Shown here one piece after another: positions 1 to 64,000 of a stretch of 64,000 nt of DNA. The notes under the pieces were generated by a model. That model made no database searches. It was given only the letters and a program-made list of their open reading frames with translations, and was not told the origin of the DNA. The stretch's first letter is position 1, and each line of letters opens with the position of its first letter. Both the position numbers and the translations under genes were made by a program. Source of the DNA: Paraconexibacter algicola (GTDB lineage: Bacteria > Actinomycetota > Thermoleophilia > Solirubrobacterales > Solirubrobacteraceae); NCBI RefSeq assembly GCF_003044185.1, contig NZ_PYYB01000005.1:62001-126000 (forward strand), read 5' to 3'.

Positions 1-498
1 ACCTATTCCGGGCACGAGAACAAGGTCAAGCAGAACCTCGAGCACCGCTCGGTCTCGCTGGGCCAGAAGCGCTTCATGCGCCAGATCGTCGTGCCCACGG
101 AGACGGTCTCCGAGGTCAAGGACGGCGAGAAGAAGACCAAGGAGCAGCGCACCATGCCGGGCTACGTGCTCGTGAACATGGAGCTCAACGAGGACTCCTG
201 GCAGCTCGTGAAGGGCACGCCGGGCGTCACCGGGTTCGTCGGCGCGTCCAACGAGCCGGTCCCGCTCACGCAGGTCGAGGTCGACCGGCTGCTCAAGCGC
301 GAGGTCGCGCAGAAGGTCCAGACGAAGGCGCAGTTCAGCATCGGGGAGTCCGTGAAGGTCGTCAGCGGTCCGCTGTCGGACTTCTCGGGCGAGATCTCCG
401 AGATCAACCAGGACGCGCAGAAGCTAAAGGTCCTGGTCTCCATCTTCGGCCGGGAGACCCCGGTCGAGGTCGGGTTCGACCAGGTGAAGAAGATCTAA
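1..498 (+). CDS. nusG: Transcription termination/antitermination protein NusG (5' end outside window)
   Basis: NusG binds the RNA polymerase clamp and couples it to Rho or to the ribosome. The reading frame is open from base 1 and begins inside the NGN domain ([16 protein letters not shown]), so the true start lies upstream; the ATG at 76 is internal. The middle has the typical stretch [16 protein letters not shown] and the PGVTGFVG segment. The last 55 or so residues form the KOW domain ([18 protein letters not shown]) ending at VKKI. It is followed after 57 bp by rplK, the usual nusG-rplK-rplA order. Confidence 0.97.
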
Positions 499-555
499 GC
501 AATCCGCTACGACCACTCCCACCGGCGCCGCCGGTGCAGTGGCAGGAGACACCGC

Positions 556-978
556 ATGGCAAAGAAGGTCCTCACCCAGATCAAGCTGCAGGCCGCCGGC
601 GGCCAGGCCAGCCCGGCTCCGCCGGTCGGCCCCGCCCTGGGTCAGCACGGCATCAACATCATGGAGTTCTGCAAGGCGTTCAACGCCCAGACGCAGCAGG
701 ACTCGGGGACGATCATCCCCGTCGTCATCACCGTGTACGAGGACCGCTCGTTCACGTTCGTGACGAAGACCCCGCCGGCCGCGATCCTGATCAAGCAGGC
801 CGCCGGGATCGATTCGGGCTCCGCTGAGCCCCACCGCGTCAAGGTCGCGACGCTGACCGAGGCGCAGGTCCGCGAGATCGCGGAGAAGAAGCTGGCCGAC
901 CTGAACGCCCACGACGTGGACCAGGCGGCGAAGATCATCGCGGGGACCGCCCGCTCGATGGGTGTGGAGGTCGTCTAG
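556..978 (+). CDS. rplK: 50S ribosomal protein L11
   Basis: L11 (140 aa, normal length) binds 23S rRNA helices 43/44 at the GTPase-associated centre. The N-terminal domain has the proline-rich [20 protein letters not shown] signature, which contacts the thiopeptide site. The C-terminal rRNA-binding domain ends in [14 protein letters not shown]. An AGGAG at 544-548 lies 7 nt before the ATG and supports this start. The stop is 2 nt from rplA, so the two are co-transcribed. Confidence 0.98.
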
Positions 979-980
979 CC

Positions 981-1706
981 ATGGGCAAGCACAGCAAGAG
1001 CTACAGCGACGTCAAGTCGCAGGTCGACCGCTCGCGGGACTACTCGCCGGCCGAGGCCGTCGCGCTGGTCCAGCAGCTGAAGCGCGCGAAGTTCGACGAG
1101 TCCGTCGAGATCCACGTGCGCACCGGCCTGAACGTCCGCCACGCCGACGAGCAGCTCCGCGGCACGATCGCGCTGCCGCACGGTCTCGGCAAGGAGGTCA
1201 CGATCGCCGTCTTCGCGCAGGGCCCGAAGGCCGCCGAGGCCGAGGCCGCGGGCGCGGACATCGTCGGCGCCGACGACCTCGCCAAGCGCGTCGAGGAGGG
1301 CTTCACCGACTTCGACGTCGCCATCGCGACCCCGGACATGATGCCGCTCGTCGGCCGTCTCGGCCGCGTGCTCGGCCCGTCCGGCAAGATGCCGAACCCG
1401 AAGGTCGGCACCGTGACGATGGACGTCGCGAAGGCCGTCGAGGAGGCGAAGGCGGGCAAGGTCGAGTACCGCACCGACCGCACCGCGATCGTCCACCTCG
1501 TCATCGGCAAGACGAGCTTCCCCGCCGAGCACCTGCTCGAGAACTACGCGGCCGTCATCGACGAACTCGTCCGCGCGAAGCCGTCGGCCGCGAAGGGCAA
1601 GTACCTGAAGACCATCACCATGGCGTCCACGATGGGCCCGGGCGTGAAGGTCGACGCCACCCGTACCCGCGACATCCTCGGGGAGGCCGCGCCCACCGCC
1701 GCCTAG
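981..1706 (+). CDS. rplA: 50S ribosomal protein L1
   Basis: L1 (241 aa) forms the mobile L1 stalk of the 50S subunit near the E site, and in many bacteria represses its own operon by binding the mRNA. Family features include the RNA-binding stretch around [17 protein letters not shown], followed by [12 protein letters not shown], and a C-terminal segment [24 protein letters not shown] at 966-970, inside the end of rplK, serves the ATG. Normal length; nothing unusual. Confidence 0.98.
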
Positions 1707-1747
1707 GCGACCCGGACGCTCCTCACCTACCAGTCGCGCCACCGAAG

Positions 1748-1803
1748 ACCCCTGGCCGGACCCCGACGAGGATCGGGGTCCACAAGCCCAGGACAGGAGG
1801 CCC
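1748..1803 (+). promoter_or_regulatory. L10-type leader RNA structure upstream of rplJ
   Basis: The rplA-rplJ gap can fold into a long hairpin: outer stem CCTGG (1751-1755) with CCAGG (1788-1792), an asymmetric ACAA bulge, and a perfect 9-bp inner stem GGACCCCGA (1758-1766) with TCGGGGTCC (1773-1781) around loop CGAGGA. The position and the bulged stem match the known leader in which the L10(L12)4 complex represses rplJL translation. The AGGAGG ribosome-binding site (1795-1800) directly follows the stem. Seen: the stems. Inferred: autoregulation by L10. Confidence 0.7.
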
Positions 1804-2523
1804 ATGAACAGGGAACAGAAAGCCGCGGTGATCGACGAGATCGCCGCCGACATCCAGGAATCCGAGGCGATCTTCGCCGTGGACTACCGCGGGATCACGG
1901 TCGCCCAGGTGGCCGAGCTCCGCGGGAAGCTGCGCGAGTCCGACGCCACGTTCCGGGTCGTCAAGAACACGCTGACGGAGCGTGCCGCCGACAAGGTGGA
2001 CGCCCCGCAGCTGAAGGAGCTGCTGACGGGCCCGACGGCCCTGACCTTCGTCCGCGGTGACGTCGCGGCGGCCGCCAAGGCCGTCTCCGACGCGCAGAAG
2101 ACGACGCAGCTGCTCGAGTTCAAGGGCGGCATCATGAACGGTGAGCCGCTCGATGCGGCGCAGATCACCGCGATCTCGAAGCTGCCGTCGCGCGAGGTGC
2201 TCTACGGGCAGCTCGTCGGCGTCGTCGCCTCGCCGGTCTCCGGCGTCGTGCGCACGCTCAACGCCCTCATCCAGGGCGTCGCCATCCAGCTGGGTGGCGT
2301 GCTCGAGAAGAAGCAGTCCGGCGAGATCCCGGCGGGCGACGCGCCTGCCGCGGCGGCTCCGGCCACCGAGGACGCCCCGGCCGAGGCCGAGGCTCCCGCC
2401 GAGGAGACCGAGGCCCCCGCGGCCGAGGCCACCGAGGACACCCCGGCCGCCGAGGCCGACACCAGCACCACCGACAACGACCAGACGGATGCGTCGGCTG
2501 CCGCCGACAGCACCGACGCATAG
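1804..2523 (+). CDS. rplJ: 50S ribosomal protein L10 with long acidic C-terminal tail
   Basis: L10 anchors the L7/L12 dimers on the ribosomal stalk. Residues 1 to about 170 are a normal L10: MNREQKAAVIDEI, the FRVVKNTL motif, and the helical L12-binding part near LNALIQGVAIQLGGVLEKK. From about residue 175 a roughly 64-residue tail of Ala, Glu, Pro and Thr follows, much longer than in E. coli L10 (165 aa). AGGAGG lies 3 nt before the ATG. The tail is in the reading frame and the next gene starts 12 bp later. Confidence 0.97.
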   Translation: MNREQKAAVIDEIAADIQESEAIFAVDYRGITVAQVAELRGKLRESDATFRVVKNTLTERAADKVDAPQLKELLTGPTALTFVRGDVAAAAKAVSDAQKTTQLLEFKGGIMNGEPLDAAQITAISKLPSREVLYGQLVGVVASPVSGVVRTLNALIQGVAIQLGGVLEKKQSGEIPAGDAPAAAAPATEDAPAEAEAPAEETEAPAAEATEDTPAAEADTSTTDNDQTDASAAADSTDA

Positions 2524-2535
2524 GAGGAACATCAC

Positions 2536-2919
2536 ATGGCCACGACTCAGGAGTGGATCGACGAGCTGAAGAGCATCTCGGTGCTCGAGCTGTCCGAGCG
2601 CATCAAGGCGCTGGAGGAGGAGTTCGGCGTGTCGGCGACGGCCGTCGCGGCGGCGGCCCCGGCCGCCGGTGGCGGCGGCGGTGACGCGGGCGGCGAGGAC
2701 GAGGCGAGCAGCACCGTCGACGTCGTCATCACCGCGGCCGGCGACAAGAAGATCCAGGTCATCAAGGTCGTCCGTGCGGCGACCGGCCTCGGTCTGAAGG
2801 AGGCCAAGGCGGTCGTCGACGAGGCGCCCAAGGCCGTCAAGGAGGGCATCGAGCGCGACGAGGCCGAGAAGCTCAAGGCCGAGCTCGAGGAGGCCGGCGC
2901 GACCGTCGAGCTCAAGTAG
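2536..2919 (+). CDS. rplL: 50S ribosomal protein L7/L12
   Basis: Stalk protein (127 aa) that recruits the translational GTPases. The N-terminal dimerisation helix ([21 protein letters not shown]) is followed by an Ala/Gly hinge (residues about 36-55) and the C-terminal factor-binding domain with [19 protein letters not shown] and [21 protein letters not shown] (2522-2527) lies 8 nt upstream of the ATG. Ends the rplKAJL operon; a hairpin follows 33 bp downstream. Confidence 0.98.
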
Positions 2920-2952
2920 CCCGACGCGTCACCCGACGCTTCAGCAGGTCCC

Positions 2953-2977
2953 GGAGGGCGCCCAGCGGGCGCCCTCC
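2953..2977 (+). terminator. Hairpin terminator after rplL
   Basis: Perfect 11-bp stem GGAGGGCGCCC / GGGCGCCCTCC with a 3-nt AGC loop, 33 bp after the rplL stop. There is no strong T-tract (GTCGTTCTCGG follows), as is common for very GC-rich genomes. Confidence 0.75.
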
Positions 2978-3295
2978 GTCGTTCTCGGTCCCGCTCCACC
3001 TCCGGTCCTGCGGTTCGTGCGACGGGCGTCGCCCCTCCTCCGATCGGTCACCGGGGGTCGTCCGATCGGCCACGCGCCGTTCGCCCGGCGGACCGTGCGC
3101 CCGCGTGATCCCGCGCCGGCCGCGGGCGGTCGATGCTGCGCGTACCGTCGCCGGAGTCACGCCCGGCGACGCTCGTCCCAAGACGGCCGACAGGCCACAG
3201 CAAAGGCAGGAGCGATGTCGCAGATGTCCGGATCCGGGTTCCCGCCCGCCCGCCGCGGACTCCAGTTCGGGAGCCGTCGTGCCGATGGGGGAGGC
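2978..3295 (+). other. Intergenic region upstream of the DUF11 surface protein
   Basis: No gene or convincing promoter is seen. Two in-frame upstream ATGs (3215 and 3224) would lengthen the next protein by 27 or 24 residues; AGGAG at 3208-3212 is 11 nt before the ATG at 3224. GACGGC (3182-3187) and GCCGTC (3273-3278) could pair to close a structured leader, but a 6-bp match is weak evidence at this GC content. Confidence 0.4.
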
Positions 3296-6200
3296 ATGGT
3301 TCCCCACCTCCCGCTCCGCGCTGCCCTGCGCGCGACGGTGCTGCTCGTCGCCGTCCTGCTCACCTGCACGTCCGTCGCCTCGGCCGACCGCGGCTTCTCC
3401 GCGCGGTTCTCGACGAACGACACCGGCGACATCGCCGGCATCGCCAACACGCTGATGACGTGTCCCGCGGGCTCGAACGCCAGCGGCACGACGTGCGCGA
3501 CGACCCAGAACGTCGGGCCGACGAGCACGGCGAACGTCTCGTACAACAACAACTACGACATGACGTACGTCGACGTCGACAGCGACCCGACGACGTTCAA
3601 CTCCTCCACGGCGAACCAGAGCCTCCCGGCCGGCGCCGAGGTCCTCTTCGCCGGGCTCTACTGGGGCGGCGACTACAGCACGGGGACGGCGGCGGCGCCC
3701 AACGCCAACGCCCGCAACACGGTGCGCCTGCGCCTGCCCGGGGCCACGGGGTACCAGACGCTGACCGCCGACACCGTCGACGACTCGACGCTGAACATCG
3801 GGCGCTACCAGGCGTTCAAGGACGTCACCGCGCTCGTCCGCCCGCTGCCCAACGCGGGCAACGGCACGTACGGCGTCGCGAACGTGCAGGCGGGCCGCGG
3901 CGGCGACCGCTACGCCGGCTGGACGCTGATCGTCGCCTACCGCGACACCACCGCCCCGGCGCGCAACCTCACGGTCTTCGACGGCCTGCGGACGATCCGC
4001 ACGACCGACCCGCCCACCGACATCCCGGTGTCCGGCTTCCTCACGCCGCCCAGCGGCCAGGTCAAGACCGAGATCGGCTTCGTCACCTGGGAGGGCGACC
4101 ATGGCCTCGTCGGCGACTCCGCGTCGCTGAACGGCAACGTGCTGAGCGACGCGCAGCACCCGGCCACGAACTTCTTCAACTCCCGGATCAGCCGCGACGG
4201 CGCGCTGTTCACCGACCGCAACCCGTCGTACGCCAACACGCTGGGCATGGACGCCTCGTTCACGCCCGCCAACGGCTTCATCGGCAACAGCGCGACGAGC
4301 GCCACGATCCGCGTCACGACCTCCGGCGACCAGTACCTGCCGGGCGTCATCACCTTCGCCACCGAGATCTACGCGCCGAAGATCGAGCAGACGAAGACCG
4401 TCCGCGACGTCAACGGCGGCCAGGTCGAGCAGGGCGACGTGCTCGAGTACACGGTCTCCGGCACGAACACCGGCCAGGACGGCACGGCGAACTTCGTGCT
4501 GCGCGACCCGATCCCCGCGAACACGACCTACGTGCCCGGCTCGATCGTCCTCGGCGGCACGTCGAGCACCGCGGGCGCCGCGACCGACGCCACCGGCGAC
4601 GACCGCGGCGAGTACGACGCGGCGAACGCCCGCGTCGTGGCCCGCCTGGGTGCGGGCGCGAACGCCACGCAGGGCGGCAACGTCGCGCCCGGACGCACCT
4701 ACTCGCTGACCTTCCGGGTCCGCGTCAACGGCCCCGCGCTGCAGGACGACCCGGTCCCCGCGGGCACGCGGATCGACAACACGGCGACCGCGAGCTTCTT
4801 CTCCCAGACCACCAACACGCCGCTCGGCGCGACCTCCTCGGTCCGCAGCACCGTCACCGCGCCCGACCTGCGCATCGCCAAGACGCGCACCGGCGGCCCG
4901 CTGGTCGGCGGCGCCGCCAACACGTACCGGCTCGCCGTCGACAACGTCGGCGACGCCCGCACGCAGGGCACCGTGACGGTCAGCGACACGCTGCCCGCCG
5001 GCCTCACCCCGACCGCCGCGAGCGGCACCGGCTGGGACTGCTCGATCAGCGGCCAGGTCGTCACCTGCACGCGCGCCGACGCGCTGCCCGCCGGCAGCGC
5101 CTACCCGCCGATCACGCTGTCGGTCGACGTCGACGGCGGCGTCAGCGGCGACGTCTCGAACACCGCGACGGTCTCGGGCGGCGGTGACGGGCAGCTCTCC
5201 AACAACAGCTCCACCGACACCTCGCCGTCCTCCCAGTCCGCGGACCTGACGCTCACGAAGGTCGCCGACAAGGCCTCCGTCGTGATCGGCGAGACCGTCG
5301 TGTTCACGCTCACGGCGAAGAACGAGGGCCCGTCGACCGCGACCTCGGTGACGATCACCGACGCGCTCCCGACCGGCCTGCAGTTCGTCTCCTCGACCCC
5401 GGCGTGCACGATCGACCCGGTCAGCGGCACGCTGTCCTGCCCGGTCGGCACGCTGGCCCGCGGCGCCTCGAGGACCGTCGAGATCACGGCCCGCGCGATG
5501 GCGTCCGCCGCCACCACGACGGTCCGCAACACCGCCACGGTCGCCGGCCAGCAGGCCGACCCGACCCCGGGCAACAACGCCGCCGACGCCTCGGTGGCGG
5601 TCGCGGGCGCCGACCTGCGCGTCGTCAAGACGCTCGACGGTCCCGCCGCGCCGCGCACCGGTGACCGCGTCACCTACACGGTGAAGGTCGAGAACCGCGG
5701 TGCCTCGCGCGCCACCGGCGTCGTGCTGCGCGACGCGCTGCCCGACGGCCTGTCTGCCGTCACCACCGACGGCGGCGCCGCCTGCACCGTCGACGGCACG
5801 CAGCTGACCTGCGCGGTCGGCGCGCTGGCCGCCGGTGACACGTACACCGTGAAGGTCAGCGGCACCGTGAAGGCCGGGCAGACCACGCTGACCAACACGG
5901 CGTCCGCGTCGGGCAACGAGGCCGACCCGGACACGTCGAACAACACCGACCAGGTCGTCACCCCGGTCGCGGCCGCGGCCGACCTCAAGGTCGTCAAGCG
6001 TGCCGATCCCGCCCAGGTGTCCCCGGGCGACCAGCTGGACTACTTCTTCGTCACGACGAACGACGGGCCCGACACGGCGACCTCCGTCACCGTCACCGAC
6101 GTCCTGCCGGCCGGCGTCACGTACGTCTCCGGCGCCCCGGGCTGCAACGAGTCCGCGGGCACCGTCACCTGCAGCTACGCGCAGCCGATCCTCCCGGGCA

Positions 6201-7993
6201 CGTCCCGCCAGACCGGCTTCACCGTGCGGGTCGCGGCGACGGCGAGCGGCACCATCCGCAACACGGCGACGGTCGCGAGCCCGGTGTTCGACCCGGACAC
6301 CACGAACAACACCGACACCATCGCCACGACGGTCCTGGACGTCGCGGACGTCGCGATCACCAAGACCGCCGACCGCACCACCGCGACCGCGGGTGACACC
6401 GTCACCTACACGCTGAAGGCGACCAACGCCGGGCCGGCGACGGCGCGCGACGTCGTCATCACCGACACGCTGCCGCCCGGGGTGCACTACGCCTCGGCGG
6501 ATGCGCCCTGCACGATCGGGCCCGGCGGCGCCGCGGGCATCGTCCGCTGCGAGGTCGGCTCGATCCCGGCGGGCGGCTCGGTCACCAAGGAGCTGCGCGT
6601 CACCGTCGACCCGATCACGGTCGCCAACCCGGGCGCGAGCCACCAGCTCGACGTGCAGAAGGTCGAGGCCCAGCTGGACCTCGAGCCCGGCCAGACCCGC
6701 ACGGTCGCGGTCAGCTGCCCGTCCGGCTACCTCGCCACCGACGGCTCGACGCGCGTCGACGCGGTCGACCAGGGCACGGGCACGCTCGCGTCCCCCAAGG
6801 TCCTCGTCAACCGGGCGGTCGGCCGCGGCGGCTGGGAGGGCACGGTGCGCAACGACGCCACGGGCCGCGCCCAGGCGAAGGTGTTCGCGGTCTGCGTCAG
6901 CGAGCGGACCTCGCAGGAGCTCGGCCACGCCCACGACCTCGTGGTCAGCGACCCGGTCACGAACACCCGCACGCTGCTGGCGGGCCGCAACACCGTGACC
7001 CTGTCGTGCGGTCCGGGGCAGACCCCGATCCAGCCCGGCATCGCCCTGCAGGGCGACGCCACGATCCTGACCTCGTTCCCGCAGGGCGACAGCGCCTGGA
7101 CGTTCGCGCTGGACAGCCCCGAGGGCACGCAGGCGACGTTCTCGATCCGCTGCCTGGACCGCACGCTCGGCGTGACCGACGGGCACACGCACCCGCTGAA
7201 CCTGCAGCTGCTGCGCAAGGACGTCGTGGTCGCTGCTGGCCAGACCGTCGAGGTGCAGCTCGACTGCGCCGACGACGCGAAGGGCGTCGTCGGGGGCTAC
7301 GACGTCGACCCGGGCCTCGTCCCGCTCGGCAACGACCCGCGGCCGAAGACCCGTGCGTTCCGGTTCTTCAACCCGACCGGCCAGGACCTCAACGCCTCCG
7401 TGACGCTGCTGTGCCTGTCGACCCGCACGGGCGGTGAGCAGGCCTTCACGACGATCGAGAACACCGCCCAGGTGGCGACGGCGACCCCGGAGACCGACCT
7501 CGCCGACAACCAGGGCTCGGCCCGCATCACCGCCACCGGCGGCTCGGCGGCCACCCCGGCCCCGGCCCCCGCCGCCGCGACGCCGGACGCTCCGGCCACC
7601 GGCGCCGGGACCCCGACGGCCCCGTCCGCCCCGGCGACGACCCCGGCGGCGCCGTCGGGGCCGGCCGCCCCGGCGACGGGCCGCGCGGCCCTGGCCCGCA
7701 GCACGGTCACGGTCCGGGGCGCCACCGCGGTGACCGCGGTGCGCTGCGGCGGCGGCGCGACGTGCCGCGGCACGGTCCGGCTGCTGGCCGCGGCCACGCA
7801 GCGCCTCGGCGGTCGCGTGGTCCGCAAGGGCACCGTGCTCGCCACCGGTCGCTACGTCGTCCGCTCCGGGCGCACCGCGAAGGTGACGCTCCGCGCCACG
7901 TCGGCCGGGAAGCGCGCGCTGCGCTCGAAGGCGCTGCGCCGCGGGCAGCTGCGGCTCGGTACCGCGACACGGATCGTGAAACTGGCGCGCTAG
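3296..7993 (+). CDS. Large secreted surface protein with DUF11 repeats
   Basis: Probable cell-surface or secreted adhesin-like protein, about 1565 aa. The start at 3296 gives a clean signal peptide (basic MVPHLPLRAALRA, hydrophobic TVLLVAVLLTC, cleavage near SVASA). An upstream ATG at 3224 is possible. Next comes an N-terminal beta-rich domain of about 330 residues (LFAGLYWGGDYSTG), then six DUF11 repeats whose units begin near 4378, 4861, 5237, 5608, 5975 and 6340 (typical ADLTLTKVADKA, NTATV, DP-NN motifs). The sixth repeat is interrupted by three related units of about 85-98 residues (6640-7440), each with paired cysteines. The closing strand (ENTAQVATATPETDLADNQG) resumes afterwards. A Pro/Ala/Thr linker and a basic C-terminal domain of about 100 residues with two Cys follow. 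No LPXTG or C-terminal membrane anchor is visible. Confidence 0.85.
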   Translation: MVPHLPLRAALRATVLLVAVLLTCTSVASADRGFSARFSTNDTGDIAGIANTLMTCPAGSNASGTTCATTQNVGPTSTANVSYNNNYDMTYVDVDSDPTTFNSSTANQSLPAGAEVLFAGLYWGGDYSTGTAAAPNANARNTVRLRLPGATGYQTLTADTVDDSTLNIGRYQAFKDVTALVRPLPNAGNGTYGVANVQAGRGGDRYAGWTLIVAYRDTTAPARNLTVFDGLRTIRTTDPPTDIPVSGFLTPPSGQVKTEIGFVTWEGDHGLVGDSASLNGNVLSDAQHPATNFFNSRISRDGALFTDRNPSYANTLGMDASFTPANGFIGNSATSATIRVTTSGDQYLPGVITFATEIYAPKIEQTKTVRDVNGGQVEQGDVLEYTVSGTNTGQDGTANFVLRDPIPANTTYVPGSIVLGGTSSTAGAATDATGDDRGEYDAANARVVARLGAGANATQGGNVAPGRTYSLTFRVRVNGPALQDDPVPAGTRIDNTATASFFSQTTNTPLGATSSVRSTVTAPDLRIAKTRTGGPLVGGAANTYRLAVDNVGDARTQGTVTVSDTLPAGLTPTAASGTGWDCSISGQVVTCTRADALPAGSAYPPITLSVDVDGGVSGDVSNTATVSGGGDGQLSNNSSTDTSPSSQSADLTLTKVADKASVVIGETVVFTLTAKNEGPSTATSVTITDALPTGLQFVSSTPACTIDPVSGTLSCPVGTLARGASRTVEITARAMASAATTTVRNTATVAGQQADPTPGNNAADASVAVAGADLRVVKTLDGPAAPRTGDRVTYTVKVENRGASRATGVVLRDALPDGLSAVTTDGGAACTVDGTQLTCAVGALAAGDTYTVKVSGTVKAGQTTLTNTASASGNEADPDTSNNTDQVVTPVAAAADLKVVKRADPAQVSPGDQLDYFFVTTNDGPDTATSVTVTDVLPAGVTYVSGAPGCNESAGTVTCSYAQPILPGTSRQTGFTVRVAATASGTIRNTATVASPVFDPDTTNNTDTIATTVLDVADVAITKTADRTTATAGDTVTYTLKATNAGPATARDVVITDTLPPGVHYASADAPCTIGPGGAAGIVRCEVGSIPAGGSVTKELRVTVDPITVANPGASHQLDVQKVEAQLDLEPGQTRTVAVSCPSGYLATDGSTRVDAVDQGTGTLASPKVLVNRAVGRGGWEGTVRNDATGRAQAKVFAVCVSERTSQELGHAHDLVVSDPVTNTRTLLAGRNTVTLSCGPGQTPIQPGIALQGDATILTSFPQGDSAWTFALDSPEGTQATFSIRCLDRTLGVTDGHTHPLNLQLLRKDVVVAAGQTVEVQLDCADDAKGVVGGYDVDPGLVPLGNDPRPKTRAFRFFNPTGQDLNASVTLLCLSTRTGGEQAFTTIENTAQVATATPETDLADNQGSARITATGGSAATPAPAPAAATPDAPATGAGTPTAPSAPATTPAAPSGPAAPATGRAALARSTVTVRGATAVTAVRCGGGATCRGTVRLLAAATQRLGGRVVRKGTVLATGRYVVRSGRTAKVTLRATSAGKRALRSKALRRGQLRLGTATRIVKLAR

Positions 7994-8021
7994 CTCGTCG
8001 GTCCGGTCCCGGGCGCTGTAG

Positions 8022-8027
8022 TAGCGT
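8022..8027 (+). promoter_or_regulatory. Candidate -10 box, start-proximal (DUF4178 cluster)
   Basis: TAGCGT ends 9 nt before the ATG at 8037. If used, the transcript would begin at or next to the start codon. No recognisable -35 or Shine-Dalgarno sequence is present. Confidence 0.35.
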
Positions 8028-8036
8028 CCGGGGCCG

Positions 8037-8639
8037 ATGACCGTCGTCCTCGTCCTCGTCTTCCTCGTCCTGATCGGGGCCGGCGTCGCCGTCCTGGTCC
8101 GTGGCCGCAGCACCGCCGCCGTGACCGCCGGCGACGCCCCCGGGCGGGCGATCGGCACCGCCGAGCCCGCCGCCGCCCGCCGCTCCTCGGTCCGCGGCCT
8201 GCGGATCGGCGACGTCGTCGCCCACGACGGGCACGACGCGATCGTGGAGCGCAGCTACCGCTTCCGCGAGGGCGGCTCGCGCTGGGAGGAGCACCTGCTC
8301 GTCGACGGCGACTACACCCGCTGGCTGTCCGTCGAGGACGACGAGGGCCTGGAGTGCGTGCTGTGGGAGCGCCGCCCCGACCCGACGCTCGAGCCGGGCG
8401 AGCGCACGCTCGAGGTCGACGGCGTCGCCTACCGCTTCGACGAGCGCGGCACCGCCGACTACACGCTCGAGGAGCAGGACGGGCCGGGCGGCTCCGGTCG
8501 CGCCGAGTACGCCGACTACGTCGCCGGGGAGCAGCGCCTGAGCTTCGAGCGCTACGACGGCTCCGGGGCCTGGGAGATCAACGTCGGCGCGGTCGTGTCC
8601 GAGCACGCCTTCGACGTCTACCCGGGGTCGGGGTCGTGA
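8037..8639 (+). CDS. DUF4178 domain-containing membrane-anchored protein
   Basis: First gene of a seven-gene overlapping cluster ending in a spermidine-synthase-like protein. 200 aa. One N-terminal membrane segment (residues 2-21, VVLVLVFLVLIGAGVAVLV) is followed by a short linker and a DUF4178-like domain (LRIGDVVAHDGHDAIVERSY, then EEHLLVDGDYTRWLSVEDDEG). The function of DUF4178 is not established. Related families occur next to DUF350 and polyamine-synthase genes elsewhere. Overlaps the next gene by 4 bp (GTGA), so translation is probably coupled. Confidence 0.8.
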   Translation: MTVVLVLVFLVLIGAGVAVLVRGRSTAAVTAGDAPGRAIGTAEPAAARRSSVRGLRIGDVVAHDGHDAIVERSYRFREGGSRWEEHLLVDGDYTRWLSVEDDEGLECVLWERRPDPTLEPGERTLEVDGVAYRFDERGTADYTLEEQDGPGGSGRAEYADYVAGEQRLSFERYDGSGAWEINVGAVVSEHAFDVYPGSGS

Positions 8640-8914
8640 GCGGCGACCCGCTGGGCGAGGCGCAGGCCACCGAGGACGCGCTTCGTGCGCAGCTGGGCGA
8701 CCTGATCGGCGCGAAGGCCCGCGCCGCGCACGAGGCCGCGCGGCTGGACGTCCGCGCGGGTCTGCCGGGCGCCGACCCGGAGCTCGCCGCCCTCGCCGAC
8801 CGCCACCGGGCGCAGGCCGCCCGGCTGGCGGCCGAGGTGGAGGAGGTCCGCTCGTCCCTGCGGGCCCAGGAGGTCCGCACCGAGTCCCTGCGCGCGGACG
8901 CCGCCGGGGCCTGA
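8636..8914 (+). CDS. Small coiled-coil protein of unknown function
   Basis: 92 aa, GTG start overlapping the preceding stop. It is almost entirely charged helix (GEAQATEDALRAQLGDLIG and HRAQAARLAAEVEEVRSSLR), which predicts a coiled coil with no signal or membrane segment. I do not recognise a family. The frame is kept open between two tightly packed neighbours and uses the same codon bias, so it is very likely real and part of the DUF350 cluster. Confidence 0.7.
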   Translation: MSGDPLGEAQATEDALRAQLGDLIGAKARAAHEAARLDVRAGLPGADPELAALADRHRAQAARLAAEVEEVRSSLRAQEVRTESLRADAAGA

Positions 8915-8917
8915 CCG

Positions 8918-9415
8918 GTGAAGCTCGCGCTAGCCACCCCGTACGCCGACGTGCGCGCCGCCGACCTCGTGCTGCGGCTCGATCGGGCCCCGGGCCCGAC
9001 GCTCGGCACCCGCCGCGTGCGCGTCGGCGGCCTCGAGGTCGAGCTCGGGCTGCTCGGGCACTCCCACCAGGTCCACGTCCGCGGGGACGGCGTCGCGCTG
9101 TGCGAGGTGCTCGCCTGCGACCCGGGCCGTCCGGGCGACCTGCCCGCGGTGCGCGAGCACGACCGCATCACCCACACCTACCGCTTCACCGCCGAGGTCC
9201 TGCCGCTCGGTGCCGCCGACGGCCTCGACCTCGCCGACGCGGTCGCCGTCGACCCGGACGGCCTCGTCGGGCTGTTCCCGGGGCACGTCGAGGCGTTCAC
9301 CGCGCTGCGCGCCCGCGCGGTCGGTCGGGAGGCGGTCAGCTGGGAGACCTGGCACGCCTACCCGCAGACCGACGAGCTCGTCCACACCACCACGACCGTG
9401 ACGGTGCGCCGGTGA
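8918..9415 (+). CDS. DUF2617 family protein
   Basis: 165 aa, GTG start 3 nt after the previous stop. The sequence (MKLALATPYADVRAADLVL, LEVELGLLGHSHQV, ITHTYRFTAEV, ETWHAYPQTDELVHT) resembles the DUF2617 family, a soluble protein of unknown function. No signal peptide. Its 3' end overlaps the DUF4247-type gene by 4 bp. Its place between DUF4178, DUF4247 and DUF350 genes matches a neighbourhood I know from other actinobacteria. Assignment is from memory of the family, not a search. Confidence 0.75.
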   Translation: MKLALATPYADVRAADLVLRLDRAPGPTLGTRRVRVGGLEVELGLLGHSHQVHVRGDGVALCEVLACDPGRPGDLPAVREHDRITHTYRFTAEVLPLGAADGLDLADAVAVDPDGLVGLFPGHVEAFTALRARAVGREAVSWETWHAYPQTDELVHTTTTVTVRR

Positions 9416-9828
9416 ACCCCCGTCGCGGTCTCGCGCTCGGCCTCATCGCGGTCGGGGTCCTCGGCATCGTCCTGACGCTCGCGACGACCGGCTCGGTGCG
9501 CGGCTACGTCAAGGACCACTACACCCGCGCGGGCAGCCAGGGCGGGGCGGAGGTCTACCGGTCGAGCCAGCCGCCCGCGAAGGTCGCCGCCGACATCCAG
9601 CGCGAGCACGAGCCGGCGGACCGTCGCGTCACGCCCGAGGGCATCTTCCTGCGCTACCGCGGCGACTACGTGGGCGTCCAGCCCGACGGGCGCGGCTCGC
9701 GCATCACGCTCGCCGACGAGAACCGCGGGTACGGCCTCTTCTACCCGTACGTCGGCGGCTACTGGGGCACCTACTCGGGGCCCGCCGAGAGCTTCCGCGG
9801 CGGCGGTCCGGGGGGCGGCGGCAAGTGA
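9412..9828 (+). CDS. DUF4247-like membrane-anchored protein
   Basis: 138 aa, GTG start overlapping the previous gene (GTGA). One N-terminal membrane segment (LALGLIAVGVLGIVLTLA) is followed by an extracytoplasmic domain with EGIFLRYRGDYVGVQPDGRG and a Tyr/Gly-rich end (GYGLFYPYVGGYWGTYSGP, then a Gly-rich tail). This fits DUF4247, which has no known activity. It overlaps the next gene by 4 bp. Confidence 0.7.
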   Translation: MNPRRGLALGLIAVGVLGIVLTLATTGSVRGYVKDHYTRAGSQGGAEVYRSSQPPAKVAADIQREHEPADRRVTPEGIFLRYRGDYVGVQPDGRGSRITLADENRGYGLFYPYVGGYWGTYSGPAESFRGGGPGGGGK

Positions 9829-10577
9829 GGGCGCGCCTCGTCGTGGTGCTCGCGGCGCTGCTGGCGTCGGCGGTCCTCGCCACCCCGGCGAGCGCGGGCC
9901 CGCTGCTGTCCGACGGCGACGCCGCCGAGCTCGCGCAGTCGCTGGCGGAGGCGACCGCCGAGCAGGACGTCTGCTACGGCTGGCGGGTCGACGTCAGCGA
10001 CTCGTCGGGCGGGCCGAGCGGCATCGACGTCGGCTCGGGCGCGGGGCCCGGCATCGGCGTGACCGACGCCGAGAACGCCGGCTGCACCCGCGTCGTCGAG
10101 CTCTTCGGCAGCGTCCGCTTCACCTGCGAGTCCTGCGAGGCCGACGACAGCTCCAACGCCACGGTCGTCTCCACGCTCCCGGACGGTCCGCGGATCGGGG
10201 ACCTGGAGGCGCTCGGCCTGGACGGCGGCGACCTCAAGGGGGACGACGGGGATGTCGTGCTCGCCAACATGGTCGGGGCGCTGCCGATCGTCGCCGCCTC
10301 CAAGGGCGCCGCGCCCGAGCTCGAGGCCGACGCGCTGACGGGCCCGACCGGCGCTGCCGCACGCGACCGGGCGACCGGCTCCCCGCGCGTGCCCGACTGG
10401 CTGCGCGAGTCGTGGCTGGCCCTGGCCGTCTGCCTGCTGGCGATCCTCGGCGGCGTCTGGTGGTTCGTCTCGGTCGTCCTGAGCGACCGCTCGGCCGCCG
10501 GGCGCGCCGCCCGCCTCGCGGCCCGCCGTCGCCGTCGCGCCGCCGAGACCGACCCACCCGCACCGAAGGGCACCTGA
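9825..10577 (+). CDS. Secreted, C-terminally membrane-anchored protein of unknown function
   Basis: 250 aa, GTG start in a GTGA overlap. Signal peptide at residues 1-24 (VVVLAALLASAVLATPASA). The extracellular part carries Cys at CYGW, GCTR and CESCEAD, suggesting disulfides or metal binding. One membrane segment near residues 200-222 (WLALAVCLLAILGGVWWFV) is followed by an Arg-rich cytoplasmic tail. The topology is an extracellular domain, one span and a positive tail (TPM-like layout), but I do not recognise a family with confidence. It sits just before the DUF350 gene. Confidence 0.65.
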   Translation: MRARLVVVLAALLASAVLATPASAGPLLSDGDAAELAQSLAEATAEQDVCYGWRVDVSDSSGGPSGIDVGSGAGPGIGVTDAENAGCTRVVELFGSVRFTCESCEADDSSNATVVSTLPDGPRIGDLEALGLDGGDLKGDDGDVVLANMVGALPIVAASKGAAPELEADALTGPTGAAARDRATGSPRVPDWLRESWLALAVCLLAILGGVWWFVSVVLSDRSAAGRAARLAARRRRRAAETDPPAPKGT

Positions 10578-10578
10578 C

Positions 10579-11001
10579 ATGGACGACTTCTTCACCGAGA
10601 TCGCGAGCGCCCTCCTCTACGGGGCCGTCGGCGTCGCGCTGCTCGCCGCCGGCTTCCTGATCCTCGATCTGCTGATCCCCGGCAAGCTCGGCGAGCTGAT
10701 CATCGAGGAGCGCAACCGCTCCGCCGGGATCATCACCGCCGCCGGCATGGTCGCGGTCGGCGCCGTCGTCACCACGGCGATCGCCTCGGCCGACGGGCCG
10801 CTCGGGGAGGGCCTCGCCGAGACGGCGGGCTACGGCGGCGTCGGGGTGCTGATGCTCGGCGTGGCGTTCGTCGTCGTGGACGTCCTCACGCCCGGCAAGC
10901 TCAGCGACGTCTGTCACCAGGAGGGCGAGCAGCCCGTGGCGTACGTCATCGCGGCGGCGCTGCTGGCGGCCGGCGCGATCGTCGCGGCCGCGATCAGCTG
11001 A
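10579..11001 (+). CDS. DUF350 family integral membrane protein
   Basis: 140 aa with four predicted membrane helices in two related halves. Each half has a helix followed by a D-x-L-x-PGKL motif (LILDLLIPGKLGELI and VVDVLTPGKLSDVC). This duplicated pattern is typical of the DUF350 (YjfL-like) family, whose biochemical role is unknown but which is often encoded next to aminopropyltransferase or glutathionylspermidine-synthetase-like genes. Starts 1 nt after the preceding stop; the aminopropyltransferase-like gene follows after 11 bp. Confidence 0.85.
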   Translation: MDDFFTEIASALLYGAVGVALLAAGFLILDLLIPGKLGELIIEERNRSAGIITAAGMVAVGAVVTTAIASADGPLGEGLAETAGYGGVGVLMLGVAFVVVDVLTPGKLSDVCHQEGEQPVAYVIAAALLAAGAIVAAAIS

Positions 11002-11012
11002 CGGTCGCCGTC

Positions 11013-12548
11013 GTGGTCGCGCTCGCGCAGCGGCCCGCCCGGGCCGTCCTGCTGGGAACCGTGCTGCTCGTCGCGGTCTGCGGGTTCATCTACGAGCTCG
11101 TGATCGTCGCGATGGGCACGTACCTGCTCGGCAACTCGATCGAGCAGGTCTCGCTCGTGCTCGCCGCGTTCGTCTCCAGCATGGGCGCGGGATCGCTGCT
11201 GTCGCGGCCGCTGATGGGTCGCCCGGTCGTCTCGTTCGCCCTCGTCGAGTGCCTCGTGGCGCTGATCGGCGGCCTCAGCGCGATCGGCCTGTACGCCGCG
11301 TTCGCGTACCTCGACCTCTACCAGCCGGTGATGCTGCTGTTCGCCGCGTCGATCGGCCTGCTGGTGGGCTGCGAGATCCCGCTGCTCGTCGTCCTGCTGC
11401 AGCGCGTGCGCCGCCAGGAGACCGGCACCTCGGTGGCCGAGCTGCTCGCCGCCGACTACCTCGGCGCGGTCGTCGGCGGCGTCTCGTTCCCGCTGCTGCT
11501 GCTCCCGTTCCTCGGGCAGATCGACACCGCGCTGGCGGTCGGCGCGCTCAACCTCGGGGCCGGCGTCGTCGTCGTGTGGCTGCTCGGCGGCGACCTGTCG
11601 GCGCGCACGCGACGCTGGCTGGGCGTCGCGTTCGCCGCGGTCCTCGCGGTCCTCGGGGCGACCGCGGCGCTCGCCGACCGCTTCGAGGTCGACGCGCGCC
11701 AGGCGCTCTACGACGACCCGATCGTGCTCAGCGAGCGCACCCGCTACCAGGAGATCGTGCTCACGCGGTCGCTGGCCGGTGGCGACCTGCGGCTGTTCCT
11801 CAACGGCGACCTGCAGTTCTCCTCCAAGGACGAGTACCGCTACCACGAGGCGCTCGTGCACCCCGCCATGGCGGGGTCGCGCTCCCGCGTGCTGGTGCTC
11901 GGGGGCGGCGACGGCCTGGCGATGCGCGAGGTGCTCCGCTACCCGGACGTCCGCGAGGCCGTCCAGGTCGAGCTCGACCCGCGGATGCTGCGCCTGGCCC
12001 GCGAGGACGAGCGCCTGCGCGCGCTCAACGGCGACAGCCTGCGCGACCGGCGCGTGCGGACGGTCACCCGTGACGCGTTCGCCTGGCTGCGCACCGCGCC
12101 CGCGCACGCGTTCGACGTGGTCATCGCCGACTTCCCGGACCCCGACGACGCCGCGCTCGCCAAGCTCTACTCGGTGGAGCTCTACGGGCTGGTGCGCCGC
12201 GCGCTCGCGCCGGGCGGTCGCCTCGTGGTGCAGAGCGGCAGCCCGTACTTCGCGCAGAAGGCGTACTGGTCGATCGCCGCGAGCCTCGAGGGCGCGGGCC
12301 TGGCGGTCACGAGCTACCACGTCGACGTGCCGAGCTTCGGCGACTGGGGCTTCCACCTGGCCGGGACCGCCCGCCCGGCGCTGACGCTGGATCCGCCGCC
12401 GCGACCGCTGCGGTTCCTCGACGGCCCGACGCTGCGGGCCGCCGCCGTGTTCGGGCGCGACCGCCGCCGCCCGCCGGGCGACCTGCGCTCGACGCTCGAC
12501 AAGCCGCGGATCGTGGCGTACGCCCGCGAGGGCTACCGCGACTACTGA
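11013..12548 (+). CDS. Membrane-fused spermidine synthase-like aminopropyltransferase
   Basis: 511 aa, GTG start. The N-terminal part (residues about 8-220) holds about seven hydrophobic helices (VLLGTVLLVAVCGFIYELVI and others). It is followed by a Rossmann spermidine-synthase domain with the entry motif TRYQEIVLTR, a nucleotide-binding loop GGGDG (297-301), the acidic VQVELDPRML, and VIADFPDPDD where catalytic Asp residues of SpeE are found. Classical SpeE transfers aminopropyl from decarboxylated SAM to putrescine. The membrane-fused class is poorly characterised and its substrate here is unknown. No speD or speA/speC gene is present in the window. Confidence 0.85.
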   Translation: MVALAQRPARAVLLGTVLLVAVCGFIYELVIVAMGTYLLGNSIEQVSLVLAAFVSSMGAGSLLSRPLMGRPVVSFALVECLVALIGGLSAIGLYAAFAYLDLYQPVMLLFAASIGLLVGCEIPLLVVLLQRVRRQETGTSVAELLAADYLGAVVGGVSFPLLLLPFLGQIDTALAVGALNLGAGVVVVWLLGGDLSARTRRWLGVAFAAVLAVLGATAALADRFEVDARQALYDDPIVLSERTRYQEIVLTRSLAGGDLRLFLNGDLQFSSKDEYRYHEALVHPAMAGSRSRVLVLGGGDGLAMREVLRYPDVREAVQVELDPRMLRLAREDERLRALNGDSLRDRRVRTVTRDAFAWLRTAPAHAFDVVIADFPDPDDAALAKLYSVELYGLVRRALAPGGRLVVQSGSPYFAQKAYWSIAASLEGAGLAVTSYHVDVPSFGDWGFHLAGTARPALTLDPPPRPLRFLDGPTLRAAAVFGRDRRRPPGDLRSTLDKPRIVAYAREGYRDY

Positions 12549-12794
12549 GCGGTCCGTTACGCCCCGGTGACGGGACGGCTGGCACCGTGGAGGACGCCCC
12601 GTACGCGCCCCGACCGGTCCGGCCCATCACACCGGCTCCCCCCGATGCGGATCGGTCCGGGGCGCGGCGGCGGCGCGCCCCGCCCGCCGCGGGCGCGAGT
12701 AGCCCGGGCGGGAACGGGAAGGATGGGGGTGGCCGCCGGTCCCTCGCGGGCCCTCGGTCCCGGACACGACACCCCCTCGAGAGGACCAGTGCAC

Positions 12795-13781
<987 letters not shown>

Positions 13782-13838
13782 ACCCCGCTCCCGGCGGCGG
13801 GACCGCAAGTTCCCGCCGCGGGGACCGTTGGCGTCTGC

Positions 13839-15578
13839 ATGGGACGCCGAGCGCTGGGGCTGCTGCTGACGATCGCCGCGGGTGCGGGGGCGGCGCCCGC
13901 CGCGCACGCGTACCAGCTGGGGGAGACCGGGCTGCGCCCGTCGTCGCTCACGCGCGCCCAGGCGGCGATCCCCGCCGCCCCGCCGCTGACCGGCATGGGC
14001 CAGAACATGCGGATCGTCGGCAACCTGCCGCTCGACACCGCGGGCGGCAACCCGGCGGCGTCGGACCTCGAGCTGCACGGGAACTTCGCGTTCATCGGCT
14101 CCTACACGGAGGGCATGGTCATCGCCGACGTGTCCGATCCGACCCGGCCGCGGCGCGTGGGGGTCTTCTCCTGCGGCGGCGGCTCCCAGTACGACGTGCA
14201 GCTCTCGACCGACGGGAACCTCGCGCTGCTCACCACCGACTCCAGCGGCGCGAGCTGCCTGCCCGACGGCAAGCAGGGGTCGATGGTCATCGACGTGACC
14301 GACCGCGCCCGGCCGGTGCTGAAGAGCTTCATCGAGACCGCGGTGGGGTCCCACACGCACACGCTCGACGGGCGCACGCTGTACATCAACAACTACCCGA
14401 CGTCGTACTCGAAGCTCGAGATCTACGACCTGACCGACCCGGCGGTGCCGGCGAAGCTGTCGGAGCTGTCGTTCGGCGGCGAGGACTCGATCCACGACTC
14501 CTACGTCGACCACCGTCCGGACGGCCGCACGCTGCTCTACGCGGCGTCGATCGGCTTCACGGACGTGATCGACGTGACGGACCCGAGGAGCCCGAGGATC
14601 CTGCAGCGGCTGGCCGACCCGGCGGTCACGATCAGCCACCAGGCCGAGCCCAACCCGGCGCGCGACACGCTCGTGGTCACCGACGAGCTGCTCGGCGGCA
14701 CCGACGTGCCGGTGTGCGGGCAGCTGCCGGTGCGCCTGGGCGAGGGCATCCTGCCGGTCGTCGGCGACCCGACCGACACGGGCGCGATCCACTTCTACAA
14801 GCTCGAGCGGGACGGCACGATGCTCGACGGCGGGAAGGGGAGCGGCAAGATCGGCACGTTCAACCTGCCCGCCGCGCTGAACCCGACGGGCGGCTGCACC
14901 GTCCACGTGCTGTGGCAGGCGCCGGACGTCAACCGGCTCGTCGCCGCCTGGTACGGCCGCGGCACGCACGTCGTCGACTACCAGGACCCGGCGGCGCCGC
15001 GCCTGCTCGGCTCGTTCATCCCGACCGGGGCGAACACGTGGGCGGCCAAGCCGCACCGCGTCGGCGGCCGCTCCTACGTCTTCACCGGGGACATCGCCCG
15101 CGGCATGGACGTCCTGGAGTTCACCGGCGACGGCTGGCCCGCGACGGCCGGCCCGGCCGAGGCGCAGCGCGCGCAGATCCAGGGCGCCGCGCCGGCGCCG
15201 GCCGCCACGCCGACGACGCCGTCGCGGCCGCCGACCCCGATCGCGCAGGCGAAGGGCGGCTATGCGTTCAAGGCGAGGATCCGCGTCCCGCGGGCGCTGA
15301 GGACGCGCACGGCGACCCTGACGCTGACGTTCACCGACGTGCGCGGCAAGGTCCTCGCCAAGCAGCGCTACCGCGGCACCCGTGGCCGGGTCGCGACGCT
15401 GCGCGCCCGCATCGCGGCCCGCGCGGGGCGCTACCGCTACGTCGTGCGCGTCGGCGACACCGGCCGGGTGCTGCGGCGCGGCACGATCACCGTGACGCGT
15501 CGCAAGGCGGTGAGCGCGGCCGAGCGCGGGGGCCGGGCGTTCGTCTGCACGCTGCCGCGCGGGGCCGGGCGGGCCTGA
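13839..15578 (+). CDS. Secreted LVIVD-repeat (beta-propeller-like) protein
   Basis: 579 aa. Signal peptide 1-24 (LGLLLTIAAGAGAAPAAHA). The central part (residues about 70-430) has repeated strands of LVIVD type: MVIADVSDPTRPRRVG, SMVIDVTDRARPVL, LEIYDLTDPAVPAK, DVIDVTDPRSPRIL and HVVDYQDPAAPRLLG. These are seen in extracellular beta-propellers. A Pro/Thr/Ala linker precedes a C-terminal Arg-rich beta domain (residues about 475-560) that resembles the end of the DUF11 protein upstream. The role is unknown, probably cell-surface. The stop is followed by a hairpin. Confidence 0.8.
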   Translation: MGRRALGLLLTIAAGAGAAPAAHAYQLGETGLRPSSLTRAQAAIPAAPPLTGMGQNMRIVGNLPLDTAGGNPAASDLELHGNFAFIGSYTEGMVIADVSDPTRPRRVGVFSCGGGSQYDVQLSTDGNLALLTTDSSGASCLPDGKQGSMVIDVTDRARPVLKSFIETAVGSHTHTLDGRTLYINNYPTSYSKLEIYDLTDPAVPAKLSELSFGGEDSIHDSYVDHRPDGRTLLYAASIGFTDVIDVTDPRSPRILQRLADPAVTISHQAEPNPARDTLVVTDELLGGTDVPVCGQLPVRLGEGILPVVGDPTDTGAIHFYKLERDGTMLDGGKGSGKIGTFNLPAALNPTGGCTVHVLWQAPDVNRLVAAWYGRGTHVVDYQDPAAPRLLGSFIPTGANTWAAKPHRVGGRSYVFTGDIARGMDVLEFTGDGWPATAGPAEAQRAQIQGAAPAPAATPTTPSRPPTPIAQAKGGYAFKARIRVPRALRTRTATLTLTFTDVRGKVLAKQRYRGTRGRVATLRARIAARAGRYRYVVRVGDTGRVLRRGTITVTRRKAVSAAERGGRAFVCTLPRGAGRA

Positions 15579-15583
15579 GCGGC

Positions 15584-15610
15584 GGGGGCCCGGAGCGCCG
15601 GGCTTCCCCC
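15584..15610 (+). terminator. Hairpin terminator after the LVIVD gene
   Basis: GGGGG CCCGG, AGCG loop, CCGGG CTT CCCCC: inner 5-bp and outer 5-bp stems with a 3-nt bulge, 6 nt after the stop codon. No T-tract. Confidence 0.55.
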
Positions 15611-15752
15611 GGGGGCGCCGACCGGCTACCCTGTCCCGGTCGGCCGATAGTCGTAGCCGCCCCCTTTCGCCCCCGCGCCACATACGCGGACCAGGCACCG
15701 GGCGGGGTCCGTGAGCGCCGAATGCACCCCCCGCGGGGTGCGCGTAGCCGTG

Positions 15753-15761
15753 TGCTATCTT
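15753..15761 (+). promoter_or_regulatory. Extended -10 element of the rpoBC promoter
   Basis: GTGCTATCTT contains TATCTT (15756-15761) with TGC directly before it. The same sequence precedes rpmJ at 58431. A transcription start near 15768 would give a leader of about 75 nt before the rpoB GTG. A short hairpin (CACCCC 15725-15730 / GGGGTG 15735-15740) covers the expected -35 position. A second, weaker TACCCT lies at 15627-15632. Confidence 0.55.
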
Positions 15762-15840
15762 CGTTGGTCGCGTTCGTGGTTCCCCGTGGACGCGCGCCCT
15801 CGCTCTTGCCCGTTCCGATCTCCCTGAGGAGTCGCCTGTC

Positions 15841-19473
<3,633 letters not shown>

Positions 19474-19477
19474 TCAC

Positions 19478-23785
<4,308 letters not shown>

Positions 23786-23806
23786 GCGGTCCGCACGTGA
23801 CCTGAC

Positions 23807-23834
23807 GCGAAGGCCCGCTCCGGCGGGCCTTCGC
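23807..23834 (+). terminator. Terminator of rpoBC
   Basis: Perfect 12-bp stem GCGAAGGCCCGC / GCGGGCCTTCGC with a TCCG tetraloop, 21 nt after the rpoC stop, followed by CGTTCT. Confidence 0.85.
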
Positions 23835-23839
23835 CGTTC

Positions 23840-23845
23840 TAGGGT
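23840..23845 (+). promoter_or_regulatory. Candidate -10 box giving a leaderless helicase transcript
   Basis: TAGGGT ends 6 nt before the GTG at 23852, so transcription would start at the start codon. No Shine-Dalgarno sequence fits, and the rpoC terminator lies immediately upstream. Confidence 0.45.
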
Positions 23846-23851
23846 GGGCGC

Positions 23852-26755
23852 GTGACCGTCGCGGACCTGCGCTTCCCCGGCACCTGGCGCCGCTACCAGG
23901 AGCTCGCGTTCGCGGCGTTCGAGGCCGACCGCGCCGCCGGTCGTCGGCGCACGCACCTCGTCGCGCCCCCGGGGTCCGGGAAGACGGTGATCGGCCTGGA
24001 GCTCGTCCGCCGCCGCGGCGGCCCGGCGCTCGTGCTCGTGCCCAACCAGGCGATCCAGGCCCAGTGGGTCGCCCAGATCGGCCGCTGCGGGGGCGCGGGC
24101 CTCGTGCGGACCGAGCTCGACCGCGACGCGCCGATCTCCGTGCTCACGTACCAGGCGCTGTGCCGTCTGGAGGACCCGGGGGCTGCGCTGCGCGAGCTCG
24201 CGCAGGCCCGCTGGACGGCGGAGCGCGCGGCGGCCACGGGCGAGTCCGAGCAGGCGGTCGCCGCGGCGGCCGCGGACTGGACGGGGGAGGCGGAGCGGCG
24301 CCGCAGCGCGCAGGTCTCGCGGATCGTCGCGGCGATCAAGCGCGAGGTGGCCCGCGGGGAGCACCCCGACCTGGCGCTCGCCGACCTGTTGGACCGCGGG
24401 GCGCGGGAGCGTGTCGCCGCGCTGCGGGCCGCCGGCACTGCGACCGTGGTCCTCGACGAGTGCCACCACCTCGCGTCGCTGTGGGGCTACGTCGTGCGCG
24501 CGGTCCTCGCGCAGCTCGACGCGGAGCTGGTCGTCGGGCTCACCGCGACCCCGCCGGCGGAGCTGACCGCGGCGGAGGGCGAGCTCTACGAGGCGCTGCT
24601 CGGCCCGGTCGACTTCTCGGTTCCGACCCCCGCCGTGGTCCGTGACGGCTTCCTCGCCCCGTACCAGGAGCTCGCCTGGTTCTGCGCGCCGCTGGCCTCC
24701 GAGCGGGCCTGGCTCGCCGAGCACGACGTCCGCTTCGCCGAGCTCGTCACCGCCCTGCACGACGAGGTCCCGGCGCCCGACGGGATCCCGGCGCCGCTGT
24801 CCTTCCCGGCGTGGGTGCTGCGACGGATGCGCGAGCGGGGAGCGGCCGACGGGGCGGCGGAGGTGCCGTGGGGGACCTTCCAGCGTCGCCGTCCCGCGCT
24901 GGCCCGGGCGGGCGTGCGGTTCCTGCTCTCGGCCGGGCTCGCCCCGCCGCCGGGGGCGCCGCGCGGCGAGGCGTTCCGTGAGCCGCCGGACCTCGACGAC
25001 TGGCTCGTGCTGCTGGAGGACTACGCGCTCGGCGCGCTCGCGGCGGACCCGTCGCCGGCGGCGGCCGCCCGTCACGAGGCGATCGGCGCGGCGCTGCGCG
25101 ACCTGGGCTTCACCCTGACGCGACAGGGGATCCGGCGCGGCCGCTCGGAGGTCGACCGGCTGCTGACCTCCTCGGCCGCCAAGCCGCTGGCGCTCGTGGA
25201 GGTCCTCGCCTGCGAGGACGAGGCGCGCGGGGAGACCCTGCGCGCCTGCGTCCTGTGCGACGCCGAGCGGGCGGAGCGTCGCGCCGACGGGGCGCTCACC
25301 GGGGTCCTCGACGCGACGGCGGGGACGGCCGCGCGCGCGGTCCTCGCGCTCGCGGAGGACCTCCGCACGGCGCCCCTGCGCCCGCTGCTGGTCAGCGGCC
25401 GGGCGTTGCGCTGCGTGCCGGAGGACCACGAGGCGCTCGCCGCGGCGCTGGACATCGCGCCGGCAGTCGTGCCGGACCCGGACGCGGACGGCCTCGTCGA
25501 GCTGCGGCCGGGGGCGGGGCCGTGGACGCCGCGCGACTGGGTGCCGCGGGCGACCGCGGCGCTGACCGCCGGGCACACGCGCACGCTGGTCGGGACGCGC
25601 GCGCTCCTGGGGGAGGGGTGGGACGCGCCGTGCGTCAACGTCCTCGTCGACCTGACGGTCGCGACCACCGGGGTCAGCGTGCGCCAGATGCGCGGGCGCT
25701 CGCTGCGTCTGGATCCGCAGCGGCCGGAGAAGATCGCCTCGAACTGGGACGTGGTGTGCGTCGCCGCCGACCTCGCGCGCGGTGCGGCGGACTACCGGCG
25801 GTTCGTGCGCAAGCACGCCCACCTGCTGGCGCCCGCGGAGGACGGGGTGATCGAGGCGGGGCCCTCGCACGTGCACCCGCTGCTCGGGCCGTTCACGCCG
25901 CCCGTGGCGGCGGAGCTCGCCGTGGTCGACCGGGCGATGCGGGCCCGCGCGGCCGACCACGCCGGCGCGCGCGAGCGCTGGGCGATCGGCACGCCCTACG
26001 AGGCGGTGGAGCGGCCGACGGTCACCGTCCGGCCGGTGCGCGAGGACCTCGCGGCGGGGGAGACGGCGCGGGACGCGGGCGTGCAGGCGGCCCTGCCGCT
26101 GTCGCAGCGCGCCCCCGTGCTGACCGCGGCGGGCGGGGCGCTCGCGGTCGCCGCGGGGACGGCGCTCGCCGGCCCGGTGGGGCTGGCGGGCCTGCTCGCC
26201 GTCCCGGGGGCCGGGCTGTGGGCGGGCCTGCGACTGCGCCGTGCGGCCGCGCTCGCGCCGCCGCTGCCGCCGCTGGACGGGGCCGCCCACGCGGTGGTCG
26301 AGGCGTACGCGGCGCTCGGCGAGCTCCCGCGCGATGTCGCGGACTCGCTCGTCGTGGAGCCGCGCAGCGACGGCTACCTGCGCTGCCGCCTGCGGCGTGG
26401 CACCCCGGAGCACGCCGCGCTGCTCGCGACCGCCCTCGAGCAGCTGCTCGGCGTCGTGGAGTCCCCGCGCTACCTCGTGTCGCGGCCGATGCGGGTCCCG
26501 GGACGCGGCCCGCTGGGCATGCTCGCCCGCGTCCTGCGCCGGCGCCCGCCCCTGGACGAGCGCTGGCACGCCGTCCCCGACGACCTCGCGCGGCGCGCCG
26601 ACCGCGCGGAGGCGTTCCATCGCGCCTGGTCCGGGGTGGTCGGCCCGTCGGAGCTGCGCTTCGTCCAGCGCAGCGACGCGGGCCGGGCGCTGGCCGTCGA
26701 GGCCGCCGGGGTCGCGGCGGGCTACGAGGTGACGGTGCGTCAGGTCTGGAGCTGA
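23852..26755 (+). CDS. Superfamily 2 DEAD/DEAH-type helicase with internal hydrophobic region
   Basis: 967 aa, GTG start. Helicase motifs: Q-like WRRYQELAF, Walker A APPGSGKT (Lys44), Walker B DECH (202-205), motif III GLTATPP, and motif VI QMRGRSLRLD (from residue 612). The C-terminal helicase domain begins near TLVGTRALLGEGWD. This architecture is like type III restriction Res-subunit helicases, but no nuclease or methylase is adjacent. Residues about 753-795 form a strongly hydrophobic Ala/Gly/Leu stretch that could be a membrane hairpin, which is unusual. The 3' end overlaps the convergent HAD-like gene by 16 bp. Confidence 0.85.
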   Translation: MTVADLRFPGTWRRYQELAFAAFEADRAAGRRRTHLVAPPGSGKTVIGLELVRRRGGPALVLVPNQAIQAQWVAQIGRCGGAGLVRTELDRDAPISVLTYQALCRLEDPGAALRELAQARWTAERAAATGESEQAVAAAAADWTGEAERRRSAQVSRIVAAIKREVARGEHPDLALADLLDRGARERVAALRAAGTATVVLDECHHLASLWGYVVRAVLAQLDAELVVGLTATPPAELTAAEGELYEALLGPVDFSVPTPAVVRDGFLAPYQELAWFCAPLASERAWLAEHDVRFAELVTALHDEVPAPDGIPAPLSFPAWVLRRMRERGAADGAAEVPWGTFQRRRPALARAGVRFLLSAGLAPPPGAPRGEAFREPPDLDDWLVLLEDYALGALAADPSPAAAARHEAIGAALRDLGFTLTRQGIRRGRSEVDRLLTSSAAKPLALVEVLACEDEARGETLRACVLCDAERAERRADGALTGVLDATAGTAARAVLALAEDLRTAPLRPLLVSGRALRCVPEDHEALAAALDIAPAVVPDPDADGLVELRPGAGPWTPRDWVPRATAALTAGHTRTLVGTRALLGEGWDAPCVNVLVDLTVATTGVSVRQMRGRSLRLDPQRPEKIASNWDVVCVAADLARGAADYRRFVRKHAHLLAPAEDGVIEAGPSHVHPLLGPFTPPVAAELAVVDRAMRARAADHAGARERWAIGTPYEAVERPTVTVRPVREDLAAGETARDAGVQAALPLSQRAPVLTAAGGALAVAAGTALAGPVGLAGLLAVPGAGLWAGLRLRRAAALAPPLPPLDGAAHAVVEAYAALGELPRDVADSLVVEPRSDGYLRCRLRRGTPEHAALLATALEQLLGVVESPRYLVSRPMRVPGRGPLGMLARVLRRRPPLDERWHAVPDDLARRADRAEAFHRAWSGVVGPSELRFVQRSDAGRALAVEAAGVAAGYEVTVRQVWS

Positions 26756-27243
26756 GCGGCCCAGGCGTGGAGCGTGTCGCGCTCGGTCCGGGTGAGCCCG
26801 ACCTCGGGCCGCGTGCGGACCAGCAGCGTCGGGGCGCCACGGGCGGAGCGCTCCCGCGCCCACTCCTCGCAGCCGGCGTCGAGCGCGTCGTCGAGCCAGG
26901 CGGCGGGTCGGTCGCCGCAGTGCGCGTCGATCGCGGCGAGCTTCCAGTGCGCGTTGCCCTTCCCCGGATTGCGGTCGAACGACAGCCACGGAAGGCGCGG
27001 CAGCCCCAGGAGCGTCGGCAGGTGCTCGTCGGCCCGCTCCTCCCAACCCGTGCACCAGACGAGCTCGTACACCGACATCAGGTCGAGAAGGTGCTCCGCG
27101 GCTTCGCCCGAAAGGAGGTGGGCGACCCCGTCGATCTGGTGCCAGGATCCGGTCGGACAGCTGTCCATGGTGAATCCGAAGAGCGAGATGACCCCGTCGA
27201 CGTCGACGAGAAGCAGCGGTTTGCAGCGCATCTGTGACCACAT
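26740..27243 (-). CDS. HAD-like family protein
   Basis: 167 aa. The start is taken at 27243 because GAAAGG lies just upstream on this strand; a longer frame to 27315 and a shorter one at 27231 are possible. The N-terminal LLLVDVDGVISLFG matches HAD motif I (DxDGV), and WCTGWEE resembles motif II. DDALDAGCEEWA near the end may be the acidic motif IV. Probably a small phosphatase-like protein; substrate unknown. It converges on the helicase gene with a 16-bp overlap. Confidence 0.75.
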   Translation of the reverse strand: MWSQMRCKPLLLVDVDGVISLFGFTMDSCPTGSWHQIDGVAHLLSGEAAEHLLDLMSVYELVWCTGWEERADEHLPTLLGLPRLPWLSFDRNPGKGNAHWKLAAIDAHCGDRPAAWLDDALDAGCEEWARERSARGAPTLLVRTRPEVGLTRTERDTLHAWAAQLQT

Positions 27244-27399
27244 GGTGACCTTTCTGCCCCATCGGCGTACTTCTCGTGAGGACCCGCTACCCTCGAATTC
27301 GTCGGCCGCGGTCAAGCCGTCGACCGGACCGGTCGATGTAGGGCTTGACCACTACCACCGCTCCCGAACCGCGGTGGCCCGGCCCACGCTCCCCCCTGT

Positions 27400-28299
27400 A
27401 TGACCATTCAGCTCGGAATCCTCCTCGCCCTGCTCTGCGCCCTGGCGGCGAACCTCGGCTTCTTCTACAAGCACCGAGGCTGCAACGAGGTCCCCACCGT
27501 CGACGTCCGCCATCCGCTGCGGACCGCGGCCAACCTGTGGCGCTCCAAGTGGTTCGCGCTCGGCATGCTCCTCGGCCTCGTCGGCTGGGTGCTGCACGTC
27601 GGCGCGATCGCGCTCGCCCCGCTCTCGACCGTCCAGGTCGTGCTCTCGGGCGGCGTCGTCCTCATCGCCGTGATGGCGGACCGCATCTTCGGCTTCGCCG
27701 TCGAGCGGCGCCAGTGGTGGGGGCTCGGCCTCACCGGCGTCGGCCTCGCCGCGCTGGCGTTCACGATGCCCGGTGGTCACGGTGCCGACGGCTTCTCCCT
27801 GCAGGCGATGGTCGCCTTCCAGGGCGGGCTCATCGGCCTCGGCGCGCTGCTGCTGCTCGGCCCGCGTGCCGGCGCCAAGCGCGAGCACCACGGGATCATG
27901 CTCGCGGCCGCCACCGGCATCCTCTTCGGCGTCTGCAACATCGCCGTGAAGGCGCTCACCGAGCTCGTCGGCTTCGACGGCATCGGCGCGCTGCTCAGCC
28001 CCTGGCTGCTCGTCGCGGTCTGCGCGTCGGCCACCGCGTTCTACGCGTCGGCCCGGTCGCTGCAGGACGGCGGCGCGGTCGAGGTCATCGCGATCACCGG
28101 CACGGCGGCGAACATCTCCTGCATCGCCGGCGGCATCATCGTCTTCGGCGACCCGATGCCCGGCGACGCGGTCGGCATCGCCGTCTCGGCCCTGGCGTTC
28201 CTCATGGTCATCGTCGCGAGCGCGCTCACGCCTGCTCCGATCCGGTCGACCGCCGCGGCCGCCTCCGGGCAGGGCCGCGCCGTCGCCGCGACCGCCTGA
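27400..28299 (+). CDS. DMT/EamA-like integral membrane transporter
   Basis: 299 aa with about nine or ten hydrophobic helices in two halves (ILLALLCALAANLGFFYK; LLGLVGWVLHVGAIALAPL; VVLSGGVVLIAVMAD; then a second half from GIMLAAATGILFGVCNIAVK). The two-fold repeat and the ALAPLSTVQVVLSGGVVL stretch resemble drug/metabolite exporters and NIPA-like magnesium transporters. The substrate cannot be deduced. No clear Shine-Dalgarno sequence; TTGACC at 27345-27350 could be a -35. Confidence 0.75.
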   Translation: MTIQLGILLALLCALAANLGFFYKHRGCNEVPTVDVRHPLRTAANLWRSKWFALGMLLGLVGWVLHVGAIALAPLSTVQVVLSGGVVLIAVMADRIFGFAVERRQWWGLGLTGVGLAALAFTMPGGHGADGFSLQAMVAFQGGLIGLGALLLLGPRAGAKREHHGIMLAAATGILFGVCNIAVKALTELVGFDGIGALLSPWLLVAVCASATAFYASARSLQDGGAVEVIAITGTAANISCIAGGIIVFGDPMPGDAVGIAVSALAFLMVIVASALTPAPIRSTAAAASGQGRAVAATA

Positions 28300-28420
28300 G
28301 CGGCACGCCCGCCCGTCGCAGTTCTGCCTCCGTGCACACCGGGGGTGGTGGATACCGTCCGCGGACAGTACGTTGTCCAGATCGGCCACCCGATGGCCGG
28401 ATCGTCCAAAGGAACGCGCG

Positions 28421-29791
28421 ATGGCCACGACGGAGCAGCCGAAGACCAGGGACCTGCAGGAGCTCGCCAAGCGGCACCTGTGGATGCACTTCAGCCGGAT
28501 GGGCGCCTACGACGCCGGGGCGGAGATCCCGATCATCGTCAAGGGCGACGGCTGCTACGTCTGGGACGAGCACGGCAACCGCTACTTCGACGGCCTGAGC
28601 GCGCTGTTCTGCGTGAACATCGGGCACGGCCGCCACGACGTCGCGCAGGCCGGAGCCGACCAGGCGCGCGAGCTCGGCTTCTTCACCACCTGGTCCTACG
28701 CGCACCCGCGGGCGATCGAGCTCGCCGCCCGGCTCGCCGACCTCGCGCCCGGCGACCTCAACCGCGTCTTCTTCACCAGCGGTGGCGGCGAGTCCGTCGA
28801 GTCCGCGATCAAGCTCGTGCGCCAGTACCACAAGCTCACGGGCAACCCGACGAAGACCAAGATCATCGCCCGCGAGACCGCCTACCACGGCACCACGCTC
28901 GGCGCGCTCACCGCGACCGGCATCACCGGCCTGCGCCAGCCGTTCGAGCCGTTCACGCCCGGCGGCTGCCACGTCCCCAACACCAACCTGTACCGGCTCG
29001 CCCCCGGCTACGGCGTGGAGAACCTCGCCGAGGCGATCGCCAAGCGGATCGACTTCGAGGGCGCGGACACCGTCGCCGCGGTCATCCTCGAGCCGGTCCA
29101 GAACGCCGGCGGCTGCTTCACCCCGCCGGAGGGCTACTTCCAGCGCGTGCGCGAGATCTGCGACGAGCGCGACGTCCTGCTGATCAGCGACGAGGTCATC
29201 TGCGCGTTCGGGCGCCTGGGCGAGTGGTTCGGCGCCCAGCGCTACGGCTACCAGCCGGACATCATCACGACCGCGAAGGGCCTCACGAGCTCCTACGCCC
29301 CGATGGGGGCGGTGCTCGCCTCCGACCGGCTGATGGAGCCGTTCCTGGAGGGGACCAACAGCTTCGCCCACGGCTTCACCTGGGGCGGGCACCCGATGTG
29401 CGCCGCGGTCGCGATGGCGAACCTCGACGTGTTCGAGCAGGAGGGGATCCTCGAGAACGTCCGCGAGCACGAGGGCGAGTTCCGGGCGATGCTCGAGTCG
29501 CTGCGGGACATCCCGATCGTCGGCGACGTCCGCGGTGCCGGGTACTTCCAGGCGATCGAGCTCGTCAAGGACCGCGAGACGAAGGCGTCGTTCTCGCGCG
29601 ACGAGGCCGAGTCGCTGCTGCGCGGCTTCCTCTCCGGCGAGCTGTTCCGCCGCGGACTGATCTGCCGGGCCGACGACCGTGGCGACCCGGTCATCCAGCT
29701 GTCCCCGCCGCTGATCTCCGGACCCGAGCACTTCGCGGAGATCGAGTCGATCCTGCGCCCGGTGCTCGAGGAGGCCTCGACCCGGCTCTGA
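28421..29791 (+). CDS. Class III (omega-type) pyridoxal-phosphate aminotransferase
   Basis: 456 aa. AAAGGA (28408-28413) lies 7 nt before the ATG. Fold type I motifs: GHGRHDVAQAGADQ, cofactor phosphate-binding FTSGGGESVESAIKLVR, the ring-stacking ETAYHGTTLGAL, the Asp in LLISDEVICAFGRLGEWF, and the Schiff-base Lys286 in TTAKGLTSSYAPMGAV. The sequence is of the type that uses beta-alanine, putrescine or similar omega-amino donors with pyruvate. The downstream PucR gene overlaps by 1 bp, so the pair is probably an amine or amino-acid catabolic unit. Exact substrate unknown. Confidence 0.9.
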   Translation: MATTEQPKTRDLQELAKRHLWMHFSRMGAYDAGAEIPIIVKGDGCYVWDEHGNRYFDGLSALFCVNIGHGRHDVAQAGADQARELGFFTTWSYAHPRAIELAARLADLAPGDLNRVFFTSGGGESVESAIKLVRQYHKLTGNPTKTKIIARETAYHGTTLGALTATGITGLRQPFEPFTPGGCHVPNTNLYRLAPGYGVENLAEAIAKRIDFEGADTVAAVILEPVQNAGGCFTPPEGYFQRVREICDERDVLLISDEVICAFGRLGEWFGAQRYGYQPDIITTAKGLTSSYAPMGAVLASDRLMEPFLEGTNSFAHGFTWGGHPMCAAVAMANLDVFEQEGILENVREHEGEFRAMLESLRDIPIVGDVRGAGYFQAIELVKDRETKASFSRDEAESLLRGFLSGELFRRGLICRADDRGDPVIQLSPPLISGPEHFAEIESILRPVLEEASTRL

Positions 29792-31449
29792 TGCTGACGG
29801 TCAGCGAACTGCTCGCCGATCTGGACGTGCGCCTCCTCGCCGGGGAGGAGGCGGCCGACCAGCCGGTCCGCTGGGTGCACATCACCGAGCTGCCGGACCC
29901 GACGCCGTTCCTCAGCGGCGGCGAGCTGCTGCTGACCACGGGCATGGCGCTGGGCAGCAAGCCCGCCGCGCAGCGCGCGTTCGTCGAGCGGCTGGCCGAC
30001 CACGGCCTCGCCGGCCTCGGGGTGGGCACCGGGTTCGGGCACGACGAGGTGCCCGCCGCGATGGTGCAGGCGGCGGCCGACGCGGGCTTCCCGCTGTTCG
30101 AGGTCCCGTACGAGCTGCCGTTCATCGCGCTCACCGAGCGGGCGTTCACGCGGCTGGTCAACGAGCAATACGCGCTGCTGCAGCGGTCGATCGTCGCGCA
30201 GGAGCGGCTCCAGCGGATCGTGCTGTCCGAGCGTGGCCTGGAGGCGATCGCCGGTCAGCTGGCGACGCTGATCGGAGGGGCCGCGCTGGTCTTCGACGGC
30301 CGCGGGGAGCCGCTGGCCCATCGCACCTTCCGGCGCGACGCGGACGCCGAGCTCCTCGCCTCGCTGGGGGAGGAGCTGCGCGAGCGCGCGCGCCGCGGCG
30401 AGAGCCGCGAGTTCCTGCCGACCACCCCGTCGCTCGGCGGTCGCGCCCTCGCGCTCCCGGTCGCGAGCCCGGGTGCCGCGCCGGGCACGGTGCCGCAGGC
30501 GTGGCTCGTCGCGGCCAAGGACCAGGGCGGGCTGGCGGAGATCGACCGGCTGATCCTCCACCAGGCCGTCACCGTCGTCGCGCTCGAGCTGCTGCGCGTC
30601 CGCGTGGCCGACGCGACCGAGCGCCGGCTCGCCGGGGACGTGCTCAGCGAGATCGTCGCCGGCGAGGTCGACGGGCCGGAGCTGCAGCGCCGCCTCGAGC
30701 CGTTCGGCCTGGGCGGCCGCATCACCGCGCTGGCGCTCGCGGTGCCCGGCAGCGGGCCGAGCCAGCCCGCGACCGCGCCGCCCACGGCGGTCGAGAGCGC
30801 GGTGGCGGACGCGCTGCGGGCCGAGGCGGTCAGCGGCCTCGTCGCCACGACCGGCCGCTTCGTCGGCGTGCTGCTCCCCGGCTTCCTCGACGAGGAGCTC
30901 TTCGACACCTGCGAGCGGATCGTCGCGCGCGTGGCCACCACGCTCGGCCGCGACCCGCTGGCGGGCGCCGGGCGCGGCGTCCCCGCCGGCCGCGCGCGCG
31001 AGGCCTGGCACGAGGCGCGCTGCGCGCTCGAGGCCCGGGAGCTCGGTGCCGACCCGACCCCCAACCGCAACGGCGCGGCCGGCGGCGAGCCGGGACGCGT
31101 CGCGACCTACCGCGATCTCGGCTCCTTCCAGCTGCTGCTCGCCCTCCAGGACACCGACGCGCTGCGGCTCTTCTGCGAGTCGATGCTCGGCCCGATCGAG
31201 GAGGGAGAGGGCCACTACGGCGGCGAGCTGATGCGCTCGCTCGAGGCCTTCATCGAGTGCAACGGCCAGTGGGAGGCGGCCGCGCGACTGCTGTACTGCC
31301 ACCGCCACACGCTGCGCTACCGGATCCGCAAGATCGAGGAGATCACCGGTCGCGACCTCGGCCGGGCCCGCGACCGCATCGAGTTCTGGCTCGCGCTGCG
31401 CGGCCGCGAGATGGCGCCCGCGTCGGCGGGCGACGGCGGCCGGCGCTGA
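29791..31449 (+). CDS. PucR family transcriptional regulator
   Basis: 552 aa, ATG overlapping the aminotransferase stop (TGATG). N-terminal PucR ligand-binding-like domain (residues 1 to about 120: MLTVSELLADLDVRLLAG, GGELLLTTGMALG), a central GGDEF-like domain (about 290-420), and a C-terminal PucR-type helix-turn-helix (QWEAAARLLYCHRHTLRYRI). Family members respond to metabolites and control purine, proline, GABA or polyamine catabolism. Translational coupling suggests it regulates the aminotransferase operon. Confidence 0.9.
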   Translation: MLTVSELLADLDVRLLAGEEAADQPVRWVHITELPDPTPFLSGGELLLTTGMALGSKPAAQRAFVERLADHGLAGLGVGTGFGHDEVPAAMVQAAADAGFPLFEVPYELPFIALTERAFTRLVNEQYALLQRSIVAQERLQRIVLSERGLEAIAGQLATLIGGAALVFDGRGEPLAHRTFRRDADAELLASLGEELRERARRGESREFLPTTPSLGGRALALPVASPGAAPGTVPQAWLVAAKDQGGLAEIDRLILHQAVTVVALELLRVRVADATERRLAGDVLSEIVAGEVDGPELQRRLEPFGLGGRITALALAVPGSGPSQPATAPPTAVESAVADALRAEAVSGLVATTGRFVGVLLPGFLDEELFDTCERIVARVATTLGRDPLAGAGRGVPAGRAREAWHEARCALEARELGADPTPNRNGAAGGEPGRVATYRDLGSFQLLLALQDTDALRLFCESMLGPIEEGEGHYGGELMRSLEAFIECNGQWEAAARLLYCHRHTLRYRIRKIEEITGRDLGRARDRIEFWLALRGREMAPASAGDGGRR

Positions 31450-31461
31450 CCGGACCGTCGC

Positions 31462-31917
31462 TCAGGCGACGGGGAAGCGGCGGGAGCGCATGACGATCCG
31501 GGTCTCCGTCGCGGCGACGCCCCCGCGCTGGCGGATCGCGCGGACGGTCCCGTCGAGCGCCTCCGGGTCCGCGCACGTGACGCGCAGCTCGTAGTCGTAG
31601 CGGCCGGTCACGAACCACATCTCGCGCGCGTCGGGCAGGGTCGCGACGAACTCCTCGAAGCGCTCTGGCGGCGTCGCGGCGAGCAGCCGCACGTCGATCA
31701 GCGCCTCGAGGCCGCCGCCGATCGCGGCGTGGTCGACGATCGCGGTGAAGCCCCGCAGGACGCCCGACTCCTGCAGGCGGCGCACCCGCTCCGCGGTCGC
31801 GTGCGGGCTCAGTCCGACCGCCGCGCCGAGCTCGGTAAAGCTCGCACGTCCGTTCTCGCCGAGCAGACGGAGGAGATCACGGTTGATCGGGTCCAGTGCA
31901 TCCGGATTCACGGTCAT
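31462..31917 (-). CDS. Lrp/AsnC family transcriptional regulator
   Basis: 151 aa. N-terminal HTH (residues about 8-60: DPINRDLLRLLGENGRASFT, LGLSPHATAERVRRLQESG) and C-terminal RAM/AsnC effector domain (VDVRLLAATPPERFEEFV, WFVTGRYDYELRVTCADPE). Divergent from ald with 48 bp between starts, the usual arrangement in which an Lrp-type protein activates alanine dehydrogenase. The ATG is at 31917; a GTG two codons in (31911) would suit a leaderless start from TACGCT. Confidence 0.92.
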   Translation of the reverse strand: MTVNPDALDPINRDLLRLLGENGRASFTELGAAVGLSPHATAERVRRLQESGVLRGFTAIVDHAAIGGGLEALIDVRLLAATPPERFEEFVATLPDAREMWFVTGRYDYELRVTCADPEALDGTVRAIRQRGGVAATETRIVMRSRRFPVA

Positions 31918-31932
31918 CAAGCGTAGAGCTTG
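31918..31932. promoter_or_regulatory. Inverted repeat, candidate Lrp operator
   Basis: CAAGC GTAGA GCTTG, a perfect 5-5-5 palindrome directly next to the lrp start codon in the divergent lrp/ald region. Its size fits one Lrp/AsnC dimer site. Binding is inferred. Confidence 0.45.
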
Positions 31933-31965
31933 TCGGGTCCGTCGTCGAGGTCGATGATCACGCAC

Positions 31966-33096
31966 ATGACCACCGTGGGCGTCCCGACCGAGATCAAGAC
32001 CGACGAGTACCGCGTCGCGCTGACCCCCGCCGGGGTGCGCGAGCTCGTCGACCGCGGCCACGAGGTGGTCGTGCAGCAGGGCGCGGGGGAGGGATCGGCG
32101 ATCACCGACGACGAGTACGTCGCCCAGGGCGCCCGGATCCTCCCCGACGCCGACGCGGTCTTCGAGCAGGCGGGCATGATCGTGAAGGTCAAGGAGCCCC
32201 AGCCGGTCGAGGTCGCGCGGCTGCGCCCCGACCACGTGCTCTTCACCTACCTGCACCTCGCGCCCGACACCGCCCTCACCCAGGGCCTGATGGACAGCGG
32301 CGCCACCTGCATCGCCTACGAGACCGTCGAGGACCCGCAGGGCCGGCTGCCGCTGCTGGCCCCGATGAGCGAGGTCGCCGGCAAGATCGCGACGCAGGCG
32401 GGCGCGTTCATGCTGGAGAAGCCGCTCGGGGGACGTGGCCTGCTGCTCGGCGGGGTGCCCGGGGTCGCGGCCGGCAAGGTCGTGGTGATCGGGGCGGGGG
32501 TCGTCGGCCTCACCGCCGCGGAGATCGCGATCGGCATGGGCGCCGAGACCTACGTCCTGGACCGCAACATCGACCGGCTGCGCGAGGTCGACTTCCTCCT
32601 GAACAACCGGTGCTCGACCGTGTTCTCCACGACCCTGAACGTCGAGCGCCTGCTCCCGGAGGCCGATCTGGTGATCGGCGCGGTGCTCGTCCACGGCGCG
32701 AAGGCCCCGCACGTCATCACCCGCGAGCATCTCGGGCTGATGAAGCGCAACGCGGTCCTCGTCGACGTCTCGATCGACCAGGGCGGCTGCTTCGAGACGT
32801 CGCGGCCGACCACGCACTCCGACCCGACCTACGAGGTCGACGGCGTGACCCACTACTGCGTGGCGAACATGCCCGGCGCGGTCCCGATCACCTCGACCTT
32901 CGCGCTGACGAACGCGACGATGCCGTACGTCGTGCGGCTCGCGAGCGCCGGCGCGCGAGGCGCGCTGGAGGCCGACCCGGGCTTCCTCGCGGGGCTGAAC
33001 GTCGCCGCGGGCGCGGTCACCTACGAGCCGGTCGCGCGCGACCAGGGCCGCGAGCACGTCCCGGCCGTCGAGGCGCTGGCCGGCCTCGCGGGCTAG
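31966..33096 (+). CDS. ald: Alanine dehydrogenase
   Basis: 376 aa, the usual family length. Catalyses NAD-dependent reversible deamination of L-alanine to pyruvate and ammonia. Visible features: VGVPTEIKTDEYRVALTPAG at the N-terminus, substrate-site Lys in MIVKVKEPQP, the His in VLFTYLHLAPD, the nucleotide-binding VVVIGAGVVGLTAAEIA, and the catalytic Asp in VLVDVSIDQGGCFE. The ATG at 31966 is chosen because the family begins here; an earlier in-frame ATG at 31930 would lie within the palindrome. Paired with a divergent Lrp-type regulator and near a pyruvate-type aminotransferase. Confidence 0.95.
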   Translation: MTTVGVPTEIKTDEYRVALTPAGVRELVDRGHEVVVQQGAGEGSAITDDEYVAQGARILPDADAVFEQAGMIVKVKEPQPVEVARLRPDHVLFTYLHLAPDTALTQGLMDSGATCIAYETVEDPQGRLPLLAPMSEVAGKIATQAGAFMLEKPLGGRGLLLGGVPGVAAGKVVVIGAGVVGLTAAEIAIGMGAETYVLDRNIDRLREVDFLLNNRCSTVFSTTLNVERLLPEADLVIGAVLVHGAKAPHVITREHLGLMKRNAVLVDVSIDQGGCFETSRPTTHSDPTYEVDGVTHYCVANMPGAVPITSTFALTNATMPYVVRLASAGARGALEADPGFLAGLNVAAGAVTYEPVARDQGREHVPAVEALAGLAG

Positions 33097-33111
33097 CCCG
33101 CGGCCCGAGGA

Positions 33112-33570
33112 CTAGCTCGCGTCGGCCGAGCGCAGGGCGACGTCGTCGTCCTCGACCGGTGCGGCACCGGGACGCTCGGGCGCGCGGCGTCCGCGGCCGC
33201 CGCGACCCATGAACGGCAGGCGACCGAGATCGGTGCGCAGGCCGTTGATCTCTCCGAGCATGCGCTCGAGGTTCGGCTCGAGGGAGCCCAGCGACGGCGC
33301 GAGCGGCTCGAGCTGCGAGGCGAGCGGCTGCACCCGGTCCCCGATGACCACGACGTCGCGGTGCATGCCCTCGACCTCGTCCGCCATGCGCGTCACGACG
33401 GTCGTCAGCTCGCGGATCAGGTCGGGCAGCTCGCCGATGTCCTGCCGCAGTCCCTTGACCTCGCGTCGCATCAGCGTGAGCTGCCGACCGACCGACGGGA
33501 GGACCGCCAGCGAGTTGGCGAGCGCTTCGAGCTGCGAGCCGAGGTGGCGGATCGGGTTGGCGGAGGCCAT
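33112..33570 (-). CDS. Coiled-coil protein of unknown function
   Basis: 152 aa. Heptad-like repeats spread over most of the chain ([57 protein letters not shown]) alternate with Pro/Gly breaks; the end is Gly/Arg/Pro-rich. No signal peptide or membrane span. I do not recognise a family. Convergent with ald (15 bp between the stops) and divergent from rpsL, whose promoter lies in the 103 bp between them. Confidence 0.75.
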
Positions 33571-33654
33571 GACCGGTTCTTACCACGCGAGGGAGACCGG
33601 CGCGGTCGCCTGGCGGCCCCCTCGGAGGGGCACGGGTCGCCGCCGAACGATCGT

Positions 33655-33663
33655 TGCTACTCT
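33655..33663 (+). promoter_or_regulatory. Extended -10 element of the rpsL promoter
   Basis: TTGCTACTCT includes TACTCT (33658-33663) with TGC before it, ending 10 nt before the rpsL ATG. No Shine-Dalgarno sequence lies between, so the rpsL message may be nearly leaderless. Confidence 0.5.
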
Positions 33664-33673
33664 CCCCGGTCGC

Positions 33674-34072
33674 ATGCCTACGACCAGCCAGCTGATCCGC
33701 AAGGGTCGCACGCCGAAGAGCAAGAAGCTGTCCACCCCGGGCCTCAAGTCCGGCAAGGGCCGCAAGAAGAAGACCGCCGCCCCGCAGCGTCGCGGCGTCT
33801 GCACCCGCGTGTACACGACGACGCCGAAGAAGCCGAACTCGGCCCTCCGCAAGGTGGCGCGTGTCCGCATCTCCGGTGGCATCGAGGTCACGGCCTACAT
33901 CCCGGGCGAGGGGCACAACCTGCAGGAGCACTCCGTCGTGCTCGTGCGCGGTGGCCGCGTCAAGGATCTGCCGGGCGTGCGCTACAAGGTCGTCCGTGGG
34001 ACCCTCGACGCCGCCGGCGTCAGCGATCGCAAGAAGGCGCGGTCGCAGTACGGGGTCAAGAAGAGCAAGTAG
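33674..34072 (+). CDS. rpsL: 30S ribosomal protein S12
   Basis: 132 aa, decoding-centre protein. The conserved core is [20 protein letters not shown] (streptomycin-site Lys present in TPKKPNS), [20 protein letters not shown] and DLPGVRYK. Relative to typical actinobacterial S12 (about 123-124 aa) it has about 9 extra residues, Lys/Gly-rich (SGKGRKKKT), just before the conserved core. First gene of a two-gene rpsL-rpsG unit. Confidence 0.98.
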
Positions 34073-34079
34073 GTACCTG

Positions 34080-34550
34080 ATGCCCCGCCGCGCAGCCGCG
34101 CAGATCCGGACGATCGAGCCGGACGCCGTCCACCGCTCCCGCCTCGTCCAGCAGCTGATCAACAAGATCATGCTCGACGGCAAGAAGTCCACCGCCGAGC
34201 GGATCGTCTACGACGCCCTCGCGATCCTGTCGGAGAAGACCGGCAAGGACCCCGTCGAGGCGCTCGAGCTCTCGATCAAGGCGCTGACGCCGAACCTCGA
34301 GGTCCGCTCCCGCCGCGTCGGCGGCGCGACCTACCAGGTCCCGGTGGAGGTCCCGGCCCGCCGTGCGCGCACGCTCGCGATCCGCTGGCTCGCCGAGTTC
34401 GCCCGCCAGCGTCGCGAGAAGACGATGGCCCAGCGTCTCGCCAACGAGCTCCTCGACGCCCAGAACAACCAGGGCGGCGCCTACAAGCGCAAGGACGACA
34501 TCTACCGCATGGCGCAGGCCAACAAGGCCTTCGCGCACTACCGCTGGTAG
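34080..34550 (+). CDS. rpsG: 30S ribosomal protein S7
   Basis: 156 aa, the usual length. 16S rRNA 3'-domain assembly protein at the E site; in E. coli it is also the str-operon repressor. Motifs: [39 protein letters not shown] and the C-terminal FAHYRW. Starts 7 nt after rpsL. In most bacteria fusA follows directly; here a terminator, repeats and a reverse-strand gene intervene. Confidence 0.98.
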
Positions 34551-34574
34551 TCGCCCGCACCATCTGAGCCGGAC

Positions 34575-34606
34575 CGAACGCCGCCCCATCGCCGGGGCGG
34601 CGTTCG
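34575..34606 (+). terminator. Terminator after rpsG
   Basis: Perfect 13-bp stem CGAACGCCGCCCC / GGGGCGGCGTTCG with loop ATCGCC, 24 nt after the rpsG stop, followed by TCGTTG. It ends the rpsL-rpsG transcript before fusA. Confidence 0.85.
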
Positions 34607-34648
34607 TCGTTGCGGGACGCCCGGCCGCCGCCGCTCCGAGCGCTCGTT

Positions 34649-34690
34649 CTGGCTGATCTGCGGGCGAGATACGGGCTCGCGCTCACCCAG
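34649..34690 (+). repeat. 42-bp palindromic element, copy 1 (diverged)
   Basis: Begins CTGGCTGATC and ends GCTCACCCAG, with internal GATACGGGCTCG. It shares length, ends and the GGGCTCG core with the two copies at 34976 and 35049, with two mismatches in the terminal inverted repeat. Flanked by TT and TTCGG like copy 2. Confidence 0.75.
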
Positions 34691-34780
34691 TTCGGCCCCG
34701 GGTGGGCGGGCGCGCGCCCGCCCGGGTCGTCGCGGAGCGTGCCTGCGACGCCCGGGCGAAGCGGGCGCGCGCGGCCAGGC

Positions 34781-34856
34781 GCGCCCGGCGGCGTGCGGCG
34801 CGCCCGGCGGCGTGCGGCGCGCCCGGCGGCGTGCGGCGCGTCCGGGCGCGTGCGGG
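34781..34856 (+). repeat. 19-bp minisatellite, four units
   Basis: Three identical units of CGCGCCCGGCGGCGTGCGG (34781, 34800, 34819) and a fourth, diverged unit (34838-34856). No reading frame here looks like a gene. Confidence 0.9.
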
Positions 34857-34860
34857 GTAG

Positions 34861-34916
34861 GCGCGGCGGGGAACGCGCGGCGGGGGAGGCGCGGCGGGGG
34901 AGGCGCGGCGGGCCGG
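34861..34916 (+). repeat. 14-bp minisatellite, four units
   Basis: Units start at 34861, 34875, 34889 and 34903. The two central copies are identical (GCGCGGCGGGGGAG); the outer two differ in the last 3-4 bases. Directly follows the 19-bp array. Confidence 0.9.
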
Positions 34917-34975
34917 GCGCCTCCTGGTGCGGGGCCGCGTGTGACGTCGCGGGCCCGCCGCTCGGCCCCGCGGTT

Positions 34976-35017
34976 CTGGGTGATCCGGGTGCCATATCCG
35001 GGCTCGAGATCACCCAG
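34976..35017 (+). repeat. 42-bp palindromic element, copy 2
   Basis: Perfect 10-bp terminal inverted repeats, CTGGGTGATC at the left and GATCACCCAG at the right, around CGGGTGCCATATCCGGGCTC. It differs from the reverse complement of copy 3 only in the centre, and can form a long hairpin on either strand. Confidence 0.9.
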
Positions 35018-35048
35018 TTCGGTCGGTGCGCGCCCGGCCCGGGGCGTA

Positions 35049-35090
35049 CTGGGTGATCTCGAGCCCATATGTGGGCGCCGGATCACCCAG
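35049..35090 (-). repeat. 42-bp palindromic element, copy 3 (inverted)
   Basis: Same 10-bp ends (CTGGGTGATC / GATCACCCAG). Read on the minus strand its interior is CGGCGCCCACATATGGGCTC, aligned with copy 2 over all 42 positions. It lies 31 bp after copy 2 in the opposite direction and 50 bp from the 3' end of the reverse-strand membrane gene, which it might help terminate. Confidence 0.9.
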
Positions 35091-35140
35091 TACGCCGTCG
35101 TGGGCGGGGGCCGGACCGGCCGCCGGCGCCGCGAGGCCGG

Positions 35141-36442
35141 TCAGCGACCGCCGCGCATGCGCCGCGCGCGCTCCCGGGCCTGGCGCAGGCGCTCGTCGAA
35201 GCTGAGCGTCCCGCCGGCGGGCGGGGCGTCCGGAGGTGCGGCCCCGTCCTCCGGGGCCTGCCCGGCGGACCGCTCGCGCTCGGCCTGCGCGCGGGCTGCG
35301 GCCTCGCGCTCGGCAGACGCGCGCTCGCGTTCGGCCCGCTCCCGCGCGGCGGCCTCGCGCTCGCGCGCGGCCTGCTCGCGCTCTGCCGCCTCGCGGCGCT
35401 CCGTCGCCGCGCGTTCGGCCTGCTCGCGCGCTGCGACCTCGCGCTCGGCGGCGGCGCGCTCGCGGTCCGCCTGCTCGCGCGCGGCAGCCCCGCGCGCCGC
35501 GGCCTCCTCGGCGTCGCGGGCGCGGGCCACCGCGGCGGCCTGCTCCTCGCGCTCGGCGGCCTGCGCGGCGCGCTCGGCGCGGGCGGCCTCGCGGGCGCGC
35601 TCCGCCTCGGCCCGCTGCGCGCGGCGCCGCGACTGGTCCTCGCGGGCGCGCCGGGCCTTCGCGGCGCCCGCGGCGAGGCCGCCGCCCAGTCGCCGGCCCG
35701 CGGACGCCCGCGGCGGTGGCCCGGTGCCCGCGCGCGCGGCGGGCACGTCCATCTCGTCGTCGGTCCGCGGCGGATCCGGGACGTCGGCCGCCGCCTCCGC
35801 CGCGCCGCGGAGCGCCGGCGCACCCGGCTCGACCGTGGCCCGCGCGGGCACGTCCTGCGCCGAAGCCGGTTCCGCCGGGTCCTCGGCAGCGACCGCAGGC
35901 CCGCCCGGCGTCCGTCGCCCGGCGATCGCGGCCTGCCCGCCGCCGAGCAGCAGCAGGCCGACGCCCGCCACGGCGAGCAGCGCGCCCCCGAGCGTCTCGA
36001 GGAAGAAGCCGATGCCCGCCTGGGCGCTCGTGTCTTCGTAGAGCTCGGCGACGCGACCGGCCTGGTCGAGGTCCGGCGCGTCGCCGAGGACCGCGATCAG
36101 CAGGACCGCGACGCCGCACGCGGCGACCGCGAGCATCGCCGGGCGCGCACCGCGGACGGCGCCGAGATGGAGCACCCCGGCGAGCGCCCCGAGCAGCAGC
36201 AGCGCGACGCTGTGACGGTCGTAGCCGGTCAGGCTCGGATCGAACTCGGCGGTGGCGTTGCCGCCCCCGCCGATGGTGATCTCGATGATCGGGGCGAAGG
36301 TCGTGACCGCGACGAGCACCGCACCTGCGAACCCCATGAGGGCGAGCACCAGGCGGACCGCGGCGACACCGCCCGGAGCGACCCGGAGGGCCAGCCTCGA
36401 TCTGCTATGGTTCCGCGCCGCTTCCGGACTTCTCGCGCTCAT
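35141..36442 (-). CDS. Four-helix membrane protein with long charged coiled coil, unknown function
   Basis: 433 aa if started at 36442. Four hydrophobic segments (residues about 29-50, 79-98, 103-121, 148-172) are followed by a Pro/Ala linker and about 180 residues of Ala/Glu/Arg-rich coiled coil (RRAQRAEAERAREAARAERA and similar), ending LRQARERARRMRGGR. The first 16 codons contain AGA and AGG, rare in this genome, and overlap the fusA promoter region on the other strand. The real start may therefore be GTG at 36349 or ATG at 36337. I recognise no family. It lies between rpsG and fusA on the opposite strand. Confidence 0.7.
   Translation of the reverse strand: MSARSPEAARNHSRSRLALRVAPGGVAAVRLVLALMGFAGAVLVAVTTFAPIIEITIGGGGNATAEFDPSLTGYDRHSVALLLLGALAGVLHLGAVRGARPAMLAVAACGVAVLLIAVLGDAPDLDQAGRVAELYEDTSAQAGIGFFLETLGGALLAVAGVGLLLLGGGQAAIAGRRTPGGPAVAAEDPAEPASAQDVPARATVEPGAPALRGAAEAAADVPDPPRTDDEMDVPAARAGTGPPPRASAGRRLGGGLAAGAAKARRAREDQSRRRAQRAEAERAREAARAERAAQAAEREEQAAAVARARDAEEAAARGAAAREQADRERAAAEREVAAREQAERAATERREAAEREQAAREREAAARERAERERASAEREAAARAQAERERSAGQAPEDGAAPPDAPPAGGTLSFDERLRQARERARRMRGGR
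36404..36411 (+). promoter_or_regulatory. Extended -10 element of the fusA promoter
   Basis: TCTGCTATGGT has TATGGT (36406-36411) preceded by TGC, as at rpoB, rpsL and rpmJ. Transcription from about 36418 would give a leader of about 160 nt before fusA. Confidence 0.5.
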
Positions 36443-36497
36443 GCGCGCGCGGCCCGGCGACGAAGGCTGCGCCCTGATGGAGACCTCTGCCACATAG
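36441..36497 (+). CDS. Possible leader peptide (18 codons) upstream of fusA
   Basis: An ATG-TAG reading frame, MRARPGDEGCALMETSAT, lies between the fusA promoter and the leader terminator. The first ATG has no Shine-Dalgarno sequence. An internal ATG at 36477 has GAAGG (36462-36466) 10 nt upstream and would make a six-residue peptide, METSAT. Codons 4-6 contain GGCCCG (36451-36456), which is complementary to the 5' arm of the terminator at 36531-36536. Translation is not proven; the frame may be chance. Confidence 0.3.
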   Translation: MRARPGDEGCALMETSAT

Positions 36498-36530
36498 CGC
36501 GACACTCGGGAGACCACCCTGGTGTACGCG

Positions 36531-36555
36531 CGGGCCCAGTGGGCCCGTTCTTTTT
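36531..36555 (+). terminator. Intrinsic terminator in the fusA leader (candidate attenuator)
   Basis: CGGGCCC, AGT loop, GGGCCCG, then TTCTTTTT: a 7-bp pure G-C stem with an eight-base T-rich tract, 25 bp before the fusA ATG. It points in the direction of fusA. The upstream plus-strand unit already ends at 34606, so the only plus-strand transcript it can stop is that of the fusA promoter. Conditional termination is inferred. Confidence 0.75.
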
Positions 36556-36580
36556 GCCACGACGATCGAGAAGCTGACTC

Positions 36581-38683
<2,103 letters not shown>

Positions 38684-38713
38684 CCCCAGACCGCACGAAA
38701 CGCAGTTCTGAGA

Positions 38714-38719
38714 TAGCTT
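38714..38719 (+). promoter_or_regulatory. Candidate -10 box for tuf
   Basis: GAGATAGCTT contains TAGCTT within the fusA-tuf gap, a locally AT-richer stretch. It would give tuf its own transcript with a leader of about 65 nt in addition to read-through from fusA. Confidence 0.35.
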
Positions 38720-38730
38720 TCACTGGTTCG

Positions 38731-38768
38731 CTGAGGAGTCGGCGGGCCGACCCCAGCAGACGATTTTT
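38731..38768 (+). terminator. Weak hairpin with T5 tract in the tuf leader
   Basis: GTCGG (38738-38742), CGGG loop, CCGAC (38747-38751), extended by GG/CC and CTG/CAG with mismatches. TTTTT (38764-38768) follows 4 nt after the outer stem. It lies between the candidate tuf -10 and the tuf start, echoing the fusA leader, but the stem is imperfect. Confidence 0.3.
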
Positions 38769-38789
38769 CCCCACGAGGAGCGAAGGTAG

Positions 38790-39974
<1,185 letters not shown>

Positions 39975-39993
39975 CGCAGGACCGACTGCGACG

Positions 39994-40025
39994 GGTGCGT
40001 CGCCGGCCCCGGCCGGCGGCGCACC
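39994..40025 (+). terminator. Terminator after tuf
   Basis: GGTGCGTCGCCGGCC / GGCCGGCGGCGCACC: a 15-bp complementary stem with one G-U pair and a very short central loop, 19 nt after the tuf stop. No T-tract. It separates fusA-tuf from the S10 operon. Confidence 0.75.
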
Positions 40026-40190
40026 TGGCGCGTCACGCCGTAACCGCAGGACCCGCAGGAGACAGCAGCACGCAGGACCTGGGCGGAACCCGGTCGTGAT
40101 CGGGATCCGCCCTCAGCGCGCAAGCGCCCGAGAAGAAGCAGTACACCGGACGTCAGACGGAACAGCCGTAGGACCCAGAAAGAAGCTTCC
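40026..40190 (+). promoter_or_regulatory. S10 operon leader region
   Basis: About 165 bp before rpsJ without a gene. It holds two of three copies of the 9-mer CGCAGGACC (39975, 40045, 40071). An inverted repeat GGCGGAACCCGG / GATCGGGATCCGCC lies around 40082-40116. No convincing -10 box is visible. AGAAAG before the rpsJ ATG is the likely ribosome-binding site. In other bacteria L4 regulates through an S10 leader; nothing here proves that mechanism. Confidence 0.35.
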
Positions 40191-40517
40191 ATGGCAACTG
40201 CCACCCAGAACAAGATCCGCATTCGCCTCAAGGCCTACGACCACCGGGCCATCGAGTCGGCTGCCAAGGAGATCGTCGAGACGGCGACGCGCACGGGCGC
40301 GACCGTCACGGGTCCCGTGCCGCTCCCGACCGAGAAGAACATCTACTGCGTGATCCGCTCGCCCTTCAAGGACAAGGACTCCCGCGAGCACTTCGAGATC
40401 CGCACCCACAAGCGGCTGATCGACATCCATCAGCCGACGCCGAAGACGGTCGACTCGCTCCAGCGTCTCGACCACCTCCCGGCGGGCGTCGACATCGAGA
40501 TCAAGCTGGTCGGCTGA
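40191..40517 (+). CDS. rpsJ: 30S ribosomal protein S10
   Basis: 108 aa, slightly longer than usual at the N-terminus ([20 protein letters not shown]). Head-domain protein of the 30S subunit; also the NusE antitermination factor that pairs with NusB. Motifs [25 protein letters not shown] and [20 protein letters not shown] are intact. First gene of the S10 operon; rplC follows after 3 bp. Confidence 0.98.
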
Positions 40518-40520
40518 CCC

Positions 40521-41138
40521 ATGCCTGCGATCCTTGCCAAGAAGCTGGGGATGACCCAGCTGTTCCTGGAAGACGGCCGCGTCGAGCGCGTCACCGTCCT
40601 CGAGGCCGGTCCGTGCCCCGTCACGGGCATCCGCACCTTCGACCGCGACGGCTACGAGGCCGTCCAGCTCGCGTTCGGCGCGACGAAGGAGAAGCACCTG
40701 ACGAAGCCCGAGCTCGGGCACCTGAAGAAGGCCGGCGCCTCCGCGCACCGCCACCTCGTCGAGTTCCGCGACGAGGCCGGCGAGCTGCAGGTCGGCGAGA
40801 CCGTCACGGTCGAGGCCTTCGAGGTCGGCGACAAGGTCAAGGTCGCCGGCACCTCGAAGGGCAAGGGCTTCCAGGGCACGATCAAGCGTCACGGCTTCGC
40901 CAGCGGTCCCAAGTCCCACGGCTCGCACAACGTGCGCGCCCCCGGCTCGATCGGTGCCTCCGCCTGGCCCGCCCGCGTGATGAAGGGCATCCGCGGCCCC
41001 GGCCAGATGGGCAACGAGCGCGTCACCCAGAAGGGCCTCGAGATCGTGCAGATCGACGCTGGCCAGAACCTGCTCCTGGTCCGTGGCTCCGTGCCCGGGC
41101 CGAAGAACGGTGTCGTGGAGGTTCGCACCGATGCCTAG
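40521..41138 (+). CDS. rplC: 50S ribosomal protein L3
   Basis: 205 aa. Early 23S rRNA assembly protein whose internal loop reaches the peptidyl-transferase centre. Begins MPAILAKKLGMTQLF; the loop region KGKGFQGTIKRHGFASGP and GSHNVRAPGSIGASAWPARV is conserved. Its 3' end overlaps rplD by 8 bp, which suggests coupled translation. Confidence 0.98.
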   Translation: MPAILAKKLGMTQLFLEDGRVERVTVLEAGPCPVTGIRTFDRDGYEAVQLAFGATKEKHLTKPELGHLKKAGASAHRHLVEFRDEAGELQVGETVTVEAFEVGDKVKVAGTSKGKGFQGTIKRHGFASGPKSHGSHNVRAPGSIGASAWPARVMKGIRGPGQMGNERVTQKGLEIVQIDAGQNLLLVRGSVPGPKNGVVEVRTDA

Positions 41139-41790
41139 CGCTCCCATCCTCGGCGGCACGAAGACCGTCGACCTCGACGAGACCGCGTTCGCGGCGCCCT
41201 TCAACGGGCCGCTCGTGCACGAGTCGGTCCGCGCCGAGCTGAACGCCCGTCGCCAGGGCACGTCGTCCACCAAGACCCGCGGCCAGGTCCGCGGCGGTGG
41301 CGCCAAGCCGTGGCGGCAGAAGGGCACCGGTCGTGCCCGTGCCGGCTCGAGCCGCAACCCGGTCTGGACCGGCGGCGGCATCGTGTTCGGCCCGTCGCCG
41401 CGCCACTACACGTTCAAGGTCAACCGCAAGGAGAAGCGTGCCGCCCTGCGCAGCATCCTCTCCGTGCACGCCGAGCGCGGGTCGCTCGCGGTCTTCGAGC
41501 CGGCGTCCTTCGAGACGCCCTCGACGAAGGCCGCGGTCGCGCTGCTCGACGGCTGGCTCAAGGACGGCAAGCGCCGCTCCGTGCTCGTCGTGCTCGCGGA
41601 CAACGAGGAGCGCGCGTCGCTCTCGTTCCGCAACCTCGAGCGCGTCACCGTGATCGCCGCGTCGAACACCGGCATCGCCGACCTCGTCGGTGCCGCCTCG
41701 CTGCTCGTGACCGAGGGCGCGCTCGCGCAGCTCACGGCGCGCGCGAAGGGCGAGAAGGTCACCACCGCCGAGCAGACCGAGGAGGGCTAG
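41131..41790 (+). CDS. rplD: 50S ribosomal protein L4
   Basis: 219 aa. The ATG at 41131 overlaps the rplC stop by 8 bp and gives the usual N-terminus (MPSAPILGGTKTVDLDETAF). The exit-tunnel loop is conserved: TRGQVRGGGAKPWRQKGTGR and ARAGSSRNPVWTGGGIVFGP. L4 is an S10-operon autoregulator in some bacteria. The C-terminus has a short acidic end (KVTTAEQTEEG). Confidence 0.98.
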   Translation: MPSAPILGGTKTVDLDETAFAAPFNGPLVHESVRAELNARRQGTSSTKTRGQVRGGGAKPWRQKGTGRARAGSSRNPVWTGGGIVFGPSPRHYTFKVNRKEKRAALRSILSVHAERGSLAVFEPASFETPSTKAAVALLDGWLKDGKRRSVLVVLADNEERASLSFRNLERVTVIAASNTGIADLVGAASLLVTEGALAQLTARAKGEKVTTAEQTEEG

Positions 41791-41793
41791 GTC

Positions 41794-42093
41794 ATGGATC
41801 CGAGCCAGGTCATCATCCGCCCGGTCGTCAGCGAGAAGAGCTACGTGCTCGCGTCGGCCGACAAGTACACCTTCCGCGTCCACGCGGATGCCCACAAGAC
41901 GCAGATCAAGCAGGCGATCGAGGTCCTCTTCGACGTCAAGGTGGTCGGCGTCCACACGATGAGCGTCAAGTCCAAGCCCAAGCGCCGCGGCATCTCGCGC
42001 GGCCGCACGCGGGAGTGGAAGAAGGCCATCGTGCAGGTGCGTCCCGGGGACTCCATCCCGATCTTCCAGGGCCTGCAGGGCCTGGAGGGGTAG
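41794..42093 (+). CDS. rplW: 50S ribosomal protein L23
   Basis: 99 aa. Lies at the tunnel exit, where trigger factor and SRP dock. Features VIIRPVVSEKSYVLASADKY and the internal loop KSKPKRRGISRGRTREWKKA. Starts 3 nt after rplD. Normal length. Confidence 0.98.
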   Translation: MDPSQVIIRPVVSEKSYVLASADKYTFRVHADAHKTQIKQAIEVLFDVKVVGVHTMSVKSKPKRRGISRGRTREWKKAIVQVRPGDSIPIFQGLQGLEG

Positions 42094-42100
42094 CTGAGCC

Positions 42101-42943
42101 ATGCCCGTACGCAAGCCCAAGCCCACCAGCCCCGGCCTCCGGTTCGTCACGTACCCGGACTTCGCCGAGATCACGAAGACCGAGCCCGAGCGCACGCTCG
42201 TCGAGGGTCTGAAGAAGTCCGGTGGCCGCAACTCCAACGGTCGCAAGACCGCGCGTCACCGCGGCGGCGGAGCCAAGCGGCTCTACCGCAAGATCGACTT
42301 CAAGCGCACCCGTGACGGGATCCCCGCCAAGGTCGCCGCGATCGAGTACGACCCGAACCGCACCGCCTACATCGCGCTGCTGCACTACGTCGACGGCGTC
42401 AAGGCCTACATCCTCGCCCCGGCGCGGCTGAAGGTCGGCATGACGGTCGTGTCGGGCCCCGATGCGGACATCGCCGTCGGCAACTGCCTGCCGCTGGCGA
42501 ACATGCCCACGGGTACCGTCATCCACAACGTCGAGCTGCAGCCCGGCCGCGGCGGTCAGCTCGGCCGCTCCGCCGGCACCTCGATCCAGCTGATGGCGAA
42601 GGACGGGGACCTCGCGACCCTGCGCCTGCCGTCCGGCGAGATGCGCCAGGTCCGCACGGAGTGCCGCGCGACCGTCGGCGTCATCGGCAACGCCGACCAC
42701 CAGAACGTCAAGATCGGCAAGGCCGGCCGCAAGCGTCACATGGGCGTCCGCCCGCAGACGCGCGGCACCGCCATGAACCCCGTCGACCACCCGCACGGTG
42801 GTGGCGAGGGCTCGACGACCCCCGGTCGTCACCCGGTGACCCCGTGGGGCGTCCCCACGCTGGGCTACCGCACCCGCAAGAAGAACAAGGCGTCCGACCG
42901 CTACATCGTGCGCGGCCGTCGCCGTGGGAAGGGCAAGCGCTAG
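42101..42943 (+). CDS. rplB: 50S ribosomal protein L2
   Basis: 280 aa. Core 23S rRNA-binding protein near the peptidyl-transferase centre. Conserved [20 protein letters not shown], the central OB/SH3-like domains, and the C-terminal [20 protein letters not shown] with the invariant His residues. Ends RRRGKGKR. Follows rplW after 7 bp and is 2 bp from rpsS. Confidence 0.98.
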
Positions 42944-42945
42944 AC

Positions 42946-43218
42946 ATGTCTCGCTCCAGCAAGAAGGGCCCGTTCGTCGAGGAGCGCCTCATGGCGCGCA
43001 TCGACAAGATGAACGAGGGCACGAAGAAGACCATGGTGAAGACCTGGTCCCGGACCTCGACGATCTTCCCGGAGATGGTCGGGCACACGATCGCCGTGCA
43101 CGACGGGCGCAAGCACGTCCCCGTGTTCGTCAGCGAGTCCATGGTCGGGCACAAGCTCGGCGAGTTCGCTCCCACCCGTACGTACCGTGGCCACGCCGGC
43201 TCGGGGAAGGTCCGATGA
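42946..43218 (+). CDS. rpsS: 30S ribosomal protein S19
   Basis: 90 aa. 30S head protein contacting S13 and the A-site finger. [39 protein letters not shown] and [19 protein letters not shown] are all typical. The stop codon overlaps the rplV start (ATGA). Confidence 0.98.
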
Positions 43219-43838
43219 TCGACGAGAACGAGAAGCCCGACGAGGGCACCGAGGACAGCGGGACGCCGGTCGAGGCCGAGGCCGCCGCAGAAGACACCAC
43301 GACGACCGACGAGGTCGCCGAGTCTCCTGCTGAGGCCACCGCCGACGACACCCCCGCGGAGCCCACCGAGCAGGAGCCGGTCGCCGAGGCGACCGACACC
43401 GCCGACGAGGCCGACGAGGACGAGGACGACGCTCCCGCCGTCGCCGCCCCGGCTCCCCACGTCCAGAAGACCAAGCCCCGCGCCGCCGACGGCGAGCTGC
43501 AGCTCGTCCGCGCGCAGGCCAAGTACGTCCGCACCTCCGCGCGCAAGGCGCGGCTGGTCTGCGACCACCTCCGCGGCAAGTCCGTCGAGGAGGCCCGCGC
43601 GATCCTCGCGCACGCCAACCGCAACGTCGCGCAGGACTGGAGCAAGCTGCTCGAGTCGGCGGTCGCCAACGCGGAGCACAACCACGAGCTGATCGGCGAG
43701 GACCTGAAGATCCACGCCATCTACGCCGACGAAGGCCCCACCCTCAAGCGGTTCCGCCCCCGTGCCATGGGGCGCGCGACCCAGATCCGGAAGCGCACGA
43801 GCCACCTCTCGATCGCGCTGACGCCGAAGGAGCAGTAG
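43215..43838 (+). CDS. rplV: 50S ribosomal protein L22 with about 95-residue acidic N-terminal extension
   Basis: 207 aa, against about 110 for typical L22. The first 95 or so residues are acidic and low in complexity ([20 protein letters not shown] and similar). The normal fold starts near [20 protein letters not shown]. The tunnel-lining hairpin and the end ([19 protein letters not shown]) are intact. The ATG overlaps the rpsS stop in ATGA and no later start is as well placed, so the extension is probably translated. A function for the extension is unknown. Confidence 0.93.
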
Positions 43839-43841
43839 ACC

Positions 43842-44747
43842 ATGGGTCAGAAGGTCCATCCCGAGTCCATGCGCGTGGGGTACATCCACGACTGGAAGAG
43901 CAACTGGTTCAACGAGAAGCTGTTCGCGGACTACCTCGCCGAGGACGTCGCGATCCGCAAGCACATCGTCGGCAAGCTCTCCCACGCGGGCCTCTCGCAC
44001 ATCACGATCCGCAAGGACGCCAACGAGGTCGAGGTGAACATCAACACCGCGCGCCCGGGCATCGTGATCGGCAAGTCCGGCAGCGAGGTCGACGCCCTGC
44101 GCAAGGACCTGCACCGGATCACCAACAAGCAGGTCAAGGTCAACATCCTCGAGATCAAGCGTCCGGAGCTCGACGCGAACCTCGTGGCCCAGTCGATCGC
44201 CGAGCAGCTGCGCAACCGCGTCGCGTTCCGGCGCGCGATGAAGCGCGCGCTCACCAGCGCGATGCGCTCCGGCGCCAAGGGCTGCAAGGTCCAGGTCTCG
44301 GGCCGCCTCGGCGGCGCGGAGATGGCCCGCACCGAGTCCTACTCCGACGGTCGCGTCCCGCTGCACACGATGCGCGCGGACATCGACTACGGCTTCTTCG
44401 AGGCCGTCACGACCTTCGGCCGCATCGGCGTGAAGTGCTGGATCAACAAGGGCGAGATCATGCCCGAGGGCTTCACCGGCGTGGACCTCACGGACCTCGA
44501 CGGCCCGAGCACGCGCCAGGACGACCGTGACGGTCGCGGGCGCAACGACCGTGACGGTCGCGGCCGTGGCCGCGGGCGCGGCGGTCAGGGCGGCCGTGGC
44601 GGCCAGGGCGGAGGCCCCGGCGGCTTCGGCGGCGGTCGCGGCGGAGGCCGTGGCGGTCAGGGCGGCGGCTTCGGCGGTCGCGGCGGAGGCCCCGGCCGTG
44701 GTGGCCAGGGCGGCGGAGGCGGGCGTGGCCCGCAGGGAGGTCGATAG
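43842..44747 (+). CDS. rpsC: 30S ribosomal protein S3 with Gly/Arg-rich C-terminal tail
   Basis: 301 aa. Residues 1-220 are ordinary S3: [20 protein letters not shown], the KH-domain GxxG-type motif [13 protein letters not shown], and the mRNA-entry helicase part ending [10 protein letters not shown]. From about residue 223 the protein continues for some 78 residues with Asp/Arg then Arg-Gly-Gly repeats ([19 protein letters not shown] and similar). RGG-type tails are known from RNA-binding proteins. The tail stays in frame to the stop, which directly abuts the rplP ATG. Confidence 0.95.
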
Positions 44748-45161
44748 ATGCTCGCCCCGAAGCGCATCAAGCACCGCAAGGTGCACCGTGGCCGTCGCCG
44801 CGGGCTGTCGCGTGGTCAGACGACCGTGCAGTTCGGCGAGTACGGCCTGAAGGCCCTCGAGGCCGGCTGGATCACCAACCGGCAGATCGAGGCCGCCCGT
44901 ATCGCCATGACCCGCAAGATCAAGCGTGGCGGCAAGGTCTGGATCAACGTCTTCCCGGACAAGTCCTTCACCAAGAAGCCCGCCGAGACCCGCATGGGCT
45001 CCGGCAAGGGCTCGCCCGAGGGCTGGGTCGCCGTCGTCAAGCCGGGCCGCGTCATGTTCGAGCTCGCCGGCGTGCCGGAGGACCTCGCGCGTGAGGCCAT
45101 GCGCCTCGCCGGTCGCAAGCTGCCCGTGAAGACCAAGGTCATCCTGCGAGAGGAGGCGTAG
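44748..45161 (+). CDS. rplP: 50S ribosomal protein L16
   Basis: 137 aa, with the ATG directly after the rpsC stop. A-site-facing 50S protein. [20 protein letters not shown], the [20 protein letters not shown] loop and the Gly-rich [20 protein letters not shown] (site of the conserved Arg) are present. Normal length. Confidence 0.98.
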
Positions 45162-45163
45162 CC

Positions 45164-45367
45164 ATGGACGCCAAGGCCCTGCGCGACCTCGAGGACAAGG
45201 ACCTCGTGACGCACATCAAGACCCAGCGGCGTGAGCTCTTCGGGCTCCGGTTCCAGCACGCCACCGGCGAGCTCGAGAACACCGCGTCCCTGAAGACGGC
45301 GAAGCGCGAGATCGCGCGCGCCCTGACCGTCGCCCGCGAGCGCGGCATCGACACCGACAAGGCGTAG
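45164..45367 (+). CDS. rpmC: 50S ribosomal protein L29
   Basis: 67 aa, all helical. [20 protein letters not shown], then [20 protein letters not shown] and [18 protein letters not shown]. Located near the tunnel exit beside L23. 2 bp after rplP. Confidence 0.97.
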
Positions 45368-45369
45368 AG

Positions 45370-45936
45370 ATGATGGTTGACGAAACTCCCGAGACCCCCG
45401 AGACCGAGGCCCCCGAGGTCGCGGCCGAGGCCGACGCCCCTGCGGCCGTCGAGGCCGAGGCGCCCGCGCCCGCGGCGGAGCCCGTCCCGCAGCTGACCCC
45501 GAAGGAGCGCAAGGCCGCGGCCCGCGCCCGTCGCGGCCAGCGCCGCCCCTCGACCCCCGAGGAGCGCGACGCGCTGCGCAAGGAGAAGGCGAAGGCGCGC
45601 AGCCGCCGCCGCCTCCAGGAGCGCGAGAAGGCGAAGGCCGCCCGCACCGAGGTGCCGGCCCCGACGGCCCCGACCAAGGAGCACGGCCCCGGCCGTCCCA
45701 AGGTGCGCCAGGGCATCGTCGTCTCCGACAAGGCCGACAAGACCATCACGGTCCGCGTCGACAACGCCAAGCGTCACCGCAAGTACCAGAAGATCGTCCG
45801 CTCGTCGACGACGCTCCACGCGCACGACGAGAACAACGATGCGGGCGCGGGCGACACCGTGCGCGTCGTCGAGTGCCGTCCGCTGTCGCGGACCAAGCGC
45901 TGGCGCCTGGTCGAGATCCTGGAGCGTGCCAAGTGA
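45370..45936 (+). CDS. rpsQ: 30S ribosomal protein S17 with about 107-residue N-terminal extension
   Basis: 188 aa, against about 85 for typical S17. Residues 1-40 are acidic Ala/Glu/Pro; 44-92 are basic and helical ([36 protein letters not shown]); a Pro/Thr linker leads to the S17 core at about 108 ([20 protein letters not shown]). The core motif [14 protein letters not shown] ends the protein. A start closer to the core has no good ribosome-binding site, and the extension keeps the genome's codon bias. The stop overlaps the rplN GTG. Confidence 0.92.
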
Positions 45937-46301
45937 TCCAGAACGAGACCCGACTCAAGGTCGCCGACAACACCGGCGCCCGCGAGATCCTCTGCATCCG
46001 CGTGCAGGGCGGCTCCCGCCGCCGCTACGCCGGCGTGGGGGACATCATCACCGCGACCGTCAAGCAGGCCACCCCGCAGGGGTCGGTCAAGAAGGGCGAG
46101 GTCGTGAAGGCCGTCGTCGTGCGCACGAAGAAGAGCTTCGGCCGCGAGGACGGGACGTACATCGCGTTCGACGAGAACGCGGCCGTCATCATCGACGCGC
46201 AGAACAACCCGCGCGGCACGCGCATCTTCGGACCGGTCGCCCGCGAGCTGCGCGAGCGCAACTTCATGAAGATCGTCTCGCTCGCGCCGGAGGTGCTCTA
46301 A
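45933..46301 (+). CDS. rplN: 50S ribosomal protein L14
   Basis: 122 aa, the exact family length when started at the GTG that overlaps the rpsQ stop (GTGA). [40 protein letters not shown], and [20 protein letters not shown] are conserved. Forms an intersubunit bridge with 16S rRNA. Its TAA stop overlaps the rplX ATG by 1 bp. Confidence 0.98.
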
Positions 46302-46627
46302 TGGCCGTGAAGATCCGCCAGGGCGACGAGGTCGTCGTCATCGCCGGCAAGGACCGCTCCAAGACCGGCAAGGTCCTGCGCGTCGACCGCGAGAAGGACC
46401 GCGTCTACGTCGAGGGTCTGAACATCGTCAAGCGCCACCAGCGCCCGATGCAGTCCACCGACCCGGTCAAGGCCGCCGGGGGCGTCGTCGAGAAGGAAGG
46501 CCCGATCCACATCTCCAACGTCATGCTGCTCGACCCGAAGTCGAAGAAGCCCACCCGTGTCGGCGTCAGCCGTGAGAACGGCGTGCGCAACCGCGTGACG
46601 AAGTCCTCGGGCACGAAGCTCGACTAG
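46301..46627 (+). CDS. rplX: 50S ribosomal protein L24
   Basis: 108 aa. KOW-domain assembly initiator ([39 protein letters not shown]) followed by the [11 protein letters not shown] stretch and an extended C-terminus. TAATG overlap with rplN. Confidence 0.98.
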
Positions 46628-46638
46628 AGGCCCTGATC

Positions 46639-47238
46639 ATGACCGCCACCGCCACACCCGCCCGCCTGAAGGTCCGCTACGAGCAGGAGATCAAGCCGGC
46701 GCTCATCGAGCGCTTCGGCTACTCCTCCTCGATGCAGGCCCCGAAGCTCGTCAAGGTGACCCTGAACATGGGTCTCGGCGAGCACAAGCAGGACTCGAAG
46801 GTCTTCGAGCAGGCCATGGAGCAGCTCGGCACGATCGCCGGCCAGAAGCCGAACGTCCGCCGCGCCCGCAAGTCCATCGCCGCGTTCAAGCTCCGCGAGG
46901 AGATGCCCGTCGGCGCCAGCGTCACCCTCCGCGGTGCGCGCGCCTACGAGTTCATCGACCGCCTGTGCTCCGTCGCGCTCCCGCGCGTCCGCGACTTCCG
47001 CGGCCTGAAGCCCACCTCCTTCGACGGCATGGGGAACTACTCCATGGGCGTCAAGGAGCAGATCATCTTCCCCGAGATCGACTACGACGCCGTCGACCAG
47101 GTCCGCGGTCTGGACATCACGTTCACGACCACCGCGAAGACCGACGAGGAGTGCTACGCGCTGCTCGAGGCGTTCGGCATGCCGTTCTCGAAGGAGAACA
47201 ACAAGTACATCCCCGCCGATCAGTCCGAGGAGGCCTGA
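46639..47238 (+). CDS. rplE: 50S ribosomal protein L5
   Basis: 199 aa, with about 15 residues more than E. coli L5 at the N-terminus ([20 protein letters not shown]). Binds 5S rRNA and contacts the P-site tRNA. Conserved [36 protein letters not shown] and [17 protein letters not shown]. Confidence 0.98.
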
Positions 47239-47243
47239 CGCAC

Positions 47244-47429
47244 ATGGCCAAGACGTCTCAGCGCGTGCGTCAGCAGCGCCCGCAGAAGTACAGCACCCGC
47301 GAGTACACCCGCTGCCGCCGCTGCGGCCGCTCGCGCGCCGTGTACCGCAAGTTCGGGGTGTGCCGCATCTGCCTGCGCGAGCTCGCGCACAACGGCTACA
47401 TCCCCGGCATGACCAAGAGCAGCTGGTAG
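47244..47429 (+). CDS. rpsN: 30S ribosomal protein S14, zinc-binding type
   Basis: 61 aa, the short zinc (Z) form with CRRC and CRIC pairs making one zinc site ([40 protein letters not shown]). The presence of this form in the spc operon is usual for Actinomycetota and Firmicutes. A zinc-free paralogue may exist elsewhere; none is in the window. Confidence 0.98.
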
Positions 47430-47437
47430 GTGCAGAC

Positions 47438-47845
47438 ATGTCGATGACCGACCCCGTCGCCGATTTCCTCACCCGCATCCGCAACGCGATCAACGCGTCG
47501 CACGAGACGGTGGACATCCCGGCGAGCAAGCTCAAGAAGGAGATCGCCCGCGTGCTGAAGGAGCAGGGCTACATCGACGCGTTCAGCGTCGAGGCCCCCA
47601 GCTCCTCGCATCCGGCCGAGCTCATCAAGATCGATCTCAAGTACTCCGACGACCGCCGCTCGGCGATCAGCGGGATCCGCCGGATCTCGCGCCCGGGCCA
47701 GCGCAACTACGTCGGGAACGCGGACATCCCCAAGGTGCAGGGTGGCCTGGGGACCGCGATCGTGTCCACGTCCAAGGGCGTGATGACCGGTCACGACGCG
47801 CGCAAGGCGGGCGTCGGTGGCGAGGTCGTCGCGTACGTCTGGTAG
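47438..47845 (+). CDS. rpsH: 30S ribosomal protein S8
   Basis: 135 aa. Central 16S rRNA binder; the spc-operon autorepressor in E. coli. [39 protein letters not shown] and the C-terminal [20 protein letters not shown]. 8 bp after rpsN. Confidence 0.98.
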
Positions 47846-47850
47846 GCAGC

Positions 47851-48384
47851 ATGTCCCGTATCGGCCGTAAGCCCATCCCCGTCCCCGCCGGCGTCACCGT
47901 CGGCATCCAGCCCGAGCTCGTGACCGTCAACGGTCCCAAGGGCGAGCTCAGCGAGCGCATCCATCGCGACATGACCGTCGCGCAGGAGGGCGAGGAGCTC
48001 CTCGTCACGCGCCCCACGGACCGCGGTGAGCACCGTGCCCTGCACGGCCTGACCCGTTCCCTCGTCGCCAACATGGTCGAGGGCGTCACCGAGGGCTTCA
48101 GCAAGACGCTGGAGATCCAGGGTGTCGGCTACCGCGCCGTGATGAAGGGCAAGGACCTCGAGCTGGCCCTCGGCTACTCGCACCCCGTCCCGGTCCCCGC
48201 GCCGGACGGCATCGAGTTCGAGGTGCCGCAGCCCACGCGCGTCATCGTGAAGGGCATCTCCAAGCAGCTGGTCGGCGAGACCGCTGCGTACATCCGGAAG
48301 CAGCGGCCGCCGGAGCCCTACAAGGGCAAGGGCATCCGCTACGAGGGCGAGTACGTCGCCCGGAAGGTTGGTAAGCGCGCATGA
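47851..48384 (+). CDS. rplF: 50S ribosomal protein L6
   Basis: 177 aa. Two related domains. [40 protein letters not shown] and the sarcin-ricin-loop contact near [19 protein letters not shown]. Overlaps rplR by 4 bp (ATGA). Confidence 0.98.
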
Positions 48385-48734
48385 GCGTCAAGACCAAGGC
48401 CCAGGCGCGCCTCAAGCGCCGCCGCCGCGTCCGCGCGAAGGTCTCCGGCACGCCGGAGCGCCCGCGCGTGTCCGTGTTCCGCTCCAACAAGGGCATCGCC
48501 GCCCAGCTCGTCGACGACCTCGCCGGGCACACGCTCGCGTCCGTGTCGTGGACCGAGGCCGAGCTGCGGAACCTGCCGCCCAAGGAGCAGGCGGAGAAGG
48601 CCGGCAAGCTGCTCGCCGAGCGCGCGAAGGCCAAGGGCGTGGAGTCCGCGGTCTTCGACCGTGGCGGCTACCAGTTCCACGGAAACGTCAAGGCGTTCGC
48701 CGACGGCGTCCGCGAGGGGGGCCTGGCCGTCTAG
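48381..48734 (+). CDS. rplR: 50S ribosomal protein L18
   Basis: 117 aa, 5S rRNA-binding. Arg-rich N-terminus ([20 protein letters not shown]), then [20 protein letters not shown], and [20 protein letters not shown] near the end. Typical length. Confidence 0.98.
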
Positions 48735-48758
48735 GCCGGGCACCAGCAAAGGATTTTC

Positions 48759-49393
<635 letters not shown>

Positions 49394-49397
<4 letters not shown>

Positions 49398-49573
49398 GCA
49401 CCCTGAAGGCCACCCAGTTCAAGAGCAAGAACGGCTCGGACAAGAGCCAGCTCGACGCCCTGCGCACCCTCGGGCTGCGCAAGATCGGGCAGACCGTCGA
49501 AGTCGAGGACACGCCCCAGGCGCGCGGGAACCTGCACAAGGTCCGCCACCTGGTGCGCGTCGAGGAGTCGTAA
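49394..49573 (+). CDS. rpmD: 50S ribosomal protein L30
   Basis: 59 aa, GTG start in a GTGA overlap with rps[21 protein letters not shown], then [20 protein letters not shown] and [11 protein letters not shown] match the short bacterial L30. Confidence 0.96.
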
Positions 49574-49576
49574 GCC

Positions 49577-50095
49577 ATGGCCGCGAAGAAGAAGCCGGTG
49601 GAGGAGCTGTCCGCGGAGGACGTCGCGCTCCACACCCTCAAGCCCGCCCCGGGCAGCCGCAAGAAGCGCAAGCGCGTCGGCCGTGGGCACGGCTCCGGCA
49701 TGGGCAAGACCTCCGGCCGCGGCCACAAGGGCGCGGGCTCGCGCTCGGGCGCCAAGGACCGCGCGCGGTTCGAGGGCGGCCAGATGCCGATCCACATGCG
49801 GCTGCGCAAGCTGCGCGGCCCGCACATGAAGAAGTCGATGCCGTTCGAGCCGTTCCGCACGCAGACGCAGGGCGTGAACATCGGCGAGCTCGAGCGTCGC
49901 TACGACGCGGGCACCGAGGTCACCCCGGAGCTGCTGGCGAAGGCCGGCCTCGCCCAGGCGAAGGACGTGCCGGTGAAGATCCTCGCCAAGGGGACCATCA
50001 CCAAGCCGATGACCGTGCACGCGCACAAGTTCTCGGGCGCCGCCAAGGAGGCCATCGAGGCCGCCGGCGGCACCGTCGTCGTCATCGAGTCCTAG
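49577..50095 (+). CDS. rplO: 50S ribosomal protein L15
   Basis: 172 aa. Gly-rich N-terminal extension (SRKKRKRVGRGHGSGMGKTS, GRGHKGAGSRSGAKDRARFE) and the C-terminal domain ending KEAIEAAGGTVVVIES. About 20 residues (MAAKKKPVEELSAEDVALH) precede the usual start HTLKPAPGSRK. Last gene of the block; secY normally follows directly but here lies 5.5 kb away. Confidence 0.97.
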   Translation: MAAKKKPVEELSAEDVALHTLKPAPGSRKKRKRVGRGHGSGMGKTSGRGHKGAGSRSGAKDRARFEGGQMPIHMRLRKLRGPHMKKSMPFEPFRTQTQGVNIGELERRYDAGTEVTPELLAKAGLAQAKDVPVKILAKGTITKPMTVHAHKFSGAAKEAIEAAGGTVVVIES

Positions 50096-50119
50096 CCGGA
50101 CCCGACACCACGTCGCGCC

Positions 50120-50151
50120 ACGGGGCGCCGTCCGCAGGGACGGCGCCCCGT
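50120..50151. terminator. Strong terminator between rplO and the convergent glycosyltransferase gene
   Basis: Perfect 14-bp stem ACGGGGCGCCGTCC / GGACGGCGCCCCGT with loop GCAG. It lies 24 nt after the rplO stop and 7 nt after (in its own direction) the reverse-strand gene, so it can serve both strands. Confidence 0.85.
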
Positions 50152-50158
50152 CGTCGTC

Positions 50159-51601
50159 TCAGCACCGCGTGTAGATCGCGAACCGACGGCCCGGGCTGCG
50201 GCCGCGGAACCGCAGCTCCGACGGCACCCGCTGTGTCACCGTGGCCGGTGCCCCGACCCCCGCGGTGAACGACCCGTAGGCCGCGTTGTGCAGCAGCCGG
50301 AAGCCCTGGGGGAGCAGCACCACGCCGGGGCGACGGCGCTCGTCGAGGTCGCTGCGGGCGATCACCCGGTCCTCGTGACCGCCGACGAGCCAGCGCGTCA
50401 CCGGCAGGAGCTTGTGGGTCGGCACCGCGATCGGTCCGCAGGCGCGAGCGCGGCGGACCGCGGGGGTCCGCAGCGCGGCGGCGAGGTCGCGCTCGACCGC
50501 CACGCGGAAGCGCAGCTCCGACGCCGCGGAGGCCGGGTGCAGGCGCGTCGCCAGGAGGCCGCCCGCCGTCGCGAGGACCGCGACGGCGGCCAGCGCGACC
50601 CCACGCCGCGCGGCGAGGACCAGTCGGCCGCCGGTCGCGACGAGGTGCCCGGCGTAGACCAGCAGCACCACGGCGAGCACCGCCGCGTATCGGGGCACCT
50701 GCGCGGACACGCCGCCGACAACCAGGGCGCAGAAGGTCAGCAGCCCCAGTGCGCCCGTCCCGAGGAGCACGAGGTCCGTGCGCGACGGGGATCCGCGGCG
50801 CAGCGCGAGCACCAGACCGGCGAGCCCGGCCGCGAGGACCGGCGGCTTGAGCACCTCGCGCAGCGCGCCGTACACCGACTCCGGCAGGTGCAGCAGCCCG
50901 CGCGTGCGCCCGAGGTCGCTGGCCGCGTCGGTGGTGTACGTGAACGAGAACAGCGGGTTCCCCGTGACCACCAGGTCGGTCAGAGCCCACAGGACGGGTG
51001 CGAGGGCGACGAGCACGCCGCGGCGCACGATCGCCGCGGGCGGACCGCCGAGCCACAGCGCGTAGGCGCCCGCCATCACCCACGCCTCGGGGCGCAGCAG
51101 GCCCGCGGCCACCAGCAGCACCCAGACGATCCCGCCGCGGCGTGGCCGCTCCGCCTCGAGCGCCGCGGCCCAGATCACCAGGGCCACGAACGGGACGTCG
51201 AGGAAGCCGAAGGCCGCGTAGAACCCGAAGTTCAGCCGTGTCAGCAGGAGGCCGGCGGCGACCACCCCCGCGGCCGGTCCGAACACGCGCGCCCCGAGCC
51301 GGTACGTCCCGACCGCCAGGGCGACCAGCGCGAGCACGGTCACGAGGGTCATGCCGCGGCCCGCCTGCTCGCCGAGCGGGGCGAGCAGCACCGAGAGGGC
51401 CAGCCACAGCGGATGCTCCGTCGGCGCGTGGAAGCCGTCGAAGGCCGGCATGCGCCCGGCGAGCACGTCGCGGCCCCAGACCAGCGAGGCGAGCGAGTCG
51501 TAGGTGGGCGCCACCGGGTAGCGGATCCACGCCCACGCCGCCAGCACGAGCAGGGCGGCCGACGCGAGCACCGGGGCGGCCCGTGCCGCCCGGGCGCTCA
51601 A
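50159..51601 (-). CDS. Polytopic GT-C/GT39-like glycosyltransferase
   Basis: About 480 aa. The likely start is a TTG overlapping the stop of the upstream methyltransferase gene (TTGA); a later GTG is possible. About ten hydrophobic helices; the first outer loop holds YDSLASLVWGRDVLAGRMPA, then FHAPTEHPLWLALS, resembling polyprenyl-phosphate-dependent mannosyl/arabinosyl transferases. Helical hydrophobic repeats include VLASAALLVLAAWAWI and VVAAGLLLTRLNFGFYAAFG. The C-terminal soluble part contains ACGPIAVPTHKLLPV. Acceptor and donor unknown; co-transcribed with the methyltransferase. Confidence 0.75.
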   Translation of the reverse strand: MSARAARAAPVLASAALLVLAAWAWIRYPVAPTYDSLASLVWGRDVLAGRMPAFDGFHAPTEHPLWLALSVLLAPLGEQAGRGMTLVTVLALVALAVGTYRLGARVFGPAAGVVAAGLLLTRLNFGFYAAFGFLDVPFVALVIWAAALEAERPRRGGIVWVLLVAAGLLRPEAWVMAGAYALWLGGPPAAIVRRGVLVALAPVLWALTDLVVTGNPLFSFTYTTDAASDLGRTRGLLHLPESVYGALREVLKPPVLAAGLAGLVLALRRGSPSRTDLVLLGTGALGLLTFCALVVGGVSAQVPRYAAVLAVVLLVYAGHLVATGGRLVLAARRGVALAAVAVLATAGGLLATRLHPASAASELRFRVAVERDLAAALRTPAVRRARACGPIAVPTHKLLPVTRWLVGGHEDRVIARSDLDERRRPGVVLLPQGFRLLHNAAYGSFTAGVGAPATVTQRVPSELRFRGRSPGRRFAIYTRC

Positions 51602-52212
51602 CGCGCGAGGACGCGCCCCAGCGTCCACGGGAAGGCGCTGCGCAGCTCGACGAGCCGGCCGTGGCCGGCCAGCAGGCGCGACGCGTCGGCACGCGAGAAG
51701 TGGTGGACGTGGCCCGGGGTGTTGCCCAGCCGTCGCAGGTGCGCGCCACGCGCGACGTTGAGGATCCGCCAGAGCGGCTCGCGGGGCACGGTCACGACGA
51801 TGCCCGCGCGGCTCACCCGCAGCGCCTCGCGCAGCGCCGCGTCGGCGTCGGGGACCAGCTGGAGCATCTCGACGAGGCAGACGAGGTCGAAGGACCCGTC
51901 GTCGAACGGCAGGCGGGTCGCGTCGCCGGTGACGAACTCGAGGTCCGGGCGCGCCGCCCAGTGCGGACGCAGCTTCGGCACGTCCAGATCGAGTCCGACC
52001 GCCCGCTCGACCCCGGGCAGCGCGGCGAGGTGCGCGGTGACCACGCCCTCGCCGCAGCCGACCTCGAGCACGGTCCGCGGGGCGGCCGGGACCACGAGCC
52101 CGTCGAACGCCGTCCAGAAGCCGCGCAGCATCCGCCGCACGAGCGGATTCCGTGACCCGTACTTGTCGTACGCGTTCCCGGAGTACGTGTCCGGTATCGA
52201 TCCTTCCGTCAT
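51598..52212 (-). CDS. Class I SAM-dependent methyltransferase
   Basis: 204 aa. Rossmann motif I is VLEVGCGEGVVTAHLA, motif II region VGLDLDVPKLRP, GDATRLPFDDGSFDLVCLVE around motif III/IV, and a post-motif LREALRVSRAGIVVTVPREP. This is the methyltransf_11/25 type that acts on small molecules, lipids or sugars. Overlaps the glycosyltransferase start by 4 bp and is divergent from an NAD-epimerase, 27 bp away. Substrate unknown. Confidence 0.85.
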   Translation of the reverse strand: MTEGSIPDTYSGNAYDKYGSRNPLVRRMLRGFWTAFDGLVVPAAPRTVLEVGCGEGVVTAHLAALPGVERAVGLDLDVPKLRPHWAARPDLEFVTGDATRLPFDDGSFDLVCLVEMLQLVPDADAALREALRVSRAGIVVTVPREPLWRILNVARGAHLRRLGNTPGHVHHFSRADASRLLAGHGRLVELRSAFPWTLGRVLAR

Positions 52213-52239
52213 CGCCGCGATGATGGCACCATCTGCGCC

Positions 52240-53190
52240 GTGGGTCGCGCATTGCTGATCGGGGGCGCGGGCTTCATCGGTGCGCACCTCGCCCGTGAGC
52301 TCGTGTCCCGCTCCACCGCGGTCGCCGTCCTGGACGCCGACCGCGACTACCGGCCCGGCGGCGACGCCGCGGCCGCCGCGACGCGCGCCTGGCGTCGACG
52401 ATCCCTCCTGGCGGACGTCGACGTCCGCCGCGGCGACGCCGCCGACCCGCTGCTCCTCGCCGGGCTGCTGCGGGAGCTGCGCCCGGACGTGGTGGTGCAC
52501 CTCGCCAACCTGCCGCTCGCCGCGGTCGCCGCCCGCGATCCGGACCTCGCGCGGACGGCGATCGTCGACGTGACCGCCACCGTCGCGCGCGCCGTCGTCG
52601 CAGACACCGGACGGCCGCGCCTGGTGTACGTCTCGTCGAGCATGGTCTACGGGGACTTCGTGCACGACCCGCAGCCCGAGGACGCGATCCTGCGGCCGCT
52701 GGAGCCGTACGGGCGCGCGAAGCTCCTCGCCGAGCAGCTCGTGCGGGCCGCGCCGGTGCCGTGGACGATCGTGCGCCCCTCGGCCGTCTACGGGCCGGGA
52801 GACGCAGGCGGGCGGGTCCTGCAGCGGCTCGTCGACGCGGCACGGTCGGGGACGCCCTTCACGCTGCGGGCGGATCCGCGCACGCGCCTGGACTTCACGT
52901 GGGTGGAGGACCTCGCGGTGGGCATCGCGGACGCCGCGGCGAGCACCGCGGCGGTGGGGGAGACCCTGAACCTCACCGCCGGCCGCAGCCGCTCCCTCGC
53001 GGAGGCGATCGCGGCGATCCGCGACCTCGGCCACGACCTGGAGGTCCGCACCGCCCCCGGCGGGCGCCGGGTGCCGCGTCGCGGGACGCTCGACATCGGA
53101 CGTGCCCGCGCGCTCCTCGGGTTCGCTCCGACGCACGCGCTCGAGGACGGCCTGTACCGCTACCTGCGTCACGCGGAGCTCGTCGCGTGA
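52240..53190 (+). CDS. NAD-dependent epimerase/dehydratase (extended SDR)
   Basis: 316 aa, GTG start. N-terminal NAD motif LLIGGAGFIGAHLARELVSR, catalytic Ser in VYVSSSMVYGDFV, and the YxxxK pair in EPYGRAKLLAEQL. RPSAVYGPGD and LDFTWVEDLAVGIADAA are family features. Probably a nucleotide-sugar epimerase or dehydratase. Overlaps the DegT-type gene by 4 bp (GTGA), which suggests they build one modified sugar. Confidence 0.88.
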   Translation: MGRALLIGGAGFIGAHLARELVSRSTAVAVLDADRDYRPGGDAAAAATRAWRRRSLLADVDVRRGDAADPLLLAGLLRELRPDVVVHLANLPLAAVAARDPDLARTAIVDVTATVARAVVADTGRPRLVYVSSSMVYGDFVHDPQPEDAILRPLEPYGRAKLLAEQLVRAAPVPWTIVRPSAVYGPGDAGGRVLQRLVDAARSGTPFTLRADPRTRLDFTWVEDLAVGIADAAASTAAVGETLNLTAGRSRSLAEAIAAIRDLGHDLEVRTAPGGRRVPRRGTLDIGRARALLGFAPTHALEDGLYRYLRHAELVA

Positions 53191-54275
53191 CCCGGGTCCC
53201 GTTCTTCGCCGGCGCGCGCACCTGGGCCGAGCACGGTGCGCGCCACCTGGAGCTGATCGGTGCCGCGCTGGCGGATGGCCGTGCACTCCAGGCGCCCGCG
53301 GTCGCCGCGTTCGAGACCGCGCTCGCCGACGCCTGCGGTCGCGAGCACGCGGTGGCCGTCGGGTCGGGCACGGACGCGCTCGCGTTCGCGCTGCTGGCCG
53401 CCGGTGTCGGTCCGGGAGCGGAGGTCCTGGTCCCCGCGGTGTCGTTCGTGGCGTCGGCCTCGTGCGTGCTGCGCGTCGGCGCCGTGCCGGTCTTCGTCGA
53501 CGTCGACGGGCACGGGCTGCTCGACCTCGACGACGCGGCGCGGGCGCTGTCCCCGCGCACGCGCGCGCTCGTCGCCGTCGACCTCTACGGCCAGCCGGTC
53601 GACGGCGACGCGTTCGAGGTGTTCGCGGCGGCGCACGACCTCGTCCTCGTCGAGGACGTCGCGCAGGCGCTCGGGGCGCACTGGCGGGACCGCCCCGCGG
53701 GGTCCATCGGCGCGGTCGCCTGCTGCTCGTTCGACCCGACGAAGAACGTGTCGGCGCCCGGCAGCGGCGGTGCCGCCCTCTGCGACGACCCGGAGCTGGC
53801 CGCCCGGCTGCGCCGGCTGCGCTGGCACGGCCGCGACGCGGACGGCCTCCACGCCGAGCTCGGCTACAACTCCCAGCTCTCGACCGCCTGCGCGGTCGTG
53901 CTCCACGACAAGCTCGCGCTGACCGCGGGGTGGACCGAGCGTCGTCGCGCGATCGCGGCCGCCTACGACGATGCGCTCGCCGACACCGATGCGCGACCGC
54001 TCGGCGTCGCACCCGGCCGCAGCCACGTGTTCCACAAGTACGTGCTGCGCAGCCCGGACCGCGACGGCCTCCGTGCGCGCCTGGACGACGCCGGGATCGA
54101 CACGCTCGTCCACTATGCCCGGCCGCTGACGCGCCAGCCGCTGTTCGCCGCGGGCCCCGGCGTGCGCCCGTGCCCAGCGGCGGAGCGCCTCTGCTCAGCC
54201 GCGCTGTCGCTGCCGATCCACGCCTACCTGGACGACGACGAGGTCGCCAGGGTCTGCGCGGCCCTCGCCGCGTAG
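53187..54275 (+). CDS. DegT/DnrJ/EryC1-type sugar aminotransferase
   Basis: 362 aa, GTG start. PLP enzyme of the nucleotide-sugar aminotransferase family: GSGTDALAFALLAAGVGPGA (cofactor phosphate site), VPAVSFVASASCVLRVGAVP, the Asp in VLVEDVAQALGAHW, and Schiff-base Lys186 in SFDPTKNVSAPGSGG. The C-terminal substrate-binding end PLTRQPLF and LSLPIHAYLDDDEV is typical. With the upstream SDR it would make an amino-deoxy sugar. Its end overlaps the convergent P450 reading by about 50 bp. Confidence 0.88.
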   Translation: MTRVPFFAGARTWAEHGARHLELIGAALADGRALQAPAVAAFETALADACGREHAVAVGSGTDALAFALLAAGVGPGAEVLVPAVSFVASASCVLRVGAVPVFVDVDGHGLLDLDDAARALSPRTRALVAVDLYGQPVDGDAFEVFAAAHDLVLVEDVAQALGAHWRDRPAGSIGAVACCSFDPTKNVSAPGSGGAALCDDPELAARLRRLRWHGRDADGLHAELGYNSQLSTACAVVLHDKLALTAGWTERRRAIAAAYDDALADTDARPLGVAPGRSHVFHKYVLRSPDRDGLRARLDDAGIDTLVHYARPLTRQPLFAAGPGVRPCPAAERLCSAALSLPIHAYLDDDEVARVCAALAA

Positions 54276-55581
54276 TCGCCGCGGTCGCCCAGCACGACGA
54301 GCCCGCCGCGGGCGGGGGAGACGGTGATGTGCCGGCGCAGCGGCCCCTCGCCGCCGTCGCCGACGGCCTGCACGGTGCGGCGGCGCAGCAGCTCGCGCAG
54401 CACGATCCGCATCTCGAGCATCCGAAGCTCATCCCCAGGCAGCGCCGGCGGCCGCCGCCGAACGGCACGAACGTGTAGGTGCCCGGCGGCCGCTCCAGGA
54501 ACCGCTCCGGCCGGAAGCGGTGCGGCTGCGGATAGATCTCGGGGTCGTGGTGGATGAGGTGGACGTTCGCGGTGATCGCGCACGTGCCCGCCGTGTAGCG
54601 GTGACCGCCGAGCTCGACGTCGCGGTGCACCGCGCGCGGCTGGGCGAAGAGGAGGACCGGGCGCATCCGCAGCCCCTCGTTCAGCACCGCGGTCAGGTAC
54701 GCGTCGTCACCGGCGTCCGCCGCCCGGACCGCCGCCGCGAGCACGTCGGGGGTGCGCGCCAGCCGCTCGAACGTCCACGCCAGCTGCGAGGCGGTCGTCT
54801 CGTGCCCGGCGACGAGCAGCGTCATCAGCTCGTCGGCGATCTCGTCGTCGGCCATCGGCCGCCCGCCACCGGCGTCGCCGTGCCGTGCGCCGAGGAGCAT
54901 CGCAAGGACGTCGTCGCCGTCGTGGTCGCGGTCGGCGCGCCGGGCGCGGATCTCCTCGTGCAGCAGCGCGAGCGCCTCGCGACGGACCCGCAGGAACCGG
55001 CCCCACGGGGAACGCCGGCCGAGATCGCGCTGCAGCGCCGGCAGCATGTTCACGGGCGCCGAGCCACGCTCGAGATAGTCCGTGAGCACGGTCTCGAAGC
55101 GCTCGAGCCGCGGACCGGCGCGCAGGCCGAAGATCGCGCGGAGGATTACCCGCAGCGTCAGCAGCTGCATCCGCGGGTGGAGCGCCACCGGCTCGTCGCG
55201 GGGCAGCTCGTCGACGGCGCGCGCGGTCAGCTCCTCGAGCGCCTCCGTGAGCGCGGTCATGCGGTCGCCGTGGAACGCCGGCAGCATCATCCGCCGCTGC
55301 TCCAGGTGCGCGTCCTCGTCGAGTACCAGCACCGAGTGCGAGCCGAGGATCGGCTCGAGGATCCGGCCGCCCTCCCCGGGGTGCAGCACGTCCGGCGGTG
55401 CCGTGAACAGCTCCTTCACGTGCGCCGGATCGGTCAGGCACACGATCGGGGCGCCGACCTTCAGCCGCAGCGTGAACGTCGGGCCGTACCGCTCCCGGCA
55501 CTCCTCGAACAGCGGGACGGGCGCGCGCAGCCACCGCAACGTCTGGACGAGCGGCGGGGCGGAGGGGCCGGGCGGCAGCAT
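54224..55581 (-). pseudogene. Cytochrome P450 broken by a -1 frameshift after the haem motif
   Basis: From ATG 55581 the frame gives a full P450: MLPPGPSAPPLVQTLRWL, I-helix AGHETTASQ, K-helix NEGLRMRP, the PERF region FRPERFLERP, and haem-ligand loop FVPFGGGRRRCLGMSF. Directly after this, at 54422-54423, the frame changes. The continuation expected for helix L (MLEMRIVLRELLRRRTVQ) is read in another frame and ends at a stop at 54224. One base appears to be missing (TTC GG ATG where TTC GCG ATG would be in frame). Either a recent pseudogene or a sequencing error. Without the shift it would be a complete enzyme of about 450 residues. Confidence 0.85.
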
Positions 55582-55587
55582 CCGCGC

Positions 55588-55593
55588 AGGGTA
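55588..55593 (-). promoter_or_regulatory. Candidate -10 box for a leaderless P450 transcript
   Basis: On the minus strand TACCCT lies 6 nt before the P450 ATG, with no Shine-Dalgarno sequence between. It is back-to-back with the secY -10 box, 37 bp away. Confidence 0.45.
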
Positions 55594-55629
55594 ACGCCGG
55601 GCGGTGGGGCGGCGACAGGGGCGATTCCC

Positions 55630-55635
55630 TACCAT
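55630..55635 (+). promoter_or_regulatory. Candidate -10 box for secY
   Basis: TACCAT ends 9 nt before the secY GTG; no Shine-Dalgarno sequence lies between. It would give secY-adk-map a promoter of their own, which they need because rplO is terminated 5.5 kb upstream. Confidence 0.45.
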
Positions 55636-55644
55636 CCACGGACC

Positions 55645-56916
55645 GTGATCTCGACGATCCTCAGCACGTTCACCGTGGCGGAGATTCGCAAGAAGCTCCT
55701 GTTCACGATGATGATCCTCGCCCTCTACCGGGTGGGCGCGCACATCCCCGTGCCCGGAGTGAACCTGGAGGCCGTGCAGTCGGTCCAGGAGAACTTCGGC
55801 GGCGGCGGCGTCCTGAACCTGCTGAACACCTTCAGCGGCGGCGGCCTGTCGCAGTTCGCGATCTTCGCGCTCGGGATCATGCCGTACATCACGGCGTCGA
55901 TCATCCTGCAGTTGCTGACCGTCGTCGTCCCGTCGCTGGAGAAGCTCTCCAAGGAGGGCGAGGTCGGGCAGGCGCGCATCACGCAGTACACGCGCTACCT
56001 CACGGTCGGCCTCGCGTTCGCCCAGGCGATCGGCTTCACGTTCCTGTTCCGCAGCTTCGAGGCGGGCGCCGGGCAGTCGGTCATCGAGAACTTCGACACG
56101 CCGCACGTGTTCCTCATCGTGCTGTCGCTCACCGCCGGCACCGTGCTGCTCATGTGGATGGGCGAGCTGATCACCCAGCGTGGCATCGGCAACGGCATCT
56201 CGCTGATGATCTTCGCGTCGATCGTCAGCGGCCTGCCGAACGGCATCAACGCCTGGTGGAACAGCCCCGACCAGGTGTTCCGCGTGATGATGCCGTTCCT
56301 CGCGCTCGCCGTCATCGCCGCGATCGTCTTCATCCAGGAGGGGCAGCGCCGCATCCCCGTCCAGTACGCCAAGCGCGTCATCGGGCGCCGGATGAGCTCC
56401 GGCGGGCAGACCTACCTGCCGCTGCGCGTGAACATGGCCGGCGTCATCCCGGTCATCTTCGCCGCCTCGATCATGGCGTTCCCGCCGACCGTCGGGCAGC
56501 TCATCCAGCAGCCCTGGGCGCAGGACCTCTCGACGTTCTTCAACCCGTCGGACGCGCCCTACCTGATCGGCGAGACGATCTTCATCATCCTCTTCACCTA
56601 CTTCTACACCGCGGTCACCTTCAACCCCGTGGACCAGGCCGAGAACCTGAAGAAGTACGGCGGCTTCATCCCCGGCGTGCGGCCCGGCCGGCCGACCGCC
56701 GAGTTCCTCGACCGGGTCCTCGCGCGCCTGACGTTCCCGGGCGCGCTGTACCTCGCCGCGGTCGCCGCGTTCCCGACGCTGCTCATCAACCAGACGAGCG
56801 CGAACTTCTTCTTCGGCGGCACGTCGCTGCTGATCGTCGTCGGCGTCGCGCTCGACACGATGAAGCAGCTCGAGGCGCAGCTGATGATGCGCAACTACGA
56901 AGGCTTCCTGAAGTAG
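55645..56916 (+). CDS. secY: Protein translocase subunit SecY
   Basis: 423 aa, GTG start. Central channel of the Sec translocon with ten membrane helices. N-terminal ISTILSTFTVAEIRKKLLFT, plug region after VGAHIPVPGVNLEAV, and GIMPYITASIILQLLTVVVP, QRGIGNGISLMIFASIV and the cytoplasmic loop RRIPVQYAKRVIGRR that contacts SecA or the ribosome. The C-terminal end is LEAQLMMRNYEGFLK. It is followed after 17 bp by adk. Confidence 0.98.
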   Translation: MISTILSTFTVAEIRKKLLFTMMILALYRVGAHIPVPGVNLEAVQSVQENFGGGGVLNLLNTFSGGGLSQFAIFALGIMPYITASIILQLLTVVVPSLEKLSKEGEVGQARITQYTRYLTVGLAFAQAIGFTFLFRSFEAGAGQSVIENFDTPHVFLIVLSLTAGTVLLMWMGELITQRGIGNGISLMIFASIVSGLPNGINAWWNSPDQVFRVMMPFLALAVIAAIVFIQEGQRRIPVQYAKRVIGRRMSSGGQTYLPLRVNMAGVIPVIFAASIMAFPPTVGQLIQQPWAQDLSTFFNPSDAPYLIGETIFIILFTYFYTAVTFNPVDQAENLKKYGGFIPGVRPGRPTAEFLDRVLARLTFPGALYLAAVAAFPTLLINQTSANFFFGGTSLLIVVGVALDTMKQLEAQLMMRNYEGFLK

Positions 56917-56917
56917 A

Positions 56918-56923
56918 TAGGGT
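56918..56923 (+). promoter_or_regulatory. Possible -10 box before adk
   Basis: TAGATAGGGT places TAGGGT 10 nt before the adk GTG, immediately after the secY stop. It resembles the helicase promoter box. adk can also be read through from secY. Confidence 0.3.
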
Positions 56924-56933
56924 CCCGCGCCCC

Positions 56934-57596
56934 GTGACCGAGCTGAACCTCATCCTCCTCGGCCCTCCCGGGGCCGGCAAGGGCACCCAGGCCGAGCGCA
57001 TCCTCGCGGACTTCCCGCAGATCGCGTACATCTCGACCGGGAACATGCTGCGCGCCCACGTCGCCGACGGCACCGAGCTGGGCAAGGAGGCCAAGTCCTA
57101 CATGGACTCCGGCGGCCTCGTGCCCGACGAGCTCGTGACGAAGATGGCGCTCGACCGGCTCGCCCAGGACGACACGCGCGACGGCGTGCTGCTCGACGGC
57201 TTCCCGCGCAAGGTCACGCAGGCCGAGGCGCTCGCCGGCTCCGGCCGCAAGCTCTCCGGCGTGCTGCTGATCGACGTCGACGACGAGGAGATCGTGCGCC
57301 GCGTGTCCGGCCGTCGCGTCTCCAAGAGCGGCCGCGTCTACCACGTCGACTTCGACCCGCCCAAGCACGAGGGCCGCTGCGACGTCGACGGCTCGGTGCT
57401 GATCCAGCGCGACGACGACAAGCCCGAGGTCGTCCGTGAGCGGCTCGCCGTCTACCACCGCGACACCGCGCCGCTGATCGCCTACTACGAGGACCAGGGC
57501 CTGCTCGCCCGCGTCGACGGCACCCGCCCGCCGACCGAGGTCCACGACCACATCCGCGCGACGATCGCCACCTGGCGGCTCGAAGAGCAGCTCTGA
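56934..57596 (+). CDS. adk: Adenylate kinase
   Basis: 220 aa, long form, GTG start. Interconverts ATP + AMP and 2 ADP. P-loop LLGPPGAGKGTQAERI, AMP-binding ISTGNMLRAHV and LDGFPRKVTQAEAL, LID domain GRRVSKSGRVYHVDFDPPKH. The zinc-site cysteines of many Gram-positive LID domains are mostly replaced (S-K-S-G, then CDVDG with only one Cys), so no zinc is expected. Follows secY, as in the classic spc operon. Confidence 0.97.
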   Translation: MTELNLILLGPPGAGKGTQAERILADFPQIAYISTGNMLRAHVADGTELGKEAKSYMDSGGLVPDELVTKMALDRLAQDDTRDGVLLDGFPRKVTQAEALAGSGRKLSGVLLIDVDDEEIVRRVSGRRVSKSGRVYHVDFDPPKHEGRCDVDGSVLIQRDDDKPEVVRERLAVYHRDTAPLIAYYEDQGLLARVDGTRPPTEVHDHIRATIATWRLEEQL

Positions 57597-57615
57597 CGCG
57601 CGCGCGGCCGCACCG

Positions 57616-58383
57616 ATGATCGTCACGAAGTCCCGCGAGGAGATCGAGCGCATGGCCGCGGCCGGCGCGATCCACACGCGGACGATGAAGCTGCTCGCCG
57701 GGAAGATCCGCGAGGGCGTCACCACCGCCGAGCTCGACGCCGCCGCCGAGAAGTACATCCGCTCGCAGGGCGCGATCCCGTCGTTCAAGGGCTACCGGGG
57801 GTTCCCGGGCTCGATCTGCGCCTCGCCGAACTCGATGGTCGTCCACGGGATCCCGGGTCCCTACGCGCTCGCGAAGGGCGACATCATCTCGATCGACATC
57901 GGCGTCACCTACGACGGCTGGGTCGCCGACGGGGCGGTCACGTTCCCGGTCGGCCCGGTCACGCCCGTGGCCGAGAAGCTGCTCGACACGACGAAGCGGT
58001 CGCTGTTCGCCGCCGTCGACGCGTGCCAGGCCGGCAACCGTCTCGGCGACCTCTCCAGCGCGGTGCAGACCGTCGTCGAGGCCGAGGGCCTGAGCGTCGT
58101 GCGCTCGCTCGTCGGGCACGGCATCGGCCGCGACATGCACGAGGACCCGCAGGTCCCCAACTACGGGGAGCCGGGCCGCGGCCCGCTGCTGGAGCCGGGC
58201 ATGGTGCTCGCGGTCGAGCCGATGGTCAACGCCGGGCGGCACATGGTCCGCATGGGCGACGACGGCTGGGCGATCTACTCGCAGGACGGCTCGCTGGCCG
58301 CCCACTTCGAGTTCACGATCGCGATCCTGCCCGAGGGCCCGCGCATCCTCACGCCCTGGCACGAGGAAGGGATCGGCGAGTAG
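57616..58383 (+). CDS. map: Methionine aminopeptidase, type I
   Basis: 255 aa. Removes N-terminal Met from new proteins. Metal ligands visible: Asp in ISIDIGVTYDGW, Asp in the strand before GAVTFPVG, His in VGHGIGRDMHEDPQVPNYGE, Glu in LAVEPMVNAG and Glu near HFEFTIAI. No N-terminal zinc-finger or SH3-binding extension, so this is the short form. Follows adk with a 19-bp gap. Confidence 0.97.
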   Translation: MIVTKSREEIERMAAAGAIHTRTMKLLAGKIREGVTTAELDAAAEKYIRSQGAIPSFKGYRGFPGSICASPNSMVVHGIPGPYALAKGDIISIDIGVTYDGWVADGAVTFPVGPVTPVAEKLLDTTKRSLFAAVDACQAGNRLGDLSSAVQTVVEAEGLSVVRSLVGHGIGRDMHEDPQVPNYGEPGRGPLLEPGMVLAVEPMVNAGRHMVRMGDDGWAIYSQDGSLAAHFEFTIAILPEGPRILTPWHEEGIGE

Positions 58384-58427
58384 CCGCAGACGGCAGGGGG
58401 ACCGGACGGCACCGTCGTTCGGACCTT

Positions 58428-58436
58428 TGCTATCTT
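58428..58436 (+). promoter_or_regulatory. Extended -10 element of the rpmJ/alpha-operon promoter
   Basis: TTTGCTATCTT contains TATCTT (58431-58436), preceded by TGC; identical over nine bases to the rpoB element (TGCTATCTT). The leader to rpmJ would be about 110 nt and can fold (GCCGCT 58450-58455 with AGCGGC 58494-58499). infA, expected in this place in many bacteria, is absent. Confidence 0.55.
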
Positions 58437-58552
58437 GCTCCGTCGGTGCGCCGCTGGCGTCGTCTGCCGCGTGCGCGCTCATCCGCGACTGGTAGCGGCA
58501 GCCACCACGGCGGCCAGAGCCAGACTTCGCCGGGACACAGCCGAAAGGGATC

Positions 58553-58666
58553 ATGAAAGTACGACCGTCGGTCAAGCCGATGTGCGAGAAGTGCAAGATC
58601 ATCCGCCGTCACGGTGCGGTGCTCGTGATCTGCCAGAACCCCCGCCACAAGCAGCGGCAGGGATAG
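58553..58666 (+). CDS. rpmJ: 50S ribosomal protein L36
   Basis: 37 aa, [20 protein letters not shown] followed by [17 protein letters not shown]. The zinc ligands C-x2-C, C and H are all present, so this is the zinc-binding (C+) form. AAAGGGA directly upstream. Too short for routine ORF listing but certain by sequence and position. Confidence 0.97.
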
Positions 58667-58681
58667 AGGAGCTCCACACGC

Positions 58682-59065
58682 ATGGCACGTATTGCGGGGA
58701 TCAACATCCCGCTCAACAAGCGGATCGAGATCGGTCTGACGTACGTCTACGGGATCGGCCGCTCGACCTCGAACGAGCTGCTGGCGAAGGCCGGCATCGA
58801 CCCTGACACCTACGTCCGGGATCTCACCGAGGCCGAGGTCACCAAGCTCCGCGACCTCATCGACTCCGACGTCATCGTCGAGGGCGATCTGCGGCGCGAG
58901 CGCTCCCAGAACATCAAGCGGCTGATGGAGATCGGCTGCTACCGCGGCCTGCGCCACCGTCGTGGCCTCCCCGTCCGCGGCCAGAAGACGAAGACCAACG
59001 CCCGCACGCGCAAGGGCCCGAAGCGCATGAGCGTCGCCGGCAAGAAGAAGGCAGGGAAGAAGTAG
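58682..59065 (+). CDS. rpsM: 30S ribosomal protein S13
   Basis: 127 aa. Head protein bridging to the 50S subunit. [39 protein letters not shown]-type helix and [19 protein letters not shown]; Lys-rich C-terminus. Stop is directly followed by the rpsK ATG. Confidence 0.98.
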
Positions 59066-59461
59066 ATGCCCGCTCCCAAGCGTCCCGCGCGCGGCCGCCG
59101 CAAGCCGAAGAAGAACATCCCCATCGGCCAGGCGCACATCAAGACCAGCTTCAACAACACGATCGTGTCCCTCACCGACCGCGAGGGCAACGTCATCGCG
59201 TGGGAGTCCGCCGGCGGCGCCGGGTTCAAGGGCTCGCGCAAGTCGACGCCGTTCGCCGCCCAGGTGACCGCCGACGCCGCCGCCCGCAAGGGCATCGAGC
59301 AGGGCCTCCAGAAGGTCGAGGTCTTCGTCAAGGGTCCCGGCTCCGGCCGCGAGACCGCGATCCGCTCGCTGCAGGCCGCCGGACTCGAGGTCACCGGCGT
59401 GAAGGACGTCACCCCGCAGGCCCACAACGGCTGCCGCCCCCGCAAGCGGCGCCGCGTCTAA
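59066..59461 (+). CDS. rpsK: 30S ribosomal protein S11
   Basis: 131 aa. Platform protein near the Shine-Dalgarno helix. [40 protein letters not shown] and the C-terminal [18 protein letters not shown]. No gap to rpsM. Confidence 0.98.
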
Positions 59462-59471
59462 GGATTCTCAG

Positions 59472-60092
59472 ATGGCTCGTGATACCGGTGCCCAGTGCAA
59501 GCAGTGCCGTCGTGAGGGGCAGAAGCTCTTCCTGAAGGGCGAGCGCTGCCTGACCGACAAGTGTGGCGTCGAGCGCCGCGCGTACCCGCCGGGCGACCAC
59601 GGCCGTGGCCGCCAGAAGCAGAGCGAGTACCGCGTCCAGCTGCGCGAGAAGCAGAAGGCGCGTCGCTACTACGGCGTCCTCGAGAAGCAGTTCCGCCTGT
59701 ACTACGACAAGGCCTCCCGCCAGGACGGCATCACCGGCGAGAACCTCCTCGCGCTGCTCGAGCGCCGCTTCGACAACGTGCTCGTCCGCCTCGGCTTCGC
59801 CGCGTCGCGCCGTCAGGCCCGCCAGCTCATCCGTCACGGTCACTGGACGATCAACGGCCGTCGGGTCGACATCCCCAGCTACCAGGTGCGCGAGGGCGAC
59901 GTCATCGCCGTCAAGGCGAACACGCCCGCCGACCAGATCATCCGCGACGCCACCGAGCTCACCGCGCAGGTCCCGGCCTGGCTCCAGGCCGACCACGACT
60001 CCCTCACCGCGAAGGTCCTCCGCGCGCCCGAGCGCCGCGAGATCACCGCGCCGGTGCAGGAGCAGCTGATCGTCGAGCTGTACTCCAAGTAG
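59472..60092 (+). CDS. rpsD: 30S ribosomal protein S4
   Basis: 206 aa. Primary 16S rRNA binder; the alpha-operon autorepressor in E. coli. Zinc-type N-terminus with C-x2-C, C and C ([25 protein letters not shown]), and the S4 RNA-binding domain [40 protein letters not shown]. 10 bp after rpsK. Confidence 0.98.
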
Positions 60093-60102
60093 CAGGTGCG
60101 CC

Positions 60103-60142
60103 CGCGCCGCCGTCGCCCGTTCCCGGGGGCGATGGCGGCGCG
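60103..60142 (+). terminator. Long hairpin between rpsD and rpoA
   Basis: CGCGCCGCCGTCGCCC (60103-60118) pairs with GGGCGATGGCGGCGCG (60127-60142): 16 bp with one G-U pair and an 8-nt loop. No T-tract follows. It lies inside the operon 65 bp before rpoA, so it may be a partial terminator, an RNA-processing site or a binding site for S4. Confidence 0.5.
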
Positions 60143-60207
60143 TCGCACCAGGCGTGCCCGACGAAGCGCGCCGCCCCTGATTCCCCGACGACGTACTGAG
60201 GACCCTG

Positions 60208-61194
60208 ATGCTCGACTTCCAGATCCCCCGAATCACCAGTGAGACGGTCGAGGAGAACCGCGGCACCTTCACGATCGAGCCGCTCGATCGCGGCTTCGGC
60301 TACACCTTCGGCAACTCGCTGCGTCGCGTGCTCCTGAGCTCGCTGGCGGGTGCTGCGGTCACGAGCGTCCGCATCGAGGGCGTCGCGCACGAGTTCTCCA
60401 CGATCAAGGGCGTCACCGAGGACGTCACCGACATCGTCCTCAACCTCAAGGGGATCGTCTGCCGGATGCACTCGGACGCGACCGAGGTCGAGGCGCCGCT
60501 CGTCGTCACGGGTCCCGGCGACATCACGGCGAAGGACATCGACCTGCCCGCCGGCGTCGAGGTCCTCAACCCGGACGTCCACATCGCGACGCTCGAGAAG
60601 AAGACGAAGCTCGAGCTGTACCTGACGATCGGCCGCGGCCGCGGGTACCGCCCGGCGGAGGAGAACAAGTCCCCCGACCAGCCGATCGGCGTCATCCCGA
60701 TCGACTCGATCTTCTCGCCGGTCCGGCGTGTCGCGTACTCGGTCGAGCAGGCCCGCGTCGGTCAGAAGACCGACTTCGACAAGCTCACGCTCGACATCGA
60801 GACCGACAACTCGATCGACCCGCAGGCCGCGCTGCGCGAGGCCGCCGAGATCCTCATCAGCCAGCTGGCGATCTTCACCGACGCCGACCGGATCGAGGAG
60901 CTCCGCGCGGGCCCGGGCGGCGCGCTCGACGCGGGCGCGGCCGGTGCCGGTGCCGCGGCGGGTGCCGCGACCAACGGCGCGGCCGGCGGCCCGATGCACG
61001 ACATCCTCATCGAGGAGCTCGAGCTCGGCGTCCGCTCCTACAACTGCCTCAAGCGCGCCGGCATCCAGACCGTCGGCGACCTGATCTCGAAGTCCGAGGG
61101 CGAGCTCAACGCGATCCCGAACTTCGGCAAGAAGTCCATCGACGAGGTCATCGAGACCCTCCACGCGCGCGGCCTGAACCTGCGCGACGACTAG
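60208..61194 (+). CDS. rpoA: DNA-directed RNA polymerase subunit alpha
   Basis: 328 aa. N-terminal dimerisation and assembly domain ([40 protein letters not shown]), and C-terminal DNA/activator-binding domain ([40 protein letters not shown]). The linker between them is Ala/Gly-rich ([20 protein letters not shown]). ATG with GAGGA about 6 nt upstream. rplQ follows after 23 bp. Confidence 0.98.
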
Positions 61195-61217
61195 TCAGCA
61201 CCGAGGACACACACGCC

Positions 61218-61571
61218 ATGCGTCACCAGAAGACCCGTCACAAGCTGAGCCGCTCGAGCGCGCACCGCAAGGCGCTGCTCGCCAACCTGTGCAAGGAGAT
61301 CATCCAGCACGAGCGGATCAAGACCTCCGAGGCGAAGGCCAAGGCCGTCAAGCCCGAGGTCGAGCAGCTCATCACGCTCGCCAAGCGCGGCGACCTGCAC
61401 GCGCGCCGGCAGGCGCTCAGCATCCTGGGCCAGGACAAGTTCACGGTCCACAAGCTCTTCGAGGAGGTCGCGCCGCGCTACGCGGAGCGCCCGGGCGGCT
61501 ACACCCGCATCCTCAAGCTTGGCCCGCGCCGCAGCGACAGCACCGAGATGGTGTTCATCGAGCTCGTCTAG
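61218..61571 (+). CDS. rplQ: 50S ribosomal protein L17
   Basis: 117 aa. [40 protein letters not shown], then [20 protein letters not shown] near the end. Last gene of the alpha operon; terminator follows. Confidence 0.98.
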
Positions 61572-61599
61572 GCGCGGCCCCGCCGCACCAACGTCGGTC

Positions 61600-61629
61600 C
61601 GAGGCCGCTCCCGTCCGGGGGCGGCCTCG
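61600..61629 (+). terminator. Terminator after rplQ
   Basis: CGAGGCCGC (61600-61608) / GCGGCCTCG (61621-61629), extended inward by a T-G pair and CCC/GGG around a GTCC loop: 13 bp. 28 nt after the rplQ stop, followed by TCCGTTCCC. Confidence 0.8.
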
Positions 61630-61700
61630 TCCGTTCCCTCCCAGGCAGATCTCAGGGACGCCCCAGGGGACTCTCGCGTCCGGACCGCAGGATCCGGCGC

Positions 61701-62897
61701 ATGCGCTCCTCCTCCCTCGCCACCCGGTCCGCGCCGGCCGACCGGCCCGCCCCCGTGGCGCCGTCGACCGCCTGCGTGGAGATCGTCGTCCCCGTCCACA
61801 ACGAGCAGGTGACCCTCGCCGCCTCGGTGCGGCGCCTGCACGAGCACCTGACCGAGCGCTTCCCGTTCGCCTGGCGGATCGTCGTCGCGAACAACGCGAG
61901 CACCGACCGCACCGCGGCGGTCGCCCGCGCGCTCGCCGACGACCTGCCCGGCGTCGCGCTCCTGGACCTCCCCGAGAAGGGGCGCGGCCGCGCGCTGCGC
62001 GCCGCCTGGACCCGCAGCGACGCCGACGTCCTCTGCTACATGGACGTCGACCTCTCGACCGACCTCGACGCGCTGCTGCCGCTCGTCGCGCCGCTCGTGT
62101 CCGGGCACTCCGAGCTCGCGATCGGCACGCGCCTGTCGCGCAGCTCGCGGGTCGTGCGCGGTCCCAAGCGCGAGGTCATCTCGCGCAGCTACAACCAGCT
62201 GCTGCGCTGGACGCTCGGCGCCCGCTTCTCCGACGCGCAGTGCGGCTTCAAGGCGATCCGCGCCGACGTCGCCCGCGAGCTGCTGCCGCAGGTGCGCGAC
62301 GAGGCCTGGTTCTTCGACACCGAGCTGCTCGTGCTCGCCCAGCGCGAGGGCCGGCGCATCCACGAGGTGCCGGTCGACTGGGTCGACGACCCCGACTCGC
62401 GCGTCGACATCGTCTCGACCGCCATGGAGGACCTGCGCGGCATCGTGCGGCTCCTCGCGGCCGCGCGGCTGACCCGCTTCCTCGCCGTCGGCGTCGCGTC
62501 CACGCTCGCCTACGTCGTGCTGTTCCTGCTGCTGCGCTCGCCGCTGGACGCCGCGGGCGCCAACGCCGCGGCGCTCGCGATCACCGCGGTCGGCAACACG
62601 CAGGCCAACCGCCGCTTCACCTTCGCGATCCGCGGCCGGCACGAGCTCGTGCGCCAGCACCTGGCGGGCGCGATCGTGTTCGTCCTCACGCTCGGCCTCA
62701 CCAGCGGCGCGCTCGGCGTCCTGCACGGCCTCGACGCCGCACCGTCGCGCGCGGTCGAGCTCCTGGTGCTCGTGGCCGCGAGCGTCTGCGCGACCGTCAC
62801 CCGCTACGTCGCGCTGCGGACCTGGGTGTTCGCCCGCGAGGGCCGGCGCACGGTGCTGCGCCGCGCCGTCGGCTCGATCGCCCGCGTCGGTCTCTGA
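61701..62897 (+). CDS. Glycosyltransferase family 2 fused to GtrA-like membrane domain
   Basis: 398 aa. The N-terminal GT-A domain (residues about 25-260) has EIVVPVHNEQVTLAASVRRL, VVANNASTDRTAAVARAL, the metal-binding DxD-type DVLCYMDVDLSTDLDALLP, and SDAQCGFKAIRADVARELLP, all typical of polyprenyl-phosphate hexose synthases. The C-terminal part (about 265-390) has four membrane helices of GtrA/DPMS type with NTQANRRFTFAIRGRHELV. It probably makes a lipid-linked sugar donor, fitting the GT39-type enzyme encoded next. Confidence 0.88.
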   Translation: MRSSSLATRSAPADRPAPVAPSTACVEIVVPVHNEQVTLAASVRRLHEHLTERFPFAWRIVVANNASTDRTAAVARALADDLPGVALLDLPEKGRGRALRAAWTRSDADVLCYMDVDLSTDLDALLPLVAPLVSGHSELAIGTRLSRSSRVVRGPKREVISRSYNQLLRWTLGARFSDAQCGFKAIRADVARELLPQVRDEAWFFDTELLVLAQREGRRIHEVPVDWVDDPDSRVDIVSTAMEDLRGIVRLLAAARLTRFLAVGVASTLAYVVLFLLLRSPLDAAGANAAALAITAVGNTQANRRFTFAIRGRHELVRQHLAGAIVFVLTLGLTSGALGVLHGLDAAPSRAVELLVLVAASVCATVTRYVALRTWVFAREGRRTVLRRAVGSIARVGL

Positions 62898-62949
62898 CCC
62901 GCGCCCGTCCCGTCCTCCGTCGTCCGCTCCTCCGAAAGGCCTGACCACC

Positions 62950-64000
62950 GTGTCGACCCCGTCCGTCTCCCTGCCGCTGCGCGGCCGCTCCACCACCGAC
63001 CGTGCGCGCGGCGCCCGCTCCCCCTCCGCCGTGCTCGCCTGGGCGCGCCGTCGTCCCGAGCTGCTCGCGCTGCTCGTCCTCGCCGCGGTCCTGAACCTCT
63101 GGGGCCTGGACCGCAACGGCTTCGCCAACGAGTACTACGCCGCCGGCGTCCGGTCGATGACCGAGAGCTGGCACGCGTTCCTCTACGGGTCGTTCGACGC
63201 CGCCGGCGTCATGACCGTCGACAAGCCGCCGCTGGCCCTGTGGATCCAGGCCGCCTCCGCGAAGGTCCTGGGCTTCAACTCCTGGGGCCTGCTCGTGCCG
63301 CAGGCGCTCATGGGCGTCGCGAGCGTCGCGCTCGTGTACGACCTGACCCGCCGCACGTTCGGGCGCGGCGCCGGCTTCGCCGCCGGCCTCGTGATGGCGA
63401 CGACCCCGGTGATCGTCGCCGTGTCCCGCCACAACAACCCCGACGCGCTGCTCGTGCTCTGCTCGGTCGCCGCCCTGTGGTTCCTCGTCCGCGGCCTGCA
63501 GGACGGCGCCAGCCGCTGGCTCGTGCTCGCCGGCGTGGCCGTCGGGCTCGGCTTCGAGGCGAAGATGGCCGCGGCGCTCATGGTCGTGCCCGGGATCGTC
63601 GCCGCCTGGATGTGGGTCGCGCCGCGCGGCCGCCTCGCCGCGGTCCGCCAGCTGCTCGCCGGTGGCGCGGCGATGGCGGTCGTCGGGCTCGCCTGGCCGG
63701 TGCTCGTGTGGCTCACGCCCGCCGCCGACCGGCCGTGGGTGTCCGGCACCTCCGACAACAGCATCTGGTCGCTGATCCTCGGCTACAACGGCCTCGGCCG
63801 CCTGTTCGGCCAGGACGGCGGGCCGGGCGGCGGGGCCGGCGGCCCCGGTGGTGGCGGCCCGGGCGGCGGCGTCTTCGGCGGCGAGCCCGGCGCGCTGCGG
63901 CTGCTCAACGACGCGCTCGGCGGGCAGGGCGGCTGGATGCTCGGCTTCGCGCTCGTCGCCGGGGTCGCGGTGCTCGTGTCCTCGCGGCTGCGCCGCAGCG
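62950..64000 (+). CDS. GT39-family (YkcB/ArnT-like) glycosyltransferase, 3' end outside window
   Basis: 350 codons are visible from a GTG at 62950, open to the window end. N-terminal basic stretch, then helices with LNLWGLDRNGFANEYYAAGV in the first external loop (residues about 49-68) carrying the acidic and aromatic residues of GT-C enzymes. DAAGVMTVDKPPLALWIQAA and AVSRHNNPDALLVLCSVAAL follow, as in the YkcB-like bacterial group. A Gly-rich insert (QDGGPGGGAGGPGGGGPGGG) interrupts an outer loop near residue 285. Expected to transfer a sugar from the lipid carrier made by the preceding GT2-GtrA enzyme. Start could be further upstream only by a few codons. Confidence 0.85.
   Translation, partial: MSTPSVSLPLRGRSTTDRARGARSPSAVLAWARRRPELLALLVLAAVLNLWGLDRNGFANEYYAAGVRSMTESWHAFLYGSFDAAGVMTVDKPPLALWIQAASAKVLGFNSWGLLVPQALMGVASVALVYDLTRRTFGRGAGFAAGLVMATTPVIVAVSRHNNPDALLVLCSVAALWFLVRGLQDGASRWLVLAGVAVGLGFEAKMAAALMVVPGIVAAWMWVAPRGRLAAVRQLLAGGAAMAVVGLAWPVLVWLTPAADRPWVSGTSDNSIWSLILGYNGLGRLFGQDGGPGGGAGGPGGGGPGGGVFGGEPGALRLLNDALGGQGGWMLGFALVAGVAVLVSSRLRRS

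Follow-up and report, generated by a model that had tools for sequence, protein, structure and literature searches.

DUF2617 and the AdoMet decarboxylase SpeD are mutually exclusive in genomes that encode mSpeE, a protein with seven hydrophobic segments and an aminopropyltransferase domain. This is a new observation. It concerns a seven-gene cluster in the window, the analysed stretch of 64,000 nucleotides from Paraconexibacter algicola (contig NZ_PYYB01000005.1). The cluster is real and conserved and corresponds to an envelope operon already published, in its actinobacterial version, and the gene cluster centred on mSpeE is a widespread bacterial membrane system. To our knowledge, no well-known source of dcAdoMet, the aminopropyl donor, exists besides SpeD. 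In genomes without a PF02675 AdoMet decarboxylase, genes of the mSpeE type still bear the annotation of spermidine synthases, which leaves the source of the donor unexplained, and the swap singles out one small soluble-looking protein, DUF2617, as the candidate. In our estimate, the chances are about even that the cluster is a membrane aminopropyl-transfer system in which DUF2617 would replace SpeD as the donor source. If DUF2617 is shown to make the donor, it would be a new enzyme class and a handle on what the membrane system modifies; if it is shown not to, the SpeE active site would run on another donor. An assay is already established, in which spermidine is restored in an E. coli speD mutant (PMC10407285).

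A conserved seven-gene cluster

The seven genes lie on the same strand (Table 1) and are separated by −4, +3, −4, −4, +1 and +11 bp, in agreement with the original prediction of tight packing with 1-11 bp gaps or 4-bp overlaps. The G+C content at the third codon position is 0.97-0.99 in each gene. Pfam matches above the cut-off were obtained for DUF4178, DUF2617, DUF4247, DUF350 and Spermine_synth, and for genes 2 and 5 no Pfam family scored above the cut-off. Hydrophobic segments were found in five of the seven proteins (one each in DUF4178 and DUF4247, two in gene 5, four in DUF350 and seven in mSpeE), slightly more than the three or four that had been foreseen. Since neither a promoter nor a terminator consensus was found at the cluster, we only infer that it forms a single transcript.

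Table 1. Genes of the cluster, with positions counted in the window
Feature	Position	Strand	Evidence
DUF4178 protein, one N-terminal hydrophobic segment (residues 3-21)	8037..8639	+	PF13785, 104 bits, cut-off 25; family also in operons of other phyla
Gene 2, lineage-specific small protein of 92 aa, helical with coiled coil	8636..8914	+	No Pfam family; homologue only in same-family genome L028
DUF2617, proposed AdoMet decarboxylase replacement	8918..9415	+	PF10936, 135.6 bits; SpeD exclusivity; AF2 model pLDDT 95.8; invariant residues
DUF4247, single N-terminal hydrophobic segment (residues 6-24)	9412..9828	+	PF14042, 77.8 bits
Gene 5, membrane-anchored protein with a TPM-like domain, optional member	9825..10577	+	No Pfam family; model pLDDT 84.1; VIA-align match to 7tbr
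DUF350, four hydrophobic segments	10579..11001	+	PF03994, 87.2 bits
mSpeE, seven N-terminal hydrophobic segments and aminopropyltransferase domain	11013..12548	+	NF002956, 632.5 bits, cut-off 472; PF01564; conserved active-site residues

Conservation is a stronger argument for an operon than packing, since tight packing is common in such genomes. It was analysed in 95 stretches, consisting of the window, 14 genome loci and 80 named loci. mSpeE was present in 94 of them, DUF2617 in 84, DUF350 in 58, and DUF4178 and DUF4247 in 46 each, while genes 5 and 2 occurred in 10 and 2 stretches, respectively. All five Pfam families occurred in the order DUF4178-DUF2617-DUF4247-DUF350-mSpeE in 38 stretches, the window included. 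The neighbours are thus conserved together as one cluster, as had been anticipated.

The general idea of such operons is already in print. Ravi et al. 2024 (PMC11237479), in the passages considered here, describe spermine-synthase/DUF350/DUF4178 and DUF4247/DUF2617 operons and cite the DUF4247 and DUF2617 variant with CCP45394/CCP45395. Their operons and ours have in common a 7TM-fused spermidine-synthase-like protein, DUF350 and DUF4178, whereas the TPM-like gene and the coiled-coil gene are extra in the window. In the same passages DUF4247/DUF2617 replace a CesT/Tir-PspA dyad, and a replacement of SpeD is not stated. Neither PspA nor CesT/Tir had a Pfam match among the seven proteins, which bears out the predicted absence of PspA. 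Gene 2 was considered as a hidden PspA and rejected, as it has no Pfam match.

The membrane aminopropyltransferase

Gene 7 passes the curated cut-off of NF002956 (PRK03612) along profile positions 17-520 of 522, and together with its seven segments this confirms the predicted fusion of an aminopropyltransferase-like domain to about seven helices. When it was aligned to 1uir, a check proposed beforehand, the window mSpeE (P0007) was found to have the active site intact, with the Asp of GGGDG, the Asp pair of DxxDP, the Q and the YHE. We take these to be the catalytic and donor-binding residues, as in SpeE structures. The donor-site Asp300 and the catalytic Asp373 and Asp376 were kept in 49 of 49 loci with DUF2617 and DUF350 and in 16 of 16 SpeD-associated loci. 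The conserved residues support the assignment of mSpeE as a probable membrane-tethered aminopropyltransferase with intact donor-binding and catalytic sites.

In the genome of the window, which is 95.6% complete and contains mSpeE, a profile search found no SpeD (PF02675). A second PF01564 gene of this genome (L002) is of the MFS-SpdSyn type with a degenerate GNAAG motif and was rejected as a substitute. Clusters of an MFS-SpdSyn fusion with SpeD and DUF350 were reportedly described by Li et al. in 2019, with an acceptor other than putrescine suggested for the aminopropyl group. These clusters resemble that of the window in pairing a membrane-fused SpdSyn-like protein with DUF350; they differ in having a functional SpeD, where the genome studied here has none and has DUF2617 instead.

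Distribution of DUF2617 and SpeD

Among 50 named genomes with a DUF350-mSpeE locus, 42 had DUF2617 in the locus and no SpeD, and the other 8 had SpeD and no DUF2617, neither in the locus nor elsewhere in the genome. In 200 genomes of one order (Mycobacteriales-level), mSpeE scored above the cut-off in 58: 47 of these had DUF2617 only, 9 SpeD only, 1 both and 1 neither (Fisher p 9e-9 with relatedness ignored). The single genome with both has a SpeD relative without the ESHxxxH motif, and in the single genome with neither the contig ends at mSpeE. DUF2617 lay outside mSpeE genomes in 1 of 49 cases, as a lone gene. A phylum set of 198 genomes contained mSpeE in 14, with DUF2617 only in 11, SpeD only in 1 and both in 2; the SpeD homologues of the last two lack the Cys of TCG. 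In 7 of 8 SpeD-bearing actinomycetes analysed, the operon was intact save for DUF2617, the eighth being cut by the contig end. SpeD adjoins a soluble SpeE in most SpeD-bearing actinomycetes. G268 and G255 have no soluble SpeE next to SpeD, and their remaining SpeE-like matches are weak or methyltransferase-like.

DUF2617 occurred in 2 of 398 Pseudomonadota, both times within the mSpeE operon, and Alteromonas has SpeD in a similar mSpeE operon. In Proteobacteria the same operon slot is taken by either SpeD or DUF2617. SpeD also lies inside the mSpeE operon itself in Gemmatimonadota and Acidobacteria, as in Alteromonas. For a control, PF01564 was found in 11 genomes; 8 of these had SpeD, and DUF2617 was present in 2 of the other 3 (C. 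glutamicum and H. volcanii). A search of plasmid records with mSpeE returned 33 records, and DUF2617 had no match among plasmid records. Of 7 mSpeE records that were analysed, 6 have SpeD within the stretch covered, in Burkholderia L180 on the opposite strand, and it was not found in the stretch of Tritonibacter L181. None of 47 genomes matched the class-2 AdoMet decarboxylase (PF01536); since the control likewise gave no match in any of 14, its absence is not established.

The swap is backed by only three to four independent switches. Three pairs were counted on well-supported branches and four on all branches, and every pair changed as expected (sign test p 0.25). Omission of the Streptomyces/Streptosporangium rows L067, L069 and L077 gave the same outcome. 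L020 and L022, with SpeD homologues lacking the Cys, were counted both ways; when they were taken as SpeD-present, there were 5 SpeD changes, and only 2 of 3 pairs fitted in some random pairings.

We propose that the genes specify a system for aminopropyl transfer located at the membrane. Anchored through its seven helices, mSpeE would take the aminopropyl group of dcAdoMet and pass it to an acceptor that lies on the membrane or within it, and DUF350, DUF4247, DUF4178 and sometimes the TPM-like protein would make up the envelope part. The donor would come from SpeD in other phyla, and DUF2617 would stand in its place here and in most actinomycetes, most likely making the donor as a non-homologous AdoMet decarboxylase. 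The distribution of DUF2617 makes it the best candidate for donor supply, and we infer that it may make dcAdoMet; the earlier view that the cluster has no polyamine precursor enzyme is not supported.

A different role for DUF2617 is conceivable. It may provide something that canonical spermidine synthesis also gives, such as making, loading or activating the acceptor, and become dispensable once SpeD and soluble SpeE make spermidine. The adjoining SpeD and soluble SpeE in most actinomycetes without DUF2617 fit this explanation, as the factor in common could be spermidine and not dcAdoMet. However, no soluble SpeE is evident in G268 and G255, which have SpeD, and in Gemmatimonadota, Acidobacteria and Alteromonas SpeD lies within the mSpeE operon; what these have in common is most simply the supply of the donor, and we regard this explanation as unlikely. 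That the loss of DUF2617 with the presence of SpeD is phylogenetic chance, with DUF2617 a structural or regulatory partner of a membrane complex, is compatible with the few independent switches. It appears quite unlikely given the slot swap in Pseudomonadota, the control genomes and the DUF2617-mSpeE pair, which is retained in all 35 of the loci that lack DUF350, an envelope gene.

Enzymes that move the larger 3-amino-3-carboxypropyl group from AdoMet exist, and mSpeE without SpeD could use another donor, for instance AdoMet itself, with DUF2617 as an accessory for that chemistry. The lack of SpeD in the genome of the window would agree with this, whereas DUF2617-type and SpeD-type mSpeE do not differ in their donor-site residues, Asp300 of GGGDG among them; we consider it quite unlikely. 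It is hardly probable that mSpeE is an ordinary cytoplasmic spermidine synthase with incidental neighbours. Its fusion to seven membrane segments is conserved, as is the operon, and membrane-fused SpdSyn-like proteins, reportedly also from the 2019 work of Li et al., are said not to complement an E. coli speE mutant. The NCBIfam family is nevertheless named 'polyamine aminopropyltransferase', and Rv2601 is called a spermidine synthase gene in PMC11841054.

The DUF2617 protein and gene 5

Returning to DUF2617 as the donor source, its invariant residues are S49, H50, E63, P76, T128, H146, Y148 and P149, including Ser49-His50 and His146-x-Tyr-Pro; Cys67 is near-invariant and is a Tyr in L061. Speculatively, Ser49, located in the loop that precedes a strand and followed by His50, Glu63, Cys67 and His146, might form a pyruvoyl-type centre. 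DUF2617 shares with SpeD (PF02675) the genomic slot and the partner and, as weak likenesses, the Ser-His pair and H-x-Y-P compared with HTWPE of SpeD. It has no significant sequence match to SpeD, and none in fold among the rows listed: PF02675 gave no hit at E<=10 in 49 DUF2617 members, and homology was rejected after hhalign of these 49 against SpeD returned a probability of only 2-6%. The best profile stretch covers 9 columns (HxYPQ with HTWPE), and 1 of 200 column shuffles did equally well. Against the PDB, Foldseek found nothing at E<=0.001 for the confidently predicted model; the weak fold-search rows were PsbP, Mog1 and hot-dog proteins with VIA Z up to 4.3, and SpeD was not among the listed rows. 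We tentatively suggest, at somewhat less than an even chance, that DUF2617 represents a class of AdoMet decarboxylase that is new and non-homologous, may process itself at Ser49 and is dedicated to the membrane aminopropyltransferase. Actinobacteria, among them mycobacteria and corynebacteria, and perhaps haloarchaea as well, would then have in DUF2617 the dcAdoMet source that they appear to lack.

The Cys-bearing product of gene 5 had been put forward as the acceptor. It is unlikely to be a universal acceptor because it is optional, and we rejected it in this role. The original prediction was thus supported in part, for the cluster and the membrane aminopropyltransferase, and set aside for the missing precursor enzyme and this acceptor. 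Foldseek matches of the gene 5 model had E>1, and the 7tbr, 5anp and 4oa3 rows show 7-13% identity. The predicted fold may be similar to that of TPM domain proteins. All top nine VIA rows are TPM or TPM-looking (Z 6.3-8.4), among them four mycobacterial supercomplex chains and LMTP1, which we take to be TPM-like. The TPM domain 7tbr aligned with Z 8.4 over 112 residues at an rmsd of 3.7. In the alignment of gene 5 proteins, C50 and C87 are invariant.

The seven-gene cluster and its relatives

All seven genes claimed in the original prediction were confirmed. The gaps between them are -4, 3, -4, -4, 1 and 11 bp, and their third codon positions show a strong bias. The order is DUF4178, gene 2, DUF2617, DUF4247, gene 5, DUF350 and gene 7, the membrane-fused SpeE-type aminopropyltransferase mSpeE. 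A Pfam search placed five of the seven proteins above the cut-off and found no family match for genes 2 and 5. Gene 7 matched NF002956, a curated model of the full-length protein.

An alignment of nine mSpeE proteins was used as the query against genomes of named species. The best 80 loci, 14 genome loci and the window gave 95 stretches, which were analysed with iterated profiles. The neighbours proved to be conserved together, since all five Pfam families recurred in the window order in 38 of the 95 stretches. The order DUF4178-DUF2617-DUF4247-(gene 5)-DUF350-mSpeE was found in Actinomadura, Gordonia, Rhodococcus, Mycobacterium, Micromonospora, Glycomyces, Nocardioides, Blastococcus and others, with gene 5 placed between DUF350 and mSpeE in Micromonospora and its kin. 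Outside the window, gene 2 occurred only in one genome of the window's own family. In 35 stretches, nearly all from Streptomyces, DUF350 was absent and DUF2617 directly preceded mSpeE, so that DUF2617-mSpeE is the minimal pair. Two further stretches of the 95 stand apart: L050 is truncated, and L030 has no mSpeE.

Features with their coordinates
Stretch	Positions	Feature	Remark
Window	981-1706	Ribosomal protein L1	A few kb upstream of the cluster
Window	1804-2523	Ribosomal protein L10	A few kb upstream of the cluster
Window	3017-7993	Surface-type large protein, at least 6 DUF11 repeats	43-bp gap upstream of the cluster
Window	8037-12548	Seven-gene cluster	
Window	12795-13781	Aldo/keto reductase	Next downstream in cluster direction
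L002 (own genome)	1231-3222	Second SpeE-like protein, MFS-fused	Degenerate GNAAG motif
L171 (mycobacterium-like genome)	3892-4390	Lone DUF2617	DUF4247, DUF350 and mSpeE not found in the 10 kb fetched
L182 (Alteromonas)	12162-13694	Large unassigned gene	Place like that of the L185 gene
L185 (Pseudomonadota)	6842-8572	576-aa protein in the DUF2617-bearing mSpeE operon	Pfam match not found

DUF2617 and SpeD in genomes with mSpeE

The window's genome (95.6% complete) lacks SpeD (PF02675), the AdoMet decarboxylase that provides the aminopropyl donor. Among 198 genomes of the phylum, mSpeE was above the cut-off in 14 and DUF2617 in 13, all within those 14. The sole mSpeE genome without DUF2617 (G050) has SpeD. 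A SpeD homologue accompanied DUF2617 in two Streptomyces-type genomes of this sample, with SASH...LLAYG instead of ESH...FTCG. At loci L112, L113 and L122 the SpeD homologue reads SASH or QSH and has Tyr where the catalytic Cys would stand; these are probably not AdoMet decarboxylases.

For 50 of the 51 named loci with DUF350, the genomes were tested. SpeD was present in eight (Nocardia, two Saccharopolyspora, two Acidobacteria, two Gemmatimonadota and Rhizobacter), where DUF2617 was found neither at the locus nor genome-wide; the other 42 had DUF2617 in the locus. In 200 genomes from the order of the Nocardia strain, mSpeE occurred in 58, with DUF2617 only in 47, SpeD only in 9, both in 1 and neither in 1 (Fisher p 9e-9, relatedness ignored). 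The SpeD match of the genome with both (G263) was without the ESHxxxH motif and was missed by the SpeD profile; in the genome with neither (G343), mSpeE lies at a contig end. The survey sets overlap, with the same genome by coordinates for G050 and G268, among others. One genome (G443) had a lone DUF2617 adjoining a gene identified by eye as YebC-like, and the lone DUF2617 of L171 is likely a deletion relic.

Eight SpeD-bearing actinomycete mSpeE clusters were compared. Seven had the order DUF4178-DUF4247-(gene 5)-DUF350-mSpeE, which is the window type minus DUF2617; gene 2, which almost no relative has, was missing as well. A contig end cuts the eighth. SpeD of these actinomycetes lies outside the operon and in several adjoins a soluble SpeE. 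Near the SpeD of G268 and that of G255 there is no soluble SpeE, and other SpeE-like matches of these two genomes were weak or methyltransferase-like. In the non-actinobacterial named loci L105, L109 and L111, SpeD was inside the cluster stretch, and six of seven plasmid-borne proteobacterial or Gemmatimonadota stretches that were opened contained SpeD, once on the opposite strand.

In Pseudomonadota, DUF2617 was found in 2 of 398 genomes, both times within the mSpeE operon: TelA-DUF4178-x-DUF2617-x-DUF350-mSpeE (L185) and mSpeE-DUF2617 (L186). An Alteromonas operon with SpeD reads mSpeE-SpeD-x-TelA-DUF4178-x-DUF350. A tree of 76 mSpeE proteins showed four changes of the DUF2617 label, and DUF2617 and SpeD were opposite in 3/3 independent pairs on starred branches and 4/4 on all branches. 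With so few pairs the result is not significant (sign test, p 0.25). Further cases outside this tree are those of the Pseudomonadota and the control genomes of C. glutamicum and H. volcanii, where SpeE and DUF2617 were present and SpeD was not found.

That DUF2617 supplies the aminopropyl donor in place of SpeD is, in our estimate, an even call. The operon type is already known. The exchange of DUF2617 for SpeD appears to be new in the literature searched, a comparison outside which stands Li et al. 2019, the closest prior work. Three papers of that literature name DUF2617, PMC11237479 and PMC9505326 among them; the passages on it in two of the three, PMC11237479 being one, make no connection with SpeD.

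Active sites and models of the cluster proteins

The predicted DUF2617 structure (AF2) is mostly beta and confident (pLDDT 95.8, pTM 0.90), and a fold search against the PDB gave nothing at E<=0.001. Across 14 diverse members, some sharing as little as 20% identity, L17, L29, S49, H50, E63, P76, F120, T128, H146, Y148 and P149 are invariant and C67 nearly so. The lack of an invariant Lys speaks against a PLP enzyme. In the model, loop 46-49 closes with S49 and leads into strand 50-56, after which strand 59-67 carries E63 and C67; a Ser so placed, close to Glu, Cys and His, would, speculatively, suit a pyruvoyl decarboxylase. PMC11237479 describes DUF2617 as an enzyme with a beta-sandwich fold and conserved residues (two His, one Asp and one Glu), and says that it replaces the PspA dyad.

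The SpeE active site, when compared with known enzymes, was kept. The window mSpeE aligns to solved aminopropyltransferases (1uir, E 1.8e-29), and Q246, Q268, D273, E274, Y277, E279, D300, D322, D354, D373 and D376 are invariant in 49 mSpeE sequences with DUF2617 and DUF350. The identical set was found in 16 sequences from SpeD-bearing genomes. The roles of these residues are taken from SpeE structures. In 16 of the 49, mycobacteria among them (L025-L027, L078, L094, L098, L099, L103 and kin), Thr replaces His278 in the YHE motif. At the 35 DUF350-less loci (L018-L024 and 28 others), the donor-site residues, Asp300 among them, are kept; of those on the acceptor side, Q268 is replaced in all 35, and P440 and F442 are lost in most. 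From these replacements, the Streptomyces-type mSpeE perhaps uses another acceptor or has lost catalysis. The window's own genome also has a second SpeE-like protein (L002).

In gene 5, C50 and C87 are invariant in 14 members. Residues 25-161 of its model match TPM domains with Z up to 8.4. The top nine structure matches (Z 6.3-8.4), among them mycobacterial supercomplex chains and LMTP1, which we take to be TPM proteins, are TPM proteins or TPM-like, and the following matches have Z 5.0. TPM domains are tied to PspA systems in PMC11237479.
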